Below, piece by piece: positions 1 to 64,000 of a stretch of 64,000 nucleotides of DNA. Position 1 is the stretch's first letter, and every line of letters begins with the position of its first letter. A program made the translations under genes and the position numbers. The DNA lies in assembly GCF_002280785.1 (NCBI RefSeq), contig NZ_NCEQ01000007.1, positions 495,147-559,146 on the forward strand, in the 5' to 3' direction. The stretch is from Brevundimonas subvibrioides (lineage in GTDB: Bacteria > Pseudomonadota > Alphaproteobacteria > Caulobacterales > Caulobacteraceae). The notes under the pieces were generated by a model. It had not been told where the DNA came from. It did not search any database and worked only from the letters and a program-made list of their open reading frames with translations.

Positions 1-3
1 ATG

Positions 4-84
4 TCAGTTCAGTCTGGGCTAACTGATCCGCCATCCCCTAGGACGGCCCCCGCCCGTTCCGGCCGGGCGCCGTGACTGCCCGGC
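4..84 (+). promoter_or_regulatory. Structured leader of mntP; possible 3' part of a manganese riboswitch
   Basis: The 94 bases before the manganese exporter can fold into several hairpins. One pairs 4-9 with 21-26. Another pairs 52-56 with 64-68. The segment 62-68 can instead pair perfectly with 78-84, which excludes the second hairpin. Mutually exclusive stems ending about 10 bases before the start codon are typical of a leader that switches ribosome access. In many proteobacteria mntP carries a yybP-ykoY manganese riboswitch. The conserved 5' core of that aptamer is not visible here, and the window edge cuts the leader, so the riboswitch assignment is only a possibility. Confidence 0.3.
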
Positions 85-94
85 GAGATCGATC

Positions 95-661
95 ATGACG
101 CCCGGAGCGATCGCTGTCCTGTCCCTGAGCATGTCCACGGACGCCTTCGCCGCCGCCGTGGGGCGCGGCGCCGCACATCGGCCGTCGTGGTGGTCGGCGG
201 TCAAGGCGGGCGCCGTCTTTGGCGTGATCGAGGCCATCACGCCCCTGATCGGCTGGAGCCTCGGCCTGCTCGCCGCAGGCTTCGTCGAGAGCGTCGATCA
301 CTGGATCGCCTTCGTCCTGCTGGCCGTCGTCGGCGGCAAGATGATCTGGGAGGCCTCCAGACCCTCCGAACCCGATGCAGCCCCGCTGCGGTCCGGCCCA
401 TGGGCCCTGATCGCCACGGCCGTGGCCACCAGCATCGACGCAGCGGCGGTCGGCGTGGGCCTGGCCTTCCTCGGCGCGAATATCTGGGTCATCGCCCTCA
501 GTGTCGGCCTGACGACCTTCGCCCTGACCACGGCCGGCATGTTGATCGGCCGGGCCGTCGGCGCCCGCTTCGGCAAGATCGCGGAACTGGTCGGCGGCGT
601 CGCCCTCATCGCCCTGGGGACGACGATCCTGCTCGAGCATCTCGGGTTTCTCGCCGCCTGA
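95..661 (+). CDS. mntP: MntP-family manganese efflux pump
   Basis: A 188-residue, very hydrophobic protein of the MntP (YebN, DUF204) family, which exports Mn2+ across the inner membrane and protects against manganese overload. Two repeated halves are visible. Each carries the family's conserved membrane aspartate: D16 in the motif STDAF and D115 in SIDAAAVG. A GGKMIWEA segment (80-87) closes the first half. About six membrane helices are expected, and the length matches the usual 180-190 residues. The start ATG at 95 places the first helix at the N-terminus as in homologues. It is a single gene followed by motB on the same strand, with no functional link visible. Regulation through the structured leader is plausible. 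Confidence 0.9.
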   Translation: MTPGAIAVLSLSMSTDAFAAAVGRGAAHRPSWWSAVKAGAVFGVIEAITPLIGWSLGLLAAGFVESVDHWIAFVLLAVVGGKMIWEASRPSEPDAAPLRSGPWALIATAVATSIDAAAVGVGLAFLGANIWVIALSVGLTTFALTTAGMLIGRAVGARFGKIAELVGGVALIALGTTILLEHLGFLAA

Positions 662-729
662 GGCGACTGCGAAACGTCGCATTAACCTTGATCATCGACG
701 GTCGTTTCAGTTCCCGTGAGCCCGAGTCG

Positions 730-1632
730 ATGAACGCCAGCGATCGTCCGATCATCATCAAGAAGATCAAGAAGGTGGTCGGCGGCGGCCACCATGGCGG
801 CGCTTGGAAGGTCGCCTACGCCGACTTCGTGACCGCGATGATGGCCTTCTTCCTGTTGATGTGGCTGATCAACACGACCGATCCCGAACAGAAGAAGGGC
901 ATCGCCGAATATTTCGCGCCCGCCAGCGTCTCCCAGACGACCTCCGGCTCCGGCGGCATCCTGGGCGGCACCTCTCTGGGCGAGGACGGCTCCAAGAGCT
1001 CGGGCTCCCAATCGGTTCTTGAACAACAGGCCCCCGAAGCGCCCCAGGACGCGCCCGAGGAAGCGGGATCCAGCGCCAACCTCGGCGCGGCCTCCGAAGA
1101 GGAACTGCGTCAGGAGATCGCCGCCCGCGAGGCCGCCGAGTTCGCCTCCGCCGCCGAATCCCTGCGCCAGGCCATGCAGCGCATGCCGGAACTGGCCGAG
1201 CTGTCGAAACAGCTGATCATCGACCAGACGCCCGAAGGCCTGCGTATCCAGCTGGTCGATCAGGAAGGCCGCTCGATGTTCGAACAGAACTCGACCCGTC
1301 CGAACGCCCGCGCCCAGGTCCTGCTGCGGGCCATCGCCGGGGTCGTGAACCGGTTGCCGAACCGCATCTCCATCTCGGGCCACACCTCGGCGGTCGCCGG
1401 CTCAGGCCGCGCCTCGACCGCCAGCGACTGGCCCCTGTCGGCCGGCCGCGCCGACGCCTCTCGCCAGATCCTCCAGGGCGCCGGGATCGACGCCGACCGG
1501 GTCTATTCGGTCGCGGGCAAGGCGGGTTCTGATCCTCTGTATCCGGACGATCCGTCCCTCGCCGGCAACCGCCGGATCGCCATTGTCCTGCTGCGCGAAG
1601 CGCCGGTCCTGCCGGCGGACACCAGCCTGTGA
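730..1632 (+). CDS. motB: Flagellar motor stator protein MotB
   Basis: 300 residues. MotB anchors the stator to peptidoglycan and forms the proton channel with MotA. The N-terminal basic cytoplasmic segment is followed by one membrane helix (about 30-48) in the motif YADFVTAMMAFFLLMW. D32 is the conserved proton-binding aspartate. A low-complexity linker rich in G, S and E (about 70-125) leads to a C-terminal OmpA-like peptidoglycan-binding domain (about 150-295) with ISGHTSA and NRRIAIVLLRE motifs. The reading frame is open far upstream, but the ATG at 730 gives the usual MotB N-terminus. No motA lies beside it, so motA must be elsewhere, as in Caulobacter where the two genes are unlinked. 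Confidence 0.93.
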   Translation: MNASDRPIIIKKIKKVVGGGHHGGAWKVAYADFVTAMMAFFLLMWLINTTDPEQKKGIAEYFAPASVSQTTSGSGGILGGTSLGEDGSKSSGSQSVLEQQAPEAPQDAPEEAGSSANLGAASEEELRQEIAAREAAEFASAAESLRQAMQRMPELAELSKQLIIDQTPEGLRIQLVDQEGRSMFEQNSTRPNARAQVLLRAIAGVVNRLPNRISISGHTSAVAGSGRASTASDWPLSAGRADASRQILQGAGIDADRVYSVAGKAGSDPLYPDDPSLAGNRRIAIVLLREAPVLPADTSL

Positions 1633-1752
1633 GGGCCGCGCCGTTCGGTTACGGCGCGAACCGGCTTGCGGCGCAGCAGCGATTGGCGGCAAATCGTCCG
1701 ATGAACACGGCCCTGCCCTACGCCGGACGACATTGGATGCGGACCTGACGCC

Positions 1753-2487
1753 GTGACGCAGCATGTTCCGACACGTCAGCTTCGCTTCTTCATGACGGCG
1801 GTCGCGCCCTGCCCCTATCTGCCGGGCATGACCGAGCGGAAGGTGTTCGCCAACCTGCCCTTCTCGGACGGCGCCCACGTCAACGACGAGCTGACCCACG
1901 CCGGTTTCCGCCGCAGCCAGAACATCGCCTACCGCCCGGCCTGCGAAGGCTGCGACGCCTGTATCTCCGTGCGGCTTCCGGCGCCGGAGTTTCAGTTCTC
2001 GCGCGGCCAGCGCAAGGTCCTCTCCCGCAACGAGGACCTGTCGCGCGATCTCGTCGAGGCCGAGGCGACCCAGGAGCAGTTCGCCCTGCTGAAACGCTAC
2101 CTCGCCCATCGCCACCCGGGCGGCGGCATGACCGACATGACCTGGCCCGACTATATCGCCATGGTCGAGGACACGGCGGTCCGCACCCATCTGATCGAAT
2201 ACCGCCTGCCCTCGACCGATGAAGGCCCCGGCGATCTGGTCGCCGTGACCCTGGCCGACCTGCTCTCCGACGGCCTGTCCATGGTCTACAGCTTCTTCGA
2301 TCCGGACTTGGTCAAGCGGTCGCTCGGCGTCTTCGCCATCCTCGACCATGTGCGCCAGGCCCAGGCCGTGCGCCTGCCGTTTGTCTACCTCGGCTACTGG
2401 GTCGAGGGCTCGCCCAAGATGGACTACAAGGCCCGGTTCCGGCCGATGGAGGTCCTCAAGCCGCTCGGCTGGACGCGCGTCGACTAA
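1753..2487 (+). CDS. bpt: Aspartate/glutamate leucyltransferase (Bpt)
   Basis: 244 residues. Bpt transfers leucine from Leu-tRNA to proteins with N-terminal Asp or Glu, marking them for ClpAP degradation by the N-end rule. The start is GTG. The first residues, MTQHVPTRQL, match the typical Bpt N-terminus, so the ATG at 1792 is less likely. A conserved CxxCxxC cluster (C64, C67, C70) sits in RPACEGCDACISVR. Conserved HPGGGM and SMVYSFFDP segments of the GNAT-like transferase domain follow, and the C-terminus YLGYWVEGSPKMDYKARFRP is diagnostic. The gene stands alone. A GC-rich hairpin downstream (2495-2513) separates it from the convergent peptidase gene. Confidence 0.92.
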   Translation: MTQHVPTRQLRFFMTAVAPCPYLPGMTERKVFANLPFSDGAHVNDELTHAGFRRSQNIAYRPACEGCDACISVRLPAPEFQFSRGQRKVLSRNEDLSRDLVEAEATQEQFALLKRYLAHRHPGGGMTDMTWPDYIAMVEDTAVRTHLIEYRLPSTDEGPGDLVAVTLADLLSDGLSMVYSFFDPDLVKRSLGVFAILDHVRQAQAVRLPFVYLGYWVEGSPKMDYKARFRPMEVLKPLGWTRVD

Positions 2488-2494
2488 CCGTCTC

Positions 2495-2513
2495 CCTCTC
2501 CCGGGGGGAGAGG
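2495..2513. terminator. Hairpin between convergent bpt and M48 peptidase genes
   Basis: Eight-base arms CCTCTCCC and GGGAGAGG flank a 3-base loop in the short gap between two convergent genes. It has no U tract on either strand, so it would be a weak or factor-assisted terminator. Confidence 0.4.
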
Positions 2514-2515
2514 AT

Positions 2516-3532
2516 TCAGGAAACCGGAACGGCCGTCCCGTCCCCCGTCACCGGTCCGTCGAAGCCATCCCAGGCCCCCGGATCCCGCCCGCCGCCGAAT
2601 TTCACCAGCGCCGCGATCCGCCTGTCGATAGACGGGTGGGTGGCGAACAGGGCGTCGGTGAAGCCCGCGCGCTCGTTGTCCAGGAACATGCCCTGCACGT
2701 CATCGGGCGCCTCCAGCTTGGATCGCCCCGACACCTTCCGCAGCGCGGAGATCATGGAATCCGGGTTCTTGGTCAGCTCGACCGCCCCGGCGTCCGCCAC
2801 ATATTCCCGCGTCCGCGACAGCATCAGCCGGATGACGACGGCGAACACATATCCGATGGCCGCGATGGCGAACCCGATCAGGATCAGCGGCAGTGCGTTC
2901 TTGTTGTCCTTGCCGCCCCGCAGATAGAACAGCCCCCGGAACACCAGCTGGCAGATCACGCTGATGATCCCGGCGAAGATCGAGGCGACCACCATGGTCC
3001 GCACGTCCTTGTTGATGACGTGGGTCATCTCGTGCGCCAGCACGGCCTCCATCTCGTCGCGATCCAGGGCGTCGATCAGCCCCCGGGTCACCGTGACGCT
3101 GTAGTGGCCCTCGCGGATGCCCGAGGCGAAGGCGTTCAGGCTCTCCGACTCGATGATCCGCAGTGTCGGCGTCCGCAGACCGCGCGAGATCGCCAGGTTC
3201 TCCAGCAGGTTATAGAGCTCCGGCGCGTCCTGCCGCTCGACCTTCCGCGCCCCGGTCATCACGTCGATCATCACCTGATTGCCGAACCAGGCGATGGCGA
3301 ACCAGATCAGGGCCACGACGACCGCCAGCGGAATGGTCCCAGCCAGCATCCCCACGGCGTAATTTACGTCGTCGCCCAGGGTCCCGCCCGAATTGGGCAG
3401 GACGCCGAATCCCATCAGCACCAGCTCCAGCCCGAACAGGACCAGGGTCAGCATGACCGGGAACCCGATCAGCAACAGGGTCGACCGGGTGTTGTTCGCC
3501 CAGATGTGGGTCTGGAGACCGACAGCGGCCAT
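2516..3532 (-). CDS. M48-family zinc metallopeptidase, HtpX-like
   Basis: 338 residues. The zinc site is HEMTH at 167-171, within VLAHEMTHVINKDV, with a later conserved acidic ligand in SRTREYVADAGA. Two hydrophobic helices near the N-terminus (about 18-45 and 58-82) and two after the zinc motif (about 180-240) place it in the inner membrane with a cytoplasmic active site. This is the HtpX/Ste24 layout used for quality control of membrane proteins. It lies 6 bases downstream of the lemA gene on the same strand. LemA-M48 pairs are common and suggest joint action at the membrane. It is somewhat longer than E. coli HtpX (293 residues). I leave the symbol blank because several M48 subfamilies share this plan. 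Confidence 0.88.
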   Translation of the reverse strand: MAAVGLQTHIWANNTRSTLLLIGFPVMLTLVLFGLELVLMGFGVLPNSGGTLGDDVNYAVGMLAGTIPLAVVVALIWFAIAWFGNQVMIDVMTGARKVERQDAPELYNLLENLAISRGLRTPTLRIIESESLNAFASGIREGHYSVTVTRGLIDALDRDEMEAVLAHEMTHVINKDVRTMVVASIFAGIISVICQLVFRGLFYLRGGKDNKNALPLILIGFAIAAIGYVFAVVIRLMLSRTREYVADAGAVELTKNPDSMISALRKVSGRSKLEAPDDVQGMFLDNERAGFTDALFATHPSIDRRIAALVKFGGGRDPGAWDGFDGPVTGDGTAVPVS

Positions 3533-3538
3533 GTGGAC

Positions 3539-4108
3539 CTAGAACTTCACCGACGGCGGGGCGGCGGTCATGGCGGCGCGATCCGCAGTGTCCACGGCGA
3601 AGAAGGGCTTCTCGGTTCCGAAGCCGAACATCCCGGCGAACAGCACGGTCGGGAACTGGGCCCGAACCGCGTTGAACTCGGCCACGGCGTTGTTGAAGAA
3701 GCGGCGCGCGGCCGCCAGCTTGTTCTCGATATCCGCCAGCTCGCGTTGCAGCTCCAGGAAGTTGGTGTTGGCCTTCAGGTCCGGATAGGCCTCGGCCACG
3801 GCGAACAGCTTGCCCAGGGCGCCGGTCAGCATGTTGTCGGCGGTCACCTTGTCGTCGATCGTGGCAGCCCCTGCGGCGGCGGCGCGCGCCTGGGTCACCG
3901 CGTTCAGCGTCTCCTGCTCGTGCGAGGCGTAGCCCTTCACCGTCTCGACCAGGTTGGGGATCAGGTCGTTCCGCTGCTTCAGCTGCACGTCGATGTCGGC
4001 GAACGACTGGTCCGCCTTCTGATCCAGCGCGACCAGACGGTTGTAGGCCCCCATGACCACGAAGATCAGGATGACGACGATGACGCCGATGACGATGAGT
4101 GTGATCAT
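3539..4108 (-). CDS. lemA: LemA family protein
   Basis: 189 residues with one N-terminal membrane helix (about 2-22), then an all-helical body. The family signature is ALDQKADQSFADIDVQLKQR, followed by NDLIPNLVETVKGYASHEQETL. The C-terminal half has the expected YPDLKANTNFLELQ and NAVAEFNA motifs. LemA proteins are anchored in the membrane and their biochemical role is not settled. The ATG has a good ribosome site (GGAG) a few bases upstream. It is first in a two-gene unit with the M48 peptidase. Confidence 0.9.
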   Translation of the reverse strand: MITLIVIGVIVVILIFVVMGAYNRLVALDQKADQSFADIDVQLKQRNDLIPNLVETVKGYASHEQETLNAVTQARAAAAGAATIDDKVTADNMLTGALGKLFAVAEAYPDLKANTNFLELQRELADIENKLAAARRFFNNAVAEFNAVRAQFPTVLFAGMFGFGTEKPFFAVDTADRAAMTAAPPSVKF

Positions 4109-4202
4109 GACAGCTCCTCTGCGATGGGTGTGATTATCGCGCGAAGGGCAAGCCCCGGATAGTGAAATCGGCGTGAGTCGATCGCAAGCTCACGACGGAA
4201 TT

Positions 4203-4217
4203 GTTCTTGATTTGTTC
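4203..4217 (+). promoter_or_regulatory. Candidate LexA (SOS) operator, GTTC-N7-GTTC
   Basis: The sequence GTTCTTGATTTGTTC exactly fits the alphaproteobacterial SOS box GTTC-N7-GTTC. A third half-site in inverted orientation (GGGAAC, 4223-4228) follows. The box ends 25 bases before the ATG of the radical-SAM gene at 4242, where a bound repressor would block transcription. This is a motif match, not proof of binding. Confidence 0.65.
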
Positions 4218-4241
4218 CATTCGGGAACATAGCCTCAGCCC

Positions 4242-5318
4242 ATGTCTACTGCTCCCCTGCCGACGAAAGGACGCGGCGCCCGCACCAACGCCACCGGCCG
4301 GTTCGAACCCGTCGTGCATGAGGATTTCGACGATGGCTGGACGGCGGAGGACGAGACGCCGGCCCCGCTCCGAACGACCCTGACGCCCGAACACGCCCGA
4401 AAGATCATCACCACAAATACCAGTCCCGACGTCGGCTTCGACCGCTCGATCAACCCCTACAAAGGCTGCGAACATGGCTGTATCTACTGTTACGCCCGTC
4501 CATCCCATGCCTGGATGGGCCTATCCCCGGGCCTGGATTTCGAGAGCCGGCTCTTCTTCAAGCCCGAAGGGCCGCGTCTCCTGGAACAGGAGCTCGCGGC
4601 CCGGAAATATGTCTGCAAACGCATCCACATAGGCGGCAACACCGACCCCTATCAGCCGGTCGAGCGCACGCAGAAGATCACGCGCGGCCTGCTCGAGGTC
4701 CTGCAGCGGTTCAACCAGCCCTTCTCCATCATCACCAAATCGAATCTGATCACCCGCGATGTGGACATTCTGGGCCCGATGGGCCGCGACGGTCTGGCCA
4801 GCGCCTTCGTCTCGATCACGACGCTGGACCGCGACCTCGCCCGCACCATGGAGCCCCGCGCCGCGACGCCCGCGCGCCGTCTCGACGCGGTGAAACGGCT
4901 GGCCGACGCGGGCGTGCCCGTCGGCGTCGGTTTCGCCCCCGTCATCCCCGGCCTCAACGACCATGAGCTGGAAGCCGTGCTGGAGGCGGCCGCGAAGGCC
5001 GGGGCGACCTCCGCCATGTATGTGACCCTGCGCCTGCCGCTGGAGATCAAGACACTGTTCGCCGAGTGGCTGGCCGACGCCCGCCCGGACCGCGCCGCCC
5101 GCGTCATGTCCCTCGTCCGCCAGACGCGCGGCGGCAAGGACTATGACGCCGACTGGTCCCAGCGGATGAAGGGCACCGGCCCCGTGGCCGACCTGATCTC
5201 GGCCCGCTTCAAGGCGGCGGTGAAACGCTATGGTCTGGACGGGCCGAGGCACGCGTTGGACGTGACGAAATTCCGGGTTCCGGCCGATGCGCGGGCGCAG
5301 CTGGAGCTGTTCGGCTGA
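4242..5318 (+). CDS. PA0069-family radical SAM protein, SplB-like
   Basis: 358 residues. The radical-SAM [4Fe-4S] motif CxxxCxxC is C76, C80, C83 in KGCEHGCIYCYARPSH. The spacing and the YARPSH tail are those of the PA0069/Rv2578c family, related to spore photoproduct lyase SplB. Further conserved motifs are NTDPYQPVERTQKITRGLLE and the SITTLDRDLARTMEPRAATPARR stretch. The enzyme should cleave S-adenosylmethionine reductively. Its substrate in this family is unknown, though SplB repairs UV-damaged DNA. A LexA box lies immediately upstream, which would put it in the DNA-damage regulon. It is a single gene, followed by a 192-bp palindromic element. Confidence 0.88.
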   Translation: MSTAPLPTKGRGARTNATGRFEPVVHEDFDDGWTAEDETPAPLRTTLTPEHARKIITTNTSPDVGFDRSINPYKGCEHGCIYCYARPSHAWMGLSPGLDFESRLFFKPEGPRLLEQELAARKYVCKRIHIGGNTDPYQPVERTQKITRGLLEVLQRFNQPFSIITKSNLITRDVDILGPMGRDGLASAFVSITTLDRDLARTMEPRAATPARRLDAVKRLADAGVPVGVGFAPVIPGLNDHELEAVLEAAAKAGATSAMYVTLRLPLEIKTLFAEWLADARPDRAARVMSLVRQTRGGKDYDADWSQRMKGTGPVADLISARFKAAVKRYGLDGPRHALDVTKFRVPADARAQLELFG

Positions 5319-5322
5319 CGTT

Positions 5323-5514
5323 CGTCATCCTCCGGCAAGCCGCCGCTTGGCGGCGCAGACCGGGGGACCCAGCGGCGCGCGGGAGCGCGACCCGAAGGGC
5401 GGCGCGAAGCAGTCAACCTGCCGCGCGCTCCGTTCCCGAAACATCGTACCTGAACAGTTCGCCTTCGGCGCCGCTGGGTCCCCCGGTCTCGCTGCGCTCG
5501 CGGGAGGATGACGA
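5323..5514. repeat. Long intergenic palindromic repeat element (REP/BIME-like)
   Basis: A 192-bp imperfect palindrome. The outer arms CGTCATCCTCC (5323-5333) and its complement (5504-5514) are perfect. A second perfect 21-bp inverted repeat joins 5358-5378 to 5469-5489 and contains the core GGGGGACCCAGC. A further small hairpin lies within 5340-5356. No credible gene is present. The same GGGGACCCAG core recurs in the element at 40144-40264, which suggests a dispersed family. Confidence 0.75.
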
Positions 5515-5843
5515 AAAAAAGGGACAGGTCGTGTGGAATATGTTCTTATATCACCCTTGATCGCCACCCCCTCCGCCCCATGTCTGTCCATTCTGCAGGT
5601 CTTTGACATTCCACGATTGCGGCAGCCTATCGGCACTGACTCGCGGCGAAATGCGCCGAGAGGCTGACAGAGTGTTGTCGAGTACAATCAAGACCTCACC
5701 GCAAATATCGGCAACAAAACAACTATCCAGGAATTGCACTATTGGACTCTGTTTTTTCGGAGTCCAACGACCGATGGACGCGACTCGCCCCCGTCGTCAC
5801 CCTGACGTGATGTGCGATTCCTTCCGCCCCCGGACCTGAGCCC
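5515..5843. other. AT-richer intergenic leader of the cytosine methyltransferase gene
   Basis: About 330 bases, clearly less GC-rich than the surroundings, without a convincing gene. A 78-codon frame at 5603-5839 has neither a ribosome site nor recognisable content. The stretch holds five GANTC sites (5638, 5745, 5760, 5782, 5816), two of them inside a perfect 8-bp inverted repeat at 5742-5767. It probably contains the promoter of the methyltransferase gene that starts at 5844. Confidence 0.6.
5742..5767. promoter_or_regulatory. Inverted repeat carrying two GANTC sites
   Basis: Arms TTGGACTC (5742-5749) and GAGTCCAA (5760-5767) are perfect complements around a 10-base T-rich loop. Each arm holds a GANTC site, the target of the cell-cycle methylase CcrM. 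The repeat lies 76 bases before the methyltransferase ATG. It could be a regulator's operator. As a terminator it would be odd, because the T run is in the loop. Confidence 0.5.
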
Positions 5844-6989
5844 ATGCCCGGCTTCTACGAATTCTTCGCCGGCGGCGGCATGGTCCGCGCCGGTCTCGGC
5901 GCCGGCTGGGACTGTCTGTTCGCCAACGACTTCGACGCTCGCAAGGGTCTGACCTATCAGGCCAATTGGGGCACGGCCGGAGAGCTGACCGTCGGCGACA
6001 TCCGCGCCCTCGACGCGGCCGCCCTCCCCGGCCGCCCCGACCTCGTCTGGGGCAGCTTCCCCTGTCAGGACCTGTCGCTGGCCGGAAACGGCGCCGGCCT
6101 CGCCGGCGAGCGGTCCGGAACCTTCTACGCCTTCTGGGACCTCGTCCGCGGTCTGGCGGCCGAGGGCCGCGCGCCGCGTCTCGTCGCTGTCGAGAACGTC
6201 TGCGGCGCCCTCACCTCGCGCGGCGGCGCCGACTTTGAGGCCATGTGCAGGACCTTCGCCGGGGCCGGCTACCGCTTCGGCGCCCTGGTCATCAACGCCG
6301 ACCGGTTCACGCCCCAGTCCCGCCCTCGCCTTTTCGTCGTCGGCATCCACGCGGGCGCCGACATCGCCCCGGACCTGACCGCGCCCGGCCCCATCGCCCC
6401 CTTCCACACCCCGGCCGTGGTCCGCGCCGTGGAGCGCCTGCCCGACGACCTCCGCGAACAGGCCCTTTGGTGGAACCTGCCCTCGCCGGAGCGCCGCGCC
6501 TCCACCTTCGCCGACCTCATCGAGGACCAGCCAGACAGCGTCGCCTGGCATACCCCCGCCGAGACCGACCGCCTCCTGTCCCTCATGTCGCCGGTCAACC
6601 GCGCCAAGGTCCAGGCCGCCCAACGCGCCGGGCGCCGGATGGTCGGGGGCGTCTACCGCCGCACCCGCACCGACGCCTCGGGCGAGAAGGCCCAGCGCGC
6701 CGAGGTCCGCTTCGACGATGTCGCCGGCTGCCTGCGCACCCCTTCGGGAGGGTCCAGCCGCCAGACCATCCTCGTCATCGATGGCGCCCGCATCCGCTCC
6801 CGCCTGATCTCGGCGCGCGAGACCGCCCGGCTCATGGGCCTGCCCGACAGCTACGTCCTGCCCCGCAGCTACACGGACGCCTACCACCTCACCGGCGACG
6901 GCGTCGTCGTCCCGGTGGCCCGCCACCTGGCCCGCTATCTGTTCGAGCCGCTGGTCGGATCGTCCGCGGCCGCCAGCGAGGCCGCCTAA
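5844..6989 (+). CDS. Orphan DNA (cytosine-5)-methyltransferase
   Basis: 381 residues with the full ordered motif set of C5 methylases. Motif I is FFAGGGMVRAGLG (7-19). Motif IV is GSFPCQDLS with catalytic C74. Motif VI is ENV at 117-119. Motif VIII is QSRPRLFVVG. Motif X lies near the end in TARLMGLPDSY and GDGVVVPVARHLA. The recognition region between VIII and X is of modest size, as in single-specificity enzymes, so the target cannot be read off. No restriction endonuclease or very-short-patch repair gene is adjacent, so it looks like a solitary methylase with an epigenetic role. Its base composition resembles the neighbours, giving no sign of recent transfer. The 3' end overlaps the convergent methyltransferase gene by 4 bases. 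Confidence 0.9.
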   Translation: MPGFYEFFAGGGMVRAGLGAGWDCLFANDFDARKGLTYQANWGTAGELTVGDIRALDAAALPGRPDLVWGSFPCQDLSLAGNGAGLAGERSGTFYAFWDLVRGLAAEGRAPRLVAVENVCGALTSRGGADFEAMCRTFAGAGYRFGALVINADRFTPQSRPRLFVVGIHAGADIAPDLTAPGPIAPFHTPAVVRAVERLPDDLREQALWWNLPSPERRASTFADLIEDQPDSVAWHTPAETDRLLSLMSPVNRAKVQAAQRAGRRMVGGVYRRTRTDASGEKAQRAEVRFDDVAGCLRTPSGGSSRQTILVIDGARIRSRLISARETARLMGLPDSYVLPRSYTDAYHLTGDGVVVPVARHLARYLFEPLVGSSAAASEAA

Positions 6990-8230
6990 CGCCGGAACAC
7001 GCCCACCAGTTCGACGTGGGCCGACCACAGGAACTGGTCCACCGGCGTGACCGTCTCCAGCCGGAACCCGGCGTCGATCAGCACCCGGGCGTCCCGCGCG
7101 AAGGTTTGCGGATTGCACGACACCCCGACCACGACCGAGGCCTTGGTGTCCTTGATCTGGGCCGTCTGGTCGATGGCCCCGGCCCGGGGCGGGTCGAACA
7201 CGATGGCCTCCACGCCCTTGAGGTCATAGGGCGACAGCGGCCGCCGGAAGAGATCGCGCGCCTCCGCCGTGATGGGCTTCATCCCCCTGGCCGAGCCGAT
7301 CCCCTGTTTCAGCGCCGCGATCCCCGCCGCCGAGGCGTCCGCCGCCAGAACGCTCGCCACCGTCGCCAGGGGGAAGGTGAAGGTCCCGGTCCCGCAGAAC
7401 AGGTCCGCCACCTTCTTCGCCCCCTTCACCGCCGCCACGGCCCGCTCGACCATCGCCGCCTCCGCCTCCGGCACAGCCTGCAGGAAGCCCCCGGCCGGCA
7501 GGGGCACGGTCGCCGGTCCGAACTGCACCCGGGGCTGGCGCGCCATCATCAGGGTCTCGCCGGCCATGCTGAGCCGCGCGATATCCACCTCCCGCGCCGC
7601 CCGGATCGCCTGCATCTGCCGGTCGGCCGACAGGCCGCCGGACTTCCGCTCCACGCCGGTCACATCAACGTCCAACCCGTCCAGCGTCCAGGTCACATGC
7701 AGGGTCGGGGCCGACTTGGGATGCTCCAGAAAGGCCGCCGCCACCTTTGCCAGAGCCGGAAAGGCCGCCACCAGCCGGGGATCCGCCACCGGACAGGTCG
7801 AGACCTCCACCAGCCGCCAGGACTTCCTCGCCTTGAACCCCAGCACGACCCGCCCGTCCTCCAGCCGCCGCGCGTGCAGGGCCAGCCGTCGCCGCGTCCC
7901 CGGCGGCACCGCCACCGTCGCCTCGACCTCGGTCTCGATCCGCTCCCGCGCCAGAGCCCCGACGACCTGATCCCGCTTCCAGTCCAGATAGGGCCCGCTC
8001 GCCCAGTGCTGCAGCGAACACCCGCCGCAGTCCCCGTAATGGGGCGACACCGGCGCGATCCGGTCCGGGCTGACCTCCAGGATCTCGGGAGCCTCCATCC
8101 GGCCATCGATCACCACACCACGCACCGTCTCGCCGGGCAGGGTCAGGGGCGCGAACACCGGCCCGGCCGGGGTCTCGGCCACGCCGTCCCCCTGCCCGGC
8201 CACCCGGGCGATCTTCAGCGTCATGGTCAT
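6986..8230 (-). CDS. RNA m5U methyltransferase, RumA/TrmA type
   Basis: 414 residues: a short N-terminal TRAM-like segment, an iron-sulfur cysteine region, then a class I SAM fold. Motifs are FCGTGTFTFPLA (SAM binding), DPPRAGA, and GVSCNPQTFARD with the catalytic cysteine at C372. It should methylate C5 of a uridine in 23S rRNA or tRNA; the target is not resolvable here. The cluster reads SPHYGDCGGCSLQHW with C68, C71 and a later C in VSTCPVAD. In E. coli RumA the position corresponding to S62 is a fourth cysteine ligand, so one ligand appears to be missing. The gene is convergent with the DNA methyltransferase, overlapping it by 4 bases. Confidence 0.88.
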   Translation of the reverse strand: MTMTLKIARVAGQGDGVAETPAGPVFAPLTLPGETVRGVVIDGRMEAPEILEVSPDRIAPVSPHYGDCGGCSLQHWASGPYLDWKRDQVVGALARERIETEVEATVAVPPGTRRRLALHARRLEDGRVVLGFKARKSWRLVEVSTCPVADPRLVAAFPALAKVAAAFLEHPKSAPTLHVTWTLDGLDVDVTGVERKSGGLSADRQMQAIRAAREVDIARLSMAGETLMMARQPRVQFGPATVPLPAGGFLQAVPEAEAAMVERAVAAVKGAKKVADLFCGTGTFTFPLATVASVLAADASAAGIAALKQGIGSARGMKPITAEARDLFRRPLSPYDLKGVEAIVFDPPRAGAIDQTAQIKDTKASVVVGVSCNPQTFARDARVLIDAGFRLETVTPVDQFLWSAHVELVGVFRR

Positions 8231-8263
8231 GGGCCGCTTCTAGCCGCCCGGGCCCCCATCTGA

Positions 8264-8307
8264 AACCTGAACGAAGATGAATGGCCCGCTCAAAACGCAT
8301 TCAGGTT
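8264..8307. promoter_or_regulatory. Interrupted inverted repeat upstream of a glycine-zipper gene
   Basis: AACCTGAA (8264-8271) and TTCAGGTT (8300-8307) are perfect 8-bp arms 28 bases apart, in the gap between divergently transcribed genes. They could form an operator pair. No known regulator motif was recognised. Confidence 0.3.
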
Positions 8308-8373
8308 GGGGGGGCCATAGATCGCCTCAACAAGACGTCGGACCTCCCCGGCGCCGCACAGGGGTTCTCTCCA

Positions 8374-8946
8374 ATGACCGCCTTCGTCAAATCCGCTGCA
8401 GTCGCCGCCGCGCTCGCCGCCGCCGCGACCCTTGTCCCCGGCGCCGCCTCGGCCCAGTCCTATGGCTACGGCAACGGCTACAGCCAGAACCAGGGCTACA
8501 GCCAGTCCTACGGCTACAACGACCGGAATCAGGACCGTTGCCGGACCCTGGGTCAGGGCCGCACCGGCTCGGGCGCCCTGATCGGCGCGGGCATCGGAGC
8601 CATAGCCGGATCACAGGTCGCTGCTCGCGGCAACCGCACCGAGGGCTCGCTCATCGGCGGCGTTCTCGGCGCCATCGTCGGCGCCCAGGTCGGTCGCGCC
8701 TCCAACGACCAGTGCCGTTCGAACACCACCTACTCGCAGGCCCCGACCTACTACAGCTCGAACGACCGCTACGACGATCGGGCCTATTCGTCGAACCGGT
8801 ACGACGACCGCGGCTATCGCGACGACGATCGCCGCGACGACCGCCGGGACAACCGTCGGGACGATCGCCGCTACGAGGGCGGCTACGAGGTTTCGGCCGA
8901 CGGCCACTACTATTTCGATCCGCGCCGCGGCTGGCTGCCGCGCTGA
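8374..8946 (+). CDS. Secreted glycine-zipper envelope protein with Asp/Arg-rich tail
   Basis: 190 residues. A clear signal peptide (1 to about 27, ending ASAQS) precedes a Tyr/Gly/Asn/Gln-rich segment. A glycine-zipper hairpin with GxxxGxxxG spacing follows (about 70-108), as in the glycine zipper 2TM family (Rick_17kDa/OmpA-anchor type). The tail (about 128-172) is a run of YDDR/RDDRRD repeats, strongly zwitterionic, ending in YYFDPRRGWLPR. It is probably an outer-membrane or periplasmic envelope protein of unknown role. The frame is open to 8281, but the ATG at 8374 is the start that begins with the signal peptide. A strong terminator follows at 9006. Confidence 0.8.
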   Translation: MTAFVKSAAVAAALAAAATLVPGAASAQSYGYGNGYSQNQGYSQSYGYNDRNQDRCRTLGQGRTGSGALIGAGIGAIAGSQVAARGNRTEGSLIGGVLGAIVGAQVGRASNDQCRSNTTYSQAPTYYSSNDRYDDRAYSSNRYDDRGYRDDDRRDDRRDNRRDDRRYEGGYEVSADGHYYFDPRRGWLPR

Positions 8947-9005
8947 TCCAGGGCTTCGCGGCATCGATATTTTTCGGCCCCCCTGTCGATCGATGTCGCG
9001 ACGGG

Positions 9006-9040
9006 CCGCCGGTGGAGCAATCCACCGGCGGTTTCTCTTT
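9006..9040 (+). terminator. Intrinsic terminator of the glycine-zipper gene
   Basis: Perfect 11-bp stem CCGCCGGTGGA/TCCACCGGCGG with a GCAA tetraloop, followed by TTTCTCTTT. It lies 60 bases after the stop codon and points rightward. Confidence 0.88.
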
Positions 9041-9099
9041 GTCCGGGTCGCTACCGCTCGCGACGCGGTCGCTCGCGGCTTGAGCGACGGGTCGGATCG

Positions 9100-9849
9100 C
9101 TATCGGGTGCGTCGGGCCCAGAGCAGGAATTCGATGTTGCCGTCGCCGCCGGTGATCGGGCTTTCCGTCGTGGCCTGGACGGTCCAGCCAACAGTCGCCA
9201 GCCATGCCGACGCGCGGCGCACGGCATCGAGGTGCGCCTGTGGGTCCTTGACCACCCCCTTCTTGCCGGCCTCCTTGGGGCCTTCGCCCTCGAACTGGGG
9301 CTTGACCAGGGCGATCAGGTCGGCGTCTTCGGCCGCGAGATCCAACGCGGCCGGCAACACCTTGGCCAGGCCGATGAAGCTGGCGTCGCAGACGATCAGG
9401 CCCGGCGTTTCCGGGATCAGGACCTCGTCGAGCGTCCGGGCGTCGGTCTTCTCCAGGTTCACGACCCGGGGATCGGCCGAGACCTTCGGATGCATCTGGC
9501 CCTGGCCGACGTCGACGGAGAAGACCTTCGCCGCCCCGCGCGCCAGACAGACCTCGGTGAACCCGCCGGTCGATGCGCCGACGTCCAGCACCACCCGACC
9601 TTCGACCGCCACTGGCCACAGGGCCAGGGCGTGATCCAGCTTCAGCGCTGCGCGGCCGACCCAGCCATGGGGCTCGACGACGGTCACCACAGCATCCGCG
9701 CCCACCCCCTGCGAAGCGGCGCGCGCCGGTTGGCCATCGACGGTCACGCCCCCGGCCTCGATCGCCGCCTTCGCCCGCGAACGGCTCTCGATCAGGCCGC
9801 GTGACACCATCAGGTGGTCCAGACGGGTCCGGGGTCCGAAGTCAGCCAA
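9100..9849 (-). CDS. tlyA: TlyA-family rRNA methyltransferase (hemolysin A-like)
   Basis: 249 residues. The N-terminal S4 RNA-binding domain (about 7-65) contains [20 protein letters not shown] and VTVDGQPA. The FtsJ-like Rossmann methylase domain carries the SAM motif [15 protein letters not shown] (about 89-103), then FSVDVGQGQ and [11 protein letters not shown]. TlyA proteins 2'-O-methylate 16S and 23S rRNA; some are reported as hemolysins. The start overlaps the end of valS by 8 bases on the same strand, so it is probably co-transcribed with valS. Confidence 0.9.
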
Positions 9850-12559
9850 GATCGGCCAGCCGGGCCAGAGCCGCTTCCAGCCGCGCCTTGCCGGCCTCGG
9901 CCTCGGCCAGCTTGGCCCGCTGCTCGTCGATCACGGCGGGGGCCGCGCGTTCGACGAAGTTGGGGTTGCCGAGCTTCTTCATCACATGGCCGACGTCGCT
10001 GTCGAAGGCGGCGATTTCCCGGGTCAGGCGGGCGCGCTCGGCCGCCAGGTCGATGATCCCGGCCAGCGACAGGGCCGCCGCCGATCCGCCCGACACAAAG
10101 GTCACCGCCCCGGTCGGAGCGACATCGGCGGTCGCAACCTCCGACACGCGGGCGAGCGTCAGGATCAGGTCACGGTGCCGCACCGCCTTGTCAGACGTCG
10201 CCGCGTCCGGCGCGACGAAGGTCAGCGGCGGCTTCGCCCCCGGCGGCACGTTCATTTCGCTGCGCAGACCACGAACCTCGCCGACCAGATCGACCAGCCA
10301 GCCGATCTCGGCCTCCGCCTCCGCATCCATGAAGGCGTCCGGCAGCACGGGCCAGGCCGCGCCGATCAGGGTCGCCTCATCACGCGGCGCGCCCTCCTTG
10401 CCGAGCTCTGCCCACAGTTCCTCGGTGATGAAGGGCATGACCGGGTGGAGCAGCTTCAGCGTCTGGTCCAGGGTCCAGGCGGTCATCGCCCGCGTCTCGG
10501 CCTTGGCGGCTTCGTCAGCGCCCTGGAACACCGGCTTGGCCAGCTCCAGATACCAGTCGCAGAAGACGTTCCAGACGAACCTGTAGAGCGCCGAGGCGGC
10601 GTCGTCGAAACGCCCGCCCTCGATCGCTTCCGACACGGCGCGCTCGGTCCTGGTCAGCTCGCCGCGGACCCAGCGGTTGATCGTCTGTTCGACGGTCGCG
10701 GGATCGAAGCCGGAGACGCGCCGCGCCTCGTTCATCTCGGAGAAGCGGGCCGCGTTCCACAGCTTGGTGCCGAAGTTGCGATAGCCCTCGATCCGCTGCT
10801 TCGACAGCTTGATGTCGCGCGTGCCCGACAGGATGGCCATGGTGAAGCGCAGGGGATCGGCCCCCAGCTCGTCGATGATCACCAGGGGGTCGATCACATT
10901 GCCCTTGGACTTGCTCATCTTCTGGCCCTTCTCGTCGCGGACGAGGCCGTTGATGATCACCCGTTTGAACGGGACTTCGTCCATGAAGTGCAGCCCCATC
11001 ATCATCATCCGGGCGACCCAGAAGAAGATGATGTCGGCGGCCGTGACGAGGTCGCTGGTCGGATAGAACCGCTCCAGATCCTCGGTCTTCTCCGGCCAGC
11101 CCATGGTCGAGAACGGCCACAGGGCCGAGGAGAACCAGGTGTCGAGAACGTCCTCGTCCTGGGTCAGGGCCTTGCCGCCCGCCTGGGCGATGGCTTCCGC
11201 CTCGGTCTCGGCGACATAGATGTTTCCATCCGCGTCATACCAGGCCGGGATGCGGTGGCCCCACCACAGCTGGCGCGAGATGCACCAGGGCTCGATGTTG
11301 CGCAGCCATTCGAAATAGATCTTCTCGTAGGACTTCGGCTCGAACACCGTGTCGCCCTGTTCGACGGCCTTCAGCGCGGGCTGGGCCAGGGTGTGGGCGT
11401 CGACGTACCACTGGTCCGTCAGCCACGGCTCGATGACCACGCCGGAGCGATCGCCGTGCGGGACCACATGGCGGGTCTTCTCGATCTCGCGCAGCCAGCC
11501 GGCCTCTTCCGCCAGGGCCACGATGGCCTTGCGGGCCGCGAACCGGTCCATGCCGTCGTATTCGGCCGGAATGTCGGGGGTGTCGGCCGTGGTAATGCGG
11601 GCGAAGGCGTCCAGCACGTTCAGAGCCGCCAGCCCGGCGCGCTTGCCGACGCCGAAGTCGTTGAAGTCGTGCGCCGGGGTGATCTTGACCGCGCCCGAGC
11701 CCTTGGTCGGATCGGCGTAGTCGTCGGCGACGATCGGGATGCGCCGGCCGGTGATCGGCAGGATCACCGACTTGCCCACCAGACCCTTGTAGCGTTCGTC
11801 GTCCGGATGCACGGCCACGCCGGTGTCGCCCAGCATGGTCTCAGGCCGGGTGGTGGCCACGACGATGAAGTCGCGCGTCTCCCACTCCGTCGCCTTGCCC
11901 TCGTCGTCGAAGGCGATCGGATGTTCGTAGGTCACGCCGTCCGCCAGCGGATAGGCGAAATGCCAGTAGGCGCCCTCGACCTCGCGCTGCTCGACCTCAA
12001 GGTCGGAGATGGCCGTCTGGAACTGGGGATCCCAGTTCACCAGACGTTTGTCGCGATAGATCAGCCCGTCCTGATGCAGCTTGACGAAGACCTTGCGCAC
12101 GGCGGCGTTCAGACCCTCGTCGAGGGTGAAGCGCTCGCGGCTCCAGTCGCAGGACGCGCCGAGGCGACGCAGCTGCTGGACGATGGTCCCGCCCGACTCG
12201 GCTTTCCACTCCCAGATTTTGGCCACGAAGGCCTCCCGGCCCATGTCGCGGCGGCCGACGTTGCCGGCGGCGGCCAGCTGACGCTCCACAACCATCTGGG
12301 TGGCGATGCCGGCGTGGTCCGTGCCTGGCAGCCACAGCACGGCCTTGCCCTGCATCCGGTGATAGCGGGCCAGGATGTCCTGCAGGGTGTTGTTCAGCGC
12401 GTGGCCGATGTGGAGCGACCCCGTCACGTTCGGCGGCGGGATGACGATCGAATAGGCCTCGGCCGCGCCATCCGTCTTCGGCGCGAAGGCGCCGGAGGCC
12501 TCCCACGCGGCATAGAGGCGGGGTTCGGCGGCAGTGGGATCGAAAGTCTTGTCGAGCAT
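9842..12559 (-). CDS. valS: Valyl-tRNA synthetase
   Basis: 905 residues, normal for bacterial ValRS. It charges tRNA-Val in the cytoplasm. The class I signature HIGH is at 50-53 in [13 protein letters not shown]. The KMSKS loop, [15 protein letters not shown], is near residue 547. An editing (CP1) domain lies between them with the [11 protein letters not shown] motif. The C-terminal coiled-coil (about 845-905) is rich in E, A, R and K, as expected. It sits directly downstream of popZ and overlaps tlyA, the same order I know from Caulobacter. Confidence 0.96.
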
Positions 12560-12579
12560 TGGGAGGTCCGGAAATGCGA

Positions 12580-12605
12580 AGGGGCGGCCCGTGAGAGCCG
12601 CCCCT
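12580..12605 (-). terminator. GC-rich hairpin between popZ and valS
   Basis: A 9-bp perfect stem AGGGGCGGC/GCCGCCCCT with an 8-base loop lies in the 76-base gap, 20 bases before the valS ATG. There is only a weak T-rich tail, so it may be a partial terminator after popZ or a leader hairpin for valS. Confidence 0.45.
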
Positions 12606-12635
12606 GCTGGTCATAGTCGCCGGTGGCGAGCGGGG

Positions 12636-13238
12636 CTAGCCCGCGCTGCGGGCGATGCGTTCGACTTCCTTCTTTACCGCCGCCTCGACGATGCCGGGCA
12701 GATTGGCGTCGAGCCAATCCTTCAGCATCGGACGCAGCAGGCTGCGGGCCAGGTCGTCGATGGTTGGGCCCACGCCGCCGGTCGGAACCGGCTCGGGCTG
12801 ACGGAACACAGCGGAGAGGCCGGCGAAGGCCGAGGCGGACGCCGCCGAGGCGCTTTCGCCGACGAGCGAATCATAGGGCGCGGACGAGGCGCTGGGCGCC
12901 GGCTCCTGGGCCACGGGACGCTCCGGCTCAGCGAACGAGGTGGGGAAGGGTTCGGGCTCCGGCTCGTCGGCCGGGGCGATGACGTCCAGGTCGCCGATCG
13001 TCTCGGCCGCCGGGGCCTCGTAGCGGTCGGTCAGGTCGAGGATCTCTTCCTCTTCCTGCGGCTCGGGCTCCTGCATCGACGGGGTCTCGTCCATCAGGGC
13101 AGGCGACGCCGCTTCGACGGGCTCGGGTTCCGGGGCCGGCGCCGATTCGGCGGCGGGCGCGTCGTCTTCGGAGATAATCCGGCGGATCGACGCCAGGATC
13201 TCTTCCATCGTCGGCTCTTGGGCGGTGGTGTCGGTCAT
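12636..13238 (-). CDS. popZ: Polar organizing protein PopZ
   Basis: 200 residues, DUF2497 family. PopZ assembles into a polar matrix that anchors the chromosome origin through ParB and recruits cell-cycle kinases. The N-terminal helix TMEEILASIRRIISEDD (about 10-26) matches Caulobacter PopZ almost exactly; it is the partner-binding segment. The middle (about 27-140) is disordered and rich in Pro, Glu and Ala. The C-terminal helices contain LARSLLRPMLKDWLDANLPGIVE and EVERIARSAG, the oligomerization region. It is slightly longer than the Caulobacter protein (177 residues), mainly in the acidic Pro-rich spacer. The valS neighbour downstream is conserved. Confidence 0.95.
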   Translation of the reverse strand: MTDTTAQEPTMEEILASIRRIISEDDAPAAESAPAPEPEPVEAASPALMDETPSMQEPEPQEEEEILDLTDRYEAPAAETIGDLDVIAPADEPEPEPFPTSFAEPERPVAQEPAPSASSAPYDSLVGESASAASASAFAGLSAVFRQPEPVPTGGVGPTIDDLARSLLRPMLKDWLDANLPGIVEAAVKKEVERIARSAG

Positions 13239-13254
13239 GATCGGGCCTTCGAAG

Positions 13255-13375
13255 AACCTGCGCCGGCCGCCTTGGGCCAGCGCGTGACGAACAAAGAGGA
13301 TCGGAGCCGACGTTCAGCCCTGCCCCAGTTCATTTCGTCGCATCAACGCCCGTGGGAATCAACGGGCGTTTTTCG
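13255..13375 (+). ncRNA. Candidate small RNA divergent from popZ
   Basis: A strong rightward terminator at 13345-13374 has no rightward gene upstream of it for more than 4 kb. The intervening 120 bases before it are non-coding and lie back-to-back with the popZ start. A short transcript fired divergently from the popZ promoter region would explain the terminator. The 5' end is a guess; no promoter was firmly identified. Confidence 0.3.
13345..13374 (+). terminator. Rightward intrinsic terminator without an upstream gene
   Basis: AACGCCCGT and ACGGGCGTT form a 9-base stem with an 8-base loop, followed by TTTTT. The U tract is on the plus strand, whereas both flanking genes run leftward. It could also serve as a roadblock downstream of tolC. 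Confidence 0.7.
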
Positions 13376-13398
13376 CCTGGCTGGTTAATCCGCAGGCG

Positions 13399-14928
13399 TC
13401 AGTTCGAGTTCGGCGCGGTCCGAACGATCTCGCCGTCAAGCTGGGTGTCGATCGGCGCGTTCTCGGTCTCGTTCGCCGGAGTGATCAGCGGGGCCGCGAT
13501 CCGGTCAAGAGTCTCGACCAGACCGTCCCAGGGCACGGCGCCGCGCAGGCGGACGCGGTCGGCGTTCACGGCCGGATCATAGACCTCAATGCCCGGGTTC
13601 AGGTCCTCGCCGCTCAGACGACCCATGGAGGTCAGCAGCGACGCCTGGGCGACGTAGAGATTGCGCTTGGCCACAGCCAGGTTGATCTCGGCGTTGCGCA
13701 ACTCGAGTTCGCCGTTCAGGACGTCGAGGGTGGTGCGCAGACCGACCTGCTGCTCCTGACGGACACCCTCGGCGGCCACGCGGGCGGCGCTCACACCGGC
13801 GACGCCGGCCTCCAACTGGGAGCGGTTCGAGACGACCTGGGCGTAGGCGCTCGAGACGCCCTGCAGAACGGAGCGCTTCTGGCGGTCGATTTCGATCTTG
13901 GCCGCGTTGGCCTGTTCCAGGGCCTGGGCCACACGCGAGCTGTTCAGCCCACCGGTGAACAGGGGCACCGAGACGCTGACGCCGGCCTGGAAGGTGTTGG
14001 TGCGATCCGAAAGGTCGAAGCCGGAGATTGGGGTCGAGCCGCCATACGAGCTGGAGAGACCCACGGACGGCAGATAGGCGGAGCGGGCCTGGGCGTGACG
14101 CGCCTCGGCCTCGCGCAGTTGGTATTCGGCGGCCAGCAGGCCGGGGTTCTCGGCCAGGCCGATGTCGAGGGCGGCGTCGAAATCGGTGGGCACGCCCGGC
14201 AGCGCCGGCGGATCTTCCAGATTGGCGGGCGCCTGGCCGACGACGGCGGCGTAGGTCGCGCGCGAGACCGACAACTGGGCCTGGGAGCCGGCGAGGTCGG
14301 CTTCAGACTGGGCCAGGCGGGCCTCCGACTGCGAGACGTCGGTGCGGGTAATCTCGCCGACCTCGAAGCGGGCGTTCGATTCGTCCAGTTGACGGCGCAG
14401 GACGGCCAGGTTGGCCTCACGGATGCGCAGGATTTCAACGTCGCGCTGGACATCGACATAGGCCTGGATCACGGCGGCCAGCACCTGTTGCTCGATACTG
14501 CGCAGGCCCTCGCGGCCGCTCAGGACCGACGCCTCGGCGGCATCGATGCCGCGGGCGATGCGTCCGCCCGAGTACAACGTCTGGTCCACGCCGATGGTGG
14601 CGCCGACCGAATCGGTATCGGTCGAATTGCGCGAGCTGGGTATATCGACGATCCCGTCGCCGTTGAGGTCGATCCCGGGCTCACGCGCGTCCGTGTTCCT
14701 GTAGCTGGCCGAACCGCTGACGGTTAGAGTCGGGCGAAGACCGGCCCGGGCCTGGGGCACCGCTTCGTCGAGGGCGCGCTGCTGGGCGCGCTGACCCTGC
14801 AGGGTCGGATTGGTGCGGTAGGCCAGGGCAATGGCCTCCTGCAGGGTCTCGGCCCAGGCAGGAGCGGCCAGACCGGCCGTAACGGCGATCAGGGCGACGG
14901 AAGCGAGCGCGCGCGAGCGTTTGAACAT
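13399..14928 (-). CDS. TolC-family outer membrane efflux protein
   Basis: 509 residues. A signal peptide (1-26, ending APAWA) is followed by two outer-membrane efflux repeats in the TolC arrangement. The early segment LQEAIALAYRTNPTLQGQRA is the usual repeat start. GGRIARGIDAAEA and GLNSSRVAQALEQAN are the two conserved turns, and GLRTTLDVLNGELELRNAEINLAVAKR is the typical C-terminal repeat. TolC trimers form the outer-membrane channel for type I secretion and drug efflux. Upstream of popZ, it corresponds in position to the RsaF-type channel gene of Caulobacter. No inner-membrane pump genes are adjacent. Confidence 0.9.
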   Translation of the reverse strand: MFKRSRALASVALIAVTAGLAAPAWAETLQEAIALAYRTNPTLQGQRAQQRALDEAVPQARAGLRPTLTVSGSASYRNTDAREPGIDLNGDGIVDIPSSRNSTDTDSVGATIGVDQTLYSGGRIARGIDAAEASVLSGREGLRSIEQQVLAAVIQAYVDVQRDVEILRIREANLAVLRRQLDESNARFEVGEITRTDVSQSEARLAQSEADLAGSQAQLSVSRATYAAVVGQAPANLEDPPALPGVPTDFDAALDIGLAENPGLLAAEYQLREAEARHAQARSAYLPSVGLSSSYGGSTPISGFDLSDRTNTFQAGVSVSVPLFTGGLNSSRVAQALEQANAAKIEIDRQKRSVLQGVSSAYAQVVSNRSQLEAGVAGVSAARVAAEGVRQEQQVGLRTTLDVLNGELELRNAEINLAVAKRNLYVAQASLLTSMGRLSGEDLNPGIEVYDPAVNADRVRLRGAVPWDGLVETLDRIAAPLITPANETENAPIDTQLDGEIVRTAPNSN

Positions 14929-15059
14929 GACAGTATCCCGATGGGCGTCGCGAACGGCGCCAGTATCTCTTCACAGGCCTAGTGCTTGAGGGCCTACAGC
15001 TACGCCAGTTAAGTTTTATTCACGCGACCGCTACCCGGCTCCGTCGAAATGGCGACAAA

Positions 15060-15689
15060 TCAGAGGGCGAAAGCGGGGGCGGGTGTCATTTCCGCCAGCA
15101 CCGGTGGGGCAGCATCGAACAGTTCGCGACGCGAGACGCCCTCGCGACCCTTCACATAGAGCACCGCCCGGCCGTTCGGACCGGGACGCTCGACCACCGC
15201 CAGACGGCCGCCGACACGCAGCGCCGCCAGCCAGGCGGTCGGACGGACCGCGACCGCGCCTTCGGAGACGATGATATCCCAGTCCTGGCCCGTCGGTTGC
15301 GACAGGGGCGCGACGACGGTAGCGACGCCCGCGTCGGCCAGGGCCGGCCCGACGACGTCGAACACGGGGCCTTCCGCTTCCTGGGCGGTGACGGAGACCT
15401 TCATGGCGGCCAGCACGGCCGCGGCGTAGGGGCCGGCGATCGCCAGGGCCGTCTCGCCCTCGCGGGCGTCCAGCGCCTGGATCAGCTTGGAGACCTCGCG
15501 CGCCTGCATGAGGCGGCGCCCGACGGCGATCTCCACCTCGACCTCGCCATAGGCGGCGAAGGCCTGGTCCGGGGCGCAGAAGCGTTCGCGGGGAACGCCC
15601 ATCAAGGCGGCCTGAAGGCCGCGGTCGGTGACGTCGTTCACACGGACCTGGGAGTCCACCATGACCTTGCGAGCGGCGGCGTAATCCAT
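15060..15689 (-). CDS. Protein-L-isoaspartate methyltransferase-like protein, degenerate SAM site
   Basis: 209 residues. The N-terminus (DYAAARKVMVDSQVRVNDV...VPRERFCAPDQAFAAYGE) and the overall order match the PCMT (protein-L-isoaspartate O-methyltransferase) family. In true enzymes the SAM-binding motif I is a glycine-rich VLEIGTGSGY. Here the equivalent reads ALAIAGPYAAAVLAAM, without the glycine pattern. The later motif DIIVSEGAV replaces the usual AAP motif. The protein may have lost methyltransferase activity and kept another role. It lies upstream of tolC, separated by 131 bases. Confidence 0.75.
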   Translation of the reverse strand: MDYAAARKVMVDSQVRVNDVTDRGLQAALMGVPRERFCAPDQAFAAYGEVEVEIAVGRRLMQAREVSKLIQALDAREGETALAIAGPYAAAVLAAMKVSVTAQEAEGPVFDVVGPALADAGVATVVAPLSQPTGQDWDIIVSEGAVAVRPTAWLAALRVGGRLAVVERPGPNGRAVLYVKGREGVSRRELFDAAPPVLAEMTPAPAFAL

Positions 15690-15844
15690 GTGACGCGGAA
15701 TCCCTGAAACGAAAGCAACCGGCCGGGCCGGAAATCTGGCGCGCTTATAGGTCCGTGCGTCTCCGGCGACAATCGCGTTGCAGCCACGAGGCCGATCTGA
15801 TAGCGAACGCCCCTCGCGATCTGGGGCATCTCAAAAAGCCCTGT

Positions 15845-15918
15845 GGCCTGATGGCGGAGTGGTGACGCAGAGGACTGCAAATCCTTGCACCCGGGTTCGA
15901 TTCCCGGTCAGGCCTCCA
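15845..15918 (+). tRNA. tRNA-Cys (GCA)
   Basis: A full cloverleaf: acceptor GGCCTGA pairs with TCAGGCC. The anticodon loop is CTGCAAA with anticodon GCA, and the T loop is TTCGATT in a perfect CCGGG/CCCGG stem. The discriminator is T and the CCA end is encoded. Confidence 0.97.
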
Positions 15919-15948
15919 TCGCGATCTCTTTGAGATCGATGATGATTT

Positions 15949-16065
15949 TTAGATCGGCGCAGTCAGCCAGCCGATCGCGCCGGCGCCGCCGACAGCCCCC
16001 GCGACCACGGCGATCGCCACCGCGATCCGTACGTTGCGGCTCATGAACCCCAGAATACCAGCCAT
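15949..16065 (-). CDS. Small single-pass membrane protein, 38 residues
   Basis: Reads MAGILGFMSRNVRIAVAIAV at the N-terminus, continues through a glycine/alanine-rich hydrophobic stretch and ends IGWLTAPI. One membrane helix (about 12-33) follows two positive charges (R10, R13), so the C-terminus is probably outside. The start ATG is preceded by a near-perfect ribosome site, GGAGG, 5 bases upstream, which is the main reason to call it. I do not recognise a family. It is isolated between tRNA-Cys and the TrmH-type gene. Confidence 0.6.
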   Translation of the reverse strand: MAGILGFMSRNVRIAVAIAVVAGAVGGAGAIGWLTAPI

Positions 16066-16152
16066 GTCGTCCTCCCCGGACCTCCATAGCGGCATGGAAA
16101 TCGGCGTTCATCAAGGTGCATGAAACGTTAACGCGCTGAAATCACGCAACTG

Positions 16153-16968
16153 TCAGCGAATCGACACGGCGGTGACTTGGTACAGGGCGAGGCCGCTGGT
16201 CACGGCGACGTTCAGGGAGTCGAAACCACCGGCCATGGGGATGCCCACGGTCCGGACGCGCGCCATGATCTCCGACGGCAAACCCGGCCCTTCCGAGCCG
16301 ACCAGAATGGCTTTGCGGCCGCCGCCCGTCAGCCCCGCCAGCGGCTCCGTTGCGCCGGGCGACAGGGCGACGACCTCGAATCGCGCCGCCTGCAGGGCCA
16401 CGATCAGCTGTTCCAGAGGGACGGCATGGGCGCTCGGCGTCCTCAGCACCGCGCCGACCGAAACCCGGATGGCCTTGCGATAGAAGGGATCGCAGCAGCG
16501 TTCGTCTCTGAGCACCGCCGCCGCCCCGAACGCCGCCGCATTGCGGAACAGGCCGCCCATGTTGTCGTGGTTGCCGATCCCTGCGCAGGCAAGCACCACA
16601 CATTCCTCCGGCAGATCCGCCAGTGTCTCGGCGACGGTCCGCTCGACCGGCTTCTCGCCGAGGGCCAGCAGGCCGCGATGCAGGTGGAAGCCGGCGATGG
16701 CGTCCATCACCGCCTGCGACGCCGCATAGACCGGCGCCTCGCCCGCCGCCGCGACCAGCTCGCCCTGGGCCTCGAGTCGATTCGCAGCGATCAGCAACGA
16801 ACGGGCTCTGCACAGAGACGCCGGCGACAGCAGGGTGCGGATCACCACCTCTCCTTCCGCCACGAACAGGCCTTCGCGGCCGGTCAGGTCGCGTTCGCGG
16901 ATATCGCGATAGGCGGCCACGCGAGGATCAGCGGGATCGTCGATGAACTGAATGGCGATGGCTGACAT
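16153..16968 (-). CDS. TrmH/SpoU-family RNA 2'-O-methyltransferase
   Basis: 271 residues. An N-terminal substrate-binding domain (EGLFVAEGEVVIRTLL) is followed by a SPOUT domain. The SPOUT motifs are ACAGIGNHDNMGGLFRNAAAFG (motif 1), ILVGSEGPGLPSEI (motif 2) and SLNVAVTSGLALYQV (motif 3). It should 2'-O-methylate a ribose in rRNA or tRNA; the target is unknown. The frame is open further upstream across tRNA-Asn, so I chose the ATG at 16968 (MSAIAIQFIDDPADPRV), which gives the normal domain start. Confidence 0.88.
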   Translation of the reverse strand: MSAIAIQFIDDPADPRVAAYRDIRERDLTGREGLFVAEGEVVIRTLLSPASLCRARSLLIAANRLEAQGELVAAAGEAPVYAASQAVMDAIAGFHLHRGLLALGEKPVERTVAETLADLPEECVVLACAGIGNHDNMGGLFRNAAAFGAAAVLRDERCCDPFYRKAIRVSVGAVLRTPSAHAVPLEQLIVALQAARFEVVALSPGATEPLAGLTGGGRKAILVGSEGPGLPSEIMARVRTVGIPMAGGFDSLNVAVTSGLALYQVTAVSIR

Positions 16969-17024
16969 TTCCCGTTGCACAATCAAGAAGGCCGCTGCTA
17001 TAGGCCCGCCTCCCGAGCCCCTGT

Positions 17025-17099
17025 TCCGCGGTAGCTCAGTGGTAGAGCAGCCGACTGTTAATCGGCTGGTCGTAGGTTCGAATCCTACCCGCGGAGCCA
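17025..17099 (+). tRNA. tRNA-Asn (GTT)
   Basis: Acceptor TCCGCGG pairs with CCGCGGA. The D arm is GCTC/GAGC and the anticodon loop is CTGTTAA with anticodon GTT. The T arm is GTAGG/CCTAC around TTCGAAT, the discriminator is G and CCA is encoded. All stems are perfect. Confidence 0.97.
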
Positions 17100-17207
17100 C
17101 TCGGCGCTTTAGCCCGATTTCGACAAGGCGATACCGCCTTTCGGCGGCGAGCCCCCAGGCCAAGACAGACCATCAGCGCCGTCCCGGCCGCAACCGAGGC
17201 GCCGCTC

Positions 17208-18524
17208 TTGATTCTGCAATCCGCGACGACGATCGGGATCGACTTCGGCACCACCAACACGGTCGTCGCCCTGACCAGCGGCGATGGCGAGGCGGTCGTG
17301 ATTCGCTTCGAGGCGCCTGGCGGCGATCTGGCGACGTTCCGCTCGACATTGAGCTTCCAGCTTCACCCCGGTGCCGACGGCCGGACGCCCGAGCGGGTCG
17401 TCGAGGCCGGTCCGTGGGCCATCGAGGCCTATGTCGAGGATCCGCTCGACACCCGCTTCATCCAGTCGTTCAAGACCTTCGCCGCCAGCGCGGCCTTCAC
17501 CGAGACGGTGATCGACAACCGGCGCTACAAGTTCGAAGACCTGCTGGCGGCCTTCCTGCTGAGAGTCCGGCATCACGCGGGCGAGGCGATGGACGCCCTG
17601 CCGCCTCGCGTCATCGTCGGGCGACCTGTGACCTTCGCCGGCGGAGCGCCCGACGCGGATCTGGCCCTGACGCGCTATCAGACCGCCTTCGCCCGGCTGG
17701 GCTTCACCGACATCCGCTATGCCTATGAGCCTGTCGGCGCGGCCTTCTTCTTCGCTCGCAAACTGACCGAACCGGCCAATGTGCTGGTCGCGGACTTCGG
17801 CGGCGGCACCAGCGACTTCTCCATCGTCCGTTTCGAGCCGTCGCCCGAGGGGCTGCGCTCCACGCCGCTCGCACGATCGGGCGTCGGTGTGGCCGGCGAC
17901 GCTTTCGACTACCGGATCATCGACCAGCTGGTGTCGCCGGCGCTCGGCAAGGGCGGCTCATACCGGACGCTCGGCAAGACCCTGCCCATCCCCCAGCGCT
18001 ACTACGCCGCCTTCGCGCGCTGGGATCAGTTGGCCCTGCTGCGCGCCTCGCGCGACATGAAGGACATCCGAGCCATGGCCCGGATCGCCGAGGAACCCGG
18101 GAAGGTCGCGCGCCTCATCGAGGTGCTCGACGACAACCACGGCTACGCCCTCTACCAGGCGATCTCGCACCTCAAGATGGACCTGTCGCGCGACGAGAGC
18201 GCGACCTTCGTTTTCGACGCCGGATCGATTCGTCTGGAAGCGCCGGTCGCCCGATCGGAGTTCGAAGCCTGGATCGCACCCGAGCTGGCCGCCATCGAGG
18301 CGGCCGTCGACAGGGCGATTGAGGAATCCGGCCTGCGCCCGGACCAGATCGACCGCATCTTCCTGACCGGCGGCACCTCCTTCGTCCCGGCGGTGCGCGA
18401 CATCTTCAACCGGCGGTTCGACCCTGCGAAGATCGAGACTGGCGGCGAGTTCGAGTCCATCGCCTCGGGCCTGGCCCTGATCGGGCGGGAAACGGACCTC
18501 GATCTCTGGACCGAGAGCCGCTGA
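17208..18524 (+). CDS. Hsp70-family protein, YegD-like
   Basis: 438 residues covering only the ATPase half of Hsp70, as in E. coli YegD; the substrate-binding domain is absent. Actin-fold motifs are IGIDFGTTNTVVALTSG (phosphate 1), VADFGGGTSDFSIVRFE (phosphate 2) and FLTGGTSFVPAVRDIF (adenosine). It is probably an ATP-dependent chaperone-like protein of unknown client. No ATG is near the N-terminus; TTG at 17208 is the best start and leaves 8 residues before the first motif. It is followed by the YcaQ-like gene after 40 bases on the same strand. Confidence 0.85.
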   Translation: MILQSATTIGIDFGTTNTVVALTSGDGEAVVIRFEAPGGDLATFRSTLSFQLHPGADGRTPERVVEAGPWAIEAYVEDPLDTRFIQSFKTFAASAAFTETVIDNRRYKFEDLLAAFLLRVRHHAGEAMDALPPRVIVGRPVTFAGGAPDADLALTRYQTAFARLGFTDIRYAYEPVGAAFFFARKLTEPANVLVADFGGGTSDFSIVRFEPSPEGLRSTPLARSGVGVAGDAFDYRIIDQLVSPALGKGGSYRTLGKTLPIPQRYYAAFARWDQLALLRASRDMKDIRAMARIAEEPGKVARLIEVLDDNHGYALYQAISHLKMDLSRDESATFVFDAGSIRLEAPVARSEFEAWIAPELAAIEAAVDRAIEESGLRPDQIDRIFLTGGTSFVPAVRDIFNRRFDPAKIETGGEFESIASGLALIGRETDLDLWTESR

Positions 18525-18564
18525 CGAGACATCGCCGAGGTCGCCGGATAGGGTCCCCGCGACC

Positions 18565-19764
18565 ATGACCGAACAGATTTCGCCCGCCCTCGCCCGACGC
18601 ATGGCCCTGGCCGCCCAGGGTTTCGGCAAGCCTCACCCCACGACGACAGGACGCCATCAGCTGCGTGACACGGCCCGTCGTCTCGGCGTGATCCAGATCG
18701 ACAGCGTCAATGTCGTCAGCCGCACCCACTATCTGCCCGCCTTCTCCCGCCTCGGCGCCTATCCGCGCGACCTGCTTGAGACCGAGGCCTGGGGCAAGAC
18801 GCCGTCCTTCTTCGAATACTGGGGCCACGAGGCCTCGCTTATGCCTCTGGAGATTCAGCCCCTGATGCGCTGGCGGATGGAGCGGGCGCGCGACGGGCAT
18901 GGCGCCTGGACCGGGATCAATCGCTTCGGCCGGGAACGTCGCGACTATATCGACGGTGTTCTGGCCGAGATCGAACGACGCGGCCCTGTGACAGGCGCCG
19001 ACTTCGCCACCGGCCCGCGCGGCAAGCCCGGCTGGTGGGAGTGGTCGGACGGCAAGCGCGCACTGGAGTGGCTGTTCTGGGCCGGACTGATCACGACCAG
19101 GACCCGGCGAGGCTTCGAGCGGGTCTATGACCTGACCGAACGGGTCATTCCCCCCGCGATCCAGAACCTGCCGACCCCGTCCGAACCCGACGCCCAGCGC
19201 GCCCTGATCCGCATCGCCGCCGAGGCCATGGGTGTGGCCACCGCCGCCGACCTGCGCGACTATTTCCGCATGCCGCTTCAGGACGCGCGCGATCGCATCG
19301 CCGAACTGGTCGAGGAGGGCGGACTGACGCCCGTCGGCGTCCCGGGCTGGAAAGGCTCGACCTATATTGCGCCGGACGCCCGCCGGCCGCGCAAGGCGCA
19401 TGGCGCCGCCCTGCTCTCCCCCTTCGACAACCTGATCTGGTTCCGGGATCGGACCGAGCGGCTGTTCGACGTGCGCATCAGGCTCGAAATCTACACCCCG
19501 GCGCACAAGCGGGCGCACGGCTACTATGTCCTGCCCTTCCTCGAGGACGAGGCGATCACGGCTCGGGTCGATCTGAAGGCGGATCGCCAGGCGGGCGTCC
19601 TGCGGGTCCAGGCGGCGTGGCGCGAGCCGCTGGCGACGCCGGAGACCGCGTCGAAACTGGCGGCGGAACTGATCCGGATGGCGGGCTGGCTGGGTCTGGA
19701 CCGGGTCGAGGTCAAGGACCGCGGCGACCTCGCTGCCGAACTGTCCGACGCTCTCCCGCGCTGA
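18565..19764 (+). CDS. YcaQ-family winged-helix DNA glycosylase
   Basis: 399 residues, DUF1006/HTH_42 family. E. coli YcaQ unhooks DNA interstrand crosslinks. Its catalytic QxD motif is present as Q44-I-D46 in GVIQIDSVNVVSRTHYLPAFSRLGAYP. The EYWGHEASLMP block (about 92-102) and the LLSPFDNLIWFRDRTERLFDVRIRLE segment in the C-terminal winged-helix part are conserved in the family. No LexA-type box was found in its short leader. It is likely co-transcribed with the Hsp70-like gene. Confidence 0.87.
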   Translation: MTEQISPALARRMALAAQGFGKPHPTTTGRHQLRDTARRLGVIQIDSVNVVSRTHYLPAFSRLGAYPRDLLETEAWGKTPSFFEYWGHEASLMPLEIQPLMRWRMERARDGHGAWTGINRFGRERRDYIDGVLAEIERRGPVTGADFATGPRGKPGWWEWSDGKRALEWLFWAGLITTRTRRGFERVYDLTERVIPPAIQNLPTPSEPDAQRALIRIAAEAMGVATAADLRDYFRMPLQDARDRIAELVEEGGLTPVGVPGWKGSTYIAPDARRPRKAHGAALLSPFDNLIWFRDRTERLFDVRIRLEIYTPAHKRAHGYYVLPFLEDEAITARVDLKADRQAGVLRVQAAWREPLATPETASKLAAELIRMAGWLGLDRVEVKDRGDLAAELSDALPR

Positions 19765-19770
19765 CGCCAA

Positions 19771-19798
19771 AGAAAAAGCCCGACGCGGGCGCCGGGCT
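19771..19798 (-). terminator. Leftward intrinsic terminator of the lipoprotein gene
   Basis: On the minus strand AGCCCG and CGGGCT form a stem around a GC-rich loop, followed by TTTTTCTTT. It lies about 60 bases after the stop of the leftward lipoprotein gene and just past the rightward ycaQ-like stop. Confidence 0.7.
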
Positions 19799-19856
19799 GA
19801 AGAGGTTCGGTGGTGGGTGTCCTCTGAGAGAACGCCGTATCGGTGAGCCGAATTGG

Positions 19857-20612
19857 TTAACGGGCCGTTGCCGGCTTGTCAGGGAACCACGTCGACTGGC
19901 GCCCGCCCCCCGGGCTCGACCAGGCGATGCTCCATCCGGCCCCGGCCCGGCGCAGAGTATCGGGCGTCGCGACCGCACCCGGAGCCGGAGCCGGCGCATA
20001 GGCCCGTCCGTCGATCGTGATCGGCGTCGTGCCGTCGCCGGATCCCGCCAGCCGCCAGCGCCCCTCATCGTCCGCCGTCACCGTGCGCTGAACGCTCCCT
20101 TCGATGACCACCCCGGTCCCGGCAGTTGTTCTTCCTGAGACGAAGACCGCCCGGCCGTCGGTGTCCACGGCGTCCAGGCCGGGGCCGGAATCCAGTCGTT
20201 GAGTGGGCGCACCGATGGCGAGGAGCGCGATCGGCGCCGAAGGGTCAGCTCCGATCAGGAGGCGATAGGGCGCCGGAAAGCCGGCCTGCCCCGCGCGCGC
20301 CTCGACGAGGAACAGGGTGTCATGGGCCGGGCGCGGCACGCGCAGCTCGAACCGCCCCTCAGCGTCGGCGCCCACGGCATAGGCCAGCCCCCCCGCGCCG
20401 CTGACCACGACCCGCCCCAGGGGAGAGGCCTGTCCGCGAACGATCAGCTCTCGCCCGCTCGACGCGACCGCGTCGATCTCGGGCGGCATGATCCAACCCG
20501 TTTCCTGGGTCGCGTCCCCCGCCGGTTGGGTCTGTTCGCCGCAGGCAGAGACAATCAGCGCAATGGCGCAGGCCAGGGTCGCTGAAAGCCTCGATGCGAT
20601 CGGTCGTTTCAT
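19857..20612 (-). CDS. Predicted lipoprotein of unknown function
   Basis: 251 residues. A lipoprotein signal with lipobox VSAC at about residue 24 (CAIALIVSACGEQ) is clear from the ATG at 20612; the open frame upstream would bury the signal. The mature part has two similar beta-rich modules with short Gly/Val/Asp phrases: ELIVRGQASPLGRVVVSG...GADAEGRFELRV and AVFVSGRTTAGTGVVIEG...TADDEGRWRLAG. This is an internal duplication resembling carboxypeptidase-regulatory or bacterial Ig-like folds. I do not recognise the family. It is divergent from the LOG gene. Confidence 0.7.
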   Translation of the reverse strand: MKRPIASRLSATLACAIALIVSACGEQTQPAGDATQETGWIMPPEIDAVASSGRELIVRGQASPLGRVVVSGAGGLAYAVGADAEGRFELRVPRPAHDTLFLVEARAGQAGFPAPYRLLIGADPSAPIALLAIGAPTQRLDSGPGLDAVDTDGRAVFVSGRTTAGTGVVIEGSVQRTVTADDEGRWRLAGSGDGTTPITIDGRAYAPAPAPGAVATPDTLRRAGAGWSIAWSSPGGGRQSTWFPDKPATAR

Positions 20613-20699
20613 CCTGTCCGCCGGGTCTGTAGGACTGTCCGCCCAGATAGACCGGCGCGACCGGCCTGTCTCCAATCTTGCGTCTCGTCTCGAGGGTTC

Positions 20700-21305
20700 A
20701 TGTCGGCGTCAATCCCCACCATCGCTCCGTTCGACGGCCAGTCGGTCTGCCTGTTCTGCGGGTCGTCCGACGCGGCCGATCCGATCTTCACCGCTGCGGC
20801 CGCGGCGTTCGGCGCGGCGACGGCGCGCGAAGGCTGGCGTCTGGTCTATGGCGGCGGCGGCGTCGGCCTCATGGGCGCCTCGGCCAGGGCGGCGCATGAG
20901 GCCGGCGGGCGGGTCGTCGGCATCATGCCGGCCTTCCTGCGCAGCCGCGAACGCCTGTTCGACGAGGTCGAAACCATCGTCGTCACCTCGATGCATGAGC
21001 GCAAACAACTGATGTACGACCAGTCCGACGCCTTCGTGGTCGCGCCCGGGGGCATCGGCACCCTGGAGGAGGTCGTCGAGCTGCTGTCGTGGAAGCGGCT
21101 GGACCTGCATGGGAAGCCAGTGATCTTCCTCAACATCAACGGCTTCTGGGAAATCTTCTTCGCCCTGATGCGCCAGAGCGTTGAGACCGGCTTCACCCCG
21201 CCCTCCTTCCTGCAGGCCTGGGTCGTCTGCGACACGGTCGAGGCGGCGATCGAGACGATGCGACAGACTGACGCCTCGCCTGTCTTGAAACATGACCAGC
21301 GATAA
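20700..21305 (+). CDS. LOG-family protein (TIGR00730), nucleotide 5'-monophosphate phosphoribohydrolase-like
   Basis: 201 residues with a Rossmann-like fold. Diagnostic motifs are CVFCGSSD-type start (SVCLFCGSSDAADP), VYGGGGVGLMGASARAA, MHERKQLMYDQSDAF and the catalytic PGGIGTLEEVVELLSW. LOG proteins release the base from cytokinin riboside monophosphates in plants; in bacteria they act on nucleotide monophosphates. The C-terminal third (FFALMRQSVETGF) also fits. It is a stand-alone gene. Confidence 0.9.
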   Translation: MSASIPTIAPFDGQSVCLFCGSSDAADPIFTAAAAAFGAATAREGWRLVYGGGGVGLMGASARAAHEAGGRVVGIMPAFLRSRERLFDEVETIVVTSMHERKQLMYDQSDAFVVAPGGIGTLEEVVELLSWKRLDLHGKPVIFLNINGFWEIFFALMRQSVETGFTPPSFLQAWVVCDTVEAAIETMRQTDASPVLKHDQR

Positions 21306-21355
21306 GTAATCATCGGTCAGTCAGCTCTGAAGTCCGTACCGTTTGAAAACGCGGA

Positions 21356-21388
21356 TTGACAGTTTTGAATAACAACGCACTATGTCGG
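21356..21388 (+). promoter_or_regulatory. Candidate sigma-70-type promoter
   Basis: TTGACA at 21356-21361 is followed after 17 bases by ACTATG within a noticeably AT-rich stretch. It lies about 50 bases upstream of the secreted-protein gene at 21437, and no other gene needs it. Confidence 0.4.
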
Positions 21389-21436
21389 TGTTGACGCTGG
21401 ACCCTGTCGGTCCGTTCCCTGCACCGGAGTTTCCCC

Positions 21437-21745
21437 ATGCGCGCCGTCCTGCCCCTGCTCGCCCTCTGCGTCGCTTTCGCGGCGGCTCCCGCCGTCGCCC
21501 AGGCCCCGTCCTCCGCCGCCACCCGCGTCGTCCTGGCCGACGCCTCGCGCGTCCCGACCCGCTCCACCGTCATCGACGGCGCCAACTGGCGTTGTCAGGG
21601 CCAGACCTGCACCGCCTCGGGCGGCGCGGATCAACCTGCCCCGCGCGCCTGCCGCCGCGTCGCGGCCCGCCTGGGCCCGGTGACCGAGTTCTCGTGGAAG
21701 GGCACGACCCTCTCGGCCGAGCAACTGGCCGTCTGCAACGCCTGA
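21437..21745 (+). CDS. Small secreted protein of unknown function
   Basis: 102 residues. A signal peptide (1-22, cleavage after AVAQA) precedes an 80-residue mature domain with four cysteines: WRCQGQTCTA, PRACRRV and a C-terminal AVCNA. Two disulfides are likely in the periplasm. The phrase TRSTVIDGANWRCQGQTC resembles short secreted proteins common in Caulobacterales that have no assigned role. It has its own promoter-like sequence and a strong terminator. Confidence 0.75.
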   Translation: MRAVLPLLALCVAFAAAPAVAQAPSSAATRVVLADASRVPTRSTVIDGANWRCQGQTCTASGGADQPAPRACRRVAARLGPVTEFSWKGTTLSAEQLAVCNA

Positions 21746-21747
21746 GC

Positions 21748-21785
21748 AAAAAGGGGCGGCCCGATGGGCCGCCCCTTTTTCTTTT
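21748..21785. terminator. Bidirectional terminator between convergent genes
   Basis: AAAAAGGGGCGGCCC pairs with GGGCCGCCCCTTTTT across a 3-base loop. The A and T runs give a U tract on both strands, serving both the secreted-protein gene and gltX. Confidence 0.9.
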
Positions 21786-21786
21786 G

Positions 21787-23136
21787 CTAGGCGACTTCGC
21801 CCTTCAGCCGCTTCTCGATCCGTTCGCGCCCGATCAGCGGCACGATCGTCGCCATGTCAGGGCCGTGAGCCTGACCCGTCAGGATGTGGCGCAGCGGCAT
21901 GAACAGGGCCTTGCCCTTGGCGCCGGTGCTCTCCTTGACCGCATTGGTCCAGGCCGACCACGCGCCCGCATCGATCACCTCCGGCAGCACGGCCAGGGCC
22001 GCCGCCGCGAAGGCCGGATCCTCGATCACCGGCGTCACTGGTCCCCGCACCATCCGCGCCAGATCGACGACGTCGTTGAACTTCGTCAGGTTGGCCCTCA
22101 CCCCGTCCCAGAACGTCTCGCCCAGATCGCAGTCGAGCGCCTCCAGCCGCGCCCTGGCCGTCGCATAGGGCATGGCGTGCAGGGCCTGGGCGTTGAGCCG
22201 GTCCAGATCCTCGGTGTCATAGCGCGCCGGCGACCGGCCCATCTTGTCGAAGCTGAAGCCCAGACCCAGGGCGTGGATGTCGGCGGCAACCTCCAGCGGG
22301 TCCGAGGTGCCGATCCGGCCCAGATGGCTGGTGATGGCGATGGGCTCATAGCCCTGCTCCCGCATCTCGGCGACCGACAGCGAGCCCAGACGCTTCGACA
22401 GGGCCGCGCCGTCCGCGCCGACCAGCAGCGGCATGTGAGCGAAGTTCGGAACCGTCGTGCCGAGGCCGGCGGCGATCAGAGCCTCAAAGATCTCGATCTG
22501 GGCGCCGGTATTGGTCGTGTGGTCCTCGCCCCGGATGACGTGGGTGATGCCCATGTCGATGTCGTCGACGACCGACGGCAGGGTGTAGAGATAGAGGCCG
22601 TCCTCGCGGATCAGCACCGGGTCCGACATCGAGGCGGTATCGACCTCTGCATGACCGCGCGACAGGTCCTCCCAGGCGACCCGGCGGCCGTCCAGCTTGA
22701 AGCGCCAATGCGGCTTGCGACCCTCGGCCTCGAACGCGGCCTTCTCCTCGTCGGTCAGGGCCAGGGCGGCGCGATCGTAGATCGGCGGCAGACCACGCGA
22801 CAACTGCACCTTGCGGCGGCGATCCAGGTCCTCGGACGTGTCCCAGGCCGGATACAGACGCCCGGCCTTCTTGAGCCGTGCGGCCGCATCGTCGTATCGG
22901 TCGAACCGCTTCGACTGGTTGTACCGTTCGTCCCACAGCAGACCGAGCCAGGTCAGATCGTCCTCGATCCCCTGTTCGAACTCCGGCGTCGAGCGGGCCA
23001 GGTCGGTATCGTCGATGCGCAGGACGAAGGATCCGCCCTGCCCCTTGGCGAACATCCAGTTGACCAGGGCGGTGCGGACGTTGCCGACATGCAACTTGCC
23101 GGTAGGCGACGGGGCGAAACGGACCTTGACGGACAT
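21787..23136 (-). CDS. gltX: Glutamyl-tRNA synthetase
   Basis: 449 residues. It charges tRNA-Glu. The class I HIGH-type motif is HVGN (16-19) in APSPTGKLHVGNVRTALVNW. The KMSKS-type motif is LSKRLG in DGAALSKRLGSLSV. The VIRGEDH signature is present (THVIRGEDHTTNTGAQ). Alphaproteobacteria often carry two GltX paralogues with different tRNA preference, so this could be either; the sequence alone does not decide. It is a single gene with a terminator shared with its convergent neighbour. Confidence 0.93.
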   Translation of the reverse strand: MSVKVRFAPSPTGKLHVGNVRTALVNWMFAKGQGGSFVLRIDDTDLARSTPEFEQGIEDDLTWLGLLWDERYNQSKRFDRYDDAAARLKKAGRLYPAWDTSEDLDRRRKVQLSRGLPPIYDRAALALTDEEKAAFEAEGRKPHWRFKLDGRRVAWEDLSRGHAEVDTASMSDPVLIREDGLYLYTLPSVVDDIDMGITHVIRGEDHTTNTGAQIEIFEALIAAGLGTTVPNFAHMPLLVGADGAALSKRLGSLSVAEMREQGYEPIAITSHLGRIGTSDPLEVAADIHALGLGFSFDKMGRSPARYDTEDLDRLNAQALHAMPYATARARLEALDCDLGETFWDGVRANLTKFNDVVDLARMVRGPVTPVIEDPAFAAAALAVLPEVIDAGAWSAWTNAVKESTGAKGKALFMPLRHILTGQAHGPDMATIVPLIGRERIEKRLKGEVA

Positions 23137-23265
23137 GGCTAGGGAGACCTTGAAAGCGAGGCGCGTAGGTCGGTCACGCGCCGCCCCAAGTCAAGGACAG
23201 CCGCGATCCGGCAGTTCGGTCGCTTTTCGGCTTTTCCCGCAACGATCTTGCGGCATAAGGCGTCA

Positions 23266-24309
23266 ATGACCGCGCCCGCCTCCCTGACCGTCGATCTGAA
23301 CGCGCTTTCGCACAACTTCCATGCGCTGGAAGCGGTGTCCGGCGTGCCCGTCCATCCGGTAGTGAAGGCCAATGCCTATGGCCTCGGCGCCGTTCCGGTG
23401 GCCAGGCGGCTGCTGGCAGAAGGCGCGCGGACCTTCTTCGTGGCGCGAATGGACGAGGGCGTCGCCCTGCGCGAGGCTCTCGGGCCGGAACCAGCCATCT
23501 ATGTGCTGGACGGCTGCGTGGGAGACGCAGCTGCGGCGCTGAAGGCTGCGGACGTGCGCCCGATCCTCAACCACGGCGACCAGATCGCGTCCTGGAATGC
23601 GGCCGGCGGCGGAGCCTGCGGGCTTCAGATCGACACCGGCATGAACCGCCTGGGCTTCCGCCCGGAAGACGCGCCGGAGCCGTTTGACGGACTCGAACTG
23701 GTCATGAGCCACCTCGCCTGCGCCGACGATCCGGCGGAACCGATGAATCGGCGCCAGCGCGACACCTTCGAAGCCGTTTCAGGACGTTATCCGGATGCGC
23801 TGAAGTCCTTCGCCAACTCCGGCGGCTGTTTCCTGGGTCCCGACCATGCCTTCGACGCCGTCCGCCCGGGCATCTGTCTGTACGGTGGCGGTCCCGAGGG
23901 CCGACCGGACGACCGCCTGAAGGCCGTCGCCACCCTGACCGCCGAAGTGCTCCAGATCCGCGACCTCCCCGCCGGTGAGAGTGTGGGCTATTCCCGCGGC
24001 TTCATCGCCGACAGACCTCGCCGCATCGCCACCTGCGGCGCCGGTTACGCCGACGGCGTGTTCCGCAGCTCAAGCCCGAACGGACAGGTCTGGGTCGCAG
24101 GCGCCCTGCGCCCGCTGCTGGGCCGCGTGTCGATGGACGTCATTGCCGTAGACGTCACCGGCGCCGAGGTCTCGGTCGGCGACAGCGTCGAACTGTTCGG
24201 CGCCAACCGCCCGGTCGACGACGCCGCCACGGCCGCCGGGACGATCAGCTATGAACTGCTGACGTCCATCGGCAACCGCTGCGAGCGCCGCTACCTCGGT
24301 CAGGCCTGA
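23266..24309 (+). CDS. alr: Alanine racemase
   Basis: 347 residues. A PLP enzyme that makes D-alanine for peptidoglycan. The PLP lysine is K34 in PVVKANAYGLG. The second catalytic residue is the tyrosine of CGAGYADGVFRS, and GRVSMDVIAVDVT is the conserved C-terminal domain motif. The ATG at 23266 gives the normal N-terminus; a TTG six codons upstream is also in frame. The 3' end overlaps the convergent lipoprotein gene by 10 bases. Confidence 0.93.
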   Translation: MTAPASLTVDLNALSHNFHALEAVSGVPVHPVVKANAYGLGAVPVARRLLAEGARTFFVARMDEGVALREALGPEPAIYVLDGCVGDAAAALKAADVRPILNHGDQIASWNAAGGGACGLQIDTGMNRLGFRPEDAPEPFDGLELVMSHLACADDPAEPMNRRQRDTFEAVSGRYPDALKSFANSGGCFLGPDHAFDAVRPGICLYGGGPEGRPDDRLKAVATLTAEVLQIRDLPAGESVGYSRGFIADRPRRIATCGAGYADGVFRSSSPNGQVWVAGALRPLLGRVSMDVIAVDVTGAEVSVGDSVELFGANRPVDDAATAAGTISYELLTSIGNRCERRYLGQA

Positions 24310-24917
24310 GGCGCGATCAAAGCCGGCTGTACGGTCGGCGGGGTGGTCGGGAAGTCGTCCACCGGATCCGGCAGTTCGCCGTCCGCCCCGATCGCCCCGC
24401 AGTCCATGTGCCACTGGCGCGCCAGCACCAGCCGCGCGCCGTCCCAGCGCCATTCGGCGCCTTCGGCGCATCCCGTCGCCTGGAGCCGGGTCGATCCTGC
24501 AAAAGTCCCGGTCGCAGCATCCCATGACATGTTCGACATCGCGTCCCAGGTCATCCAGCCGTCCGCGCCTTGGTACTTGTAGAACGGCAGAGGGACGTGG
24601 ACGGGCGCGCCGTTGTCCTCGGAAACATAGACCCGGCTCCACTGGTCCGCCGTGCCGGTCGAACAGACGACGAGCACGGCGACATCACCGCCTCCAAGAT
24701 CGACGGCCTCCACGGTGCGCTCGCTCTCGATCGGCTCGGGCAAGACGCAGTCCTCATCCGCCTTCACCATCGTCAGGGCAGAGGCCTCAAGGGCTTCGAA
24801 CCTGGCGGTGATCGCACCGTCAGGAGCCGGGCCAGAGTCCGTTGCGGTCGGCGTCTGTTGTTGACAGGCCGACAGCAGAGCCATCGCGGCCACGCCGCAG
24901 ATCGTGGATCTGTTCAT
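24300..24917 (-). CDS. Predicted lipoprotein, DUF1176-like (paralogue A)
   Basis: 205 residues starting at the ATG at 24917, which leads straight into a lipoprotein signal (MALLSACQQQ, lipobox cysteine near 18). The body has paired cysteines (DEDCVLPE, VLVVCSTG, ATGCAEGA, MDCG). It contains the motif VEAVDLGGGDVAVLVVC and a C-terminal EWRWDGARLVLARQWHMDC, which resembles the DUF1176 pattern. Function is unknown. It is 13 bases downstream of a same-strand paralogue that shares the LGGG-AVL-C and W-W-DG-RL motifs. Confidence 0.7.
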   Translation of the reverse strand: MNRSTICGVAAMALLSACQQQTPTATDSGPAPDGAITARFEALEASALTMVKADEDCVLPEPIESERTVEAVDLGGGDVAVLVVCSTGTADQWSRVYVSEDNGAPVHVPLPFYKYQGADGWMTWDAMSNMSWDAATGTFAGSTRLQATGCAEGAEWRWDGARLVLARQWHMDCGAIGADGELPDPVDDFPTTPPTVQPALIAPQA

Positions 24918-24930
24918 GGGGGCTGTCCGC

Positions 24931-25563
24931 CTAGACTGGAGTGGCGGGCGGGGTCGGGTCGGTCTTGCCGGCCGCGGGCCAGCCGGTGACCTCGCCGGTC
25001 GCAGGCGCGCCGGGCGTCGCATGGGTCACGCGGACCGCGCCCAGCATCGCCAGCCTGGATCCGTCCCAGCTCCAGCGCATGGTGCGCGTCTGGGTGGACG
25101 TCTCGCCATCGTTCGGCCCGACCGTGTCGGACCAGACGAGTTCCCTGGCCGCCGTATCCCACGTCGCCTGTGACGTCAGGCTTGGCTCCCAGTCAAAGCC
25201 TTCGTCGAACTCCGCCTCCGGTCCATTGAAGAGGATCAGCGACTGGGATTTCAGCACCCCGTCTGCGCCCTGGACATGCAGGGTCTTCCATGGCGCCTGC
25301 CCTTCCGCGCTCGGATGGCAGTCCGCCAGAACGGCGAAGGCGCCGCCACCCAGATCGATGACCTGGTTCGCCGTCGGGGTCGCATGACCGGGCCAATCGC
25401 TTCCGCACCGGTCCGCCACCGGCATGGCCAGAATGCGCGCCACAGCGGCGTCCGAACCGGCCGGCGACGGACTCGCCGCTCCGGCCGGAGCCCTGGTTTC
25501 AGCCCCCGGCTGGCACGCGGCCAGGGCGAGCGCGGCGATGGCCGCAATGCAGATGCTCTTCAT
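24931..25563 (-). CDS. Predicted lipoprotein, DUF1176-like (paralogue B)
   Basis: 210 residues. The ATG at 25563 begins a lipoprotein signal, MKSICIAAIAALALAACQPG, with the lipobox cysteine at 17. The mature part repeats the plan of its neighbour: a cysteine near ADRCGSDW, then QVIDLGGGAFAVLADC, and a C-terminal MRWSWDGSRLAMLG. The last cysteine of the pattern is missing here. The two genes are probably a tandem duplication that diverged strongly and are likely transcribed together from upstream of this gene. Confidence 0.7.
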   Translation of the reverse strand: MKSICIAAIAALALAACQPGAETRAPAGAASPSPAGSDAAVARILAMPVADRCGSDWPGHATPTANQVIDLGGGAFAVLADCHPSAEGQAPWKTLHVQGADGVLKSQSLILFNGPEAEFDEGFDWEPSLTSQATWDTAARELVWSDTVGPNDGETSTQTRTMRWSWDGSRLAMLGAVRVTHATPGAPATGEVTGWPAAGKTDPTPPATPV

Positions 25564-25712
25564 GTCTTCCCCCAATATACTGGAGGCAGCGAACGGCGTT
25601 TCGGCCGCCCGCGCAAGCAGTCAATCCTGACAGTCACCGCCCACGTCTGAAACGGTCGCAGGCCTGAAACCGCCCCCTGCCCCGCCGCTCGCGACTCCTG
25701 TAAGCCGTCCCC

Positions 25713-27017
25713 ATGGCCAGAGACGGTGCGATCTATGTTTGTCAGTCCTGCGGGGGCGTCCACGGCAAGTGGTCGGGCCAGTGCGGGTCGTGCGGCCAGT
25801 GGAACACCATCGTCGAGGAGGGCCGCTCGGCCTCGCCTCCCGGCGCCCTGAAACCCGCGTCGACCGCGAGGGCGCGAGGCCTGCAGTTCGAATCCCTGCT
25901 GTCCGAAACGCCCGAGCCGCCGCGCATCGTCACCGGGGGCGATCCCGGCGTCGGCAAGTCGACCCTGCTGCTCGACGTCGCCGGCCGCGCCGCCCTTTCG
26001 GGCGCCCGCGTCGCCTATATTTCCGGCGAGGAGGCGATCGAACAGATCCGCGCCCGGGCCAGGCGGATGGGGCTGTCCGAAGCGCCGGTTCAGCTCGCCT
26101 CCGCCACGGCGCTGCGCGACATCCTCGGCACGCTGAAGCGCGAAAAATTCGACATCGTCATCGTCGATTCGATCCAGACCCTGTGGTCCGACGCCCATGA
26201 GGCCGGGCCCGGCTCGGTGACCCAGGTCCGTGCCTGCGCCGGTGAACTGGTGCGACTGGCCAAGGCCGGCGGCCCGGCCGTCGTGCTCGTCGGCCATGTC
26301 ACCAAGGACGGCCAGGTCGCCGGCCCGCGCGTCGTCGAACACATGGTCGACGCGGTCCTCAGCTTCGAGGGCGAGCGCGGCTACCCCTTCCGCATCCTGC
26401 GCGCCGGCAAGAACCGCTTCGGGGCCACCGACGAGATCGGCGTGTTCGAAATGGGCGATGCCGGGCTCCGCGAAGTCTCCAACCCGTCGGCCCTCTTCCT
26501 CGGCGAAGGCAAGAACCGCGCACCGGGCGCCGCCGTCTTCGCCGGCATCGAGGGCAGCCGTCCCGTCCTGGTCGAAATCCAGGCCCTGGTGTCCAAATCC
26601 GCCTACGGCACCCCGCGCCGTGCCGTCATCGGCTGGGAGACCGGCCGTCTCGCCATGGTGCTGGCGGTGCTCGAAGCGCGCTGCGGCTTCGGCTTCGGGG
26701 ATCAGGACGTCTATCTGAACGTCGCGGGTGGTCTGCGCATCAATGAACCCGCCGCCGACCTCGCCGCCGCTGCGGCCCTGATCTCCTCGGCCACCGGCAT
26801 GCCGCTGCCCCAGGGCTGTATCGTCTTCGGCGAGATCAGCCTTTCGGGCGAGGTCCGCGCCGTGGGCCGCGCCGAAGCCCGGCTGCGCGAAGCCCGGAAG
26901 CTTGGCTTCGACCAGGCCCTCTCCCCGCCCCTGACAGTCAAGAGCGGCGACGTTTTGATCACAGGCGTGAGCCGATTGATGGAAGCCGTCGAACGAATCT
27001 CGCAGAACAGGTATTGA
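25713..27017 (+). CDS. radA: DNA repair protein RadA (Sms), with apparent internal deletion
   Basis: 434 residues. RadA is a RecA-like motor that processes branched recombination intermediates. The N-terminal zinc finger has C10, C13, C24 and C27. The Walker A motif is GGDPGVGKST (75-84), and YISGEEAIEQIRARARRMGL and the RadA-specific GKNRFG follow. The C-terminal Lon-like domain is present (GLRINEPAADLA...GEISLSGEVRAVGRAEAR). In other RadA proteins the RxxTG motif is followed by about 21 residues (ExDRVLGGGxVPGSxxLxG) before Walker A. Here RIVTG runs directly into GDPGVGKST, so that segment is missing in frame. Length is about 25 residues below E. coli RadA (460), consistent with a deletion. 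Confidence 0.9.
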   Translation: MARDGAIYVCQSCGGVHGKWSGQCGSCGQWNTIVEEGRSASPPGALKPASTARARGLQFESLLSETPEPPRIVTGGDPGVGKSTLLLDVAGRAALSGARVAYISGEEAIEQIRARARRMGLSEAPVQLASATALRDILGTLKREKFDIVIVDSIQTLWSDAHEAGPGSVTQVRACAGELVRLAKAGGPAVVLVGHVTKDGQVAGPRVVEHMVDAVLSFEGERGYPFRILRAGKNRFGATDEIGVFEMGDAGLREVSNPSALFLGEGKNRAPGAAVFAGIEGSRPVLVEIQALVSKSAYGTPRRAVIGWETGRLAMVLAVLEARCGFGFGDQDVYLNVAGGLRINEPAADLAAAAALISSATGMPLPQGCIVFGEISLSGEVRAVGRAEARLREARKLGFDQALSPPLTVKSGDVLITGVSRLMEAVERISQNRY

Positions 27018-27023
27018 TGTCGG

Positions 27024-27217
27024 TGGTCTCCTCCCTGTTCGCCGCTTGGCGAATGGGGAGGTGGCTCGTAGCGTAGCGAAGAGACGGAGGGGGCGAGGCG
27101 ATGCATCAGATGACGGCCGCCAGCCCCAACTCCGACCGTCGGTGTCGCCCCCTCCGTCACGGCGCGAAGGCGCGCCGCGCCACCTCCCCATCGCCTTTGG
27201 CGACAGGGAGGAGAAGG
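27024..27217. repeat. Long intergenic palindromic element between radA and cvpA
   Basis: A 190-bp imperfect palindrome. The perfect outer arms are TCTCCTCCCTGT (27027-27038) with 27203-27214, and inner arms GACGGAGGGGGCGA (27083-27096) with 27145-27158. Between them TGGGGAGGTGGC also pairs with its mirror. It resembles dispersed extragenic repeats of Caulobacterales and fills the whole gap. As RNA it would form a long stem that could separate radA from cvpA-purF. Confidence 0.75.
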
Positions 27218-27221
27218 TAGA

Positions 27222-27818
27222 ATGACCGGCTTCGACGCCTTCGCCATTATCGTGATCCTCGCCTCAGCCGCTGCGGGCTGGGTTCGCGGCGGTACGCGCG
27301 AGATTATCACCCTGCTCAGCTTCGTGCTGGCGGCCTTCCTCGCCCTGGTCGCCCTGCCCCTGACAGCCCCCCTGGGCCGAGCGCTCGTCGCCCCCGACTG
27401 GGCCGGCTCCATCGCCGCCGCCATAGCGTCCTTCCTGCTGGTCTATTTCGGCATCCGCATCTTCGGCTCGGTCCTGTCCCGGCGGGCCCAGGCCCATCCG
27501 ACCCTCGGCGGCGTCGACCGGTTCATCGGCATCCTCGTCGGCGCCGCACGCTCGCTGGTCCTGCTCGGAGCCATCCATCTGGTGATCGTGGCGGCCATGC
27601 CGGGCGAGCGAACGCCGCGCTGGCTGTCGGAGGCGACGTTGCGTCCGGTCAGCGCCGGGGCCGCCCGCGCCATCCAGATCATCCTGCCCGGCATCGGCCG
27701 CGGCGCCGACGCCATCAGCCCCGTGGTCGATTCGTCCGTCCGCAGAGGCTTTTCCGGCGATCAAGCCTTGCCCTCGCCCCAAACCGGCCCTAACTCGCGG
27801 CCGTCTGCCGCCCAGTAA
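27222..27818 (+). CDS. cvpA: CvpA family membrane protein
   Basis: 198 residues with four membrane helices (about 3-22, 25-48, 63-85, 103-125), matching the CvpA/colicin V production family. Typical phrases are FDAFAIIVILASAAAGWVRG and GGVDRFIGILVGAARSLVLLG. The C-terminal 60 residues are polar. In E. coli cvpA is cotranscribed with purF, and here too purF follows after 28 bases on the same strand. The molecular role is unknown; the family is linked to envelope stress tolerance. Confidence 0.88.
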   Translation: MTGFDAFAIIVILASAAAGWVRGGTREIITLLSFVLAAFLALVALPLTAPLGRALVAPDWAGSIAAAIASFLLVYFGIRIFGSVLSRRAQAHPTLGGVDRFIGILVGAARSLVLLGAIHLVIVAAMPGERTPRWLSEATLRPVSAGAARAIQIILPGIGRGADAISPVVDSSVRRGFSGDQALPSPQTGPNSRPSAAQ

Positions 27819-27846
27819 AATTTCGCCTGTCATCGGAGCCCCCACG

Positions 27847-29361
27847 ATGCGCAGCTTGCCTCACGACATCCAGCCCCCGGTCGTTCACCGGGAGCACTAT
27901 CGAGACGCGGATGACGACCATCCGCGCCTCGAATGCGGCGTCTGCGGCGTCTGGGGCGCCGAAAAGGACGAGGCCTCGGGCATCGTCGCGCTCGGCCTGC
28001 ACGCCCTGCAGCATCGCGGTCAGGAAGCCTGCGGCATCGCCTCGGTCAATGCCGAGCGCTTCCACACCGAACGGCATATGGGCCATGTGGGCGAGGCCTT
28101 CGGCGGCACGGACCTTGCCAAACGCATGCCGGGCTCGGCGGCCGTCGGCCACACCCGCTATTCGACCGCCGGCGGCAGCTTCCTGCGCAACATCCAGCCG
28201 ATGTTCGCCGACCTGGACCAGGGCGGCATCGCCATCGCCCACAACGGCAACCTGACCAACTTCCACTATCTGCGGAACCAACTGGTCGGCGAGGGTTCGA
28301 TCTTCCAGTCCACCTCGGACTCCGAAGTCATCCTCCACCTGATCGCCCGCAGCCGAAAGGCCAAGATCGTCGACCGCTTCATCGACGCCCTGGCGCGGAT
28401 CGAGGGCGGCTACGCCCTGGTCGCCCAGACCCGCACCAAGCTGATCGGCGCGCGCGATCCGCTGGGCATCCGCCCGCTGGTGCTCGGCAAGATCGGCAAC
28501 GCCTGGGTCATCGCGTCGGAGACCTGCGCGCTCGACACCATCGGCGCGACCTTCGTGCGCGACGTCGAACACGGCGAGGTCATCGTCATCGACCACGAGG
28601 GCCTGCGCTCGCTGAAGCCCTTCCCGGCCCGCGCGGCCCGGCCCTGCCTGTTCGAATACGTCTACTTCTCGCGTCCCGACAGCGTCGTGAACGGCCGCTC
28701 TGTCTATGGCGTGCGCAAGCGCATGGGCGAAGGCCTGGCCCGCGAGTTCCCGATCGACGCCGACGTCGTCGTCCCGGTCCCCGACTCGGGCGTCCCGGCC
28801 GCGCTCGGCTACGCCCAGGCCAGCGGCATTCCTTACGAGATGGGGATCATTCGCAGCCACTATCTCGGCCGCACCTTCATCCAGCCCAGCCAGGGCGCCC
28901 GCCAGAAGGGCGTGGCCATGAAGCACAGCCCCAACCGCTCAGTGATCGAGGGCAGGCGCGTCGTCCTGATCGACGACTCCATCGTGCGCGGCACCACCTC
29001 TGTGAAACTGGTCCGCGCTGTGCGTGACGCCGGGGCGACCGAGGTGCACCTGCGCTCCGCCAGCCCGCCGATCCTGTGGCCCGACTTCTACGGCATCGAC
29101 ATGCCGGAGCGGGACCAGTTGATCGCCGCCAACAAGACCTTGGAAGAGATGCGCCAGGTGCTGGAGGTTGATTCGCTCGGCTTCCTCTCGGTCGACGGTC
29201 TCTACAAGGCCATGGGCGAGACCGGCCGCAACGACGCCGCGCCACAGTTCACCGACCACTATTTCACCGGCGACTATCCGACCCGTCTGGTGGACCGCGA
29301 GATCGAGGAAGGCGGCCGCGATGCGGTCAGCCGGCAACTTTCGTTGCTGGTCAGCGCTTAG
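27847..29361 (+). CDS. purF: Amidophosphoribosyltransferase (PurF)
   Basis: 504 residues. It catalyses the first committed step of purine synthesis: PRPP plus glutamine to 5-phosphoribosylamine. The N-terminal nucleophile cysteine is C30 in RLECGVCGVWG, so a 29-residue propeptide must be removed, longer than the 10-15 residues often seen. The glutaminase domain shows HALQHRGQEACG and GHTRYSTAGGS. The PRTase domain has VVLIDDSIVRGTTS with the PRPP loop, and PVPDSGVPAALGYA. It is downstream of cvpA as in E. coli. Confidence 0.95.
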   Translation: MRSLPHDIQPPVVHREHYRDADDDHPRLECGVCGVWGAEKDEASGIVALGLHALQHRGQEACGIASVNAERFHTERHMGHVGEAFGGTDLAKRMPGSAAVGHTRYSTAGGSFLRNIQPMFADLDQGGIAIAHNGNLTNFHYLRNQLVGEGSIFQSTSDSEVILHLIARSRKAKIVDRFIDALARIEGGYALVAQTRTKLIGARDPLGIRPLVLGKIGNAWVIASETCALDTIGATFVRDVEHGEVIVIDHEGLRSLKPFPARAARPCLFEYVYFSRPDSVVNGRSVYGVRKRMGEGLAREFPIDADVVVPVPDSGVPAALGYAQASGIPYEMGIIRSHYLGRTFIQPSQGARQKGVAMKHSPNRSVIEGRRVVLIDDSIVRGTTSVKLVRAVRDAGATEVHLRSASPPILWPDFYGIDMPERDQLIAANKTLEEMRQVLEVDSLGFLSVDGLYKAMGETGRNDAAPQFTDHYFTGDYPTRLVDREIEEGGRDAVSRQLSLLVSA

Positions 29362-29425
29362 CAGGCGCGATCCCGAGACAGTGGACGCCGGTTTTCGGAC
29401 AGGATCCCGCCCAGGCAAGGAAGCC

Positions 29426-29770
29426 ATGATCAACCTCGGCTACTTCACCCTCGACACCGTGGACATCGACAGGGCCAAGGCCTTCTACGGCGCCCTGTTC
29501 GGCTGGACCTTCGACGATGACGCGTCGAAGTCGACCTATGCCCACGTCACCGACAGCAATCCGCCGTTCGGCTTCACCAAGGTCGAGCGCGCCCGCGACT
29601 ACGCCAACCTTTATTTCCGCGTCGACGACATCGCCGCGACCTGCGCACGGGTGAACGCGCTCGGGGGCAAGTCCGCGATCCCGGCCGAAAGCCCTACCGG
29701 CCTCAGCTGCGCCGTCCACGACGATCAGGGCGTGAGCTTCAGCCTGTGGCAGGCCGGAGAAGGGTTCTGA
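29426..29770 (+). CDS. VOC-superfamily protein (glyoxalase/bleomycin-resistance fold)
   Basis: 114 residues forming two beta-alpha-beta-beta-beta modules. The start MINLGYFTLDTVDIDRAKAFYGALFGWTF is typical of PhnB/COG3324-like VOC proteins. The second module begins ANLYFRVDDIAATCARVNALGG and ends CAVHDDQGVSFSLWQ. Metal ligands characteristic of glyoxalase I are not evident, so a catalytic role is uncertain. The ATG at 29426 fits the fold; the frame upstream overlaps purF. Confidence 0.82.
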   Translation: MINLGYFTLDTVDIDRAKAFYGALFGWTFDDDASKSTYAHVTDSNPPFGFTKVERARDYANLYFRVDDIAATCARVNALGGKSAIPAESPTGLSCAVHDDQGVSFSLWQAGEGF

Positions 29771-29810
29771 ACCGTCTTCCGCCGGTTCCGTCGGCGCGCT
29801 ATCAGGCGCG

Positions 29811-30566
29811 ATGACCGACGCCCTCCCGCTTCAAGACCGTATCGCCCTCGTTGTCGGGGCCTCACGCGGCATCGGCTATGAGGCCGCCCTGGCCCTGGCC
29901 GTCGCCGGCGCCCACGTCGTCGCCACGGCGCGGACACAGGGCGCTCTCGAGGACCTGGACGACGCCATCTATGCCGCGACCGGCCGTCACGCGACCCTTG
30001 TGCCCTTCGACCTGATCGACGGCGGCGGCATCGACCGTCTGGGCGGCGCCATCTTCGGCCGTTTCGGCAAGCTCGACATCTGGGTCAACGCCGCCGCCAC
30101 CCTGGGCGCCCAGGGCCTGACGCCCGTCAGCCACATCGATCCGCGCGGCTTCGCCAAGATCGAGAAGACCAATTTCACTGCCACCTACCGCCTGATCCGC
30201 TCGCTGGAGCCCCTGTTGCGCGCCTCCGACGCCGGCCGCGTCATCCACCTGACGACCAGTCTGGCCCGCGAGCCGAAGGCCTTCTGGGGCCTCTACGCCG
30301 CGACCAAGGCGGGCGCCGAGGCCCTGATGCTGGCCTGGGCCGACGAGATCGAGAGCACCAACGTCCGCATCAGCGTCCTCGACCCGGGCCGGATGCGCAC
30401 CCAGATGCGGGCCCAGGCCTTCCCCGGCGAGGATCCCATGACCCTGCCCGCCCCGTCCGAACTCGGCCCCCTGATCGTCGAACTGGCGCGCGGCGATCTG
30501 ACGCCGCCCAGCAAGGTGTCGTTCAAGGAGTGGAAGACAGAGCTGCCGGCAGGCGCGCTGATCTAG
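29811..30566 (+). CDS. SDR-family NAD(P)-dependent oxidoreductase
   Basis: 251 residues, a classical short-chain dehydrogenase/reductase. The cofactor motif is VVGASRGIGYEAALALA (about 13-29). The conserved NAA-type motif is VNAAATLGAQG. The catalytic serine is in IHLTTSLARE and the YxxxK pair is in WGLYAATKAGAEALML. The substrate cannot be inferred. It follows the VOC gene by 40 bases and has a good terminator at 30710. Confidence 0.88.
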   Translation: MTDALPLQDRIALVVGASRGIGYEAALALAVAGAHVVATARTQGALEDLDDAIYAATGRHATLVPFDLIDGGGIDRLGGAIFGRFGKLDIWVNAAATLGAQGLTPVSHIDPRGFAKIEKTNFTATYRLIRSLEPLLRASDAGRVIHLTTSLAREPKAFWGLYAATKAGAEALMLAWADEIESTNVRISVLDPGRMRTQMRAQAFPGEDPMTLPAPSELGPLIVELARGDLTPPSKVSFKEWKTELPAGALI

Positions 30567-30709
30567 GGGGCTCGCGGAATGGGAGACTACGCTCGGTCGC
30601 CCGTCCCCAATCCCAGTCCTGGATTTCGACGCCTGCGACTGTCTGGATCATAAGCACCGGAGAAGGACGGTCCGAGGGAAGACCGCCCCCTATTATCGCC
30701 CTCGCAGAA

Positions 30710-30740
30710 GCGGCCTGACCAATCAGGCCGCCTTTGGTTT
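30710..30740 (+). terminator. Intrinsic terminator of the SDR gene
   Basis: Perfect 9-bp stem GCGGCCTGA/TCAGGCCGC with a CCAA loop, followed by CTTTGGTTT. The rest of the 244-base gap holds nothing recognisable. Confidence 0.75.
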
Positions 30741-30810
30741 CACGCAGGCCCGAGGCCGGTGACGAGCGCAGAAACCCCGGTCGATGCGGGCTGCCGTACC
30801 CTGGTCGGCC

Positions 30811-31359
30811 CTACTCAGCGGCGGCTTGCGCGAAGGGTTCAGGCAAGACGGGCGGCGTGGAGTCCCAATAGGTCAGATAGTCGCGCCAGATGACCCGGGT
30901 TCGCTCCAGGGTCATGTCGATCATGCAGCGCAGGAACATCGCGGTGTGGATAGAGCCATCCTTGAAGCTGTCGTCGACGCCCTCGCAGACGATGCGCGCA
31001 TAGGCGGTCCAGGCGGTCTGTGAGGCCGCCAGATAAGCCCGCTGCGCGCTTGGCCCGCCGAAGGCACGCGGCAGTTCATCGCTTGACCTTGCCTGTTCCC
31101 GCGCAGCAGCCAGATACCGATCCATCCGAGCCTCCTCCGCCGCGAGGTCCTGCGCGAGGCAGGCGTTGATCTGCGGGGTGGAGCCGTCTCTGACGCAGTC
31201 GAAAGGGCGGGCCGGATGCGAGGACGCTGCGGCTGCCGCTGCGGCATCCCCGGCGGCGGCCGCAGCCGAGTCAAGGGAGGCGCGGTTCAACGCCTCCAGC
31301 TCGGCGGCGGATGGGCCCGTCGCCTGCATCAAGATGGACATGACAAGGGCGGCGATCAT
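30811..31359 (-). CDS. LprI/DUF1311-family secreted protein
   Basis: 182 residues. The N-terminus (MIAALVMSILMQATGPSA) looks like a short export signal. The DUF1311 pattern is clear: FDCVRDGSTPQINACLAQDLAAEEARMDRYLAAAREQ, then QTAWTAYARIVCEG, then a GSIHTAMFLRCMIDMTLERTRVI stretch. The four conserved cysteines probably form two disulfides. LprI of Mycobacterium inhibits lysozyme, but most members are unstudied. The Ala-rich stretch after the signal (about 30-45) is low complexity. Confidence 0.82.
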   Translation of the reverse strand: MIAALVMSILMQATGPSAAELEALNRASLDSAAAAAGDAAAAAAASSHPARPFDCVRDGSTPQINACLAQDLAAEEARMDRYLAAAREQARSSDELPRAFGGPSAQRAYLAASQTAWTAYARIVCEGVDDSFKDGSIHTAMFLRCMIDMTLERTRVIWRDYLTYWDSTPPVLPEPFAQAAAE

Positions 31360-31426
31360 GGTGTGTGTTGTTCCCGGAAACCGCGAAAAGAACCCGATCG
31401 ACGCGAACCGTCAAACGGCAAACGCA

Positions 31427-33040
31427 CTACTTCTTCGGCGCGTGCTTCTGCCCGGTGCGCACCCGGCCCGACCGTGACACCTGCCGGGCCCCGCCGCGCG
31501 CGCCCTTCTGGACGGCCACCGAAGACCCTGCCTTCTTCGACGCGCTGTTCTTCACCGCCCCGATGATGCGCGGCTTGGCGACGCGGGTCTTCTTCTGCTC
31601 CAGCGCCTTGCCGGGCAGATGCGATTCCTCTTCCGCCTTCTTGCGGACAGCGCGCGGCGCGGTCTTGGCGTCGCCCTTGTAGCGTTCCGGCCCCGACTTG
31701 GCGCCGCCCGTCGCATAGGGGTTCTCCGACCCGCCCTTGACCGTCAGCCGGATCGGCACGCCGGGCAGGTCGAAGCTCTCGCGGATCGAGTTGGTCAGAT
31801 AGCGGATATAGTGTTCGGGCAGATTGCCGCCCCGGCTGGCGAACAGCACGAAGGTGGGCGGGCGGGCCTTGGTCTGGGCCATGTATTTGGTCTTGATCCG
31901 CTTGCCGTCCACGGCGGGGGGCGGATGCCTCTGGGTCGCCAGGGCCAGCCAGTCGTTGAGGTCCTTGGTCTTGACCTTGACCGACCAGGTCTCGTGCGCC
32001 TTGAGCACCGCCGGCATCAGCCGGTCGACGCCGCGGCCCGAGTGGGCCGACAGGGCGACGAACGGCGAACCCTTCAACTGAGGCAGCTTGTCTTCCGCCA
32101 GATGCTTCAGCTCGGCCATGCGCGCCTGGGGATCCTCCTCGAGGTCCCATTTGGCGGCCACGTACACCAGCGCCCGGCCCTCGCGCTCGACCAGGTCGGC
32201 CAGTTGCAGGTCCTGGACGTCGAAGGCGTTGTCCTTGTCCATGACCAGGACGACGACCTCGGCGAAGGTGATGGCGCGGATGGTGTCGGCGACCGACAGC
32301 TTCTCCAGCTTCTCCTGCACCCGGGCCTTGCGACGCATCCCGGCCGTGTCGACCAGGCGGATGTTCTGGCCGTCGTATTCCCAGTCCACCGAGATGGAAT
32401 CGCGCGTGATCCCGGCCTCGGGGCCGGTCAGCAGCCGGTCCTCGCCGATCAGGCGGTTGATCAGGGTCGACTTGCCGGCGTTCGGGCGGCCGATGATGGC
32501 GATGCGGATCGGCTTGTCGGGCTCATCGACCTCCTCGATGTACATGTCGACGGAGGCGTCGCGGATCGCGGCATATAGGTCGGCCATGCCCTCGCCGTGC
32601 TCGGCGGAGATGGCGACGGGCTCTCCGAAGCCCAGGGAGTAGGCCTCGCCGACACCGCCGCCGCTCTCGCGGCTCTCGGACTTGTTGGCCAGCAGGATGA
32701 CCGGCTTGTGCTGCTTGCGCAGCCGCTCGGCGAAGATCTGGTCCAGCGAGGTCACCCCCTCGCGCGCATCCATCATGAACAGGATCAGATCGCCGTCTTC
32801 GAGCGCCAGCTCGGTCTGCTCGCGCATCCGCGATTCGAGGCTGTCGTCGTTGACGTCCTCGTAACCCGCCGTGTCGATCAGCGTCAGGTCCATGTCGCCG
32901 ATGTTGCCGTCGGCATAGCGACGGTCACGGGTCACGCCCGGGCGATCATCGACCAGCGCGAGGCGCTTGCCGACCAGCCTGTTGAACAGTGTCGACTTGC
33001 CCACATTGGGGCGGCCGACGATGGCGAGCTTCAGTGCCAT
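31427..33040 (-). CDS. der: Ribosome-associated GTPase Der (EngA)
   Basis: 537 residues. Der has two tandem GTPase domains and a KH-like C-terminal domain and acts in 50S subunit assembly. The first G1 motif is [12 protein letters not shown] (about 8-19). The second is [16 protein letters not shown] (about 185-200). NKSE and KWD are the G4 motifs. The KH-like region includes [27 protein letters not shown] strongly basic tail of about 90 residues (from about 447) exceeds the usual 440-490 length; such tails occur in alphaproteobacteria. It is downstream of the bamB-like gene, as in E. coli. Confidence 0.95.
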
Positions 33041-33072
33041 GTCGGCCTTCTAGCGTGTTTTGCGGTCTTTGG

Positions 33073-34557
33073 TCAGCGAATGCTGATCAGTTCGCCGTCG
33101 TTGGTCAGGACGTAAAGCGCGCCGTTGTAGGCGGCCGGAGCGATATAGGCGGGCGCGCCGAGGTTCAGCGTGGCCGTCAGGGCGCCGGTCTTCGGATCGA
33201 AGGCCACGGCCTCGCCGTCCGAATTGACCAGGACCAGCCGGTTCGATGCCAGGATCGGACCCGACCATTCCGGTCGCACGGTGCGGTCGAAGAAGCCCAG
33301 CAAGCCGCCTTCCTGTCGCACGCGCCCCTCGTTCAGGTCGCGGGTCCAGTAGACGGCGCCTGAGTCGCGGTTGATCAGGGTCAATTCACCCGACTTGGAC
33401 ACGACATAGACGACGTCGCCGGCCGGCAGGGGGGCGTTGACGCCCGCGACCGGCAGGGTCCATTTGGGCTGGCCGGTGCGGATGTCCATCGCCTGCAGCA
33501 CGCCGGAGTGGCTGACGGCATAGACGAAGCCGCGCGAAATCACCGGGCGACCGGCGATGTCGCGGATTTCCGACAGGGCGCTGGTGCGGCTGGTGCGCGA
33601 CAGGACCTGGTTCCAGACCGGCTGGCCGTTGGTGGCGCGCAGGGCGACGACTTCACCGGACGAGAAGGGCGCGATGACCGTGTCGCCGCTGACCGACGGG
33701 CTGGACGCGCGCATGACGCGGGCCGGCTCGACGATGCCGCGATAGGACCAGTCCTGCAGGCCGGTCGTGGTGTTGAAGGCGATGATCTGGTTGTCGACGT
33801 CGATGACATAGACCCGGCTGCCCGCGACCGTCGGCGCGCCGTGGATCGGCACATCGACCGGCTGGGTCCAGACCACGGCGCCGGTCGCGGCGTCCAGCGC
33901 CGTCATGGTGCGATAGCCGGACGCGACGAAGACCTTGCCGCCGCTGACGGCCACGCCGCCGCCGAACCCGCCGCTGAGCGATCCGCCGCCCTCGCTGACG
34001 AAGGGAATAGGCAGGCCGAAGGCGGAGACGCCACCGGCCGCTTCACGTCCGGTCGGTTTCACATCGACCTTCCAGACCACCTCGCCCGAGGCGGCGTCCA
34101 CGGCCGTGACCGTCGATTCGCCATCCATGACGAAGACCTTGCCGGCGTCGGCCACAACCGGCGCCATGACCTGACGCGTGCGCGTCGAGCCGGAGCCGAT
34201 GCGCCGGCGCCAGCCGATGGTGAACTGCGGCGCGGCGATCACATGCTCGATCGAGGCCTCGGCGTTCCCGCCCGGCATCGGCCAGGACGTCGCGGCCACG
34301 GGCCCCGGGAGGAAGAAGTCGCGACCGGTCAGCCCGGCCGCTGGAGCCAGTTGCTGATCGAAGGCCAGGATGGAGACGCGTTGTCCTTCGCTCGCCGTCG
34401 CCTGGGGTTCATTGTCCTCGCCCAGCCCGAACGGCAGGATGCGCCGCGCCGAGGCGCAGGACGCCAGCGAGGCGGCGAGCCCCAGGACGATGGCGGTCTT
34501 CAGCACGCGCGTTACGGTCGTCATCCGAACTCCGGTCGTCATCAGGCGGGTCTTCAC
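33073..34557 (-). CDS. bamB: Outer membrane assembly lipoprotein BamB-like, PQQ-type beta-propeller
   Basis: 494 residues. A signal peptide with lipobox (VLGLAASLASCAS, lipid cysteine about residue 34) follows a short leader. The body is a beta-propeller of PQQ-like repeats with W-motifs: VTAVDAASGEVVWKVDV, MTALDAATGAVVWTQPV, IIAFNTTTGLQDWSYRG, LQAMDIRTGQPKWTLPV. BamB scaffolds the BAM complex that inserts outer-membrane proteins. The GTG start overlaps the stop of the YfgM-like gene (GTGA), so translation is probably coupled. An in-frame ATG a few codons later is an alternative start. Confidence 0.88.
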   Translation of the reverse strand: MKTRLMTTGVRMTTVTRVLKTAIVLGLAASLASCASARRILPFGLGEDNEPQATASEGQRVSILAFDQQLAPAAGLTGRDFFLPGPVAATSWPMPGGNAEASIEHVIAAPQFTIGWRRRIGSGSTRTRQVMAPVVADAGKVFVMDGESTVTAVDAASGEVVWKVDVKPTGREAAGGVSAFGLPIPFVSEGGGSLSGGFGGGVAVSGGKVFVASGYRTMTALDAATGAVVWTQPVDVPIHGAPTVAGSRVYVIDVDNQIIAFNTTTGLQDWSYRGIVEPARVMRASSPSVSGDTVIAPFSSGEVVALRATNGQPVWNQVLSRTSRTSALSEIRDIAGRPVISRGFVYAVSHSGVLQAMDIRTGQPKWTLPVAGVNAPLPAGDVVYVVSKSGELTLINRDSGAVYWTRDLNEGRVRQEGGLLGFFDRTVRPEWSGPILASNRLVLVNSDGEAVAFDPKTGALTATLNLGAPAYIAPAAYNGALYVLTNDGELISIR

Positions 34558-35324
34558 GGTTGGGCAGCCTGGGCGGCCTGGACTTGCGCGGCCTGGGCGA
34601 GTTGTTCGGCCGTCGGGGCGGGAGGGGCCGGCGGCGTCACGGCCTGCGCCGCCACGATGGCCGGCAGGCCTGCGGCGACGCCCGTATCGATCATGCCGAT
34701 GGCGGCCTGCGCGCGTTGGCGCACCGAATCCGGCACGTCCTGGCCGAGCGTCAGCAGCACGAAGACCTCGCGGGCCTCGGCGGGCTTGTTGAACTGCAGG
34801 CGGGCCATGCCCAGGGCTTCCTGGGCGAAGGGCAGCATCGGCCGGCCCTCCCTGGTCAGGGGCTCGAGCTTCGCTTCCAGCGTTTCAAGGGTGGCGCCGT
34901 TGTCCATCATCAGCAGCGCCGACTTGTAGACGGCCGTATCATGCAGGATCGGATCGCCCGAGGCCTTGGCGGCGTCGTCGAACAACTGGATGGCGTCCGG
35001 AATGCGGTTGGCGGCGACCGCGAGGCCGGCGCGCTGTTGCAGGGCCAGAGCCTTGTAGGCGCCGTTGCCGGCCTTCTCGGCCTCGGCGAAGGCGGTCTCG
35101 GCCCCGGCGGAGTTCCCGGTCTGCAGGGACTCCAGGCCGCGCTGATAGGCGATCGAGCCCGCGTTGGCGCGGCTGGTCTGGAAGCTCTGCCAGCCCCACC
35201 AGGCCAGGGCGGCGATGAGCGCGACGAGCAGGACGCCGCCCAGAATGGGAAGCCAGTTGCGCGCCAGGCGCTTGAGGCGTTCGGAGCGAATCTCCTCCTC
35301 GACCTCTTCGAAGACATCAGTCAC
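34554..35324 (-). CDS. YfgM-like tetratricopeptide membrane protein
   Basis: 256 residues, DUF2133/TPR_21 family. An N-terminal cytoplasmic segment (TDVFEEVEEEIRSERLKRL) is followed by one membrane helix (about 25-46). TPR helices follow (about 55-215; e.g. AGAETAFAEAEKAGNGAYKALALQQRAGLAV). The C-terminal tail is rich in Ala, Pro and Gln. YfgM links the Sec translocon to periplasmic chaperones. The order yfgM-bamB-der is conserved with gammaproteobacteria. The start is GTG at 35324. Confidence 0.85.
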   Translation of the reverse strand: MTDVFEEVEEEIRSERLKRLARNWLPILGGVLLVALIAALAWWGWQSFQTSRANAGSIAYQRGLESLQTGNSAGAETAFAEAEKAGNGAYKALALQQRAGLAVAANRIPDAIQLFDDAAKASGDPILHDTAVYKSALLMMDNGATLETLEAKLEPLTREGRPMLPFAQEALGMARLQFNKPAEAREVFVLLTLGQDVPDSVRQRAQAAIGMIDTGVAAGLPAIVAAQAVTPPAPPAPTAEQLAQAAQVQAAQAAQP

Positions 35325-35421
35325 TAGCGGAGCCGCCCCAAAAAACGCTGAAAAGCCAATCGGCGCGGACCCTAGAGGGTCGCCCTCGCCCTCGCAACGC
35401 CTCTTGAAGACAAGACGGGGG

Positions 35422-36258
35422 CTACGGCAGAGCCGGCTTTTTGGAGAAGTAGGTCTCGACTTCGGCAGGAAAACGGCGGGCCCTCACATCGGCGGCATAG
35501 GTTTCGACCGCGCGGCCGATCTCTGTGCGCAGATCGGCGTATTTCCGGACGAATTTCGGGGTCCAGTCGAACATCCCCAACATGTCGGGCGTGACCAGCA
35601 CCTGTCCGTCGCAGGCCGCCGAGGCGCCGATGCCGATCGTCGGCCTGGCGATCGCCTCGGTGATCTCGCGGGCCAGACCTTCCGCCACGCCCTCGATGAC
35701 CACGGAGAAGGCCCCGGCGTCGGCCGTGTCATGCGCGGACTGCAGGATTCGCGCATGCTCCGCCGCTTCCCGACCCTTGGCCTTGAACGACCCGTCGATG
35801 TTGATCGACTGCGGCAGCAGGCCGACGTGACCCATCACCGGCACGCCGCGCCTCACGAGATATTCGATCGTGGCGGGCACTTCCGGACCGCTCTCGACCT
35901 TCACTGCCTGGGCGCCGGTCTCCTTCAGAATGCGGACGGCGTTGGCGTAGGCCTGTTCGACCCCGGCCTCGTAGCTGCCGAACGGCATGTCGATGACCAC
36001 CAGGGCCCGTTTAGAGCCCCGCATCACCGCCTGGCCGTGCAGGATCATCATCTCCAGGGTGACGCCGACCGTCGAGGTCATGCCGTGAACCGCCATGCCC
36101 AGGCTGTCGCCGACCAGAAGCACGTCGCAGTGAGGATCCATGATCTCTGCCGTCGGCGCATCGTACGCGGTCAGCATCACGATCGGTTCGCCGCCCTTGC
36201 GTGCGGTGATCTCCGGGACCGTGATCCGTTTCACGACTTCCTGTTTCTGGCTCGACAT
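35422..36258 (-). CDS. panB: 3-methyl-2-oxobutanoate hydroxymethyltransferase
   Basis: 278 residues. It makes ketopantoate in pantothenate/CoA synthesis using methylenetetrahydrofolate and Mg2+. Motifs are [25 protein letters not shown] (metal-binding aspartate), AVKVESGPE and [10 protein letters not shown]. The ATG at 36258 ([11 protein letters not shown]) gives the usual length; the open frame continues upstream. panC is not adjacent. Confidence 0.93.
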
Positions 36259-36338
36259 GGATGCTCCGCTGATGGTGGCGGAGAGATAGGGGGTCGGGCC
36301 GGTTCCGTCGACCCGCCCCCTTCTCGGCATGTCCTCAA

Positions 36339-36758
36339 TCACACGTCTTGCGACAGCCTCACCACGCCCGCCGCCGCGATGGCGATCAGGGCTCCGGCGG
36401 CGATCCAGAACAGCTGCATCCCGCCCATCGAGCCCAGCGTCACGTCCGACAGGCCAAGCTGCGACAGGCCGGAGCCCACCGCGCCCTGGACGTTCAGGCT
36501 GGCGGCCTCCAACCCCTGTCCGATCACCCGGCCGGCCACGGGGGCCTGATCGTTCGACAGATGCAGGTTCAGGTTCACCGATTCCCTCACCGCGATGACC
36601 CCGCCGATCAGGCCGGCGACGGTCAGGGCCAGGGTGCGCACCCGGCTGGACGAATGCAGTTTCGTCTCGACCTCGGCCGCGAACAGGCTGGCGTCGGCCA
36701 TCTGGGGCGAGCGGGCGAACAGCCGCTCGATCATCGGATCGAATTCATCAGCCGACAT
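36339..36758 (-). CDS. Putative membrane anti-sigma factor of ECF cassette 1
   Basis: 139 residues. A short N-terminal cytoplasmic part ([20 protein letters not shown]) precedes a membrane helix (about 45-60). An extracytoplasmic loop and a second helix near the C-terminus (about 115-133) follow. It overlaps the 3' end of the sigma-factor gene by 11 bases, the usual coupling of sigma and anti-sigma. No zinc-binding HxxxCxxC motif of ZAS anti-sigma factors is present, so the role is inferred from context. Cassette 2 has a counterpart of the same plan at 38498-38797. Confidence 0.65.
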
Positions 36759-37311
36759 GGGTCGACCTCCCCGACTGTCCGACATCCGGCGAAAGCCGGG
36801 CGCGGAGTTTATCCAGACCACGTTTGACATGAGACTTCACCGTTCCAAGCGGCAGATTCATGGCCGTGGCGATCTCGGGATGAGACAGCCCCGCGCCATG
36901 GCACAGGGACACACAGAGACGTTCCGTTTCGCTGAGGGATTTCAGCGCCTCGTCCAGGTCGACCAGCCCCGCCTGATCAGGCCCGGGAGCGGAATCTTCC
37001 TCCCCCGGTTCGATCTCGGCGACATAGCGGGCGTCCTTCGCCTTTCGTTTCAGGTACAGGCGCGCGGCGATACGCTTGACCCAGGCGGCGAAGGTGCCCT
37101 CGCCCCGGAACTCGGCGCATTTCTCGAACGCCTGCAGGAAGGCGTCCTGGGCGACGTCGTCGGCCTCGGCGACCTGCGCTCCCATGCGTCGCAGCAGGGA
37201 CCGCACGGCCGAGCCGTGGCGGCGCACCAGTTCGCCGAACTCCCGCCGTCCACCCGCCGCCGCGAGGGCGGCGAGTTCGACGTCGTGATGGTCCATCAGG
37301 ACCTTGGGCAT
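36748..37311 (-). CDS. ECF-family RNA polymerase sigma factor (cassette 1)
   Basis: 187 residues. Region 2 includes EADDVAQDAFLQAFEKCAEFRGEGTFAAWVKRIAARLYL, and region 4 is LSETERLCVSLCHGAGLSHPEIATAMNLPLGTVKSHVKRGLDKLRARL. The linker is acidic and short, typical of group 4 sigma factors. The ATG at 37311 follows a G-rich ribosome site. It lies 40 bases downstream of a small membrane-protein gene and overlaps the putative anti-sigma gene. It is not the GGAAC/EcfG general stress type judging by its partners. Confidence 0.9.
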   Translation of the reverse strand: MPKVLMDHHDVELAALAAAGGRREFGELVRRHGSAVRSLLRRMGAQVAEADDVAQDAFLQAFEKCAEFRGEGTFAAWVKRIAARLYLKRKAKDARYVAEIEPGEEDSAPGPDQAGLVDLDEALKSLSETERLCVSLCHGAGLSHPEIATAMNLPLGTVKSHVKRGLDKLRARLSPDVGQSGRSTHVG

Positions 37312-37351
37312 GACGGTTCCCCCCAAATTTCCTGGAGATCCCTGACCGGGC

Positions 37352-37762
37352 TCAGTCCTTGTTCTTGTTGAAGAAGCTCAGGACGATGAAGGCCAGGCCG
37401 ATGGTGATCGGGATCGCCGCCAGGCCCAGCAGCCCGCCATCGAAGTTGGGGCCGTCGTTCCAGTCGTCGCCAAAGCCACGCAGGTCGTTGATCAGGCTGA
37501 AGGCTGCGATGCCGATGCCGGTCGCCAGCCAGATGATGCCCCGGCGGATGTCGCGGGTTCGGGACGGAATGTTCCTGGTGGCCTCCTTGCCCAGGGCTTC
37601 GATGACCTCGGGCGGCAGGGGCTGGCCCTTGTCGATGGCGGCACGGACGGTCGCCTGCATCTCCTGGCGTTCCCTGGACTTGAAATAGGTCGGGCCGACG
37701 ATGATGGCCGTGATGGTGCCGAACACGGCGAAGATCGCGAACAGCGGAATGAAGTCTTGCAT
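37352..37762 (-). CDS. Small membrane protein, DUF6249-like (cassette 1)
   Basis: 136 residues. There is one membrane helix at the N-terminus (about 4-24) and two near the C-terminus (about 75-93 and 108-128). A basic cytoplasmic segment lies between: KSRERQEMQATVRAAIDKGQPLPPEVIEAL. The phrase GQPLPPEVIEAL matches GEQPPEALLKIV at the same place in the cassette 2 protein. The ATG at 37762 is chosen because the signal-like helix starts there. It is first in the cassette, upstream of the sigma gene. Function unknown. Confidence 0.75.
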   Translation of the reverse strand: MQDFIPLFAIFAVFGTITAIIVGPTYFKSRERQEMQATVRAAIDKGQPLPPEVIEALGKEATRNIPSRTRDIRRGIIWLATGIGIAAFSLINDLRGFGDDWNDGPNFDGGLLGLAAIPITIGLAFIVLSFFNKNKD

Positions 37763-37775
37763 GGGATATCCCCTC

Positions 37776-37848
37776 TTTCGATGATGGGCCGGAGCCTGAT
37801 GCCCGAACCTTCTGATCACAAGAGGCGCCGGCGAGGCCCAACGGATGC
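37776..37848 (-). promoter_or_regulatory. Candidate ECF promoter of cassette 1
   Basis: On the minus strand GCATCC (37843-37848) is followed after 24 bases by TGATCAGAAGG (37808-37818). A separate TCATCGAAAG (37776-37785) lies 14 bases before the membrane-protein ATG. Related elements occur upstream of cassette 2: GCATCC at 39828-39833 and CTCATCGAAAG at 39794-39804. Shared words in two paralogous leaders suggest autoregulation, but which pair is the -35/-10 is unresolved. Confidence 0.35.
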
Positions 37849-37976
37849 GATTGACGACGTGAAATCTTCGTAAGGTGACGCCTGACCCATTCTGACAGGT
37901 CGCGTCCGCGCATGGCGAACCCTCAGCGAACACCGTAGCGTCTCTGCAAGATCAATCAGATCGCAGGATACATCGT

Positions 37977-38501
37977 ATGCTTCGTCGCCCTCAGCTTCTG
38001 ACCTTCGTCTTCTGCGCTGCCCTCGCGGCCGCCTGTTCTCCGAGGACCGAAGCAACGGCCGAGACCGGGACTGCCGAGCCGCAGGCCCTGACCGCCGCAC
38101 ACGTCGCCGACCTGATCGCAGCCGACGGAGCGGCCCACACCGTCGCCGTACTCACCGGTCCTGCGGACCCTACCGGCATCCAGAAGGTGTTCGACGGCAT
38201 GGCCACCGGCGACCCGGCGTGGTTGGCGCTCGTTCCCGCGATCGCCCCCGAGACCGATGGCGAATATGCGGAGGGCCTCAACTACGCTCTCAGCCAGGCC
38301 CTGGTTCACAACGCGGCAGGCGTCCTCGCCCTGATCCCCGAGCATGGCAGCTACTATTTCGTCTGCGCCGACGCTGACCACGAAACGGCGCGCCCGCTCG
38401 TCGCCGCAATCACCGAACGATCTCTCCGGGCGTCACGCGACCGCTGCCTCCAGTATATGGACGCCGACGAACAGGAGCTTGAGGCGCTCGAAGCCGCCTA
38501 G
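37977..38501 (+). CDS. Predicted lipoprotein between the two sigma cassettes
   Basis: 174 residues. The lipoprotein signal MLRRPQLLTFVFCAALAAAC places the lipid cysteine at residue 20. The mature part is mixed alpha/beta with phrases PADPTGIQKVFDGMATGDPAWLALVPAIAP and HGSYYFVCADADHETARPL. I do not recognise the family. It is divergent from cassette 1, sharing its 214-base leader region, and converges on cassette 2 with a 4-base overlap. It may be a target or sensor of the adjacent sigma factors. Confidence 0.72.
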   Translation: MLRRPQLLTFVFCAALAAACSPRTEATAETGTAEPQALTAAHVADLIAADGAAHTVAVLTGPADPTGIQKVFDGMATGDPAWLALVPAIAPETDGEYAEGLNYALSQALVHNAAGVLALIPEHGSYYFVCADADHETARPLVAAITERSLRASRDRCLQYMDADEQELEALEAA

Positions 38502-38797
38502 AGCGGCCTCAGCCGCCGCGCCGACGCCGTCAGCACGACCACGCCCAACCCCGTCAGCATCAGGATGGCGGCGGCGGGCGCCAGGGTCTGGCCCATGCCC
38601 TCGACCACGGGCGCCATCATCGGTCCGACGGCCCAGCACAGCACCATGGCCGCGATGGTCCAGGGGATCAGGGCGACGACGGTGGCGACCGCGCGCCGGC
38701 GAGCGACCCGCTCGGCGACGCCCGCCTGAAAGCCCAGGTCGCGCGCCGCCGGCGTCGCCTCGGCGAAGAATGCGTTCAGCCGCTCCTCAGGCGTCAT
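38498..38797 (-). CDS. Putative membrane anti-sigma factor of ECF cassette 2
   Basis: 99 residues. The cytoplasmic N-terminus MTPEERLNAFFAEATPAARDLGFQAGVAERVARRR is followed by two membrane helices (about 37-58 and 72-92). It overlaps the sigma gene by 11 bases, exactly as in cassette 1. No classic zinc anti-sigma motif is visible. The assignment rests on position and topology. Confidence 0.65.
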   Translation of the reverse strand: MTPEERLNAFFAEATPAARDLGFQAGVAERVARRRAVATVVALIPWTIAAMVLCWAVGPMMAPVVEGMGQTLAPAAAILMLTGLGVVVLTASARRLRPL

Positions 38798-39335
38798 CGG
38801 ACCCTCCCGTCAGCACGGCGAGCAACCGCGCCCTGCCCCGGGCGACATGGGACTTCACCGTTCCCAGCGGTAGCCCCAGCGCCTCGGCTGCGTCCGAATG
38901 CGACCAGCCGTCTGCGAGGCAAAGCGCGACGCAGGCCCTCTGGTCCGCCGGCAGTCCGGCCATCGCATCGGCGAGGGCCAGCCGGTCCTCTTCCGGGATC
39001 CCGCCCGTCGGCGCGGTCTCGTCCAGCCACGACCGGTCGCGCGCCTGCGATCGCAGGCCCGACCGGATCCGGTCCTGCCCCTTGCGCCAGGCGATGCCGA
39101 ACAGCCAGGACCGCACACCGGCCGGATCCTTCAGCCGCCCCAGCGAACCCCAGGCCGCCACGAACACATCCTGGGCCAGGTCGTCCGCCTCGTCCCAATT
39201 GCGACCCAGCAGCCGCCTGAGAAAGGCCCGCACCGGCGCCTGGTGCCGTTCGACCAGCCGCGCGAAGGCGGCGTCCGAACCGGCGCGCGCGGCCGCCACC
39301 AGCCCCACATCCACTGAGGCGCCGTCCATCCTCAT
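38787..39335 (-). CDS. ECF-family RNA polymerase sigma factor (cassette 2)
   Basis: 182 residues. Region 2 contains RHQAPVRAFLRRLLGRNWDEADDLAQDVFVAAWGSL, and region 4 is LPADQRACVALCLADGWSHSDAAEALGLPLGTVKSHVARGRARLL. It shares the LPLGTVKSHV-RG core and the pre-region-2 plan with the cassette 1 sigma factor but is clearly diverged. Starts at 39335 and 39329 are both possible; the former has the G-rich ribosome site just upstream. It sits 19 bases after the membrane-protein gene. Confidence 0.88.
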   Translation of the reverse strand: MRMDGASVDVGLVAAARAGSDAAFARLVERHQAPVRAFLRRLLGRNWDEADDLAQDVFVAAWGSLGRLKDPAGVRSWLFGIAWRKGQDRIRSGLRSQARDRSWLDETAPTGGIPEEDRLALADAMAGLPADQRACVALCLADGWSHSDAAEALGLPLGTVKSHVARGRARLLAVLTGGSDDA

Positions 39336-39354
39336 GCCCCCCACGGACCGACAT

Positions 39355-39762
39355 TCAGTCCCGGCGGCGTCGACGGCCGAGCAGGCTCGAGACCAGCGAG
39401 GCCGCGGCCAGGGCGCCCATGACGAAGGCCACGATCAGGAAGGCGTCGCCGGCCCCGTACATGTTCGACCAGCTGGCGTAGCCGAAGCCCACGGCCATGA
39501 TCCCGAACAGCACGACAGAGAAACCGTTGCCGTCGTCTGTCCGCCTGTTCTGCGTGTACTCGTGGCGATCGTCGATCGGTTGCTCCACGATCTTCAGCAG
39601 CGCCTCAGGCGGCTGTTCGCCCCGGTCGGCGTAGGTCTTGATGATCTTCAGCACGTTCTTCTGACGGTAGTAGTTCACCATGGCGTTGAAACCGCCGAAG
39701 ATGAACCAGGACAAGGGAAACAGAAGCCACCAAAACTGTTGGAACAGTTCGACCATCGTCAT
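39355..39762 (-). CDS. Small membrane protein, DUF6249-like (cassette 2)
   Basis: 135 residues. N-terminal membrane helix (about 8-30), a cytoplasmic segment NVLKIIKTYADRGEQPPEALLKIVEQ, then two helices (about 80-97 and 105-124) and a basic tail RRRRRD. The topology and the ADRGEQPPEALL motif match the cassette 1 protein. It leads the cassette. No function is known. The leader carries GCATCC (39828-39833) and CTCATCGAAAG (39794-39804) on the same strand. Confidence 0.75.
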   Translation of the reverse strand: MTMVELFQQFWWLLFPLSWFIFGGFNAMVNYYRQKNVLKIIKTYADRGEQPPEALLKIVEQPIDDRHEYTQNRRTDDGNGFSVVLFGIMAVGFGYASWSNMYGAGDAFLIVAFVMGALAAASLVSSLLGRRRRRD

Positions 39763-39885
39763 TCACCCCATTCGCGTCGGCCCATCGCCCGCGCTTTCGA
39801 TGAGTGGTCGGCGCGGACCGCGTGAATGGATGCACGTCGGCGAAGAAAATGCCATCTAGGCTGAAATCGTCACTGGAGACCCGTC

Positions 39886-40125
39886 ATGAGCCACGTCACC
39901 TATCGCATCGTCGAACATGACGGGGGCTGGGCCTACAAGGTCGGCGACACCTTCTCCGAGACCTTCCCCGCCCACGACGACGCCAAGGCCGCCGCCATCC
40001 GCGCCAGCCGCGAACAGAAGGTGTCCGACGACAACGCCATGATCGAATACGCCGACAGCAACGGCGACTGGGTCACCGAACGCGCCGACGGCCACGACCG
40101 CCCGGAGACGGACGTCGAGGGGTAA
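39886..40125 (+). CDS. DUF2188-like small protein
   Basis: 79 residues: TYRIVEHDGGWAYKVGDTFSETFPAHDDAKAAAIRASREQ, then an acidic tail. The pattern of a short beta-hairpin with a conserved tryptophan followed by an alpha helix (the alanine-rich AKAAAIRAS stretch) matches the DUF2188 family. It has no signal peptide and is probably cytoplasmic. It is isolated and divergent from cassette 2. Function unknown. Confidence 0.75.
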   Translation: MSHVTYRIVEHDGGWAYKVGDTFSETFPAHDDAKAAAIRASREQKVSDDNAMIEYADSNGDWVTERADGHDRPETDVEG

Positions 40126-40143
40126 CGTCCACACCCTCCGATC

Positions 40144-40264
40144 ATCTCCGCGGAGGCGGGGACCCAGTTCTGTGGGCGCTCGGCGCCGGCCGGACTTTGC
40201 ACTGGTATTGATCCCCCGCACCGTGCCCAACGAAAGCACTGGGTCCCCGCCTCCGCGGGGATGA
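40144..40264. repeat. Intergenic palindromic repeat element
   Basis: A perfect 21-bp inverted repeat joins 40148-40168 and 40238-40258, containing GCGGGGACCCAGT. Outer flanks pair imperfectly. The 69-base centre is not palindromic. The core GGGGACCCAG is shared with the element at 5323-5514. The remaining gap to 40498 holds no gene; it contains a 9-bp repeat TTTCGTCCG at 40440-40464. Confidence 0.7.
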
Positions 40265-40439
40265 GCGGGATTCTGGAGGTGGTGCGGATTTATTTCCTAT
40301 CCATGCCTTGCGCTCGCAAAGAAGGCCCACCATCTCCGCGGCACGGTCTTTGACACGTCCAGCATCCGCCCGCCGTTCGGACAAATCCGATCGGCCCCAT
40401 CCACAAGCCACCTCTGATTTTCCAGACGAATTCTCCCGA

Positions 40440-40464
40440 TTTCGTCCGTTTCGTCCGTTTCGTC
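40440..40464. repeat. Short tandem repeat TTTCGTCCG
   Basis: Two full copies and most of a third of the 9-mer TTTCGTCCG in a row, just downstream of the leftward ArsC-like gene. On the minus strand it would read as repeated Asp-Glu-Thr codons. It is probably a dispersed extragenic repeat rather than coding sequence. Confidence 0.45.
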
Positions 40465-40498
40465 AGGGTGTTTTTCGTCCGGACCGACCGGACACGGC

Positions 40499-40849
40499 TC
40501 AGGCCGGGAAGGCAGCCTCATAGAACGCGGGCTTGAATCCGACGATCGTCCGGTCGCCCAGATCCAGCACCGGCCGTTTGATAATCGACGGCTGCGCCAG
40601 CATCAGGGCGATGGCCTTGTCCGCATCCAGCCCCTCCTTGTCGGCGGCGCCCAGCGCCTTGAAGGTCGTCCCGTTCCGGTTCAGCACGATCTCCCAGCCA
40701 TGCTCGGCGACCCAGCCTTCCAGCGAGGCCCGGTCGATCCCGGCCTTCTTGTAGTCGTGGAAGACGAAGGCCCGGCCGTGCTGATCCAGCCAGACGCGCG
40801 CCTTCTTCACCGTGTCGCAGTTGGGGATGCCGTAGAGGGTCGGGATCAC
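40499..40849 (-). CDS. ArsC/Spx-family (YffB-like) thioredoxin-fold protein
   Basis: 116 residues. It starts [24 protein letters not shown] with the single N-terminal cysteine (about 9) of the ArsC-like family. KRPVLDLGDRTIVGFKPAFYE is the conserved cis-Pro region and C-terminus. YffB-type proteins resemble arsenate reductases, but their substrate is unclear. The GTG start overlaps the parC stop (GTGA), so it is translationally coupled to parC. Confidence 0.85.
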   Translation of the reverse strand: MIPTLYGIPNCDTVKKARVWLDQHGRAFVFHDYKKAGIDRASLEGWVAEHGWEIVLNRNGTTFKALGAADKEGLDADKAIALMLAQPSIIKRPVLDLGDRTIVGFKPAFYEAAFPA

Positions 40850-43047
40850 CGGAACTTCCTCAACCCGCGCGGTCCCATACGACCGGCCCCGGCGCGCTTG
40901 CCCAGCCAGTCCTTCCAGTCGGGCCAGTTGCGACGGCGTCCGCCGCCGTCGACCCACTCCGGCCCGACGTCGCCGATGAAGACCGCGATGTCGGTCAGGC
41001 CGCCCTGTTTGAAGGACTGCAGCTTGACGCCCTTGCCGCGGCCCATCTCGGGCAGTTCCTCGGCCTTGAAGATCAGGGTCTTCAGGTTCTCGCCGATGGT
41101 GACGATGTGGTCGCCGGTAACCCGGATCACGGCCAGCAGGTCGCCGTTCAGCACCTGTTTCCCGCCGCGCTTCTGGGCCAGCAGATCATCTTCCGGCGCG
41201 ATGAAGCCGTAACCGGCCTTCGACGCCATCAGCAGTTTCGAGCCCGACTGGTGCGCCAGGACCGCGATGATTCCCGCGCTCTCCTCCAGTTCGATCATTA
41301 ATCTCAGCGGCTCGCCATGCCCGCGCCCGGAGGCCAGCTTGTCGGCCCCGACCGTGAACACCCGCCCATCCGAAGCCGCCACAAGCAGCTTGTCGGTCGT
41401 GAAGGCCGGCACGAGGAAGCCAAGGCTGTCACCCTCCTTGAACTTCAGCTCGGAAGGATCGTCGACCTTGCCCTTTACAGCGCGAATCCAGCCCCGCTCG
41501 GAGAGGATCACCGTGATCGCTTCTTTGGGAATGAAGGCCTCGGCGGTCACGAAGGCTGAGGCATCCACCGCCTCGGCGATCGTCGTCCGGCGCGGTGAGA
41601 CCATGGCCTTGCGCGTCGCGGCCAGCTCCTGTCCGATCTTCTTCCACTGTTTGGCGGGCGAGGACGACAGCGCCTGCAGATTCGCAAGTTCCTCGGCCAG
41701 AGCCTTGTATTCATTCTCGATCGCCATTTCCTCGATCCGCGCCAGCTGACGCAGTCGGGTGTCGAGAATGTAGTCCGCCTGCATCTCGGTCAGGCCAAAC
41801 CGGGCGATCATCACAGCCTTCGGCTGTTCCTCCTCGCGCACGATCCGGATCACCTCGTCCAGGTTCAGGAAGACGATCCTGAGCCCTTCCAGCAGGTGCA
41901 GCCGCTTCTCGACCCGCTCGATCCGCCACTGCGACCTGCGGTTCAGCACCTCGCGCCGGTGATCCAGGAAGGCCTGCAGACAAGGCTTCAGACCCATGAC
42001 GTGCGGCGTGCCGGTCGCGTCCAGCACGTTCATGTTGACCGGGAAGCGGATCTCCAGGTCCGACAGCCGGAACAGGCTCTCCATCAGGCTCTCGGCGTCG
42101 ATGTTTCGGCTCTTGGGCTCGATGACGACGCGGATGTCCTCGGCCGACTCGTCGCGCACATCGCCCAGCAGCGGCGCCTTCTTCTGTTCGATCAGCTCCG
42201 CCAGGGCCTCGATCAGCTTGCCCTTCTGGACCTGATACGGGACCTCGGTGATGACGATCTGGTAGCCGCCCCGGTCCAGCGGCTCGCGCTCCCAGCGCGC
42301 CCGCAGACGCACCCCGCCCCGTCCGGTCTCATAGGCCTCGAGGATCGAGGCATGGCCCTCGACGGCCACGCCGCCGGTCGGGAAATCCGGTCCTGGAACG
42401 ATCTCGACCAGCTCCGCCGTCGTCGCCTCCGGCCTGTCCAGCAGCAGCAGACAGGCATCGATCAACTCGCCGACATTGTGCGGCGGGATCGAGGTCGCCA
42501 TGCCCACGGCGATGCCCGACGAGCCATTGGCCAACAGGTTCGGGAACCCGGCCGGCAGGACCACCGGCTCCTCGTCCTGGTCATCATAGGTGGGGCGGAA
42601 GTCCACGGAATCCTGATCGATTCCGTCCATCAGCAGCACTGCCGCCGCCGTCAGCTTGCACTCGGTGTAGCGCATGGCTGCGGCGTTATCGCCGTCGATG
42701 TTGCCGAAATTCCCCTGCCCGTCGACCAGCGGATAGCGCTGGGCGAAGTCCTGGGCCAGGCGGACCAGGGCGTCATAGATCGAGGCGTCGCCATGAGGGT
42801 GATAGGTGCCCATCACCTCGCCGACGACCTTGGCGCATTTCCGCGCCGCGGCCTGAGGGTTCAGCCGCATCTGGTGCATGGCGTACATGATCCGCCGGTG
42901 CACCGGCTTGAACCCGTCGCGCACGTCCGGCAGGGCCCGGTTGGTGATCGTCGACAGAGCGTAGGCCAGATAGCGGCGCGACAGGGCCTCGGCCATCGGC
43001 TCGTCGACGATACGGCCGCCTTCGGGCGGAGGGGTGTGGATGGTCAT
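40846..43047 (-). CDS. parC: DNA topoisomerase IV subunit A
   Basis: 733 residues from the ATG at 43047. With ParE it decatenates daughter chromosomes. The catalytic tyrosine is Y127 in [31 protein letters not shown] and the [12 protein letters not shown] block are classic for GyrA/ParC. The length and the reduced C-terminal beta-pinwheel, without a GyrA box, favour ParC over GyrA. Its small downstream partner is the ArsC-like gene; parE is not here. Confidence 0.93.
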
Positions 43048-43105
43048 GGGGCTGCGAATCACTCAGGCGAAGGTCGAAGTCTAGCCGCTTCCGGCCCGGT
43101 GCGGC

Positions 43106-43870
43106 TCAGTCGAGAGCCCGGAACCAGCGGTCGATCAGGACGGCCTCGGCGCGACGCGCGGCGGTCCGCTCTTCCGCCTCGGCGTCCACGCCCCACTGAC
43201 GCTCCTGGAAGGCCTCGTCGAGCCGGCTCAGTTCGAACGCCGCCTCCCCGCCCAGCGCGCCGCGCTGCACGGCCAGGCCGAGGAGCGCACTGCCCAGCAG
43301 GGGCACGGCCATGGCCAGGGCCGTCAGGGCGAAGTCGTCCAGTTCCAGGGCCAGGTCGCGCACCCGGGCGATGCTCTCCGGCGGCTGGGCGCGGTGGATG
43401 ATGCCCTGTGTCGCCACGACGACGACGCCCAGCTCCCGCTCGGCCCACTCGCGCCACGGCGTCCAGGCCTTGGTCTGTTCCGCGACCAGCGGTGTCGGGT
43501 GTTCGGCGAGATAGCAGAGCAGGTCCGACCCGACGTAGGCGGCGATCTCCTCGGCCACCGGCTCGCGCGTGACGGCGACGCGGTCGATGGCCGTAGCCGC
43601 GATCCGCGTCGCCGGCATGGTCCCGGGATCCAGGAACTCCCCCTGCGCCGCCCATTCGTCGGCGACCATCCGGGCGGCGGCCTCGGTCGGCAACAGGAAG
43701 CGGTTGTGCGCCGGCGTCTTGGGCGCGCGGCCATCCAGCAGGACGATCCAGCCGCCTGCATCCCCGACGGCGACGGATGCGTCCTTCCAGAAGCGCTTCA
43801 GCCGCTCTTCGGATTCGCGAAAGCCCTTCCTGGCGGCGACCATCGGGTCCAGCGGCGGGATGTGGCTCAT
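43106..43870 (-). CDS. ATP12-family F1-ATPase assembly chaperone
   Basis: 254 residues. The ATP12 domain begins RLKRFWKDASVAVGDAGGWIVLLDGRAPKTPAHNRFLLPTEAAA. It continues through PATRIAATAIDRVA, GSDLLCYLAEHPTPLVAEQ and the SALLGLAVQRGAL segment. In mitochondria Atp12 escorts the alpha subunit of F1; alphaproteobacterial homologues are assumed to do the same. It is last of a four-gene unit and overlaps the HAD gene by ATGA. Confidence 0.9.
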   Translation of the reverse strand: MSHIPPLDPMVAARKGFRESEERLKRFWKDASVAVGDAGGWIVLLDGRAPKTPAHNRFLLPTEAAARMVADEWAAQGEFLDPGTMPATRIAATAIDRVAVTREPVAEEIAAYVGSDLLCYLAEHPTPLVAEQTKAWTPWREWAERELGVVVVATQGIIHRAQPPESIARVRDLALELDDFALTALAMAVPLLGSALLGLAVQRGALGGEAAFELSRLDEAFQERQWGVDAEAEERTAARRAEAVLIDRWFRALD

Positions 43871-44541
43871 GCGAAAGCTCGTGCGGCGAAACGGTCGAGA
43901 GCGGCTTCCAGATCGTCGAAGTCCTTGGCCACGTGAGCGGCGCCGGCGGCGGTCTGTTCCTGCGGCGTATGGAAGCCCCAGGCCACGCCCTGAGGCATGA
44001 CCCCCGCCGCCACCGCCATCGAGATGTCGTGGGCCGTGTCGCCGATCATGACCGTCGAGGCGGGCTGGGCCGACGCGGCGGTCATGGCGGCGTGCAGCAT
44101 GGCCGGATCCGGCTTGCCCGGACCATCCTCGGCGCAGTGCGATGACACAAACAGCTCCGCCCACCCGGCTCGGGCCAGGTTCCGCGCCACGCCTCGCCGG
44201 TTCTGGCCTGTCGCCAGCGACAGCCGCCAGCCGTCCTTGTGCAGTCGACGCAGGGTCTCCAACGCGCCGGGATACAGCGGCTCCTCGTGACCCGCATCGA
44301 ACATCCGGCCGAAGCTGGCGCGGAAGGCGGCGGTGAACCGCTCCAACTCCAACGGCGTCAGGCCTGGCTCGAGCACCGCCAGCGCATGCGGCAGCGACAG
44401 CCCCACGATCTGACGGACCCGGTCGTATTCGGGATCGGGCAGCCCCAGCTCCCGCGCCGCATCCGTCGCGGCCTGAAGGATCGAGGCGCGGCTATCGACC
44501 AGCGTCCCGTCGATGTCGAAGACTGCGAGCGGACGGCTCAT
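43867..44541 (-). CDS. HAD-superfamily phosphatase, phosphoglycolate phosphatase-like
   Basis: 224 residues. Motif I is FDIDGTLVDS (8-17), with nucleophile D9 and D11. Motif II is LSLATGQNRRG. The lysine motif and the acidic motif IV are CAEDGPGKPDPAML and MIGDTAHDISMA. A helical cap (about 18-85) is inserted after motif I, the subclass IA plan of Gph and its relatives. The substrate is undetermined. It is flanked on both sides by 4-base ATGA overlaps. Confidence 0.9.
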   Translation of the reverse strand: MSRPLAVFDIDGTLVDSRASILQAATDAARELGLPDPEYDRVRQIVGLSLPHALAVLEPGLTPLELERFTAAFRASFGRMFDAGHEEPLYPGALETLRRLHKDGWRLSLATGQNRRGVARNLARAGWAELFVSSHCAEDGPGKPDPAMLHAAMTAASAQPASTVMIGDTAHDISMAVAAGVMPQGVAWGFHTPQEQTAAGAAHVAKDFDDLEAALDRFAARAFA

Positions 44542-45590
44542 CGCTGACGCTTCACGCCTTCGAACGGATCGTAGTCCGCCTCGCCCTCGTCGAAGCCGAA
44601 ATGCTGGAAGCCGGCGCGCAGTTCGGCGCTGATCGGCGCCTCGACGATCAGTTTTCCGCCCGACGGATGGTCCAATTCGATCCGTCGCGCATGCAGTTGC
44701 AGCTTCAGCGGGCCGCTCAGTTCGGTCGATTTCTCGTCGCCGTATTTCGGATCACCCAGAATGGGATGACCGATCGCCTTGAGGTGCGCACGCAATTGGT
44801 GCGTTCGCCCGGTGAATGGCCGCAGAGCCATCCACGACGCGCGCTGGCCCGCATGGCTGATCAGGGCAAAGGCGGTTTCGGCCGGCTCCGCCCCGTTCTC
44901 CTTCGGATCGGCCGGGCGCATGATCTCGTAGTCGTTGATGCCCGACTTCTTCAGATGCATGTCGATCTGGCCGGCGTTCGGCTTGGGCAGGCCCATGACG
45001 ATGGCCCAGTAGGTCTTCTTGGCCTGACGGCGCGCGAACGCCCCCGCCAGCCGCTTGGCCGCCTCCGGTCCCTTGCCGAGCAGCAAGACGCCGGACGTAT
45101 CCCGGTCCAGTCGATGCACCAGACGCGGACGGTCCATTCCCTCGCCCCATGCCGACAGCAGGCGATCGACGTGCCGCGTCGTCTTGGTCCCGCCCTGCAC
45201 CGCCAGGCCCCAGGGCTTGTTGAGGGCGATGACCAGGTCGTCCTCATAGATCACCATCGACCTGGCGAAGGCCACCTCTGCGGGCGTCAGGGCCATGTGC
45301 TCGCCGGGCGCACGGATGATCGGCTCGGGAATCGGCGGCACGCGCACGGCGGCCCCTGCGGTCAGGCGGCCTTCGGGCTTGATGCGGGCGCCGTCGACGC
45401 GGATCTGGCCGCCGCGCGCCATCTTCTGCACCTGGATATTCGACAGGTGCGGCCAGCGTCGGCGGAACCAGCGGTCCAGCCGGATTCCGTCCTCGGCCTC
45501 GGCGACATAGAGGATCTGGGCCTCGCGAGCGCCGACCGGGCCCTTGGGCGCCGGGGCCTCGGCTGCGTCTTCCTTGGGGTCGTAGCTCAC
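44538..45590 (-). CDS. RluA-family rRNA pseudouridine synthase (RluC-like)
   Basis: 350 residues. An N-terminal S4 RNA-binding domain (about 38-95) is followed by the catalytic domain. The catalytic aspartate is in RLVHRLDRDTSGVLLLGKGPEAA. PFTGRTHQLRAHLKAIGHPILGDPKYG is the conserved C-terminal block. The S4 domain and length suggest RluC or RluD specificity for 23S rRNA. It is coupled to crcB upstream and the HAD gene downstream. Confidence 0.92.
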   Translation of the reverse strand: MSYDPKEDAAEAPAPKGPVGAREAQILYVAEAEDGIRLDRWFRRRWPHLSNIQVQKMARGGQIRVDGARIKPEGRLTAGAAVRVPPIPEPIIRAPGEHMALTPAEVAFARSMVIYEDDLVIALNKPWGLAVQGGTKTTRHVDRLLSAWGEGMDRPRLVHRLDRDTSGVLLLGKGPEAAKRLAGAFARRQAKKTYWAIVMGLPKPNAGQIDMHLKKSGINDYEIMRPADPKENGAEPAETAFALISHAGQRASWMALRPFTGRTHQLRAHLKAIGHPILGDPKYGDEKSTELSGPLKLQLHARRIELDHPSGGKLIVEAPISAELRAGFQHFGFDEGEADYDPFEGVKRQR

Positions 45591-45982
45591 AATGCCGCTC
45601 CAAATACGCGTCGCGCCATCATCAGCCCGGCCATCAGGGCCGCGATGGCCAGCATCACCGACAGCAGGACATAGGCGCCCGCCAGACCGTATTCACGCCG
45701 CTCGACCAGCAGGACGGTCTCCAGCGAGAAGGCCGAGAAGGTGGTGAAGCCGCCCAGCACGCCGACCGCCGCGAAGACGCGCACCGTCTCCTGCCCGGAG
45801 CCGGCCCTCAGCCCCATCCAGCCGACCAGCAGCCCCATGACGAGGCCGCCGACGACATTGACCGTCAGCGTGCCCCACGGCCAGGTGGAGGCCGGAAACA
45901 GGCGCGCGGCGCCCAGTCCCACGCCATAGCGCGCCATGGAGCCCAGGGCCCCGCCGATGGCGACGAGCAGAAGTCTTGTCAT
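45587..45982 (-). CDS. crcB: Fluoride exporter CrcB (Fluc)
   Basis: 131 residues with four membrane helices. Fluc dimers export fluoride. Signatures are GGALGSMARYGVGLG, WGTLTVNVVGGLVMG (pore asparagine in TVNVVG) and GFTTFSAFSLET, which carries the phenylalanine pore residues. No fluoride riboswitch core is visible upstream. It is first in the crcB-rluA-HAD-ATP12 unit, each junction overlapping by 4 bases. The ATG at 45982 is the natural start. Confidence 0.93.
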   Translation of the reverse strand: MTRLLLVAIGGALGSMARYGVGLGAARLFPASTWPWGTLTVNVVGGLVMGLLVGWMGLRAGSGQETVRVFAAVGVLGGFTTFSAFSLETVLLVERREYGLAGAYVLLSVMLAIAALMAGLMMARRVFGAAL

Positions 45983-46155
45983 GATCGGGGCCTTATACCT
46001 TCCCACACCCCTGCGTCACCTGACCGAAACTTCACTTGCCGCGTTACAGGGTTAACGGCGATACCCAAGCTTCGCGTTGGAAGAGAACCCGGTCGGTCCG
46101 GCGACGGGTTCTGCCATAGTGCCGGGTCAAGGTCGCAAGGGTTACACCGTCCGCC

Positions 46156-47322
46156 ATGTCGCATGACGATCATCACACCCCAGAGCCGGGTCCCGGCCTG
46201 ACGATCCCGGCAGCGCCGCCCGCGCCGCCGTCGGGCGCGGCCGATATTCCCGACCGCCCGATTCCGGCGGCTGCGCCCGCCCCGGCGCCCGAGCCGATCA
46301 CGGCCCAGGAAGGCATCCTGCGTCCGATCCAGGAAAGCGATTATTTCACCCTGGATCCGGAGGCGATCCGGATCATCTCGGCCAATATCGACCAGTATTT
46401 CAACCAGGCGCTCGATATCTTCCCGTTCTGGGAGACCGAGAACAAGCCGGACCGGTTCCACGTCCTGTTCACACGTCAGATCGAGGAACGCTTCCCCGTC
46501 GACGAGGACATCCGGGGCCGTATTCACGGCTATGGTCGTCGCGTTTTCAATGCCTTGCGCGTGCATGTGATCACCAAACGCCTGACCCAGGGGCTCTCCC
46601 TGATCGCCTTCGCGGCCATGGCGGTCCTGGGCCCCGGGATCTTCGCAGACTGGACCGGGGGGCAGCCCCAGGGTCTGGGCCTGGCGGTTCTGGGCATGCT
46701 GATCAGCGTCGGCATCTTCTTCGGCGTCTCCTCGATCCTGTTCGTCCAGTACCGGTTCCGGCTGGAGAACGATTCCTACGAACTGTCGCGCGAGGTGGTT
46801 CAGCGGACGCGCGAGCTGCAGAATCTGTTCACCAACGCCCGGGCCCTGTCAGATCAGGCCGAGACCCAGTTCCAGATGGACGGCAAGGGTTGGGGCCAGC
46901 GCGCCTTGTTCCTCACGCGATTGGTGATGTGGATCGCGGCACGCATGGAATATCTTGAGAAATTCGCACAGATGGAGCTGTGGCGCGTGCGCCGCGAACG
47001 CTACTGGATGCGCTGGGTTGCGCGGATTACGACGCCTTTCGTCCTGCTGGTCTGGCTGGCCGTCTTCGCCTTCTGGCCCGCCCCGGCAGCGAATGAAGCG
47101 GGCTTCCGGGTCCTGCAGCTGGTCGCTCTGGGAATGGGGCTGCTGGTGTCGTGGCTGTCCTACTTCAACTGGCGGACCCCGACTGCGGCGGTGAAGGACA
47201 AGCTGGGGGTCGAGGGATGGGTCCGCTACGCCTCGCTGGACGTCGACAACACGATCGGCGACCAGGTGCGCCGCGACAAGGAACGCCTCGTCGAATACCG
47301 CGCCCTCACTCGCGGCCGCTGA
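46156..47322 (+). CDS. Membrane protein of unknown function with Pro/Ala-rich N-terminus
   Basis: 388 residues. The first 60 are disordered and rich in Pro and Ala. A conserved-looking globular part follows (YFTLDPEAIRIISANIDQYFNQALDIFPFWETENKPDRFHVLFTRQIEERF). Two helices at about 141-185 form the first membrane pair. A long cytoplasmic helix (about 205-285, QRTRELQNLFTNARALSDQAETQ) precedes a second pair (about 288-340). The C-terminus is soluble (VKDKLGVEGWVRYASLDVDNTIGDQVRRDKERLVEYRAL). I do not recognise the family. The 3' end overlaps a convergent lipoprotein gene by 17 bases. Confidence 0.75.
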   Translation: MSHDDHHTPEPGPGLTIPAAPPAPPSGAADIPDRPIPAAAPAPAPEPITAQEGILRPIQESDYFTLDPEAIRIISANIDQYFNQALDIFPFWETENKPDRFHVLFTRQIEERFPVDEDIRGRIHGYGRRVFNALRVHVITKRLTQGLSLIAFAAMAVLGPGIFADWTGGQPQGLGLAVLGMLISVGIFFGVSSILFVQYRFRLENDSYELSREVVQRTRELQNLFTNARALSDQAETQFQMDGKGWGQRALFLTRLVMWIAARMEYLEKFAQMELWRVRRERYWMRWVARITTPFVLLVWLAVFAFWPAPAANEAGFRVLQLVALGMGLLVSWLSYFNWRTPTAAVKDKLGVEGWVRYASLDVDNTIGDQVRRDKERLVEYRALTRGR

Positions 47323-47806
47323 GCGAGTCACGCACCTCCCGCGCCTCATAGGCCTCGCCCCGATCGGGGCGGGCGCCTCGGCCCAGGCGGATTTCCAGAA
47401 CGGTCGAGGTCGCCGACGGCCCTTCGAAGTTCAGACCCACGCCGACGCCCACGCCGGACGACGAGTAGCGGTGACCGCCGTAGCGGCCCGAGCTGCCGCC
47501 GTAGCCGACCGAGACGTTGGGACGGAAGCCGCCGGCGCTGTCCGGCCGCCCGTCGATATAGCGCTGGGTCACCTCGAACCAGTCATAGCCCTGCTCGACG
47601 GTCAGATCGGCAGCCCGCAACAGGGCCATGTCCGCGACGGGTCCGGGCGCGCCGACGCCGTTGTAGGTGACGCGGTAGCGGTCGCTCTCGATCCGCTGTT
47701 GCGAATAGCCCTGCCCGTTCGGCCCGCGCTGAGGGCCGTAGGGGGCGAGGCTGGCGCAGGCGGCGAGGCTCAGGGCGGCGGTCGCGATGACAAGGGTGCG
47801 GATCAT
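47306..47806 (-). CDS. CC0125/CC1285-family lipoprotein
   Basis: 166 residues. The lipoprotein signal MIRTLVIATAALSLAACASL (lipid cysteine 17) is followed by ESDRYRVTYNGVGAPGPVADMALLRAADLTVEQGYDWFEVTQRYIDG, the mark of this Caulobacterales family. A Gly/Tyr/Ser-rich low-complexity stretch (about 100-125) separates it from a beta-strand C-terminus (ATSTVLEIRLGRG). The function is unknown; it is likely in the outer-membrane inner leaflet. The ATG at 47806 is the one that begins the signal. Confidence 0.85.
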   Translation of the reverse strand: MIRTLVIATAALSLAACASLAPYGPQRGPNGQGYSQQRIESDRYRVTYNGVGAPGPVADMALLRAADLTVEQGYDWFEVTQRYIDGRPDSAGGFRPNVSVGYGGSSGRYGGHRYSSSGVGVGVGLNFEGPSATSTVLEIRLGRGARPDRGEAYEAREVRDSLSGRE

Positions 47807-48107
47807 GGGCGTAGTCCTTTCCTGCGAGTAAGCGCCGCGGGCGGGCGAGCCGTTCCCGATGAACCCGACTCCGGAGAATTCAGTGCAGATAGTCCATTGA
47901 GTCCGGCTGGCCCGAACCCGAGAACTCCGTCCGAAGCGTTCGCCCATGGTGATCCCCTTCGGCACGAAAGGGATCAGTATGGAGCCGTTTCAGGGGGTGA
48001 TGGATAAGAGACCTCTCGTCAGAGCCGGGCCTTGATTTGATTGAGAGAATCGACGCGTCCGTTGATGGGTATCGCCTGTCTTCCTTCTCCCCCTGCGGGA
48101 GAAGGGT
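47807..48107. other. Intergenic gap with two hairpins, no gene
   Basis: 301 bases. A 10-base arm hairpin (one mismatch, GATCCCCTTC with GAAAGGGATC) lies at 47951-47975, and a second at 48083-48105. No open frame with a ribosome site was found. The 5' part probably holds the promoter of the leftward lipoprotein gene. Confidence 0.5.
48083..48105 (-). terminator. Hairpin after the second RluA-type gene
   Basis: CCTTCTCCC pairs with GGGAGAAGG, 3 bases past the stop of the leftward gene. The U tract is weak. Similar CTCCC/GGGAG hairpins recur (2495-2513), so it may also be a dispersed repeat. Confidence 0.45.
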
Positions 48108-48839
48108 TTAGATCTTGAGCCCCATGGCCTCCGCCAGCGCCTTGAAATCCTCGGGCGGTTCGGCGGTGACGGTGCGCTCGCCGCCGTCCGGGTGCGGGAA
48201 CCTCAGCGACACGGCGTGCAGCATCAGCCGGGGCGCGCCTCGGCCCGCAGCCGTCAGAGCGCCGCCGTAGCGGACGTCCCCGACCAAAGGTCTTCCGATA
48301 TGGGCCATGTGGACGCGTAACTGGTGCATCCGGCCAGTGAAGGGCTGAAGCTCGACCAGGGCGCCGTCCTCGCTGGACGACAGGGTGCGGTATTTGCTGC
48401 GCGAGCCCTGCGCGCCTTTCGCGTCGAAGGCGGCGACGCGCATATAGCTCTCGCGGCCGATCTCCTCACGGACAAGCGGCACGTTGATGTCGCCGCTGGT
48501 CGGTTCCGGGGCGGTGGAGACGAGCGCCAGATAGGTCTTGGTCAACCTGTGCGCCTGGATCGCCTTACCGAGGAAGCCTGCGGCGGGCTTGGTCCTGGCG
48601 GCGAGGATGACGCCGGACGTATCGCGGTCCAGCCGATGCACGAGGTCCGGCCGCTTGCCGTTCGAGCGGGCGAAAGCCCACAGCAGGTCGTCCAGCGTGT
48701 GCGCCTGGATGCGGCCGCCCTGGCTGGAGAGACCGGCGGGCTTGGAGAAGGCGATCGTCGAGGCGTCCTCGTGGATGACCCACGACCGGACGGCGGCGAT
48801 CTCTTCAGGCGACAGGGTGACGGGGGTGCGATCGGACAC
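48108..48839 (-). CDS. RluA-family pseudouridine synthase, short form
   Basis: 243 residues without an S4 domain. The catalytic aspartate is in PDLVHRLDRDTSGVILAARTKPAAGFLGKAIQ. ELQPFTGRMHQLRVHMAHIGRPLVGDVRYGG is the conserved C-terminal motif. Lack of S4 resembles RluA/TruC-type enzymes acting on tRNA or small rRNA sites; the target is open. It is the second RluA-type gene in the window. It is preceded by two tandem membrane-protein genes on the same strand, 9 bases upstream, so probably in one operon. Confidence 0.9.
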   Translation of the reverse strand: MSDRTPVTLSPEEIAAVRSWVIHEDASTIAFSKPAGLSSQGGRIQAHTLDDLLWAFARSNGKRPDLVHRLDRDTSGVILAARTKPAAGFLGKAIQAHRLTKTYLALVSTAPEPTSGDINVPLVREEIGRESYMRVAAFDAKGAQGSRSKYRTLSSSEDGALVELQPFTGRMHQLRVHMAHIGRPLVGDVRYGGALTAAGRGAPRLMLHAVSLRFPHPDGGERTVTAEPPEDFKALAEAMGLKI

Positions 48840-48848
48840 CCCCGCCGG

Positions 48849-49292
48849 TTAGCGGAGAACGCCCCGTTTGCCCATGGTCCAGGCGTACCAGATGAAGAAG
48901 ACGCAGGCCGAGCCGATGACGATCTGCATCGGCCACATGGATCCCATGGTCTCCAGCCCGTTCGACAGGCCGAACGCATAGATCGCGCCTGCCAGCCAGC
49001 CGAGGAAAGAGACGACAAAGACCGGCGTCGCCCATTTGCGGCGCAGCAACAGCAGGATCCCGCCCAGCAGTCCGCCCCAGACGCCGATGGCCCAGGCCGC
49101 GTGAGTCCACGCCGGCATCTCGTGGAAATAGGTTATCGCCGCCTCGGTCATGCCCATACTGGTCAGCCAGGCGTCCCCCTGTGTCTGGGTCATGGTGTAG
49201 TCGACGCAGCCGAAGCTGTTCCACAGCAGCGCCACGACGCCGACGACCCAGAGGTGCCAGGGCGTCTTGAAAGTCTGCCCCAGGCCGCTCAC
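48849..49292 (-). CDS. Four-helix membrane protein, tandem paralogue 2
   Basis: 147 residues. Four membrane helices are visible (about 13-27, 63-84, 90-108, 118-137). The N-terminus FKTPWHLWVVGVVALLWNSFGCVDYTMTQTQGDAWL closely matches the next gene upstream, as do GVWGGLLGGILLLLRRKWA and WYAWTMGKRGVL. It starts with GTG overlapping the upstream stop (GTGA). No function is known. The family is frequent in Caulobacterales and Sphingomonadales, sometimes mislabelled as a sugar transporter. Confidence 0.78.
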   Translation of the reverse strand: MSGLGQTFKTPWHLWVVGVVALLWNSFGCVDYTMTQTQGDAWLTSMGMTEAAITYFHEMPAWTHAAWAIGVWGGLLGGILLLLRRKWATPVFVVSFLGWLAGAIYAFGLSNGLETMGSMWPMQIVIGSACVFFIWYAWTMGKRGVLR

Positions 49293-49729
49293 GACAGCAC
49301 GCTCTTCTTGCGCATCGTCCAGGCGTACCAGAGCAGAAGGGCGGCGATCACCAGGATGACCCACGGCATATACGCCATCATCGCCATGGCCGGCGGCAGG
49401 CCCGGCATCGGGTTCATCAGTCCGTAGACAAGGCTACCCGCTGCGCCCAGCAGCGACAGGGCGAACGCCGGCACGGCCAGCTTGTTACGCAGAAGGAGCA
49501 GGATCGACCCGATCACCGCGCCCCAGACGCCGATGATCCACGGCCCGTACATCCAGGTCGGCATGGCGTTGTAGTAGTCGATCATCGGCTGGGTCATGCC
49601 CGAGGCGCGCCAATAGGTCTCGCCCTGGGTCGTGCTCATGATGAAGTCGTAGCCGCCGAACCCGTTCCAAAGCAGACTCACCACTCCCCCCAGCCACAGA
49701 TGCCAGGGCGTCTTCGTTCCGTCAGCCAT
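49289..49729 (-). CDS. Four-helix membrane protein, tandem paralogue 1
   Basis: 146 residues, the same layout as the downstream gene: TKTPWHLWLGGVVSLLWNGFGGYDFIMSTTQGETYW, a GVWGAVIGSILLLLRNKLA helix and the closing WYAWTMRKKSVLS. The pair arose by tandem duplication and is translationally coupled. It probably forms an operon with the short RluA-type gene. Confidence 0.78.
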   Translation of the reverse strand: MADGTKTPWHLWLGGVVSLLWNGFGGYDFIMSTTQGETYWRASGMTQPMIDYYNAMPTWMYGPWIIGVWGAVIGSILLLLRNKLAVPAFALSLLGAAGSLVYGLMNPMPGLPPAMAMMAYMPWVILVIAALLLWYAWTMRKKSVLS

Positions 49730-49798
49730 CGTCCCCTCCCAAGGATCGCTTGCACGGACAGGCTATGACTCGTCTGCGATTTCGACAATGAACGTTGA

Positions 49799-51109
49799 TC
49801 ACTCAGCCTTCGACTGCATCTCCGCCCGCATCTGCGCCCAGCGTTCCAGCCGCGCCTTGATCTTCTCCTCGTGGCCCTCGCCCCTGGGCGAATAGAAGGT
49901 CCGCCGCTCCATCTCATCGGGGAAGAAGTTCGCGCCGGAGAAGCCTTCCTCCGTGCTCGGGTCGTACTGGTAGCCCTTGCCGTAGCCGAGCTGTTTCATC
50001 AGCCTGGTCGGGGCATTGCGGATATGGGCCGGCGGCATCAGGGAGCCCGTCTCGGCGGCCGCCTTCTTCGCCGCCTTGAAGGCTTCGTAGACGGCGACCG
50101 ACTTGGGCGCGGTCGCGAGGTGGACCACCGCCTGGGCCAGGGCCAGTTCGCCCTCGGGACTGCCGAGGAAGTCGTAGGTATCCTTGGCCGCGTTGGCGAC
50201 CATGATGGACAGGGGGTCCGCCTCGCCGATGTCCTCGACCGCCATCCGCACGATCCGGCGCGCCAGATAGAGGGGATCCTCGCCGCCGTTCAGCATCCGC
50301 GCCAGCCAGTAGAGGGCCGCGTCCGGGTCCGAGCCGCGCACGGATTTATGGAGCGCCGATATGAGGTTGTAGTGTTCTTCTCGACTCTTGTCGTAGGCGG
50401 GGGCGCGGCGTTGCAGGGTTCCCGCCAGGGCCTGGACGTCCAGCACCGGCTCGGCCGGCAGGGCGAACAGGGTCTCGGCCATGGTCAGCAGATAGCGGCC
50501 GTCGCCGTCGGCCAGGGCAGTCAGGGCGTGACGCGCCTCGGGCGTCAGAGGCAGGGCCTGACCCTCCTGCGCCTCGGCCCGCGTCAACAATTGATCGAGC
50601 GCCGCGTCGTCGAGACGTTTCAGCACGAAGACCTGGCTGCGCGAGAGAAGAGCCCCGTTCAGCTCGAACGACGGATTCTCGGTCGTGGCCCCGACCAGGG
50701 TGATGACCCCCTCCTCCACGAACGGCAGAAACCCGTCCTGCTGGGCGCGGTTGAAGCGGTGGATCTCGTCGACGAACAGCAAGGTCGACTGACCGGCGGC
50801 GCGACGGACGCGGGCCTGTTCGAACGCCTTCTTCAGATCGGCGACGCCGGAGAAGACAGCCGAGATCTGCTGGTACTGGTAGCCGGCGGCCCTGGCCAAC
50901 AGGCGGGCAATGGTGGTCTTGCCGGTGCCAGGCGGGCCCCACAGGATCATCGAGCCCAGACGGCCGGCCTCGACCATGCGCCGGATCGGCCCGCCCTCGC
51001 CCAGCAGGTGATCCTGGCCCACCACCTCGTCGAGCGTGGCCGGACGCAGGCGGTCAGCCAGCGGCGCGTCGGGGGGATGGATGCCGGAGGCTTCGAACAG
51101 ATCGGTCAT
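49799..51109 (-). CDS. rarA: Replication-associated recombination protein RarA (MgsA)
   Basis: 436 residues. An AAA+ clamp-loader-like ATPase acting at stalled forks. Walker A is GPPGTGKTT (58-66), Walker B is [20 protein letters not shown], and sensor 1 is [12 protein letters not shown]. The C-terminal tetramerization region includes [24 protein letters not shown] and [19 protein letters not shown]. The ATG at 51109 (MTDLFEASG) is the normal start; the upstream extension is open by chance. Confidence 0.94.
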
Positions 51110-51179
51110 GGACGGTGAGGTGTAGGCGTTCGCACGGGCGATTTCACGCGTTACAATGGCCCTGAACCGAGGAGATGAC

Positions 51180-51596
51180 ATGGAACAGGTCGATGCGCCC
51201 CGGCCGCTGACCGGGATCACGCCCTATCTGAGCATCGCCTCGCGCGGCGGCCAGGCGGCGGTGGAGTTCTACGCCCGCGCCTTTGGAGCGGTCGAAGTGC
51301 GGCGGATGCTGGCGGAGGACGGCGAACGGCTGATCCATTCGCATCTGCAGATCAACGGCGGCAGTGTGATGCTGTCGGACGAGTTCCCGGAAATGGGCGG
51401 CGAGGTCGATGTGGCGCCGAAGTCGGTGACGCTGCACCTCCATGTCGACGATGCGGACGAATGGTGGAACCGCGCCATCGTCGCCGGAGGGACGCCTGTC
51501 CATCCCATTGCCGATCAGTTCTGGGGCGACCGCTATGGCGTCCTGAAAGACCCGTTCGGCCATTGCTGGTCCGTCGGGTCGCCGATCAAGGGCTAG
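51180..51596 (+). CDS. VOC-superfamily protein, PhnB-like
   Basis: 138 residues. ITPYLSIASRGGQAAVEFYARAFGAVEVRRMLAEDGERLIHSHLQI and DRYGVLKDPFGHCWSVGSPI are typical of the YP_297176/PhnB glyoxalase-like group. The ATG at 51180 is preceded by an excellent GGAG ribosome site, so I prefer it to the in-frame ATG at 51156. Catalysis is unproven for this group. Confidence 0.85.
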   Translation: MEQVDAPRPLTGITPYLSIASRGGQAAVEFYARAFGAVEVRRMLAEDGERLIHSHLQINGGSVMLSDEFPEMGGEVDVAPKSVTLHLHVDDADEWWNRAIVAGGTPVHPIADQFWGDRYGVLKDPFGHCWSVGSPIKG

Positions 51597-51640
51597 GGTA
51601 TTCGACGCGCTCCTTTAAGTGTTTTCGACCACCGAACGCT

Positions 51641-53032
51641 CTAGCCGACAACGCCCGTCATCCGGCGGCCCTGACGCTCGATGGTGACCTCAGAGCGCCC
51701 GATGCGCTGCAAGGCGTCCGGCGAGCGGACCGGGCGACCATTGATCTCGCGCACCAGATCCCCGGGACGCAGGCCCGCGCGGGCCGCGTAGCTGCCGGGT
51801 GCGACATTGGTGATCAGCAGACCCTGGGCGAAGGGATCGCCGCCCAGACGATCGGCCAGAGCCGGGTTCAGCGCGGCGATCTGGGACCCTGAGAAGGCGC
51901 CCTGCTGGATCAGCAGGCCGTCAGTCTTCGCGTCACCCGGCAGGGATTGGACGCGGGCGTTGATGGTCTGGGTGCGGCCGTCGCGCAGCACGCTCAACGC
52001 CACAGCCTCGTTCGGGCTCTTGGTTCCGACGCGGAAGTTCAGACCGGCCTGGTCGTGGACCTCGGCCCCGTCCAGAGCGGTGATGACGTCGCCTTCGCGC
52101 AGACCCGCGCGCGCGCCCGGGCCGCCGTCGTAAACGTCGGTGACGATCAGCCCCTGCGGCCGCGCCATGCCGAGCGAGCGGGCGATCTCGGCCGAGACCG
52201 TGTCGCCCTTCACGCCCAGCCAGGGGCGCACGACGGCCGTCTCGCCTCCGAGGGCGGAGTCGACCACGCGACGGACCATGGAGGCCGGAACCGCGAAGCC
52301 GACGCCCGCAGACGACCCCGAGCGCGAGAAGATGGCCGTGTTGATGCCGATGAGGTCTCCGTCCATGTCGACCAGCGGCCCGCCGGAATTGCCCGGATTG
52401 ATGGCCGCGTCGGTCTGGATGAAGGAGCCGGAGTCCGAGATACCGGTCTCGGTCCGGTTGAGGGCGGAGATGATGCCGTTGGTCACCGTCTGGCCGACGC
52501 CGAACGGATTGCCGATGGCGAGGACGAGGTCGCCGACCTCCTGTTCCTCGCGGTCGTCGATGGCGAGGACGGGAAGCTGTTCGGTCACGCCCTGAAGCTG
52601 GAGCACGGCGATGTCCGAGCGTTCGTCGGCGAGGATGACCTCAGCCGGGTATTCGCGGCGGTCGTTGAGGACGACGCGGATCTGGGTCGCGCCCTGGATG
52701 ACGTGGTTGTTGGTCACCACGATGCCGTCGGAGCGGATGATAACGCCCGACCCGGCGGACTCGGCCACCCGCTGCTGGGGGATGCCGCCGCCGAAGAACT
52801 GGAAGAAGGGATCGGCCTGGACCCGCTGGATCGACCGGGCCGAGATGTTGACCACGGCGGGGGCGGCTTCGCGGACCACGGGGGCGAAGCTCTGCTTCAT
52901 CGAGGTGGAATCGGTCGGGGTCTGGCGCCCGGTCGGTTCGGCGAAAACGCCGTCCTGGGCCCTGGTGGAATTGGCGTTGCCGCAGGCGGCCAGCGTCAGG
53001 CAGGCCATGAGGGCGATCGTCGAGGTCTTCAT
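51641..53032 (-). CDS. DegQ/HtrA-type serine protease with lipoprotein-like signal
   Basis: 463 residues. The trypsin-like triad is H110 (TNNHVIQGA), D140 (DERSDIAVL) and S216 (NPGNSGGPL). Two PDZ domains follow (about 285-370 and 385-460), the second ending LVREINGRPVRSPDALQR. It degrades misfolded envelope proteins. The signal has a lipobox, LTLAAC with C17 followed by Gly, which would anchor it in the outer membrane; classical DegP/DegQ are soluble. A trimer or 24-mer forming loop (about 75-90, Phe-rich) is present. Confidence 0.92.
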   Translation of the reverse strand: MKTSTIALMACLTLAACGNANSTRAQDGVFAEPTGRQTPTDSTSMKQSFAPVVREAAPAVVNISARSIQRVQADPFFQFFGGGIPQQRVAESAGSGVIIRSDGIVVTNNHVIQGATQIRVVLNDRREYPAEVILADERSDIAVLQLQGVTEQLPVLAIDDREEQEVGDLVLAIGNPFGVGQTVTNGIISALNRTETGISDSGSFIQTDAAINPGNSGGPLVDMDGDLIGINTAIFSRSGSSAGVGFAVPASMVRRVVDSALGGETAVVRPWLGVKGDTVSAEIARSLGMARPQGLIVTDVYDGGPGARAGLREGDVITALDGAEVHDQAGLNFRVGTKSPNEAVALSVLRDGRTQTINARVQSLPGDAKTDGLLIQQGAFSGSQIAALNPALADRLGGDPFAQGLLITNVAPGSYAARAGLRPGDLVREINGRPVRSPDALQRIGRSEVTIERQGRRMTGVVG

Positions 53033-53183
53033 TGCAGTCCGGAAGTGAGCCATGTCAGGCCGCTATATCTGTCCCGCTTTCGGGCCGGATCAAGGCATCC
53101 GATCAAGGCGGGGCGACGGCGTCCGCGCCTTCGACCTTCCCCTCGCCCCGCACCGGGCTGCAGGGTCGACAGGGAACAGCCGC

Positions 53184-54377
53184 TCAGGACAGACGATCGC
53201 GGAAGTCCGGGTAGTCGAACTGGCGGATCAGACGCAAGGCGTCGGTGTCGCTGTTCCAGAGAGCAATGGCCGGCAGGGGGACGCCGTTGAAGGTGGTGGT
53301 CTTGACCATCGAATAGTGGGCCTGGTCGAGGAAGGCGATGCGCGTCCCCGGCGTCGGCGGCGCAGCGAAGCGGTAGTCGCCGATGATGTCTCCGGCGAGA
53401 CAGGACGGGCCGCCGAGGCGGAAGGTGCCCCCCTCGTCAGCCTCTCCCAGCATCGCCGGGCGGTAGGGGGCCTCGATGACGTCCGGCATGTGGCAGGTGG
53501 CCGAGATGTCGGTGATCGCGATCGACAGGCTGTTCTCGAAGGTGTCCAGCACCTCGCCGACCAGAATGCCGGCGTCGAGGGCGATGGCCTCGCCGGGCTC
53601 GATATAGACCTCGATGCCGTGACGGTCGCCGATGCCGCGCAGCAATGCGCCCAGGCCCTCGCGGTCATAGTCGGCGCGGGTGACGTGGTGGCCGCCGCCG
53701 AGGTTGAGCCATTTCAGCGAGGCCAGGGCGCCCTCGATCTTCGGCTCCAGCGACGCCCAGATGCGCTGCAACGGTTCGAAGCCCTGCTCGCACAGGGCGT
53801 GGAGGTGCAGGCCGTCAACGCCCTGCAGATGTTCGGGCCGGAGCTGCGACACGGGGAATCCCAGCCGCGAGCCGAACTGGCAGGGGTCGTATTTGGCGAC
53901 CTCGGCCTCGGAGTGTTCGGGGTTGAGGCGCAGGCCGATGTCGAAGGTCTCGCCGGCCGCGCGAGCCTCGGCGATCAGGTCGGCGAAGCGCGCGATCTGG
54001 TTCGGGGTGTTGAAGATCACCGAGTCGGACAGGCGCAGGATCTCAGCTAGATCCCCGGCCTTGTAGGCGGGGGAATAGGTGCTCAGATGGCCGCGATAGA
54101 ACTCCCGGGCCAGCCGCGCCTCCCACAATCCAGAGGCGCAGACGCCGTCGAGGTAGTCCCCGACGACATCGGCCAGCGACCACATGGAGAAGGCCTTCAG
54201 CGCCAGCAGCACGCGCGCGTTTCCTCGCGCGCCCACGTCCTTGAGGAGGGCGAGGTTGCGAAGGATCGCCGCCTCGTCGACGACGAAGGCGGGTGACGGC
54301 ACGCGGTTCAGGTCGAAACGGGCGAAGGCGCCGGGGCCCCCCGCCCTGGTTTCCATGGCGTCGGAATGAGTGTGCAT
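53184..54377 (-). CDS. nspC: Carboxynorspermidine/carboxyspermidine decarboxylase (NspC)
   Basis: 397 residues. A PLP alanine-racemase-fold enzyme that makes spermidine or norspermidine by decarboxylation. The PLP lysine is in VLLALKAFSMWSL. SGLWEARLAREFY, HLHALCEQGFEPLQ and NLGGGHHVTRADYD are family motifs; the last is the PLP phosphate site. The C-terminal FLDQAHYSMVKTTTFNGV completes the active site. It is 3 bases downstream of the synthase gene, forming the two-step pathway. Confidence 0.92.
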   Translation of the reverse strand: MHTHSDAMETRAGGPGAFARFDLNRVPSPAFVVDEAAILRNLALLKDVGARGNARVLLALKAFSMWSLADVVGDYLDGVCASGLWEARLAREFYRGHLSTYSPAYKAGDLAEILRLSDSVIFNTPNQIARFADLIAEARAAGETFDIGLRLNPEHSEAEVAKYDPCQFGSRLGFPVSQLRPEHLQGVDGLHLHALCEQGFEPLQRIWASLEPKIEGALASLKWLNLGGGHHVTRADYDREGLGALLRGIGDRHGIEVYIEPGEAIALDAGILVGEVLDTFENSLSIAITDISATCHMPDVIEAPYRPAMLGEADEGGTFRLGGPSCLAGDIIGDYRFAAPPTPGTRIAFLDQAHYSMVKTTTFNGVPLPAIALWNSDTDALRLIRQFDYPDFRDRLS

Positions 54378-54380
54378 CGA

Positions 54381-55586
54381 TCAGAACGCCAGCGGGGCGT
54401 CCAGGTCCTGCACCTTCCAGGGCAGGCCGTGCCTGTTCAGCATGGCCATGAAGGGATCGGGATCCAGCTGCTCCATGTTGAACACGCCTGCGCCCTTCCA
54501 CTGGCCGGTCAGGATCATCGCGGCGCCGATCATGGCCGGCACGCCGGTGGTGTAGCTGACGGCCTGGTTGCCGGTCTCGGCATAGGCCTCTTCGTGGTCG
54601 CAGATGTTGTTGACGTAGACCGTCTTCTGCACGCCGTCCTTGAGGCCGGTGGCGATGGTGCCGATGTTGGTCTTGCCCCTGGTCAACGGGCCGAGCGACG
54701 ACGGCTCGGGCAGGAGCGCCTTCAGGAACTCGATCGGGATGATCTCGCGGCCCTGGAACATCATCGGCTCGATCGAGGTCATGCCGATGTTCTCGAGCAC
54801 CTCGAGGTGTTTCAGATAGGAGTCTCCGAACGTCATCCAGAAGCGGATGCGGCTGATTTCCGGATAGAATTTCGCCAGCGACTCCAGCTCCTCATGGTAC
54901 ATGAGGTACATGTTCTTTTCGCCCACCTGGTCGAAGTCGAACACCTGTTTGCGGGTCAGGGCCGGGCCCTCGATCCACTGGCCGTTCTCCCAGTGACGCG
55001 ACGGGGCGGTCACTTCGCGCAGGTTGATCTCGGGATTGAAGTTGGTCGCGAACGGCAGGCCGGTATCGCCGCCGTTGCAGTCCAGGATGTCGAGCGTCTC
55101 GATCGAGTCCAGCAGATGCTTCTTCGTGTAGGTCGTGAACACCGAGGTCACGCCGGGATCGAAACCCGAACCCAGAAGAGCCATCAGACCGGCCTCCCTG
55201 AAGCGGTCCTGATAGGCCCACTGCCACCGGTATTCGAACTTCGCTTCCTCGCGCGGCTCGTAGTTGGCGGTGTCCATGTAGTGGACCCCCGCCGCGAGGC
55301 AGGCGTCCATGATGTTCAGGTCCTGGTACGGCAAGGCCAGATTGACGACGAGCGCGGGCTTCACGGCCTTGATCAGGGCCGTGGTCGCGGCGACGTCGTC
55401 GGCGTCGATGGCCGCCGTGTCGATGACGACGCCGGTGCGTTCCTTCACCGAGGCGGCGATGGCGTCGCATTTGGACTTCGTCCGCGAGGCCAATGTGATG
55501 TGCGAGAAGATGTCGGCGTTCATCGCCATCTTGTGGACGGCGACGGAGCCTACGCCCCCCGCCCCGATTACGAGAACCCTGCTCAT
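54381..55586 (-). CDS. Carboxynorspermidine/carboxyspermidine synthase (saccharopine dehydrogenase family)
   Basis: 401 residues. An NADPH-dependent enzyme that condenses aspartate semialdehyde with a diamine (putrescine or diaminopropane). The Rossmann motif is VLVIGAGGVGSVAVHKMA (about 4-21). MDTANYEPREEAKFEYRWQWAY, GSGFDPGVTSVFTTY and NMYLMYHEELESL are family marks. The ATG at 55586 is followed immediately by the Rossmann fold; the frame upstream is open by chance. Whether spermidine or norspermidine is the product cannot be told. Confidence 0.92.
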   Translation of the reverse strand: MSRVLVIGAGGVGSVAVHKMAMNADIFSHITLASRTKSKCDAIAASVKERTGVVIDTAAIDADDVAATTALIKAVKPALVVNLALPYQDLNIMDACLAAGVHYMDTANYEPREEAKFEYRWQWAYQDRFREAGLMALLGSGFDPGVTSVFTTYTKKHLLDSIETLDILDCNGGDTGLPFATNFNPEINLREVTAPSRHWENGQWIEGPALTRKQVFDFDQVGEKNMYLMYHEELESLAKFYPEISRIRFWMTFGDSYLKHLEVLENIGMTSIEPMMFQGREIIPIEFLKALLPEPSSLGPLTRGKTNIGTIATGLKDGVQKTVYVNNICDHEEAYAETGNQAVSYTTGVPAMIGAAMILTGQWKGAGVFNMEQLDPDPFMAMLNRHGLPWKVQDLDAPLAF

Positions 55587-55716
55587 CTCATGCACTCCTG
55601 AAGTCTGCACCGCCTGAAACCCGTCACATCGACGCGTTGGGTGGGGTCCTATACGAGGATGGCGTTGCTCGTAACCGTCTTCGGCACTGTTTTGCGTCGT
55701 TGGCGGCCCCGAACGC

Positions 55717-56934
55717 CTATTCGGCCCGGTCGGCGCGCATCGCCGGCAGGGTGTCCTCAGGCCGACCGTCGCCTGCCGGGACAGTGAGGCCGAGCAACCG
55801 TGCCAGCAGCGAATGGACATCGACGCTGTCCATCCCGGTCAGGACGACGCCCGGCGCGATCAGTGGGCCGCTGGCGACGAACAGGGCACGCATCTCCGGC
55901 GCCTGGTTGTCATAGCCGTGCGCCCCGCCCGGACGGGTCACCGTCCGCGCCCGGGCGCCGAACAGCCAGCCGACGTCAGCCAGACAGACGATCGACGACA
56001 CGCGCGGGTTCGAGCCCAGCACGAAGCGGGCGGGAATGTCGGCTCGCGTCCAGCATTCGCCGTGCGGGTGACGCTTGACCAGCGCCGCCTCGACCTCGGC
56101 CTCATGGCCCGAGGCCGGGTCCAGATAGACAACGGGACCGGCGTAGACGATCTGGATCGCCGCCGGATCGATCAGGTCGTCCAGATAGGTCACGCGATCC
56201 GGCGAGGTCGCCGCCATGCCGTGATCGGCCACGATGACGAAGGTGGTCTGGTCGTAAAGGCCCCGGTCCTTCAGCCCCTGAACCAGACCGGCCAGGTCGT
56301 GGTCGACCGAGGCGACGGCCGCAGTGGTTTCGGCCGCGTCCGGGCCGTTGCGGTGGCCGGCCGTGTCCACGACGTCGAAATACAGGGTGACGAAGTCCGG
56401 CCGCAGGTTGCCCGTGCCGTCAAGCCAGCTCAGGACCTGCCACACGCGGTCCGCGCCTGTGACCGTTTGGTCGAAGGGGCGCCAGTAGGTCGGTCGAACG
56501 TTGTCGATCGCCGTCTCCGACCCCGGCCAGAACATGGTCGCGGTCAGCAGGCCCCCCTTCTCGGCCGTGACCCAGATCGGCTCGGCCTGGTTCCACCAGC
56601 CGGTCTCCTTGGACTGCATGGTGAAGCGGCCCAGTCCGGGGTCGTTGAAACTGTTGCCGACGATGCCGTGGTGGTCGGGATGCAGGCCTGTCACCAGCGT
56701 ATAGTGGTTGGGAAAGGTCACGCTCGGGAAGGACGGCCGCATCGCCGCCGTCGTTCCCTCCGCCGCCAGGGTGGACAGGGTCGGCGTCACGCCGCGTTCC
56801 AGATAGTCCGACCGGAAGCCGTCGATGGAGATCAGAATCGTCAGCGGCCGCCCGGGGGCGGATGAATCCTGGGCGAGCGCCGTCGTCGTAAGGCCGGTCA
56901 ACAGGGCAAGGCAGGCGAGCAGAAAGCGCAGCAT
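55717..56934 (-). CDS. Secreted ectonucleotide pyrophosphatase/phosphodiesterase-type alkaline phosphatase family protein
   Basis: 405 residues. The signal peptide (1 to about 21, TTALAQ) starts at the ATG at 56934. The alkaline-phosphatase superfamily metal site begins ILISIDGFRSDYLERG. The nucleophile threonine lies in SVTFPNHYTLVTGLHPDHHG, the NPP consensus. DVVDTAGHRNGPD, IVADHGMA and GAHGYDNQAPEMRALFVASGP provide the other metal ligands. It probably hydrolyses phosphodiesters in the periplasm. The frame extends beyond 58155 without a stop, but that is an antisense artefact. Confidence 0.9.
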   Translation of the reverse strand: MLRFLLACLALLTGLTTTALAQDSSAPGRPLTILISIDGFRSDYLERGVTPTLSTLAAEGTTAAMRPSFPSVTFPNHYTLVTGLHPDHHGIVGNSFNDPGLGRFTMQSKETGWWNQAEPIWVTAEKGGLLTATMFWPGSETAIDNVRPTYWRPFDQTVTGADRVWQVLSWLDGTGNLRPDFVTLYFDVVDTAGHRNGPDAAETTAAVASVDHDLAGLVQGLKDRGLYDQTTFVIVADHGMAATSPDRVTYLDDLIDPAAIQIVYAGPVVYLDPASGHEAEVEAALVKRHPHGECWTRADIPARFVLGSNPRVSSIVCLADVGWLFGARARTVTRPGGAHGYDNQAPEMRALFVASGPLIAPGVVLTGMDSVDVHSLLARLLGLTVPAGDGRPEDTLPAMRADRAE

Positions 56935-56956
56935 GGAAGGCTCCGGAAAGATCCAG

Positions 56957-56981
56957 CGTTGCATAAACTTAATCCGCAACG
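56957..56981. promoter_or_regulatory. Small inverted repeat between divergent genes
   Basis: CGTTGC (56957-56962) and GCAACG (56976-56981) with a 13-base AT-rich spacer lie between the phosphodiesterase and the ABC exporter genes. The layout could suit a dimeric repressor; no family match. Confidence 0.3.
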
Positions 56982-57030
56982 GCCTCGCGACGGCTTGTCG
57001 GGCACCCGCCGCCGGGCCAAGCTTTGCCTC

Positions 57031-57972
57031 ATGACCGCAGTGATCGAAACCCGGAACCTGACCAAGACCTACGGCGCAGTCCGGGCGCTGGACGGGCTCA
57101 GCCTCTCCATTCCGCGCGGCGGGGTCTATGGCGTGCTGGGGCCGAACGGCGCCGGCAAGTCGACCCTGTTTCGCATCCTGCTGGGCCTGATCCGGCCGAC
57201 CGACGGCGAGGCCTCGGTGATGGGCGGGCGCATCGGCGACGTCGCGGCGTCGCGGCGGATGGGCTCGATGATCGAGACGCCGCGCTTCCCGCCCTTCATG
57301 ACTGCGCGCCAGGTGCTGGTCTGGCTGTCGGCCGCCCACGGGCTGACGCCTGACCCGGCGCGCGTCTCCGGCTGGCTGGAGCGCGTCGGCCTGACCGAGG
57401 CGGCCGACCGCAAGGTGCGCGGCTTTTCCGTCGGCATGATGCAGCGACTGGGCGTCGCCGGCGCCCTGATCACCGATCCCGAGCTGGTCATTCTGGATGA
57501 GCCGACCAGCGGCATGGACCCGCCCGGCATCCAGGAGATGCGCGCCCTGATCCGGTCGCTGGCCGAACGCGACGGGATCACCGTCATCCTGGCCAGCCAT
57601 CAGTTGCTGGAGGTCCAGCGGGTCTGCGACCGCGTCGCCATCCTGAACCGGGGCAAGCTGGTGCGCGAAGGCGCCGTCAGCGAGTTGACCGCCTCGGGCG
57701 AGCGGCTGCGCCTGTCGGTGACGCCGATCTCGAAGACGCTGGAGATCGTGTCCGGCCTGCCCGGCGCGTCGGGCGTGCTGGAAGGCGACGCCGTCATGGC
57801 CACCCTGCCCCGCGCCGACACCCCCGCCCTGCTGCGCGCCCTGATCCAGGCCGGTGTCGACATCGACGAGGCTCGCTGGATCGGCGCCGATCTGGAGAGC
57901 GTCTTCATGTCCGAGACCGGCTCCGTGCAACATCCGGAGAGCATCATTCAGGAGGTCGGACATGCTGGCTGA
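57031..57972 (+). CDS. ABC transporter ATP-binding protein
   Basis: 313 residues. Walker A is GPNGAGKST (37-45) and the signature is VRGFSVGMMQRLGVA, a variant of LSGGQ with FSVGM. Walker B and the D loop are LVILDEPTSGMDPPGI, and the switch histidine is in ILASHQLLEVQRVCDR. The CcmA/NodI-type layout with a C-terminal regulatory extension (about 225-313) indicates an exporter. It overlaps the permease gene by 11 bases. The substrate is unknown. Confidence 0.92.
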   Translation: MTAVIETRNLTKTYGAVRALDGLSLSIPRGGVYGVLGPNGAGKSTLFRILLGLIRPTDGEASVMGGRIGDVAASRRMGSMIETPRFPPFMTARQVLVWLSAAHGLTPDPARVSGWLERVGLTEAADRKVRGFSVGMMQRLGVAGALITDPELVILDEPTSGMDPPGIQEMRALIRSLAERDGITVILASHQLLEVQRVCDRVAILNRGKLVREGAVSELTASGERLRLSVTPISKTLEIVSGLPGASGVLEGDAVMATLPRADTPALLRALIQAGVDIDEARWIGADLESVFMSETGSVQHPESIIQEVGHAG

Positions 57973-58825
57973 TTCCGTCCTCTCCGAGCTGTACCGCCTG
58001 TCGCGCAACCGCATGGCCGTCTTCTGGTCGGCCCTGTTTGTGCCGCTGCTCTTCGTCGTCGGCGGCATGGCCTTCCACCTGATCAGCAAGTCGAAGACGG
58101 CGGAGATGAGTGGTGATCTGGCGCCCGGCGTGGCCGCCTCGATCGCCGTCACCAACCTGGGTCACGACCTCGTGCAGGGTGCAGGCATCGTCGCGAACGG
58201 CGCCGTTCTCGTCTTCATGCTCATCGGCGCGGCGACCCTCTATGCGGGCGACTACCGCTGGGAGACGTGGCGGCTGATCAGCGCGCGCAACAGCCGGCTC
58301 AACCTGATCCTCGGCAAGGTCGGCGCCTTCAAGGTCCTGACCCTGGCGGCCATGGTGGTCTTCCTGATCGCGGGCCTGGTCTTCTCGACGAGCGGCGCCC
58401 TGATCAACGGTCACAGCATTACCTTCAGCTTCGACGGCGGCGACGCGGCCGACCTCGGTCTGCTGCTCCTGCTCGGCTACATCCGCATCATCCAGTACGC
58501 GATGGTCGCCCTGCTGACGGCGGTGCTTACCCGCTCGTTGCTGGCCACCCTGTTCGTCCCGGTGGTGCTGGGCTTTGGCCAGACCCTGCTGGGAGGGCCC
58601 GGCCTCGCGATCCTGCAGTGGGAGCCGACGGCCTGGCAATCACAGCTGCTCCTGCCGGGCCTCGCCTTCGACGCCCTGAAGGCCATGGTGACCGTCGGCG
58701 TCGGCGCCCCGCCCGCGCCCGACGGCCTGATGCTGAAGGCGATTGTCAGCCTGGCTCTGTGGACGATCGTTCCCCTCGCGGGGGCCGTCGCCTGGTTCAA
58801 TCGCCAGGACCTGTCGAAGGAATAG
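57962..58825 (+). CDS. ABC transporter permease
   Basis: 287 residues with about six membrane helices: FWSALFVPLLFVVGGMAFHL near the start, GAVLVFMLIGAATLYAGDYRWET, LTLAAMVVFLIAGLVF, LLLLGYIRIIQYAMVALLTAVL and a C-terminal pair. The YAGDYRWETWRLISARNSR segment is the ABC-2 type signature of exporters that lose drug or bacteriocin-like compounds. It functions with the preceding ATPase. The start ATG at 57962 lies within the end of that gene. Confidence 0.88.
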   Translation: MLADSVLSELYRLSRNRMAVFWSALFVPLLFVVGGMAFHLISKSKTAEMSGDLAPGVAASIAVTNLGHDLVQGAGIVANGAVLVFMLIGAATLYAGDYRWETWRLISARNSRLNLILGKVGAFKVLTLAAMVVFLIAGLVFSTSGALINGHSITFSFDGGDAADLGLLLLLGYIRIIQYAMVALLTAVLTRSLLATLFVPVVLGFGQTLLGGPGLAILQWEPTAWQSQLLLPGLAFDALKAMVTVGVGAPPAPDGLMLKAIVSLALWTIVPLAGAVAWFNRQDLSKE

Positions 58826-58857
58826 GCGGAGGCATCCCGCGAGCATGGCCGACGGCC

Positions 58858-58941
58858 GTAGTTAAACCGGCGTAGTTATACCGCAGTATTTATACGGGAG
58901 TATTTATACGGGAGTAGTTATACTGGAGTAGTTATACCGGA
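58858..58941 (+). repeat. Six perfect-register 14-bp tandem repeats, consensus GTAGTTATACCGGA
   Basis: Exactly 84 bp, six units in unbroken 14-bp register: 58858, 58872, 58886, 58900, 58914 and 58928. Units 3 and 4 are identical (GTATTTATACGGGA). Units 2, 5 and 6 are GTAGTTATAC followed by CGCA, TGGA and CGGA. Unit 1 is GTAGTTAAACCGGC. The array is AT-rich inside a GC-rich region and lies between the ABC permease and the gene at 59062. One perfect inverted copy occurs at 60195-60207. The shape fits a multi-site operator or enhancer. Confidence 0.97.
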
Positions 58942-59018
58942 TAGCCGCCACGAGGGGCGAGGCCTACGTCTCATGGCAGGAGAGTGTCAGTAAGCCTCTG
59001 GCGGCGGTCTCTCCCGCT

Positions 59019-59036
59019 CAGACCCGCACGGGTCTG
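59019..59036 (+). promoter_or_regulatory. Leader hairpin before a small secreted protein gene
   Basis: CAGACCCG and CGGGTCTG form a perfect 8-bp stem with a 2-base centre (CA), ending 26 bases before the ATG at 59062. As RNA it would sit just upstream of the ribosome site GGGAG. It may stabilise or control the mRNA. Confidence 0.35.
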
Positions 59037-59061
59037 GCAGCAGTCGCCCGGGAGTCCTGTC

Positions 59062-59478
59062 ATGCGTGTTTCCGGCCTGTTGCTCGGCTTCTCGGCCGGC
59101 GTCTACCTCATGTGGAAGGTCGCCGTACCGTCCCCGGATGCGTCTCTCTCCTGCTCCGTCGCTCCCGATTGCGCGGTTGCGACCGCCGCCTCCCCGGATA
59201 CGGCCCGGGCGGCGCAGGCGGGTCTGCAAGTCGTCGTCTATGATCCCGAGACCGAACCGCGCGACAGGACCCATGACGGATCGCACATCCCCGGATGGAC
59301 ATCGTCCGAGGAGACCTCTGTCGCCGACCGCCCCGTGATCTCTCCGGCGTCCGACGTGATCCCGCTCCAGAGATTGCGGATCGTCGGCCTCGATCAGGCC
59401 AACGCCCACGGCGCATGCGCGGTTCTCGGCGAAAGGAAACTCGGCTGTTTGGGACTGACTAACCTGGGCGAGCAATAG
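59062..59478 (+). CDS. Small membrane-anchored or secreted protein downstream of the repeat array
   Basis: 138 residues. The N-terminal hydrophobic stretch VSGLLLGFSAGVYLMWKVAV (about 3-22) is a signal anchor. The remainder is polar and periplasmic, with four cysteines in two pairs: SCSVAPDC near 30-38 and ACAVLGERKLGC near 120-132. Two disulfides are plausible. LQVVVYDPETEPRDRTHDGSHIPGW is the only notable phrase. No family recognised. A GTG start at 58984 is in frame but adds a basic leader; the ATG at 59062 has a better ribosome site. It precedes the FixJ-type regulator by 82 bases. Confidence 0.62.
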   Translation: MRVSGLLLGFSAGVYLMWKVAVPSPDASLSCSVAPDCAVATAASPDTARAAQAGLQVVVYDPETEPRDRTHDGSHIPGWTSSEETSVADRPVISPASDVIPLQRLRIVGLDQANAHGACAVLGERKLGCLGLTNLGEQ

Positions 59479-59511
59479 GGAACCGATTTCGATTCCGTGC
59501 GTATGACCGCT

Positions 59512-59531
59512 TAAGTCGGCTATTCGACTTA
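59512..59531. promoter_or_regulatory. Inverted repeat upstream of the FixJ-type regulator gene
   Basis: TAAGTCG and CGACTTA are perfect arms around a 6-base spacer (GCTATT), 30 bases before the regulator ATG. It may be a site for autoregulation. Two GANTC sites (59491 and 59539) lie nearby. Confidence 0.35.
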
Positions 59532-59560
59532 TCCACGCGAGTCTGCGGTCAAGGGCGTCG

Positions 59561-60178
59561 ATGCATCACATCCCTTTCGATCGAATTGTCCATATCGTCG
59601 ATGCTGACCCGGCTGCAAGACAGCATGGCGCGGCGGTCCTGCGCGCTTCGAACTACGAGGTGCGGACCCACGCTTCCGGCAGCGATTTTCTTCTCTGCCA
59701 CCCCGATCCACACCCGGGTTGCATCCTGCTCGACATCCACATGCCCGAACCCGATGGCCTCGACGTTCAGGACAAGCTGATCCAGGCCGGTCAGACGATG
59801 CCGGTCATCGTCTTCACGGGCGAGAACGCATTGGATATCGCGGTCCGCGCGATGAGGGCCGGCGCCCTGTGGTTTCTCGAAAAACCCTATCTCGACGCCG
59901 ATTTGGTGCGCATGGTCGGTGAGGCGATTGCGCGCCAGGACGCGACCGAAGACAGCGCGGATCGTAAAGCAATCGCGACGGCCCAGATCGACTCCCTGTC
60001 GCCTCGTGAAATCCAGGTGATGCAGGGACTGGCGGAGGGCTGGCCCAACAAGATCATCGCCCATGAGCTGGGGCTCAGCATCCGGACCGTCGAGATGTAT
60101 CGGACCAACCTGATGAAGAAACTTGAGGCGCACAGCCTCTCGACCGTCCTCAGACTCTGGTTCGACGCGGGCCGTTAG
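59561..60178 (+). CDS. FixJ-type response regulator (LuxR-family HTH)
   Basis: 205 residues. The receiver domain (8-125) has phospho-acceptor D58 in GCILLDIHMPEPDGL, the switch threonine in VIVFTGEN and the lysine in WFLEKPY. The GerE/LuxR helix-turn-helix (about 143-205) reads LSPREIQVMQGLAEGWPNKIIAHELGLSIRTVEMYRTNLMKKL, close to FixJ/NarL. The acidic pocket reads IVDADPA: D14 is present but the second Mg2+-coordinating aspartate is A15, an unusual substitution. No sensor kinase gene is in the window, so it is an orphan regulator here. The 14-bp array lies about 620 bases upstream. Confidence 0.92.
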   Translation: MHHIPFDRIVHIVDADPAARQHGAAVLRASNYEVRTHASGSDFLLCHPDPHPGCILLDIHMPEPDGLDVQDKLIQAGQTMPVIVFTGENALDIAVRAMRAGALWFLEKPYLDADLVRMVGEAIARQDATEDSADRKAIATAQIDSLSPREIQVMQGLAEGWPNKIIAHELGLSIRTVEMYRTNLMKKLEAHSLSTVLRLWFDAGR

Positions 60179-60194
60179 GCGACCGCCCCGGCCC

Positions 60195-60207
60195 CCGGTA
60201 TAACTAC
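60195..60207 (-). promoter_or_regulatory. Inverted copy of the 14-bp repeat in the leader of a membrane protein gene
   Basis: The sequence CCGGTATAACTAC is the exact reverse complement of the first 13 bases of the array consensus GTAGTTATACCGGA. It ends 52 bases before the ATG at 60260. A single isolated copy next to a promoter strongly suggests a binding site rather than a slippage artefact. Confidence 0.75.
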
Positions 60208-60259
60208 GATATCCACACCGACCGACCGATGGCCTACACCGCTGAAAAGAGGCAGGATC

Positions 60260-60946
60260 ATGGTTGACGCACTACTGGGACTGAAATCGGTTTTCAAGGG
60301 TCAGTCGGTGCCGATCCTCGGCGCGCTCGGCGCGACCCTGCTCGGCGCCGGGGTGGCGCTGGAGTTCGACCGCCTGGTCGCCGTAGCCGACCATCTGATG
60401 CTTCCCGTCGGCCAACAGGTCCTGATCGGGGCGGTCACCACGGCAGGGCTGACAGGCTTTCTCGTGTGGGTCACCAGCGCGCTCATCGCACGCAGCATCA
60501 TCAAGGTGGCGCTTGAGCCCTATGACACCCTCACCGAACAGCTCGAAGGTCTGGCAGACGGAAGGACAGGTCCCGGCCTCGCTCTGCAGGGCGCGGCGCA
60601 GGGGGTTCGCCGGCTGGCCCGCGTCATCGTGACGTTCCAGACCAGGCTTGTCGAAAGCCAGCGCTCCGAGGCCGCGCTTCGGGTGCGATATGACGCCCTT
60701 TGCCATGCGAACGATCATGAGCGTCAAAGCCTGATGGCGGTCCTGCTGGACCGGTCGACGCCTGTCGCAATGAAGGCTGCGCCGCTCATCGATATCGAAC
60801 TGCCCGCAGGATACGAGATCCCGGAGTATTCCGCAGAAGCGCTCGAGGTTCAGTCGCCGGATCCGATGGGGGAGGTCATCGACCTGACGGACCAACTCGG
60901 ACCCATGACGCGGCCCGCTGCACCGCGCGACGCGACGAGCCATTGA
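60260..60946 (+). CDS. Membrane protein with HAMP-like linker, no output domain
   Basis: 228 residues. Two membrane helices (about 15-38 and 52-78) are followed by a HAMP-like segment, VALEPYDTLTEQLEGLADG...GVRRLARVIVTFQ (about 80-120), and a helical cytoplasmic stretch. The C-terminus (about 165-228) is polar and disordered. No kinase, cyclase or methyl-accepting output domain is present. It may modulate another signal protein. Its leader holds the inverted repeat copy, which links it to the FixJ-type regulator. It converges on the LysR gene with an 8-base gap. Confidence 0.7.
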   Translation: MVDALLGLKSVFKGQSVPILGALGATLLGAGVALEFDRLVAVADHLMLPVGQQVLIGAVTTAGLTGFLVWVTSALIARSIIKVALEPYDTLTEQLEGLADGRTGPGLALQGAAQGVRRLARVIVTFQTRLVESQRSEAALRVRYDALCHANDHERQSLMAVLLDRSTPVAMKAAPLIDIELPAGYEIPEYSAEALEVQSPDPMGEVIDLTDQLGPMTRPAAPRDATSH

Positions 60947-60954
60947 GGCAGACG

Positions 60955-61866
60955 TCAGGCGGCGTTCCAGCAAACGGGCGGCGGCGGACTGAGCGACCCT
61001 TCCGCGACCAGCCAGTCGCGGAAGGCGTCGACCGAGGCGTCGGGCCGACCCTCCGGCCTCAGGAAAACGAACTTCGACGGCCGCTCGGCAAAGCCGAACG
61101 GGGCGACCAGCCGTCCCGCCGCGATGTCCGGCGCGACGAAGGCCCAGGGCGCGATGGCCACACCCATGCCGGCCGCGGCCGCCTCAATCATCGAGTTGTT
61201 GTGCTGGAACTCCCGCGACTGGTGAGTGGTCGGCAGCCGCACCCCGACCAGGTCGCTCCAGACCATCCAGCTTTCGCGGAAGGTCGAGGCGTGCAGGCGC
61301 GGCAGCTGCCCCATGGCCTCGATCGTCATCCCGGGCGGTGTCACGGCTGGCGCGCCGATCGGGCCCTGATACTGGGGCAGGAAGGGTGTGATCTCCTGTC
61401 GCTTCGCCTCCTGCCCGGGATTGAAGATGCGAATGGCGCCGTCGATCCGGTCCTTGGCGAAGTCGACGGCAGCGTAGGACTCCGACACCTTCACACGGAT
61501 CTCGGGATGCAGAGCCATGAACCCGGGCAGGCGCGGGATCAGCCATTTCAGGGCGAAGGTGCCGAGGCAGGAGATTTCGATCTCGCGCCGGTCGTCCCGC
61601 CGGGCCGCGTCGACGGCGTCGGTGATGGTCGCGAAGGCGCCGGTCAGGCGGGCGGCCAGTTCAGCGCCGGCGGGCGTCAAAGTCAGGCGATGGCGCGGCC
61701 CGACGACGAGCACGACACCGAGATGGTCCTGCAGCGCCGCGACCTGGCGGCTGACGGCGCCGTGGGTGACGCAGAGCTCGGCCGCCGCGGCCGTCATCCC
61801 GCCGTGGCGCGCGAAGGCCTCGAAGGCGCGAAGGGCGTTGAGCGGTGGCGGGGCAACGGACGTCAT
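60955..61866 (-). CDS. LysR-family transcriptional regulator, GcvA-like
   Basis: 303 residues. The winged helix-turn-helix begins PPPLNALRAFEAFARHGGMTAAAAELCVTHGAVSRQVAALQDHLGV. The effector domain has the SCLGTFALKWLIPRLPGFMALHPEI motif characteristic of GcvA/AmpR-like members. The target genes are unknown: the divergent gene is the 38-residue membrane protein at 61940, and LysR proteins often control their divergent neighbour. Confidence 0.9.
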   Translation of the reverse strand: MTSVAPPPLNALRAFEAFARHGGMTAAAAELCVTHGAVSRQVAALQDHLGVVLVVGPRHRLTLTPAGAELAARLTGAFATITDAVDAARRDDRREIEISCLGTFALKWLIPRLPGFMALHPEIRVKVSESYAAVDFAKDRIDGAIRIFNPGQEAKRQEITPFLPQYQGPIGAPAVTPPGMTIEAMGQLPRLHASTFRESWMVWSDLVGVRLPTTHQSREFQHNNSMIEAAAAGMGVAIAPWAFVAPDIAAGRLVAPFGFAERPSKFVFLRPEGRPDASVDAFRDWLVAEGSLSPPPPVCWNAA

Positions 61867-61939
61867 GTGATCTCAGCTCACAGGCAGATGCCCGTTTAAT
61901 CGATTTCAGCCCGGAGGCAATTCGGATTGAAGCTGATCG

Positions 61940-62056
61940 ATGCTGCAGTTCGACAAAGACCCGCCCCCGTCCCGCCGGACCCTCTGGGACCGAATCCTCT
62001 ATGTCATGGCCGCCGTCGCGATCTGGGCCGCCGTCCTCTACTGCGCCCTGGGTTAG
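61940..62056 (+). CDS. Small single-pass membrane protein, 38 residues, divergent from LysR
   Basis: Reads MLQFDKDPPPSRRTLWDRIL at the start, then a membrane helix (about 18-37) rich in Ala, Val and Ile, ending YCALG. The basic segment before the helix predicts a cytoplasmic N-terminus. The frame is exactly 38 codons, with its stop overlapping the convergent GST gene by 4 bases. The ribosome site is weak. It is the only gene divergent from the LysR regulator. Confidence 0.5.
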   Translation: MLQFDKDPPPSRRTLWDRILYVMAAVAIWAAVLYCALG

Positions 62057-62703
62057 TCCTGGTCGGGTGCGCCGAGAGGGAAATAGTCGCGATATGGCCG
62101 TGCCTCATCGAGCGCCCGCGCATAGGACGGTCGCGCCAGCAGGCGACGGCGATAGGCCCATAGATGGACGTGGTCCGTCGGAATCGCATGGGTCCAGTGG
62201 GCATAGAGCAGGCCCGGCGCCGCGCCGCAGTCGGCCAGGGTGAAGACCGCGCCCGCCGCCCAGGTCCGGTCGGCCATGACGGCGTCGAGCCAGGCGTAGG
62301 CGGTCTCCAGTTTCGCCCGCGCCTCGGCCTCGGCGATGGGGTCCCGATCGGCCTCGGGGCGCAGGGCGTTGTAGATGATCCTCTGCTGGTTCGACTGGAT
62401 GTGATTGTCGAACACCCGGTCCATGAACCGCGTCTCCAGCCCCAGGGCGGGATCGGCCGGAATCAAAGGGGTTGCGGGGGCGATCTGGTCCAGCCGCTCG
62501 ATGATGATCGAGGCCTCGGCGAAGCGGCGGTCGCCGTCCTTCAGCACCGGGAACTGACCGAACGGCCACAGGGCGCGGAGTTCCGCCATCGCCCCCTCGC
62601 TTTCCAGCCTCCGCTGTTCGAACGGCAGATCCTTCTCGTAGAAGGCGACGATGGCCTTCTGGCAGTAGGACGAGAACGGGTGGCTGTAGAGAACGAGGCT
62701 CAA
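62053..62703 (-). CDS. Glutathione S-transferase family protein
   Basis: 216 residues. The N-terminal thioredoxin-like domain (1-80) includes LYSHPFSSYCQKAIVAFYEKDLPF, with S7/S8 or C10 as possible catalytic residues, and QFPVLKDGDRRFAEASIIIERLD, the glutathione-binding cis-Pro and Glu-Ala-Ser motif. The all-helical C-terminal domain ends WTHAIPTDHVHLWAYRRRLLARPSYARALDEA. The substrate is unknown. The start overlaps the GNAT gene stop by ATGA. Confidence 0.88.
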   Translation of the reverse strand: MSLVLYSHPFSSYCQKAIVAFYEKDLPFEQRRLESEGAMAELRALWPFGQFPVLKDGDRRFAEASIIIERLDQIAPATPLIPADPALGLETRFMDRVFDNHIQSNQQRIIYNALRPEADRDPIAEAEARAKLETAYAWLDAVMADRTWAAGAVFTLADCGAAPGLLYAHWTHAIPTDHVHLWAYRRRLLARPSYARALDEARPYRDYFPLGAPDQD

Positions 62704-63161
62704 AGGCGCTTCTCCATCCAGACATTGCAGCGGGCATAGGGCGTCGGCTGCGGCGGCAGATCGAGGAAGCCGAACCGGTCGTACAAAGCGATGGCGTGGG
62801 TCTGGGCGCTGTTGGTTTCGAGATAGAGCCGCGGCGCTCCGGCGGTGCGGGCATGGGCCTCGCAGGCCTCCAGCAACCTGCCGCCAAGGCCGAGGCCCTG
62901 CGCGTCCGCCGCCACAGCCATCTTGCCGACCTCATAGCCGCCGTCCGGCATGAGCATCAGCGAGCAGCAGCCGATCGCCTCACCATCCCGCTCGGCGATA
63001 AAGATGACGCCGCCTTTCGACAGGATCGCCCCGTCGGGATCGTCCAGCACCAGCCGGTCCTTGGCCTCGATGGCGTAGCCGCCGCCTAGGATCCAGAACT
63101 CGTTGAGGGCGATCCAGGCGGCGGCGTGGTCGGGGCGGTAGGGGAGGATTTCGATGCTCAT
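62700..63161 (-). CDS. GNAT-family N-acetyltransferase
   Basis: 153 residues. The acetyl-CoA motif is VGKMAVAADAQGLGLGGRLLEACEAHAR (Q-x-x-G-x-G), followed by RLYLETNSAQTHAIALYDRFGF, the usual motif B. The substrate is not predictable. It is coupled to the downstream GST gene. Confidence 0.88.
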   Translation of the reverse strand: MSIEILPYRPDHAAAWIALNEFWILGGGYAIEAKDRLVLDDPDGAILSKGGVIFIAERDGEAIGCCSLMLMPDGGYEVGKMAVAADAQGLGLGGRLLEACEAHARTAGAPRLYLETNSAQTHAIALYDRFGFLDLPPQPTPYARCNVWMEKRL

Positions 63162-63194
63162 CAGCCTTACCGTGCACCGGCGCGCGAAAAAGCA

Positions 63195-63226
63195 AAAGGG
63201 CGGCCCGATCGCTCGGGCCGCCCTTT
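63195..63226 (-). terminator. Terminator of rplQ
   Basis: AAAGGGCGGCCCGA pairs perfectly with TCGGGCCGCCCTTT around a 4-base loop. On the minus strand it is followed by TGCTTTTTT. It ends the rpoA-rplQ transcript. Confidence 0.9.
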
Positions 63227-63252
63227 CAATAGCTCAACCGTGGCGTCGAAGC

Positions 63253-63672
63253 TTACGCTTCGTCGTCGCCCTCGATCGCATAGACCGGACCGGAGTCCAG
63301 GCCCTTGGCGTCGACGTCGCGATCGACGAACTCGATCACGGCCATCGGAGCGTTATCGCCATGGCGATAGCCGGCCTTCATGATGCGGATATAGCCGCCG
63401 TTGCGTTCGGCGTAGCGCGGGCCGATCGTTTCGAACAGCTTGCCGACCTGGGTCACGTCACGGACGTGGCTGATGGCCTGACGACGGGCGTGCAGATCGC
63501 CCTTCTTGCCGAGGGTGACCAGCTTTTCGACGAAGGGGCGAAGCTCCTTGGCCTTGGGCAGGGTGGTCGTGATCTGCTCGTGCTTGATCAGCGACGCAGC
63601 CATGTTGGCGAACATGGCGGTCCGGTGGCTGGCCGTACGGCCGAGCTTGCGATAGGCGGCGCCGTGGCGCAT
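63253..63672 (-). CDS. rplQ: 50S ribosomal protein L17
   Basis: 139 residues. [68 protein letters not shown] is the L17 core. The C-terminal extension (about 117-139) is acidic. It lies downstream of rpoA as in the conserved alpha operon and ends at a strong terminator. Confidence 0.97.
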
Positions 63673-63777
63673 CGGGGTCTCTCCTACTCCGGCCCTGGTT
63701 TCCGTCTTACCGGACCCGTGACCGCATTATTCTAACCGCTCCGATGACCAACAAACGGTCCGGGCGGAGGGTTGAAA

Positions 63778-64000
63778 CTAGATTTGGTCGTCGAACTTCT
63801 TGGCGAGGTCTTCGATGTTTTCCGGGGGCCAGTTCGGCACGTCCATGCCGAGCGACAGACCCATGGAGGTCAGCACTTCCTTGATCTCGTTCAGCGACTT
63901 GCGGCCGAAGTTCGGGGTGCGAAGCATTTCGCCCTCGGTCTTCTGGATCAGGTCGCCGATGTAGACGATGTTGTCGTTCTTCAGGCAGTTGGCCGAACGG
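63778..64000 (-). CDS. rpoA: RNA polymerase alpha subunit, C-terminal part
   Basis: Only the last 74 codons are in the window; the gene continues past the right edge. The segment is the alpha C-terminal domain, with [15 protein letters not shown], the [12 protein letters not shown] helix that contacts UP elements, and the tail [14 protein letters not shown] before TAG. It is 105 bases upstream of rplQ, completing the alpha operon order. Confidence 0.96.

Follow-up and report, generated by a model that had tools for sequence, protein, structure and literature searches.

What do six near-identical 14-bp repeats do in front of a small gene cluster that encodes a FixJ-type response regulator, and is it that regulator which binds them? 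In the 64-kb stretch of DNA analysed here (the window), the units stand in exact register at 58858–58941 on the plus strand and form a putative operator array at P1, upstream of gene 1. The array, already described in the original prediction, scores 112 and ranks first among five tandem arrays detected in the window, the second scoring 63. The prediction had also placed an inverted copy, perfect over 13 bases, 52 bases before the gene at 60260, and this was confirmed: the putative single operator at P3 (GTAGTTATACCGG) occupies 60195–60207 of the minus strand, and 52 bases separate it from the ATG at 60260. When up to two mismatches are allowed, the word has seven matches versus 0.11 expected, a number reached in 0 of 100 shuffles. 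Elsewhere in the window, at 8808–8876, a 12-bp repeat (CCGCGACGATCG, 5.8 copies) seems by eye to code for the Asp/Arg-rich tail of a small protein.

The core of the motif is a 10-bp dyad, GTA-N4-TAC, which at the single P3 site reads GTATAACTAC (60198–60207 on the plus strand). The array reads GTA-N4-TAC-N4, so that GTA and TAC half-sites alternate every 7 bp. Because unit 1 (GTAGTTAAAC) is degenerate and lacks an intact GTA-N4-TAC, the array contains five intact dyads, in units 2–6; these and the single site are the only six places at which the dyad occurs in the window, where 0.55 are expected under an order-2 Markov model with the array removed. Reading the region 58500–61000 as RNA gave no Rfam match, and the array did not fold better than its shuffles (z −1.17). 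No CRISPR or plasmid-iteron neighbours were recognised in the ORF list of the window.

Three genes on the plus strand make up the locus. Gene 1 (59062–59478) encodes a 138-aa protein whose N-terminus appears hydrophobic by eye, the ground for calling it secreted, and whose four cysteines are kept in 8 of 8 aligned relatives. Gene 2 (59561–60178) encodes a 205-aa FixJ-type response regulator with REC and LuxR/GerE domains; the Pfam matches (Response_reg, 2.3e-21; GerE, 3.7e-19) give it the receiver plus DNA-binding layout of the NarL/FixJ type. Residues D58, T86 and K108, which we take to be the phosphorylation residues, as in the family, are invariant across 21 aligned relatives. The best PDB match of the regulator is FixJ (5xso), and its 193.4 bits against NF006900 lie below the FixJ equivalog cut-off of 255, which places it outside FixJ proper. 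By eye, the ORFs that surround the locus in the window and in the related genomes G105 and G115 showed no FixL-like or other histidine kinase, though the G115 contig ends about 0.4 kb past gene 3 and a partner encoded farther away is possible. Gene 3 (60260–60946) encodes a 228-aa protein with membrane helices by eye and a HAMP-like stretch. No kinase domain was found in it and a PDB profile search returned nothing; the Pfam HAMP matches are weak (3 of 14 members, best E 0.0079), and HAMP accounts for two of the three weak Foldseek matches (E 7.3) to a low-confidence structure model (pLDDT 62.5). The 82-bp gap between gene 1 and the regulator contains no GTA-N4-TAC. A different inverted repeat, TAAGTCG-N6-CGACTTA, lies in this gap at 59512–59531 and as an RNA hairpin reaches −9.6 kcal/mol with its flanks (z −1.95); by eye it was not seen at the equivalent place in G105, and it is possibly a second operator or an attenuator.

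The same locus was found in few related species. By the names under which relatives (P0008, P0010, P0040, P0048, P0103) stand in their sources, the genus is probably Brevundimonas. Among 131 genomes of the genus, that of the window included, a clear orthologue of the regulator is present in two others, G105 (67% identity) and G115 (60%), the next match being at 44%. A search of 390 family genomes for gene 3 gave six: those of the window, G105, G115 and G107 and two with weak partial matches that sit inside longer open frames. As read from the ORFs, G105 and G115 keep the three-gene order within different neighbourhoods. Each has exactly two GTA-N4-TAC dyads, at positions that match those of the array and of the single copy: G105 has, within 10,001 bp, GTATTTCTAC ahead of gene 1 and GTAGAACTAC ahead of gene 3, and G115 has, within 8,000 bp, GTACTAATAC and GTAGAACTAC at the corresponding places. 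About 0.09 and 0.07 dyads, respectively, would be expected in these stretches, and of the GTA/TAC spacers from 0 to 14 in the two loci only spacer 4 is raised, all others occurring 0 or 1 times. The dyad is thus conserved at both orthologous promoters in 2 of 2 other genomes with an intact locus. The distance from the last gene 1 dyad to its ATG is 124 bp in the window, 132 bp in G105 and 102 bp in G115, and that from the gene 3 dyad to its ATG is 52 bp in the window and 59 bp in G105. In the spacer at P3 the word GTA[TG]AACTAC aligns among the three. We count against our preferred reading, given below, that the intact locus is present in only two other genomes, and that the P1 site of G115, left unaligned with the others by MAFFT, resembles them in little more than the ends of the dyad.

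The original prediction had made its case depend on conservation upstream of orthologous genes, and dyads are indeed present there in G105 and G115. Its model of a local regulon is thereby supported in part, the dyad standing at both promoters in two other species and nowhere else in 10.0 and 8.0 kb. In G107 the regulator is readable only as its DNA-binding end, the P3 word is broken (GTAGAATTAA), and gene 1 was not seen in the stretch read. The gene 3 start is unusual in both G115 (L009) and G107 (L042), where no in-frame ATG occurs at the start position of the relatives and where, by eye, AAGGA is followed after 8 bases by an in-frame ATC; this is possibly a non-standard start codon, or decay.

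A search for the pattern of five alternating half-sites returned 2 of the 390 family genomes, that of the window and G076, in which the matching sequence is unlike the array; the reversed control returned one genome. The array is specific to the window's genome in the 390-genome set, and the single site is common to relatives. Each of the two promoters in G105 and G115 carries a single site, and beside these the array has the look of an expansion.

The downstream site has a peculiar relation to the end of the regulator gene. In G105 the regulator stop codon overlaps the dyad, and in G115 the second site falls within the regulator coding sequence, where GTA GAA CTA CCA TCT AC encodes V-E-L-P-S-T near the C-terminus. 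In the G115 loci examined, GTA is used for 5 of 420 valines, CTA for 3 of 518 leucines and GAA for 77 of 310 glutamates; multiplied, the three fractions give a chance of about 2 in 100,000 that codon choice by itself would spell V-E-L in this way. Among 50 regulator clusters (P0014–P0063, 58–100% identity, the window included), V-E-L is found in the tail of 25, with P as the next residue in 22, R in 2 and L in 1, and the tripeptide occurs elsewhere in these 50 proteins 3 times in 9,335 residues; the 25 clusters without it were scored neither for nor against. Read at the protein level, these tails are no more than suggestive of a coded operator, and a protein-level role of the V-E-L tail is possible.

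How specific the motif is to the locus depends on the form searched. The strict form GTAKTTATAC occurs at eight places in the whole genome, six of which belong to the locus (five array units plus the lone P3 copy); one of the remaining two is within a probable coding ORF and the other is apparently intergenic, beside another kinase/FixJ-type pair. In the same genome, GTATAAATACGTAA (L002:2373-2385, contig C35), which contains the dyad together with TACGTA, is located between a divergent ORF and a HATPase kinase/FixJ-type regulator pair. The degenerate form GTAKWWMTAC has 12, 4, 6 and 3 places in the genomes of the window, G105, G115 and G107, of which 6, 2, 1 and 0 are at the locus, and its reversed control is commoner (26, 23, 13 and 26). 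In the genome search that the original prediction had proposed, the degenerate form is thus rarer than its control, which we count against the preferred reading, and most of its stray matches examined lie in long open frames.

Several broader readings were rejected. A wider regulon finds no support, GTAKWWMTAC being not over-represented and the stray matches examined lying mostly in long open frames or in genome-shared stretches; the exceptions, C35:31872 in the window's genome and C198 in G115, have different neighbours. The dyad is not a general FixJ site either: 27 other FixJ-type loci of the genus have four dyads, all GTAGTCGTAC, and TACGTA occurs in none of the 27, which we count against the preferred reading as well. 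A genome-contig scan with the regulator as single query gave four loci at 28–34% identity in unrelated phyla, which were not accepted as orthologues. None of 8 candidate stretches of viral contigs encodes a relative of the regulator, and all 242 plasmid records that match it do so at below 60% identity.

Sister regulators in other genera of the family offer a further comparison. With P0082, a relative from another genus, as query, matches at E ≤ 1e-52 were found in 59 of 390 family genomes, and all 30 sister loci listed were scanned. Seven dyads occur, in seven loci; the 23 loci with none, and the five dyads that are unlike the words of the window locus, are counted against the preferred reading. 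The two similar ones are GTAGTTATACGG, between the regulator and the next gene in G174, and TACGTAGAACTACGATG in G283, which lies some 0.9 kb ahead of the regulator and in front of a different gene. We also scanned for half-sites as inverted three-base words (64 words × 13 spacers), comparing the 60 commonest with mononucleotide shuffles. The top result, TACGTA, is present in non-coding stretches of 13 of the 30 listed sister loci versus 1.3 expected. In genus g13 it lies at −6 to +21 of the regulator stop codon in 14 of 15 loci, with CACGTA in the fifteenth; as the g13 genomes are related, these 15 loci are not independent. A second TACGTA follows 475–490 bp further in 5 of the 15, standing before another gene in L097. 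These five second sites (L094–L097 and L104) read TACGTATTACTCCCAACTGC in three cases and close variants in two, and that of L097 lies, by eye, after a single-domain receiver gene and before a dehydrogenase-like ORF. Pfam, applied to L087 and L097, identified a PAS histidine kinase ahead of the regulator in both. TACGTA corresponds to spacer 0, unlike spacer 4 of GTA-N4-TAC, and we count this difference against the preferred reading. Taken together, two branches, that of the window and that of the sister regulators, appear to place a GTA/TAC site where the regulator gene ends, though they space its halves differently.

Judged from sequence comparison, the dyad site is real and conserved, and the array looks like an unusual amplification of the site of a FixJ/NarL-type local regulon. 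Our preferred reading, to which we assign a probability of roughly 0.65, is that the locus is a local autoregulated regulon of the FixJ-type regulator (59561–60178), which likely binds GTA-N4-TAC, the array being its amplified operator. The regulator would bind the dyad array before the gene at 59062 and the lone copy before the gene at 60260 and so control its own cluster, itself included; autoregulation follows if, as we infer, gene 1 is co-transcribed with the regulator from a promoter on the side of the array. Phosphorylated dimers would use the GTA/TAC half-sites recurring every 7 bp, and the multiplied site may raise occupancy at the gene 1–regulator promoter above that of gene 3. The weakest steps concern the sign of regulation: the array would activate, a guess from the distance of its last dyad to the ATG (124 bp), and the lone copy, lying on a −10-like sequence, would affect, and perhaps repress, the core promoter of gene 3. 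The array would have arisen by tandem duplication of one ancestral operator in the window's lineage, and gene 3 is a candidate signalling partner. The helix has 10.5 bp per turn, so that successive 14-bp units turn by 120 degrees and three units span four turns, in agreement with the original statement that the period is not a whole helical turn.

For the single site the chief alternative is a −10 box: the word before gene 3 would then serve mostly as a promoter element, and the array would have multiplied a similar AT-rich word by chance, with no regulator of its own. The −10-like sequence GGTATAAC (60197–60204, plus strand), which overlaps the single operator, matches 6 of the 7 specified bases of GCTANAWC, given as the alphaproteobacterial −10 consensus in the available part of the source (PMC8144410). 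On the coding strand, P3 matches 6 of the 7 bases in the window and in G115 and 5 in G105; among 3000 random 28-mers 77 reach 6 and 834 reach 5. Against this, a −10 match is not found at each conserved copy of the word: the P1 sites score low (4 in G105, 5 in G115), the units of the array score 3 to 5, which is background level, and the feature common to the sites is GTA-N4-TAC, whose CTAC extends past the −10-like part. We consider this explanation very unlikely. The dyads could instead be real operators of another regulator, such as another FixJ/NarL-type protein, with the neighbouring regulator as a target. The genome does hold at least two other regulators that match at E ≤ 1e-30, and one GTATAAATAC, which also contains TACGTA, adjoins another kinase/FixJ-type pair in it. 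However, the dyads stand at both promoters of the locus in the two relatives that possess the regulator, in G107 the regulator and the P3 word are both broken, and GTA/TAC sites also lie at the ends of the genes of sister regulators. We consider a foreign regulator improbable.

A further alternative concerns the extra copies only and is compatible with the local regulon: one unit would be the operator, and the others neutral products of slippage. Apart from the one unlike loose-pattern match, the array is in none of the other genomes of the 390-genome set, and its units 3 and 4 are identical. The dyads are nevertheless intact in 5 of 6 units and vary at 3 of 60 positions versus 5 of 24 in the 4-bp spacers (Fisher p = 0.039, a weak difference), and we regard neutrality of the copies as possible but somewhat unlikely. 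The original prediction had set a binding site against slippage. The binding site gains support from its conservation in relatives; the opposition does not hold, because the array probably came about by duplication or slippage from an ancestral operator, so that the two are not alternatives. At the other extreme, the array may be an operator minisatellite, a regulatory dial on which dimers sit as a three-fold screw and repeat number sets the strength and sharpness of autoregulation, while the second operator in the regulator coding end of relatives ties the site to the protein when the cluster moves; we consider this extension of the local regulon rather unlikely.

Known systems resemble the proposed regulon in part. 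FixJ, with its fixK and nifA sites in rhizobia and Rhodopseudomonas, has the same domain layout as the gene 2 product. In the available portions of the sources, the FixJ words are the in-vitro-selected GTAGTTTCCC (PMC4999443), GTAMGTAG and GTACGTAG (PMC4999443, PMC13327599), the last of which is named for the FixJ-bound fixK promoter and contains TACGTA (PMC13327599). These words have GTAGTT or GTA/TAC in common with the dyad and the sister TACGTA, and the earlier appeal to GTA-containing half-sites of FixJ-type regulators is in line with the GTAGTT that the motif has in common with GTAGTTTCCC (PMC4999443). Unlike FixJ, the window regulator falls under the equivalog cut-off, has no FixL-like kinase recognised beside it, and is associated with a GTA-N4-TAC layout and multiplied sites. 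The 7-2-7 sites of NarL, as far as the source text available describes them, are similar in having inverted heptamers with TAC and GTA ends and a GerE-type dimer (PMC4549865); they read TAC-N10-GTA over 16 bp, whereas the window has GTA-N4-TAC over 10 bp, head to tail every 14 bp. BvgA, also of LuxR/NarL type, comes close in the number of sites, as many as six for its dimers lining up at a single promoter according to the accessible part of PMC7250471, but its dimers are 22 bp apart on one face and its weak sites are variable, whereas the units of the window are near-identical. Given the 22-bp spacing of BvgA, dimers on every 14-bp unit might clash, a tightness that we count against the preferred reading, and alternate or overlapping registers are possible. 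Nearest in kind are the PAS-kinase/FixJ-type pairs of other family genera, which have related regulators and a GTA/TAC site at the regulator gene end; they differ in the PAS histidine kinase before the regulator (L087, L097), in TACGTA (g13) and in having single copies. In searches of the open-licence literature on tandem operator arrays of response regulators or on TACGTA, no title or opening lines of an abstract among the papers listed described such an array, and the parts of that literature searched gave no described site for the FixJ-type branch of the window regulator.

If the local regulon is true, the locus would give this FixJ-type branch a candidate site, GTA-N4-TAC here and TACGTA in the sister regulators, and would be an example of a regulator gene that carries its operator where its coding sequence ends, or just within it. 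It would also be a compact native system for relating operator copy number to two-component output, in which the one-copy relatives would serve as natural controls.
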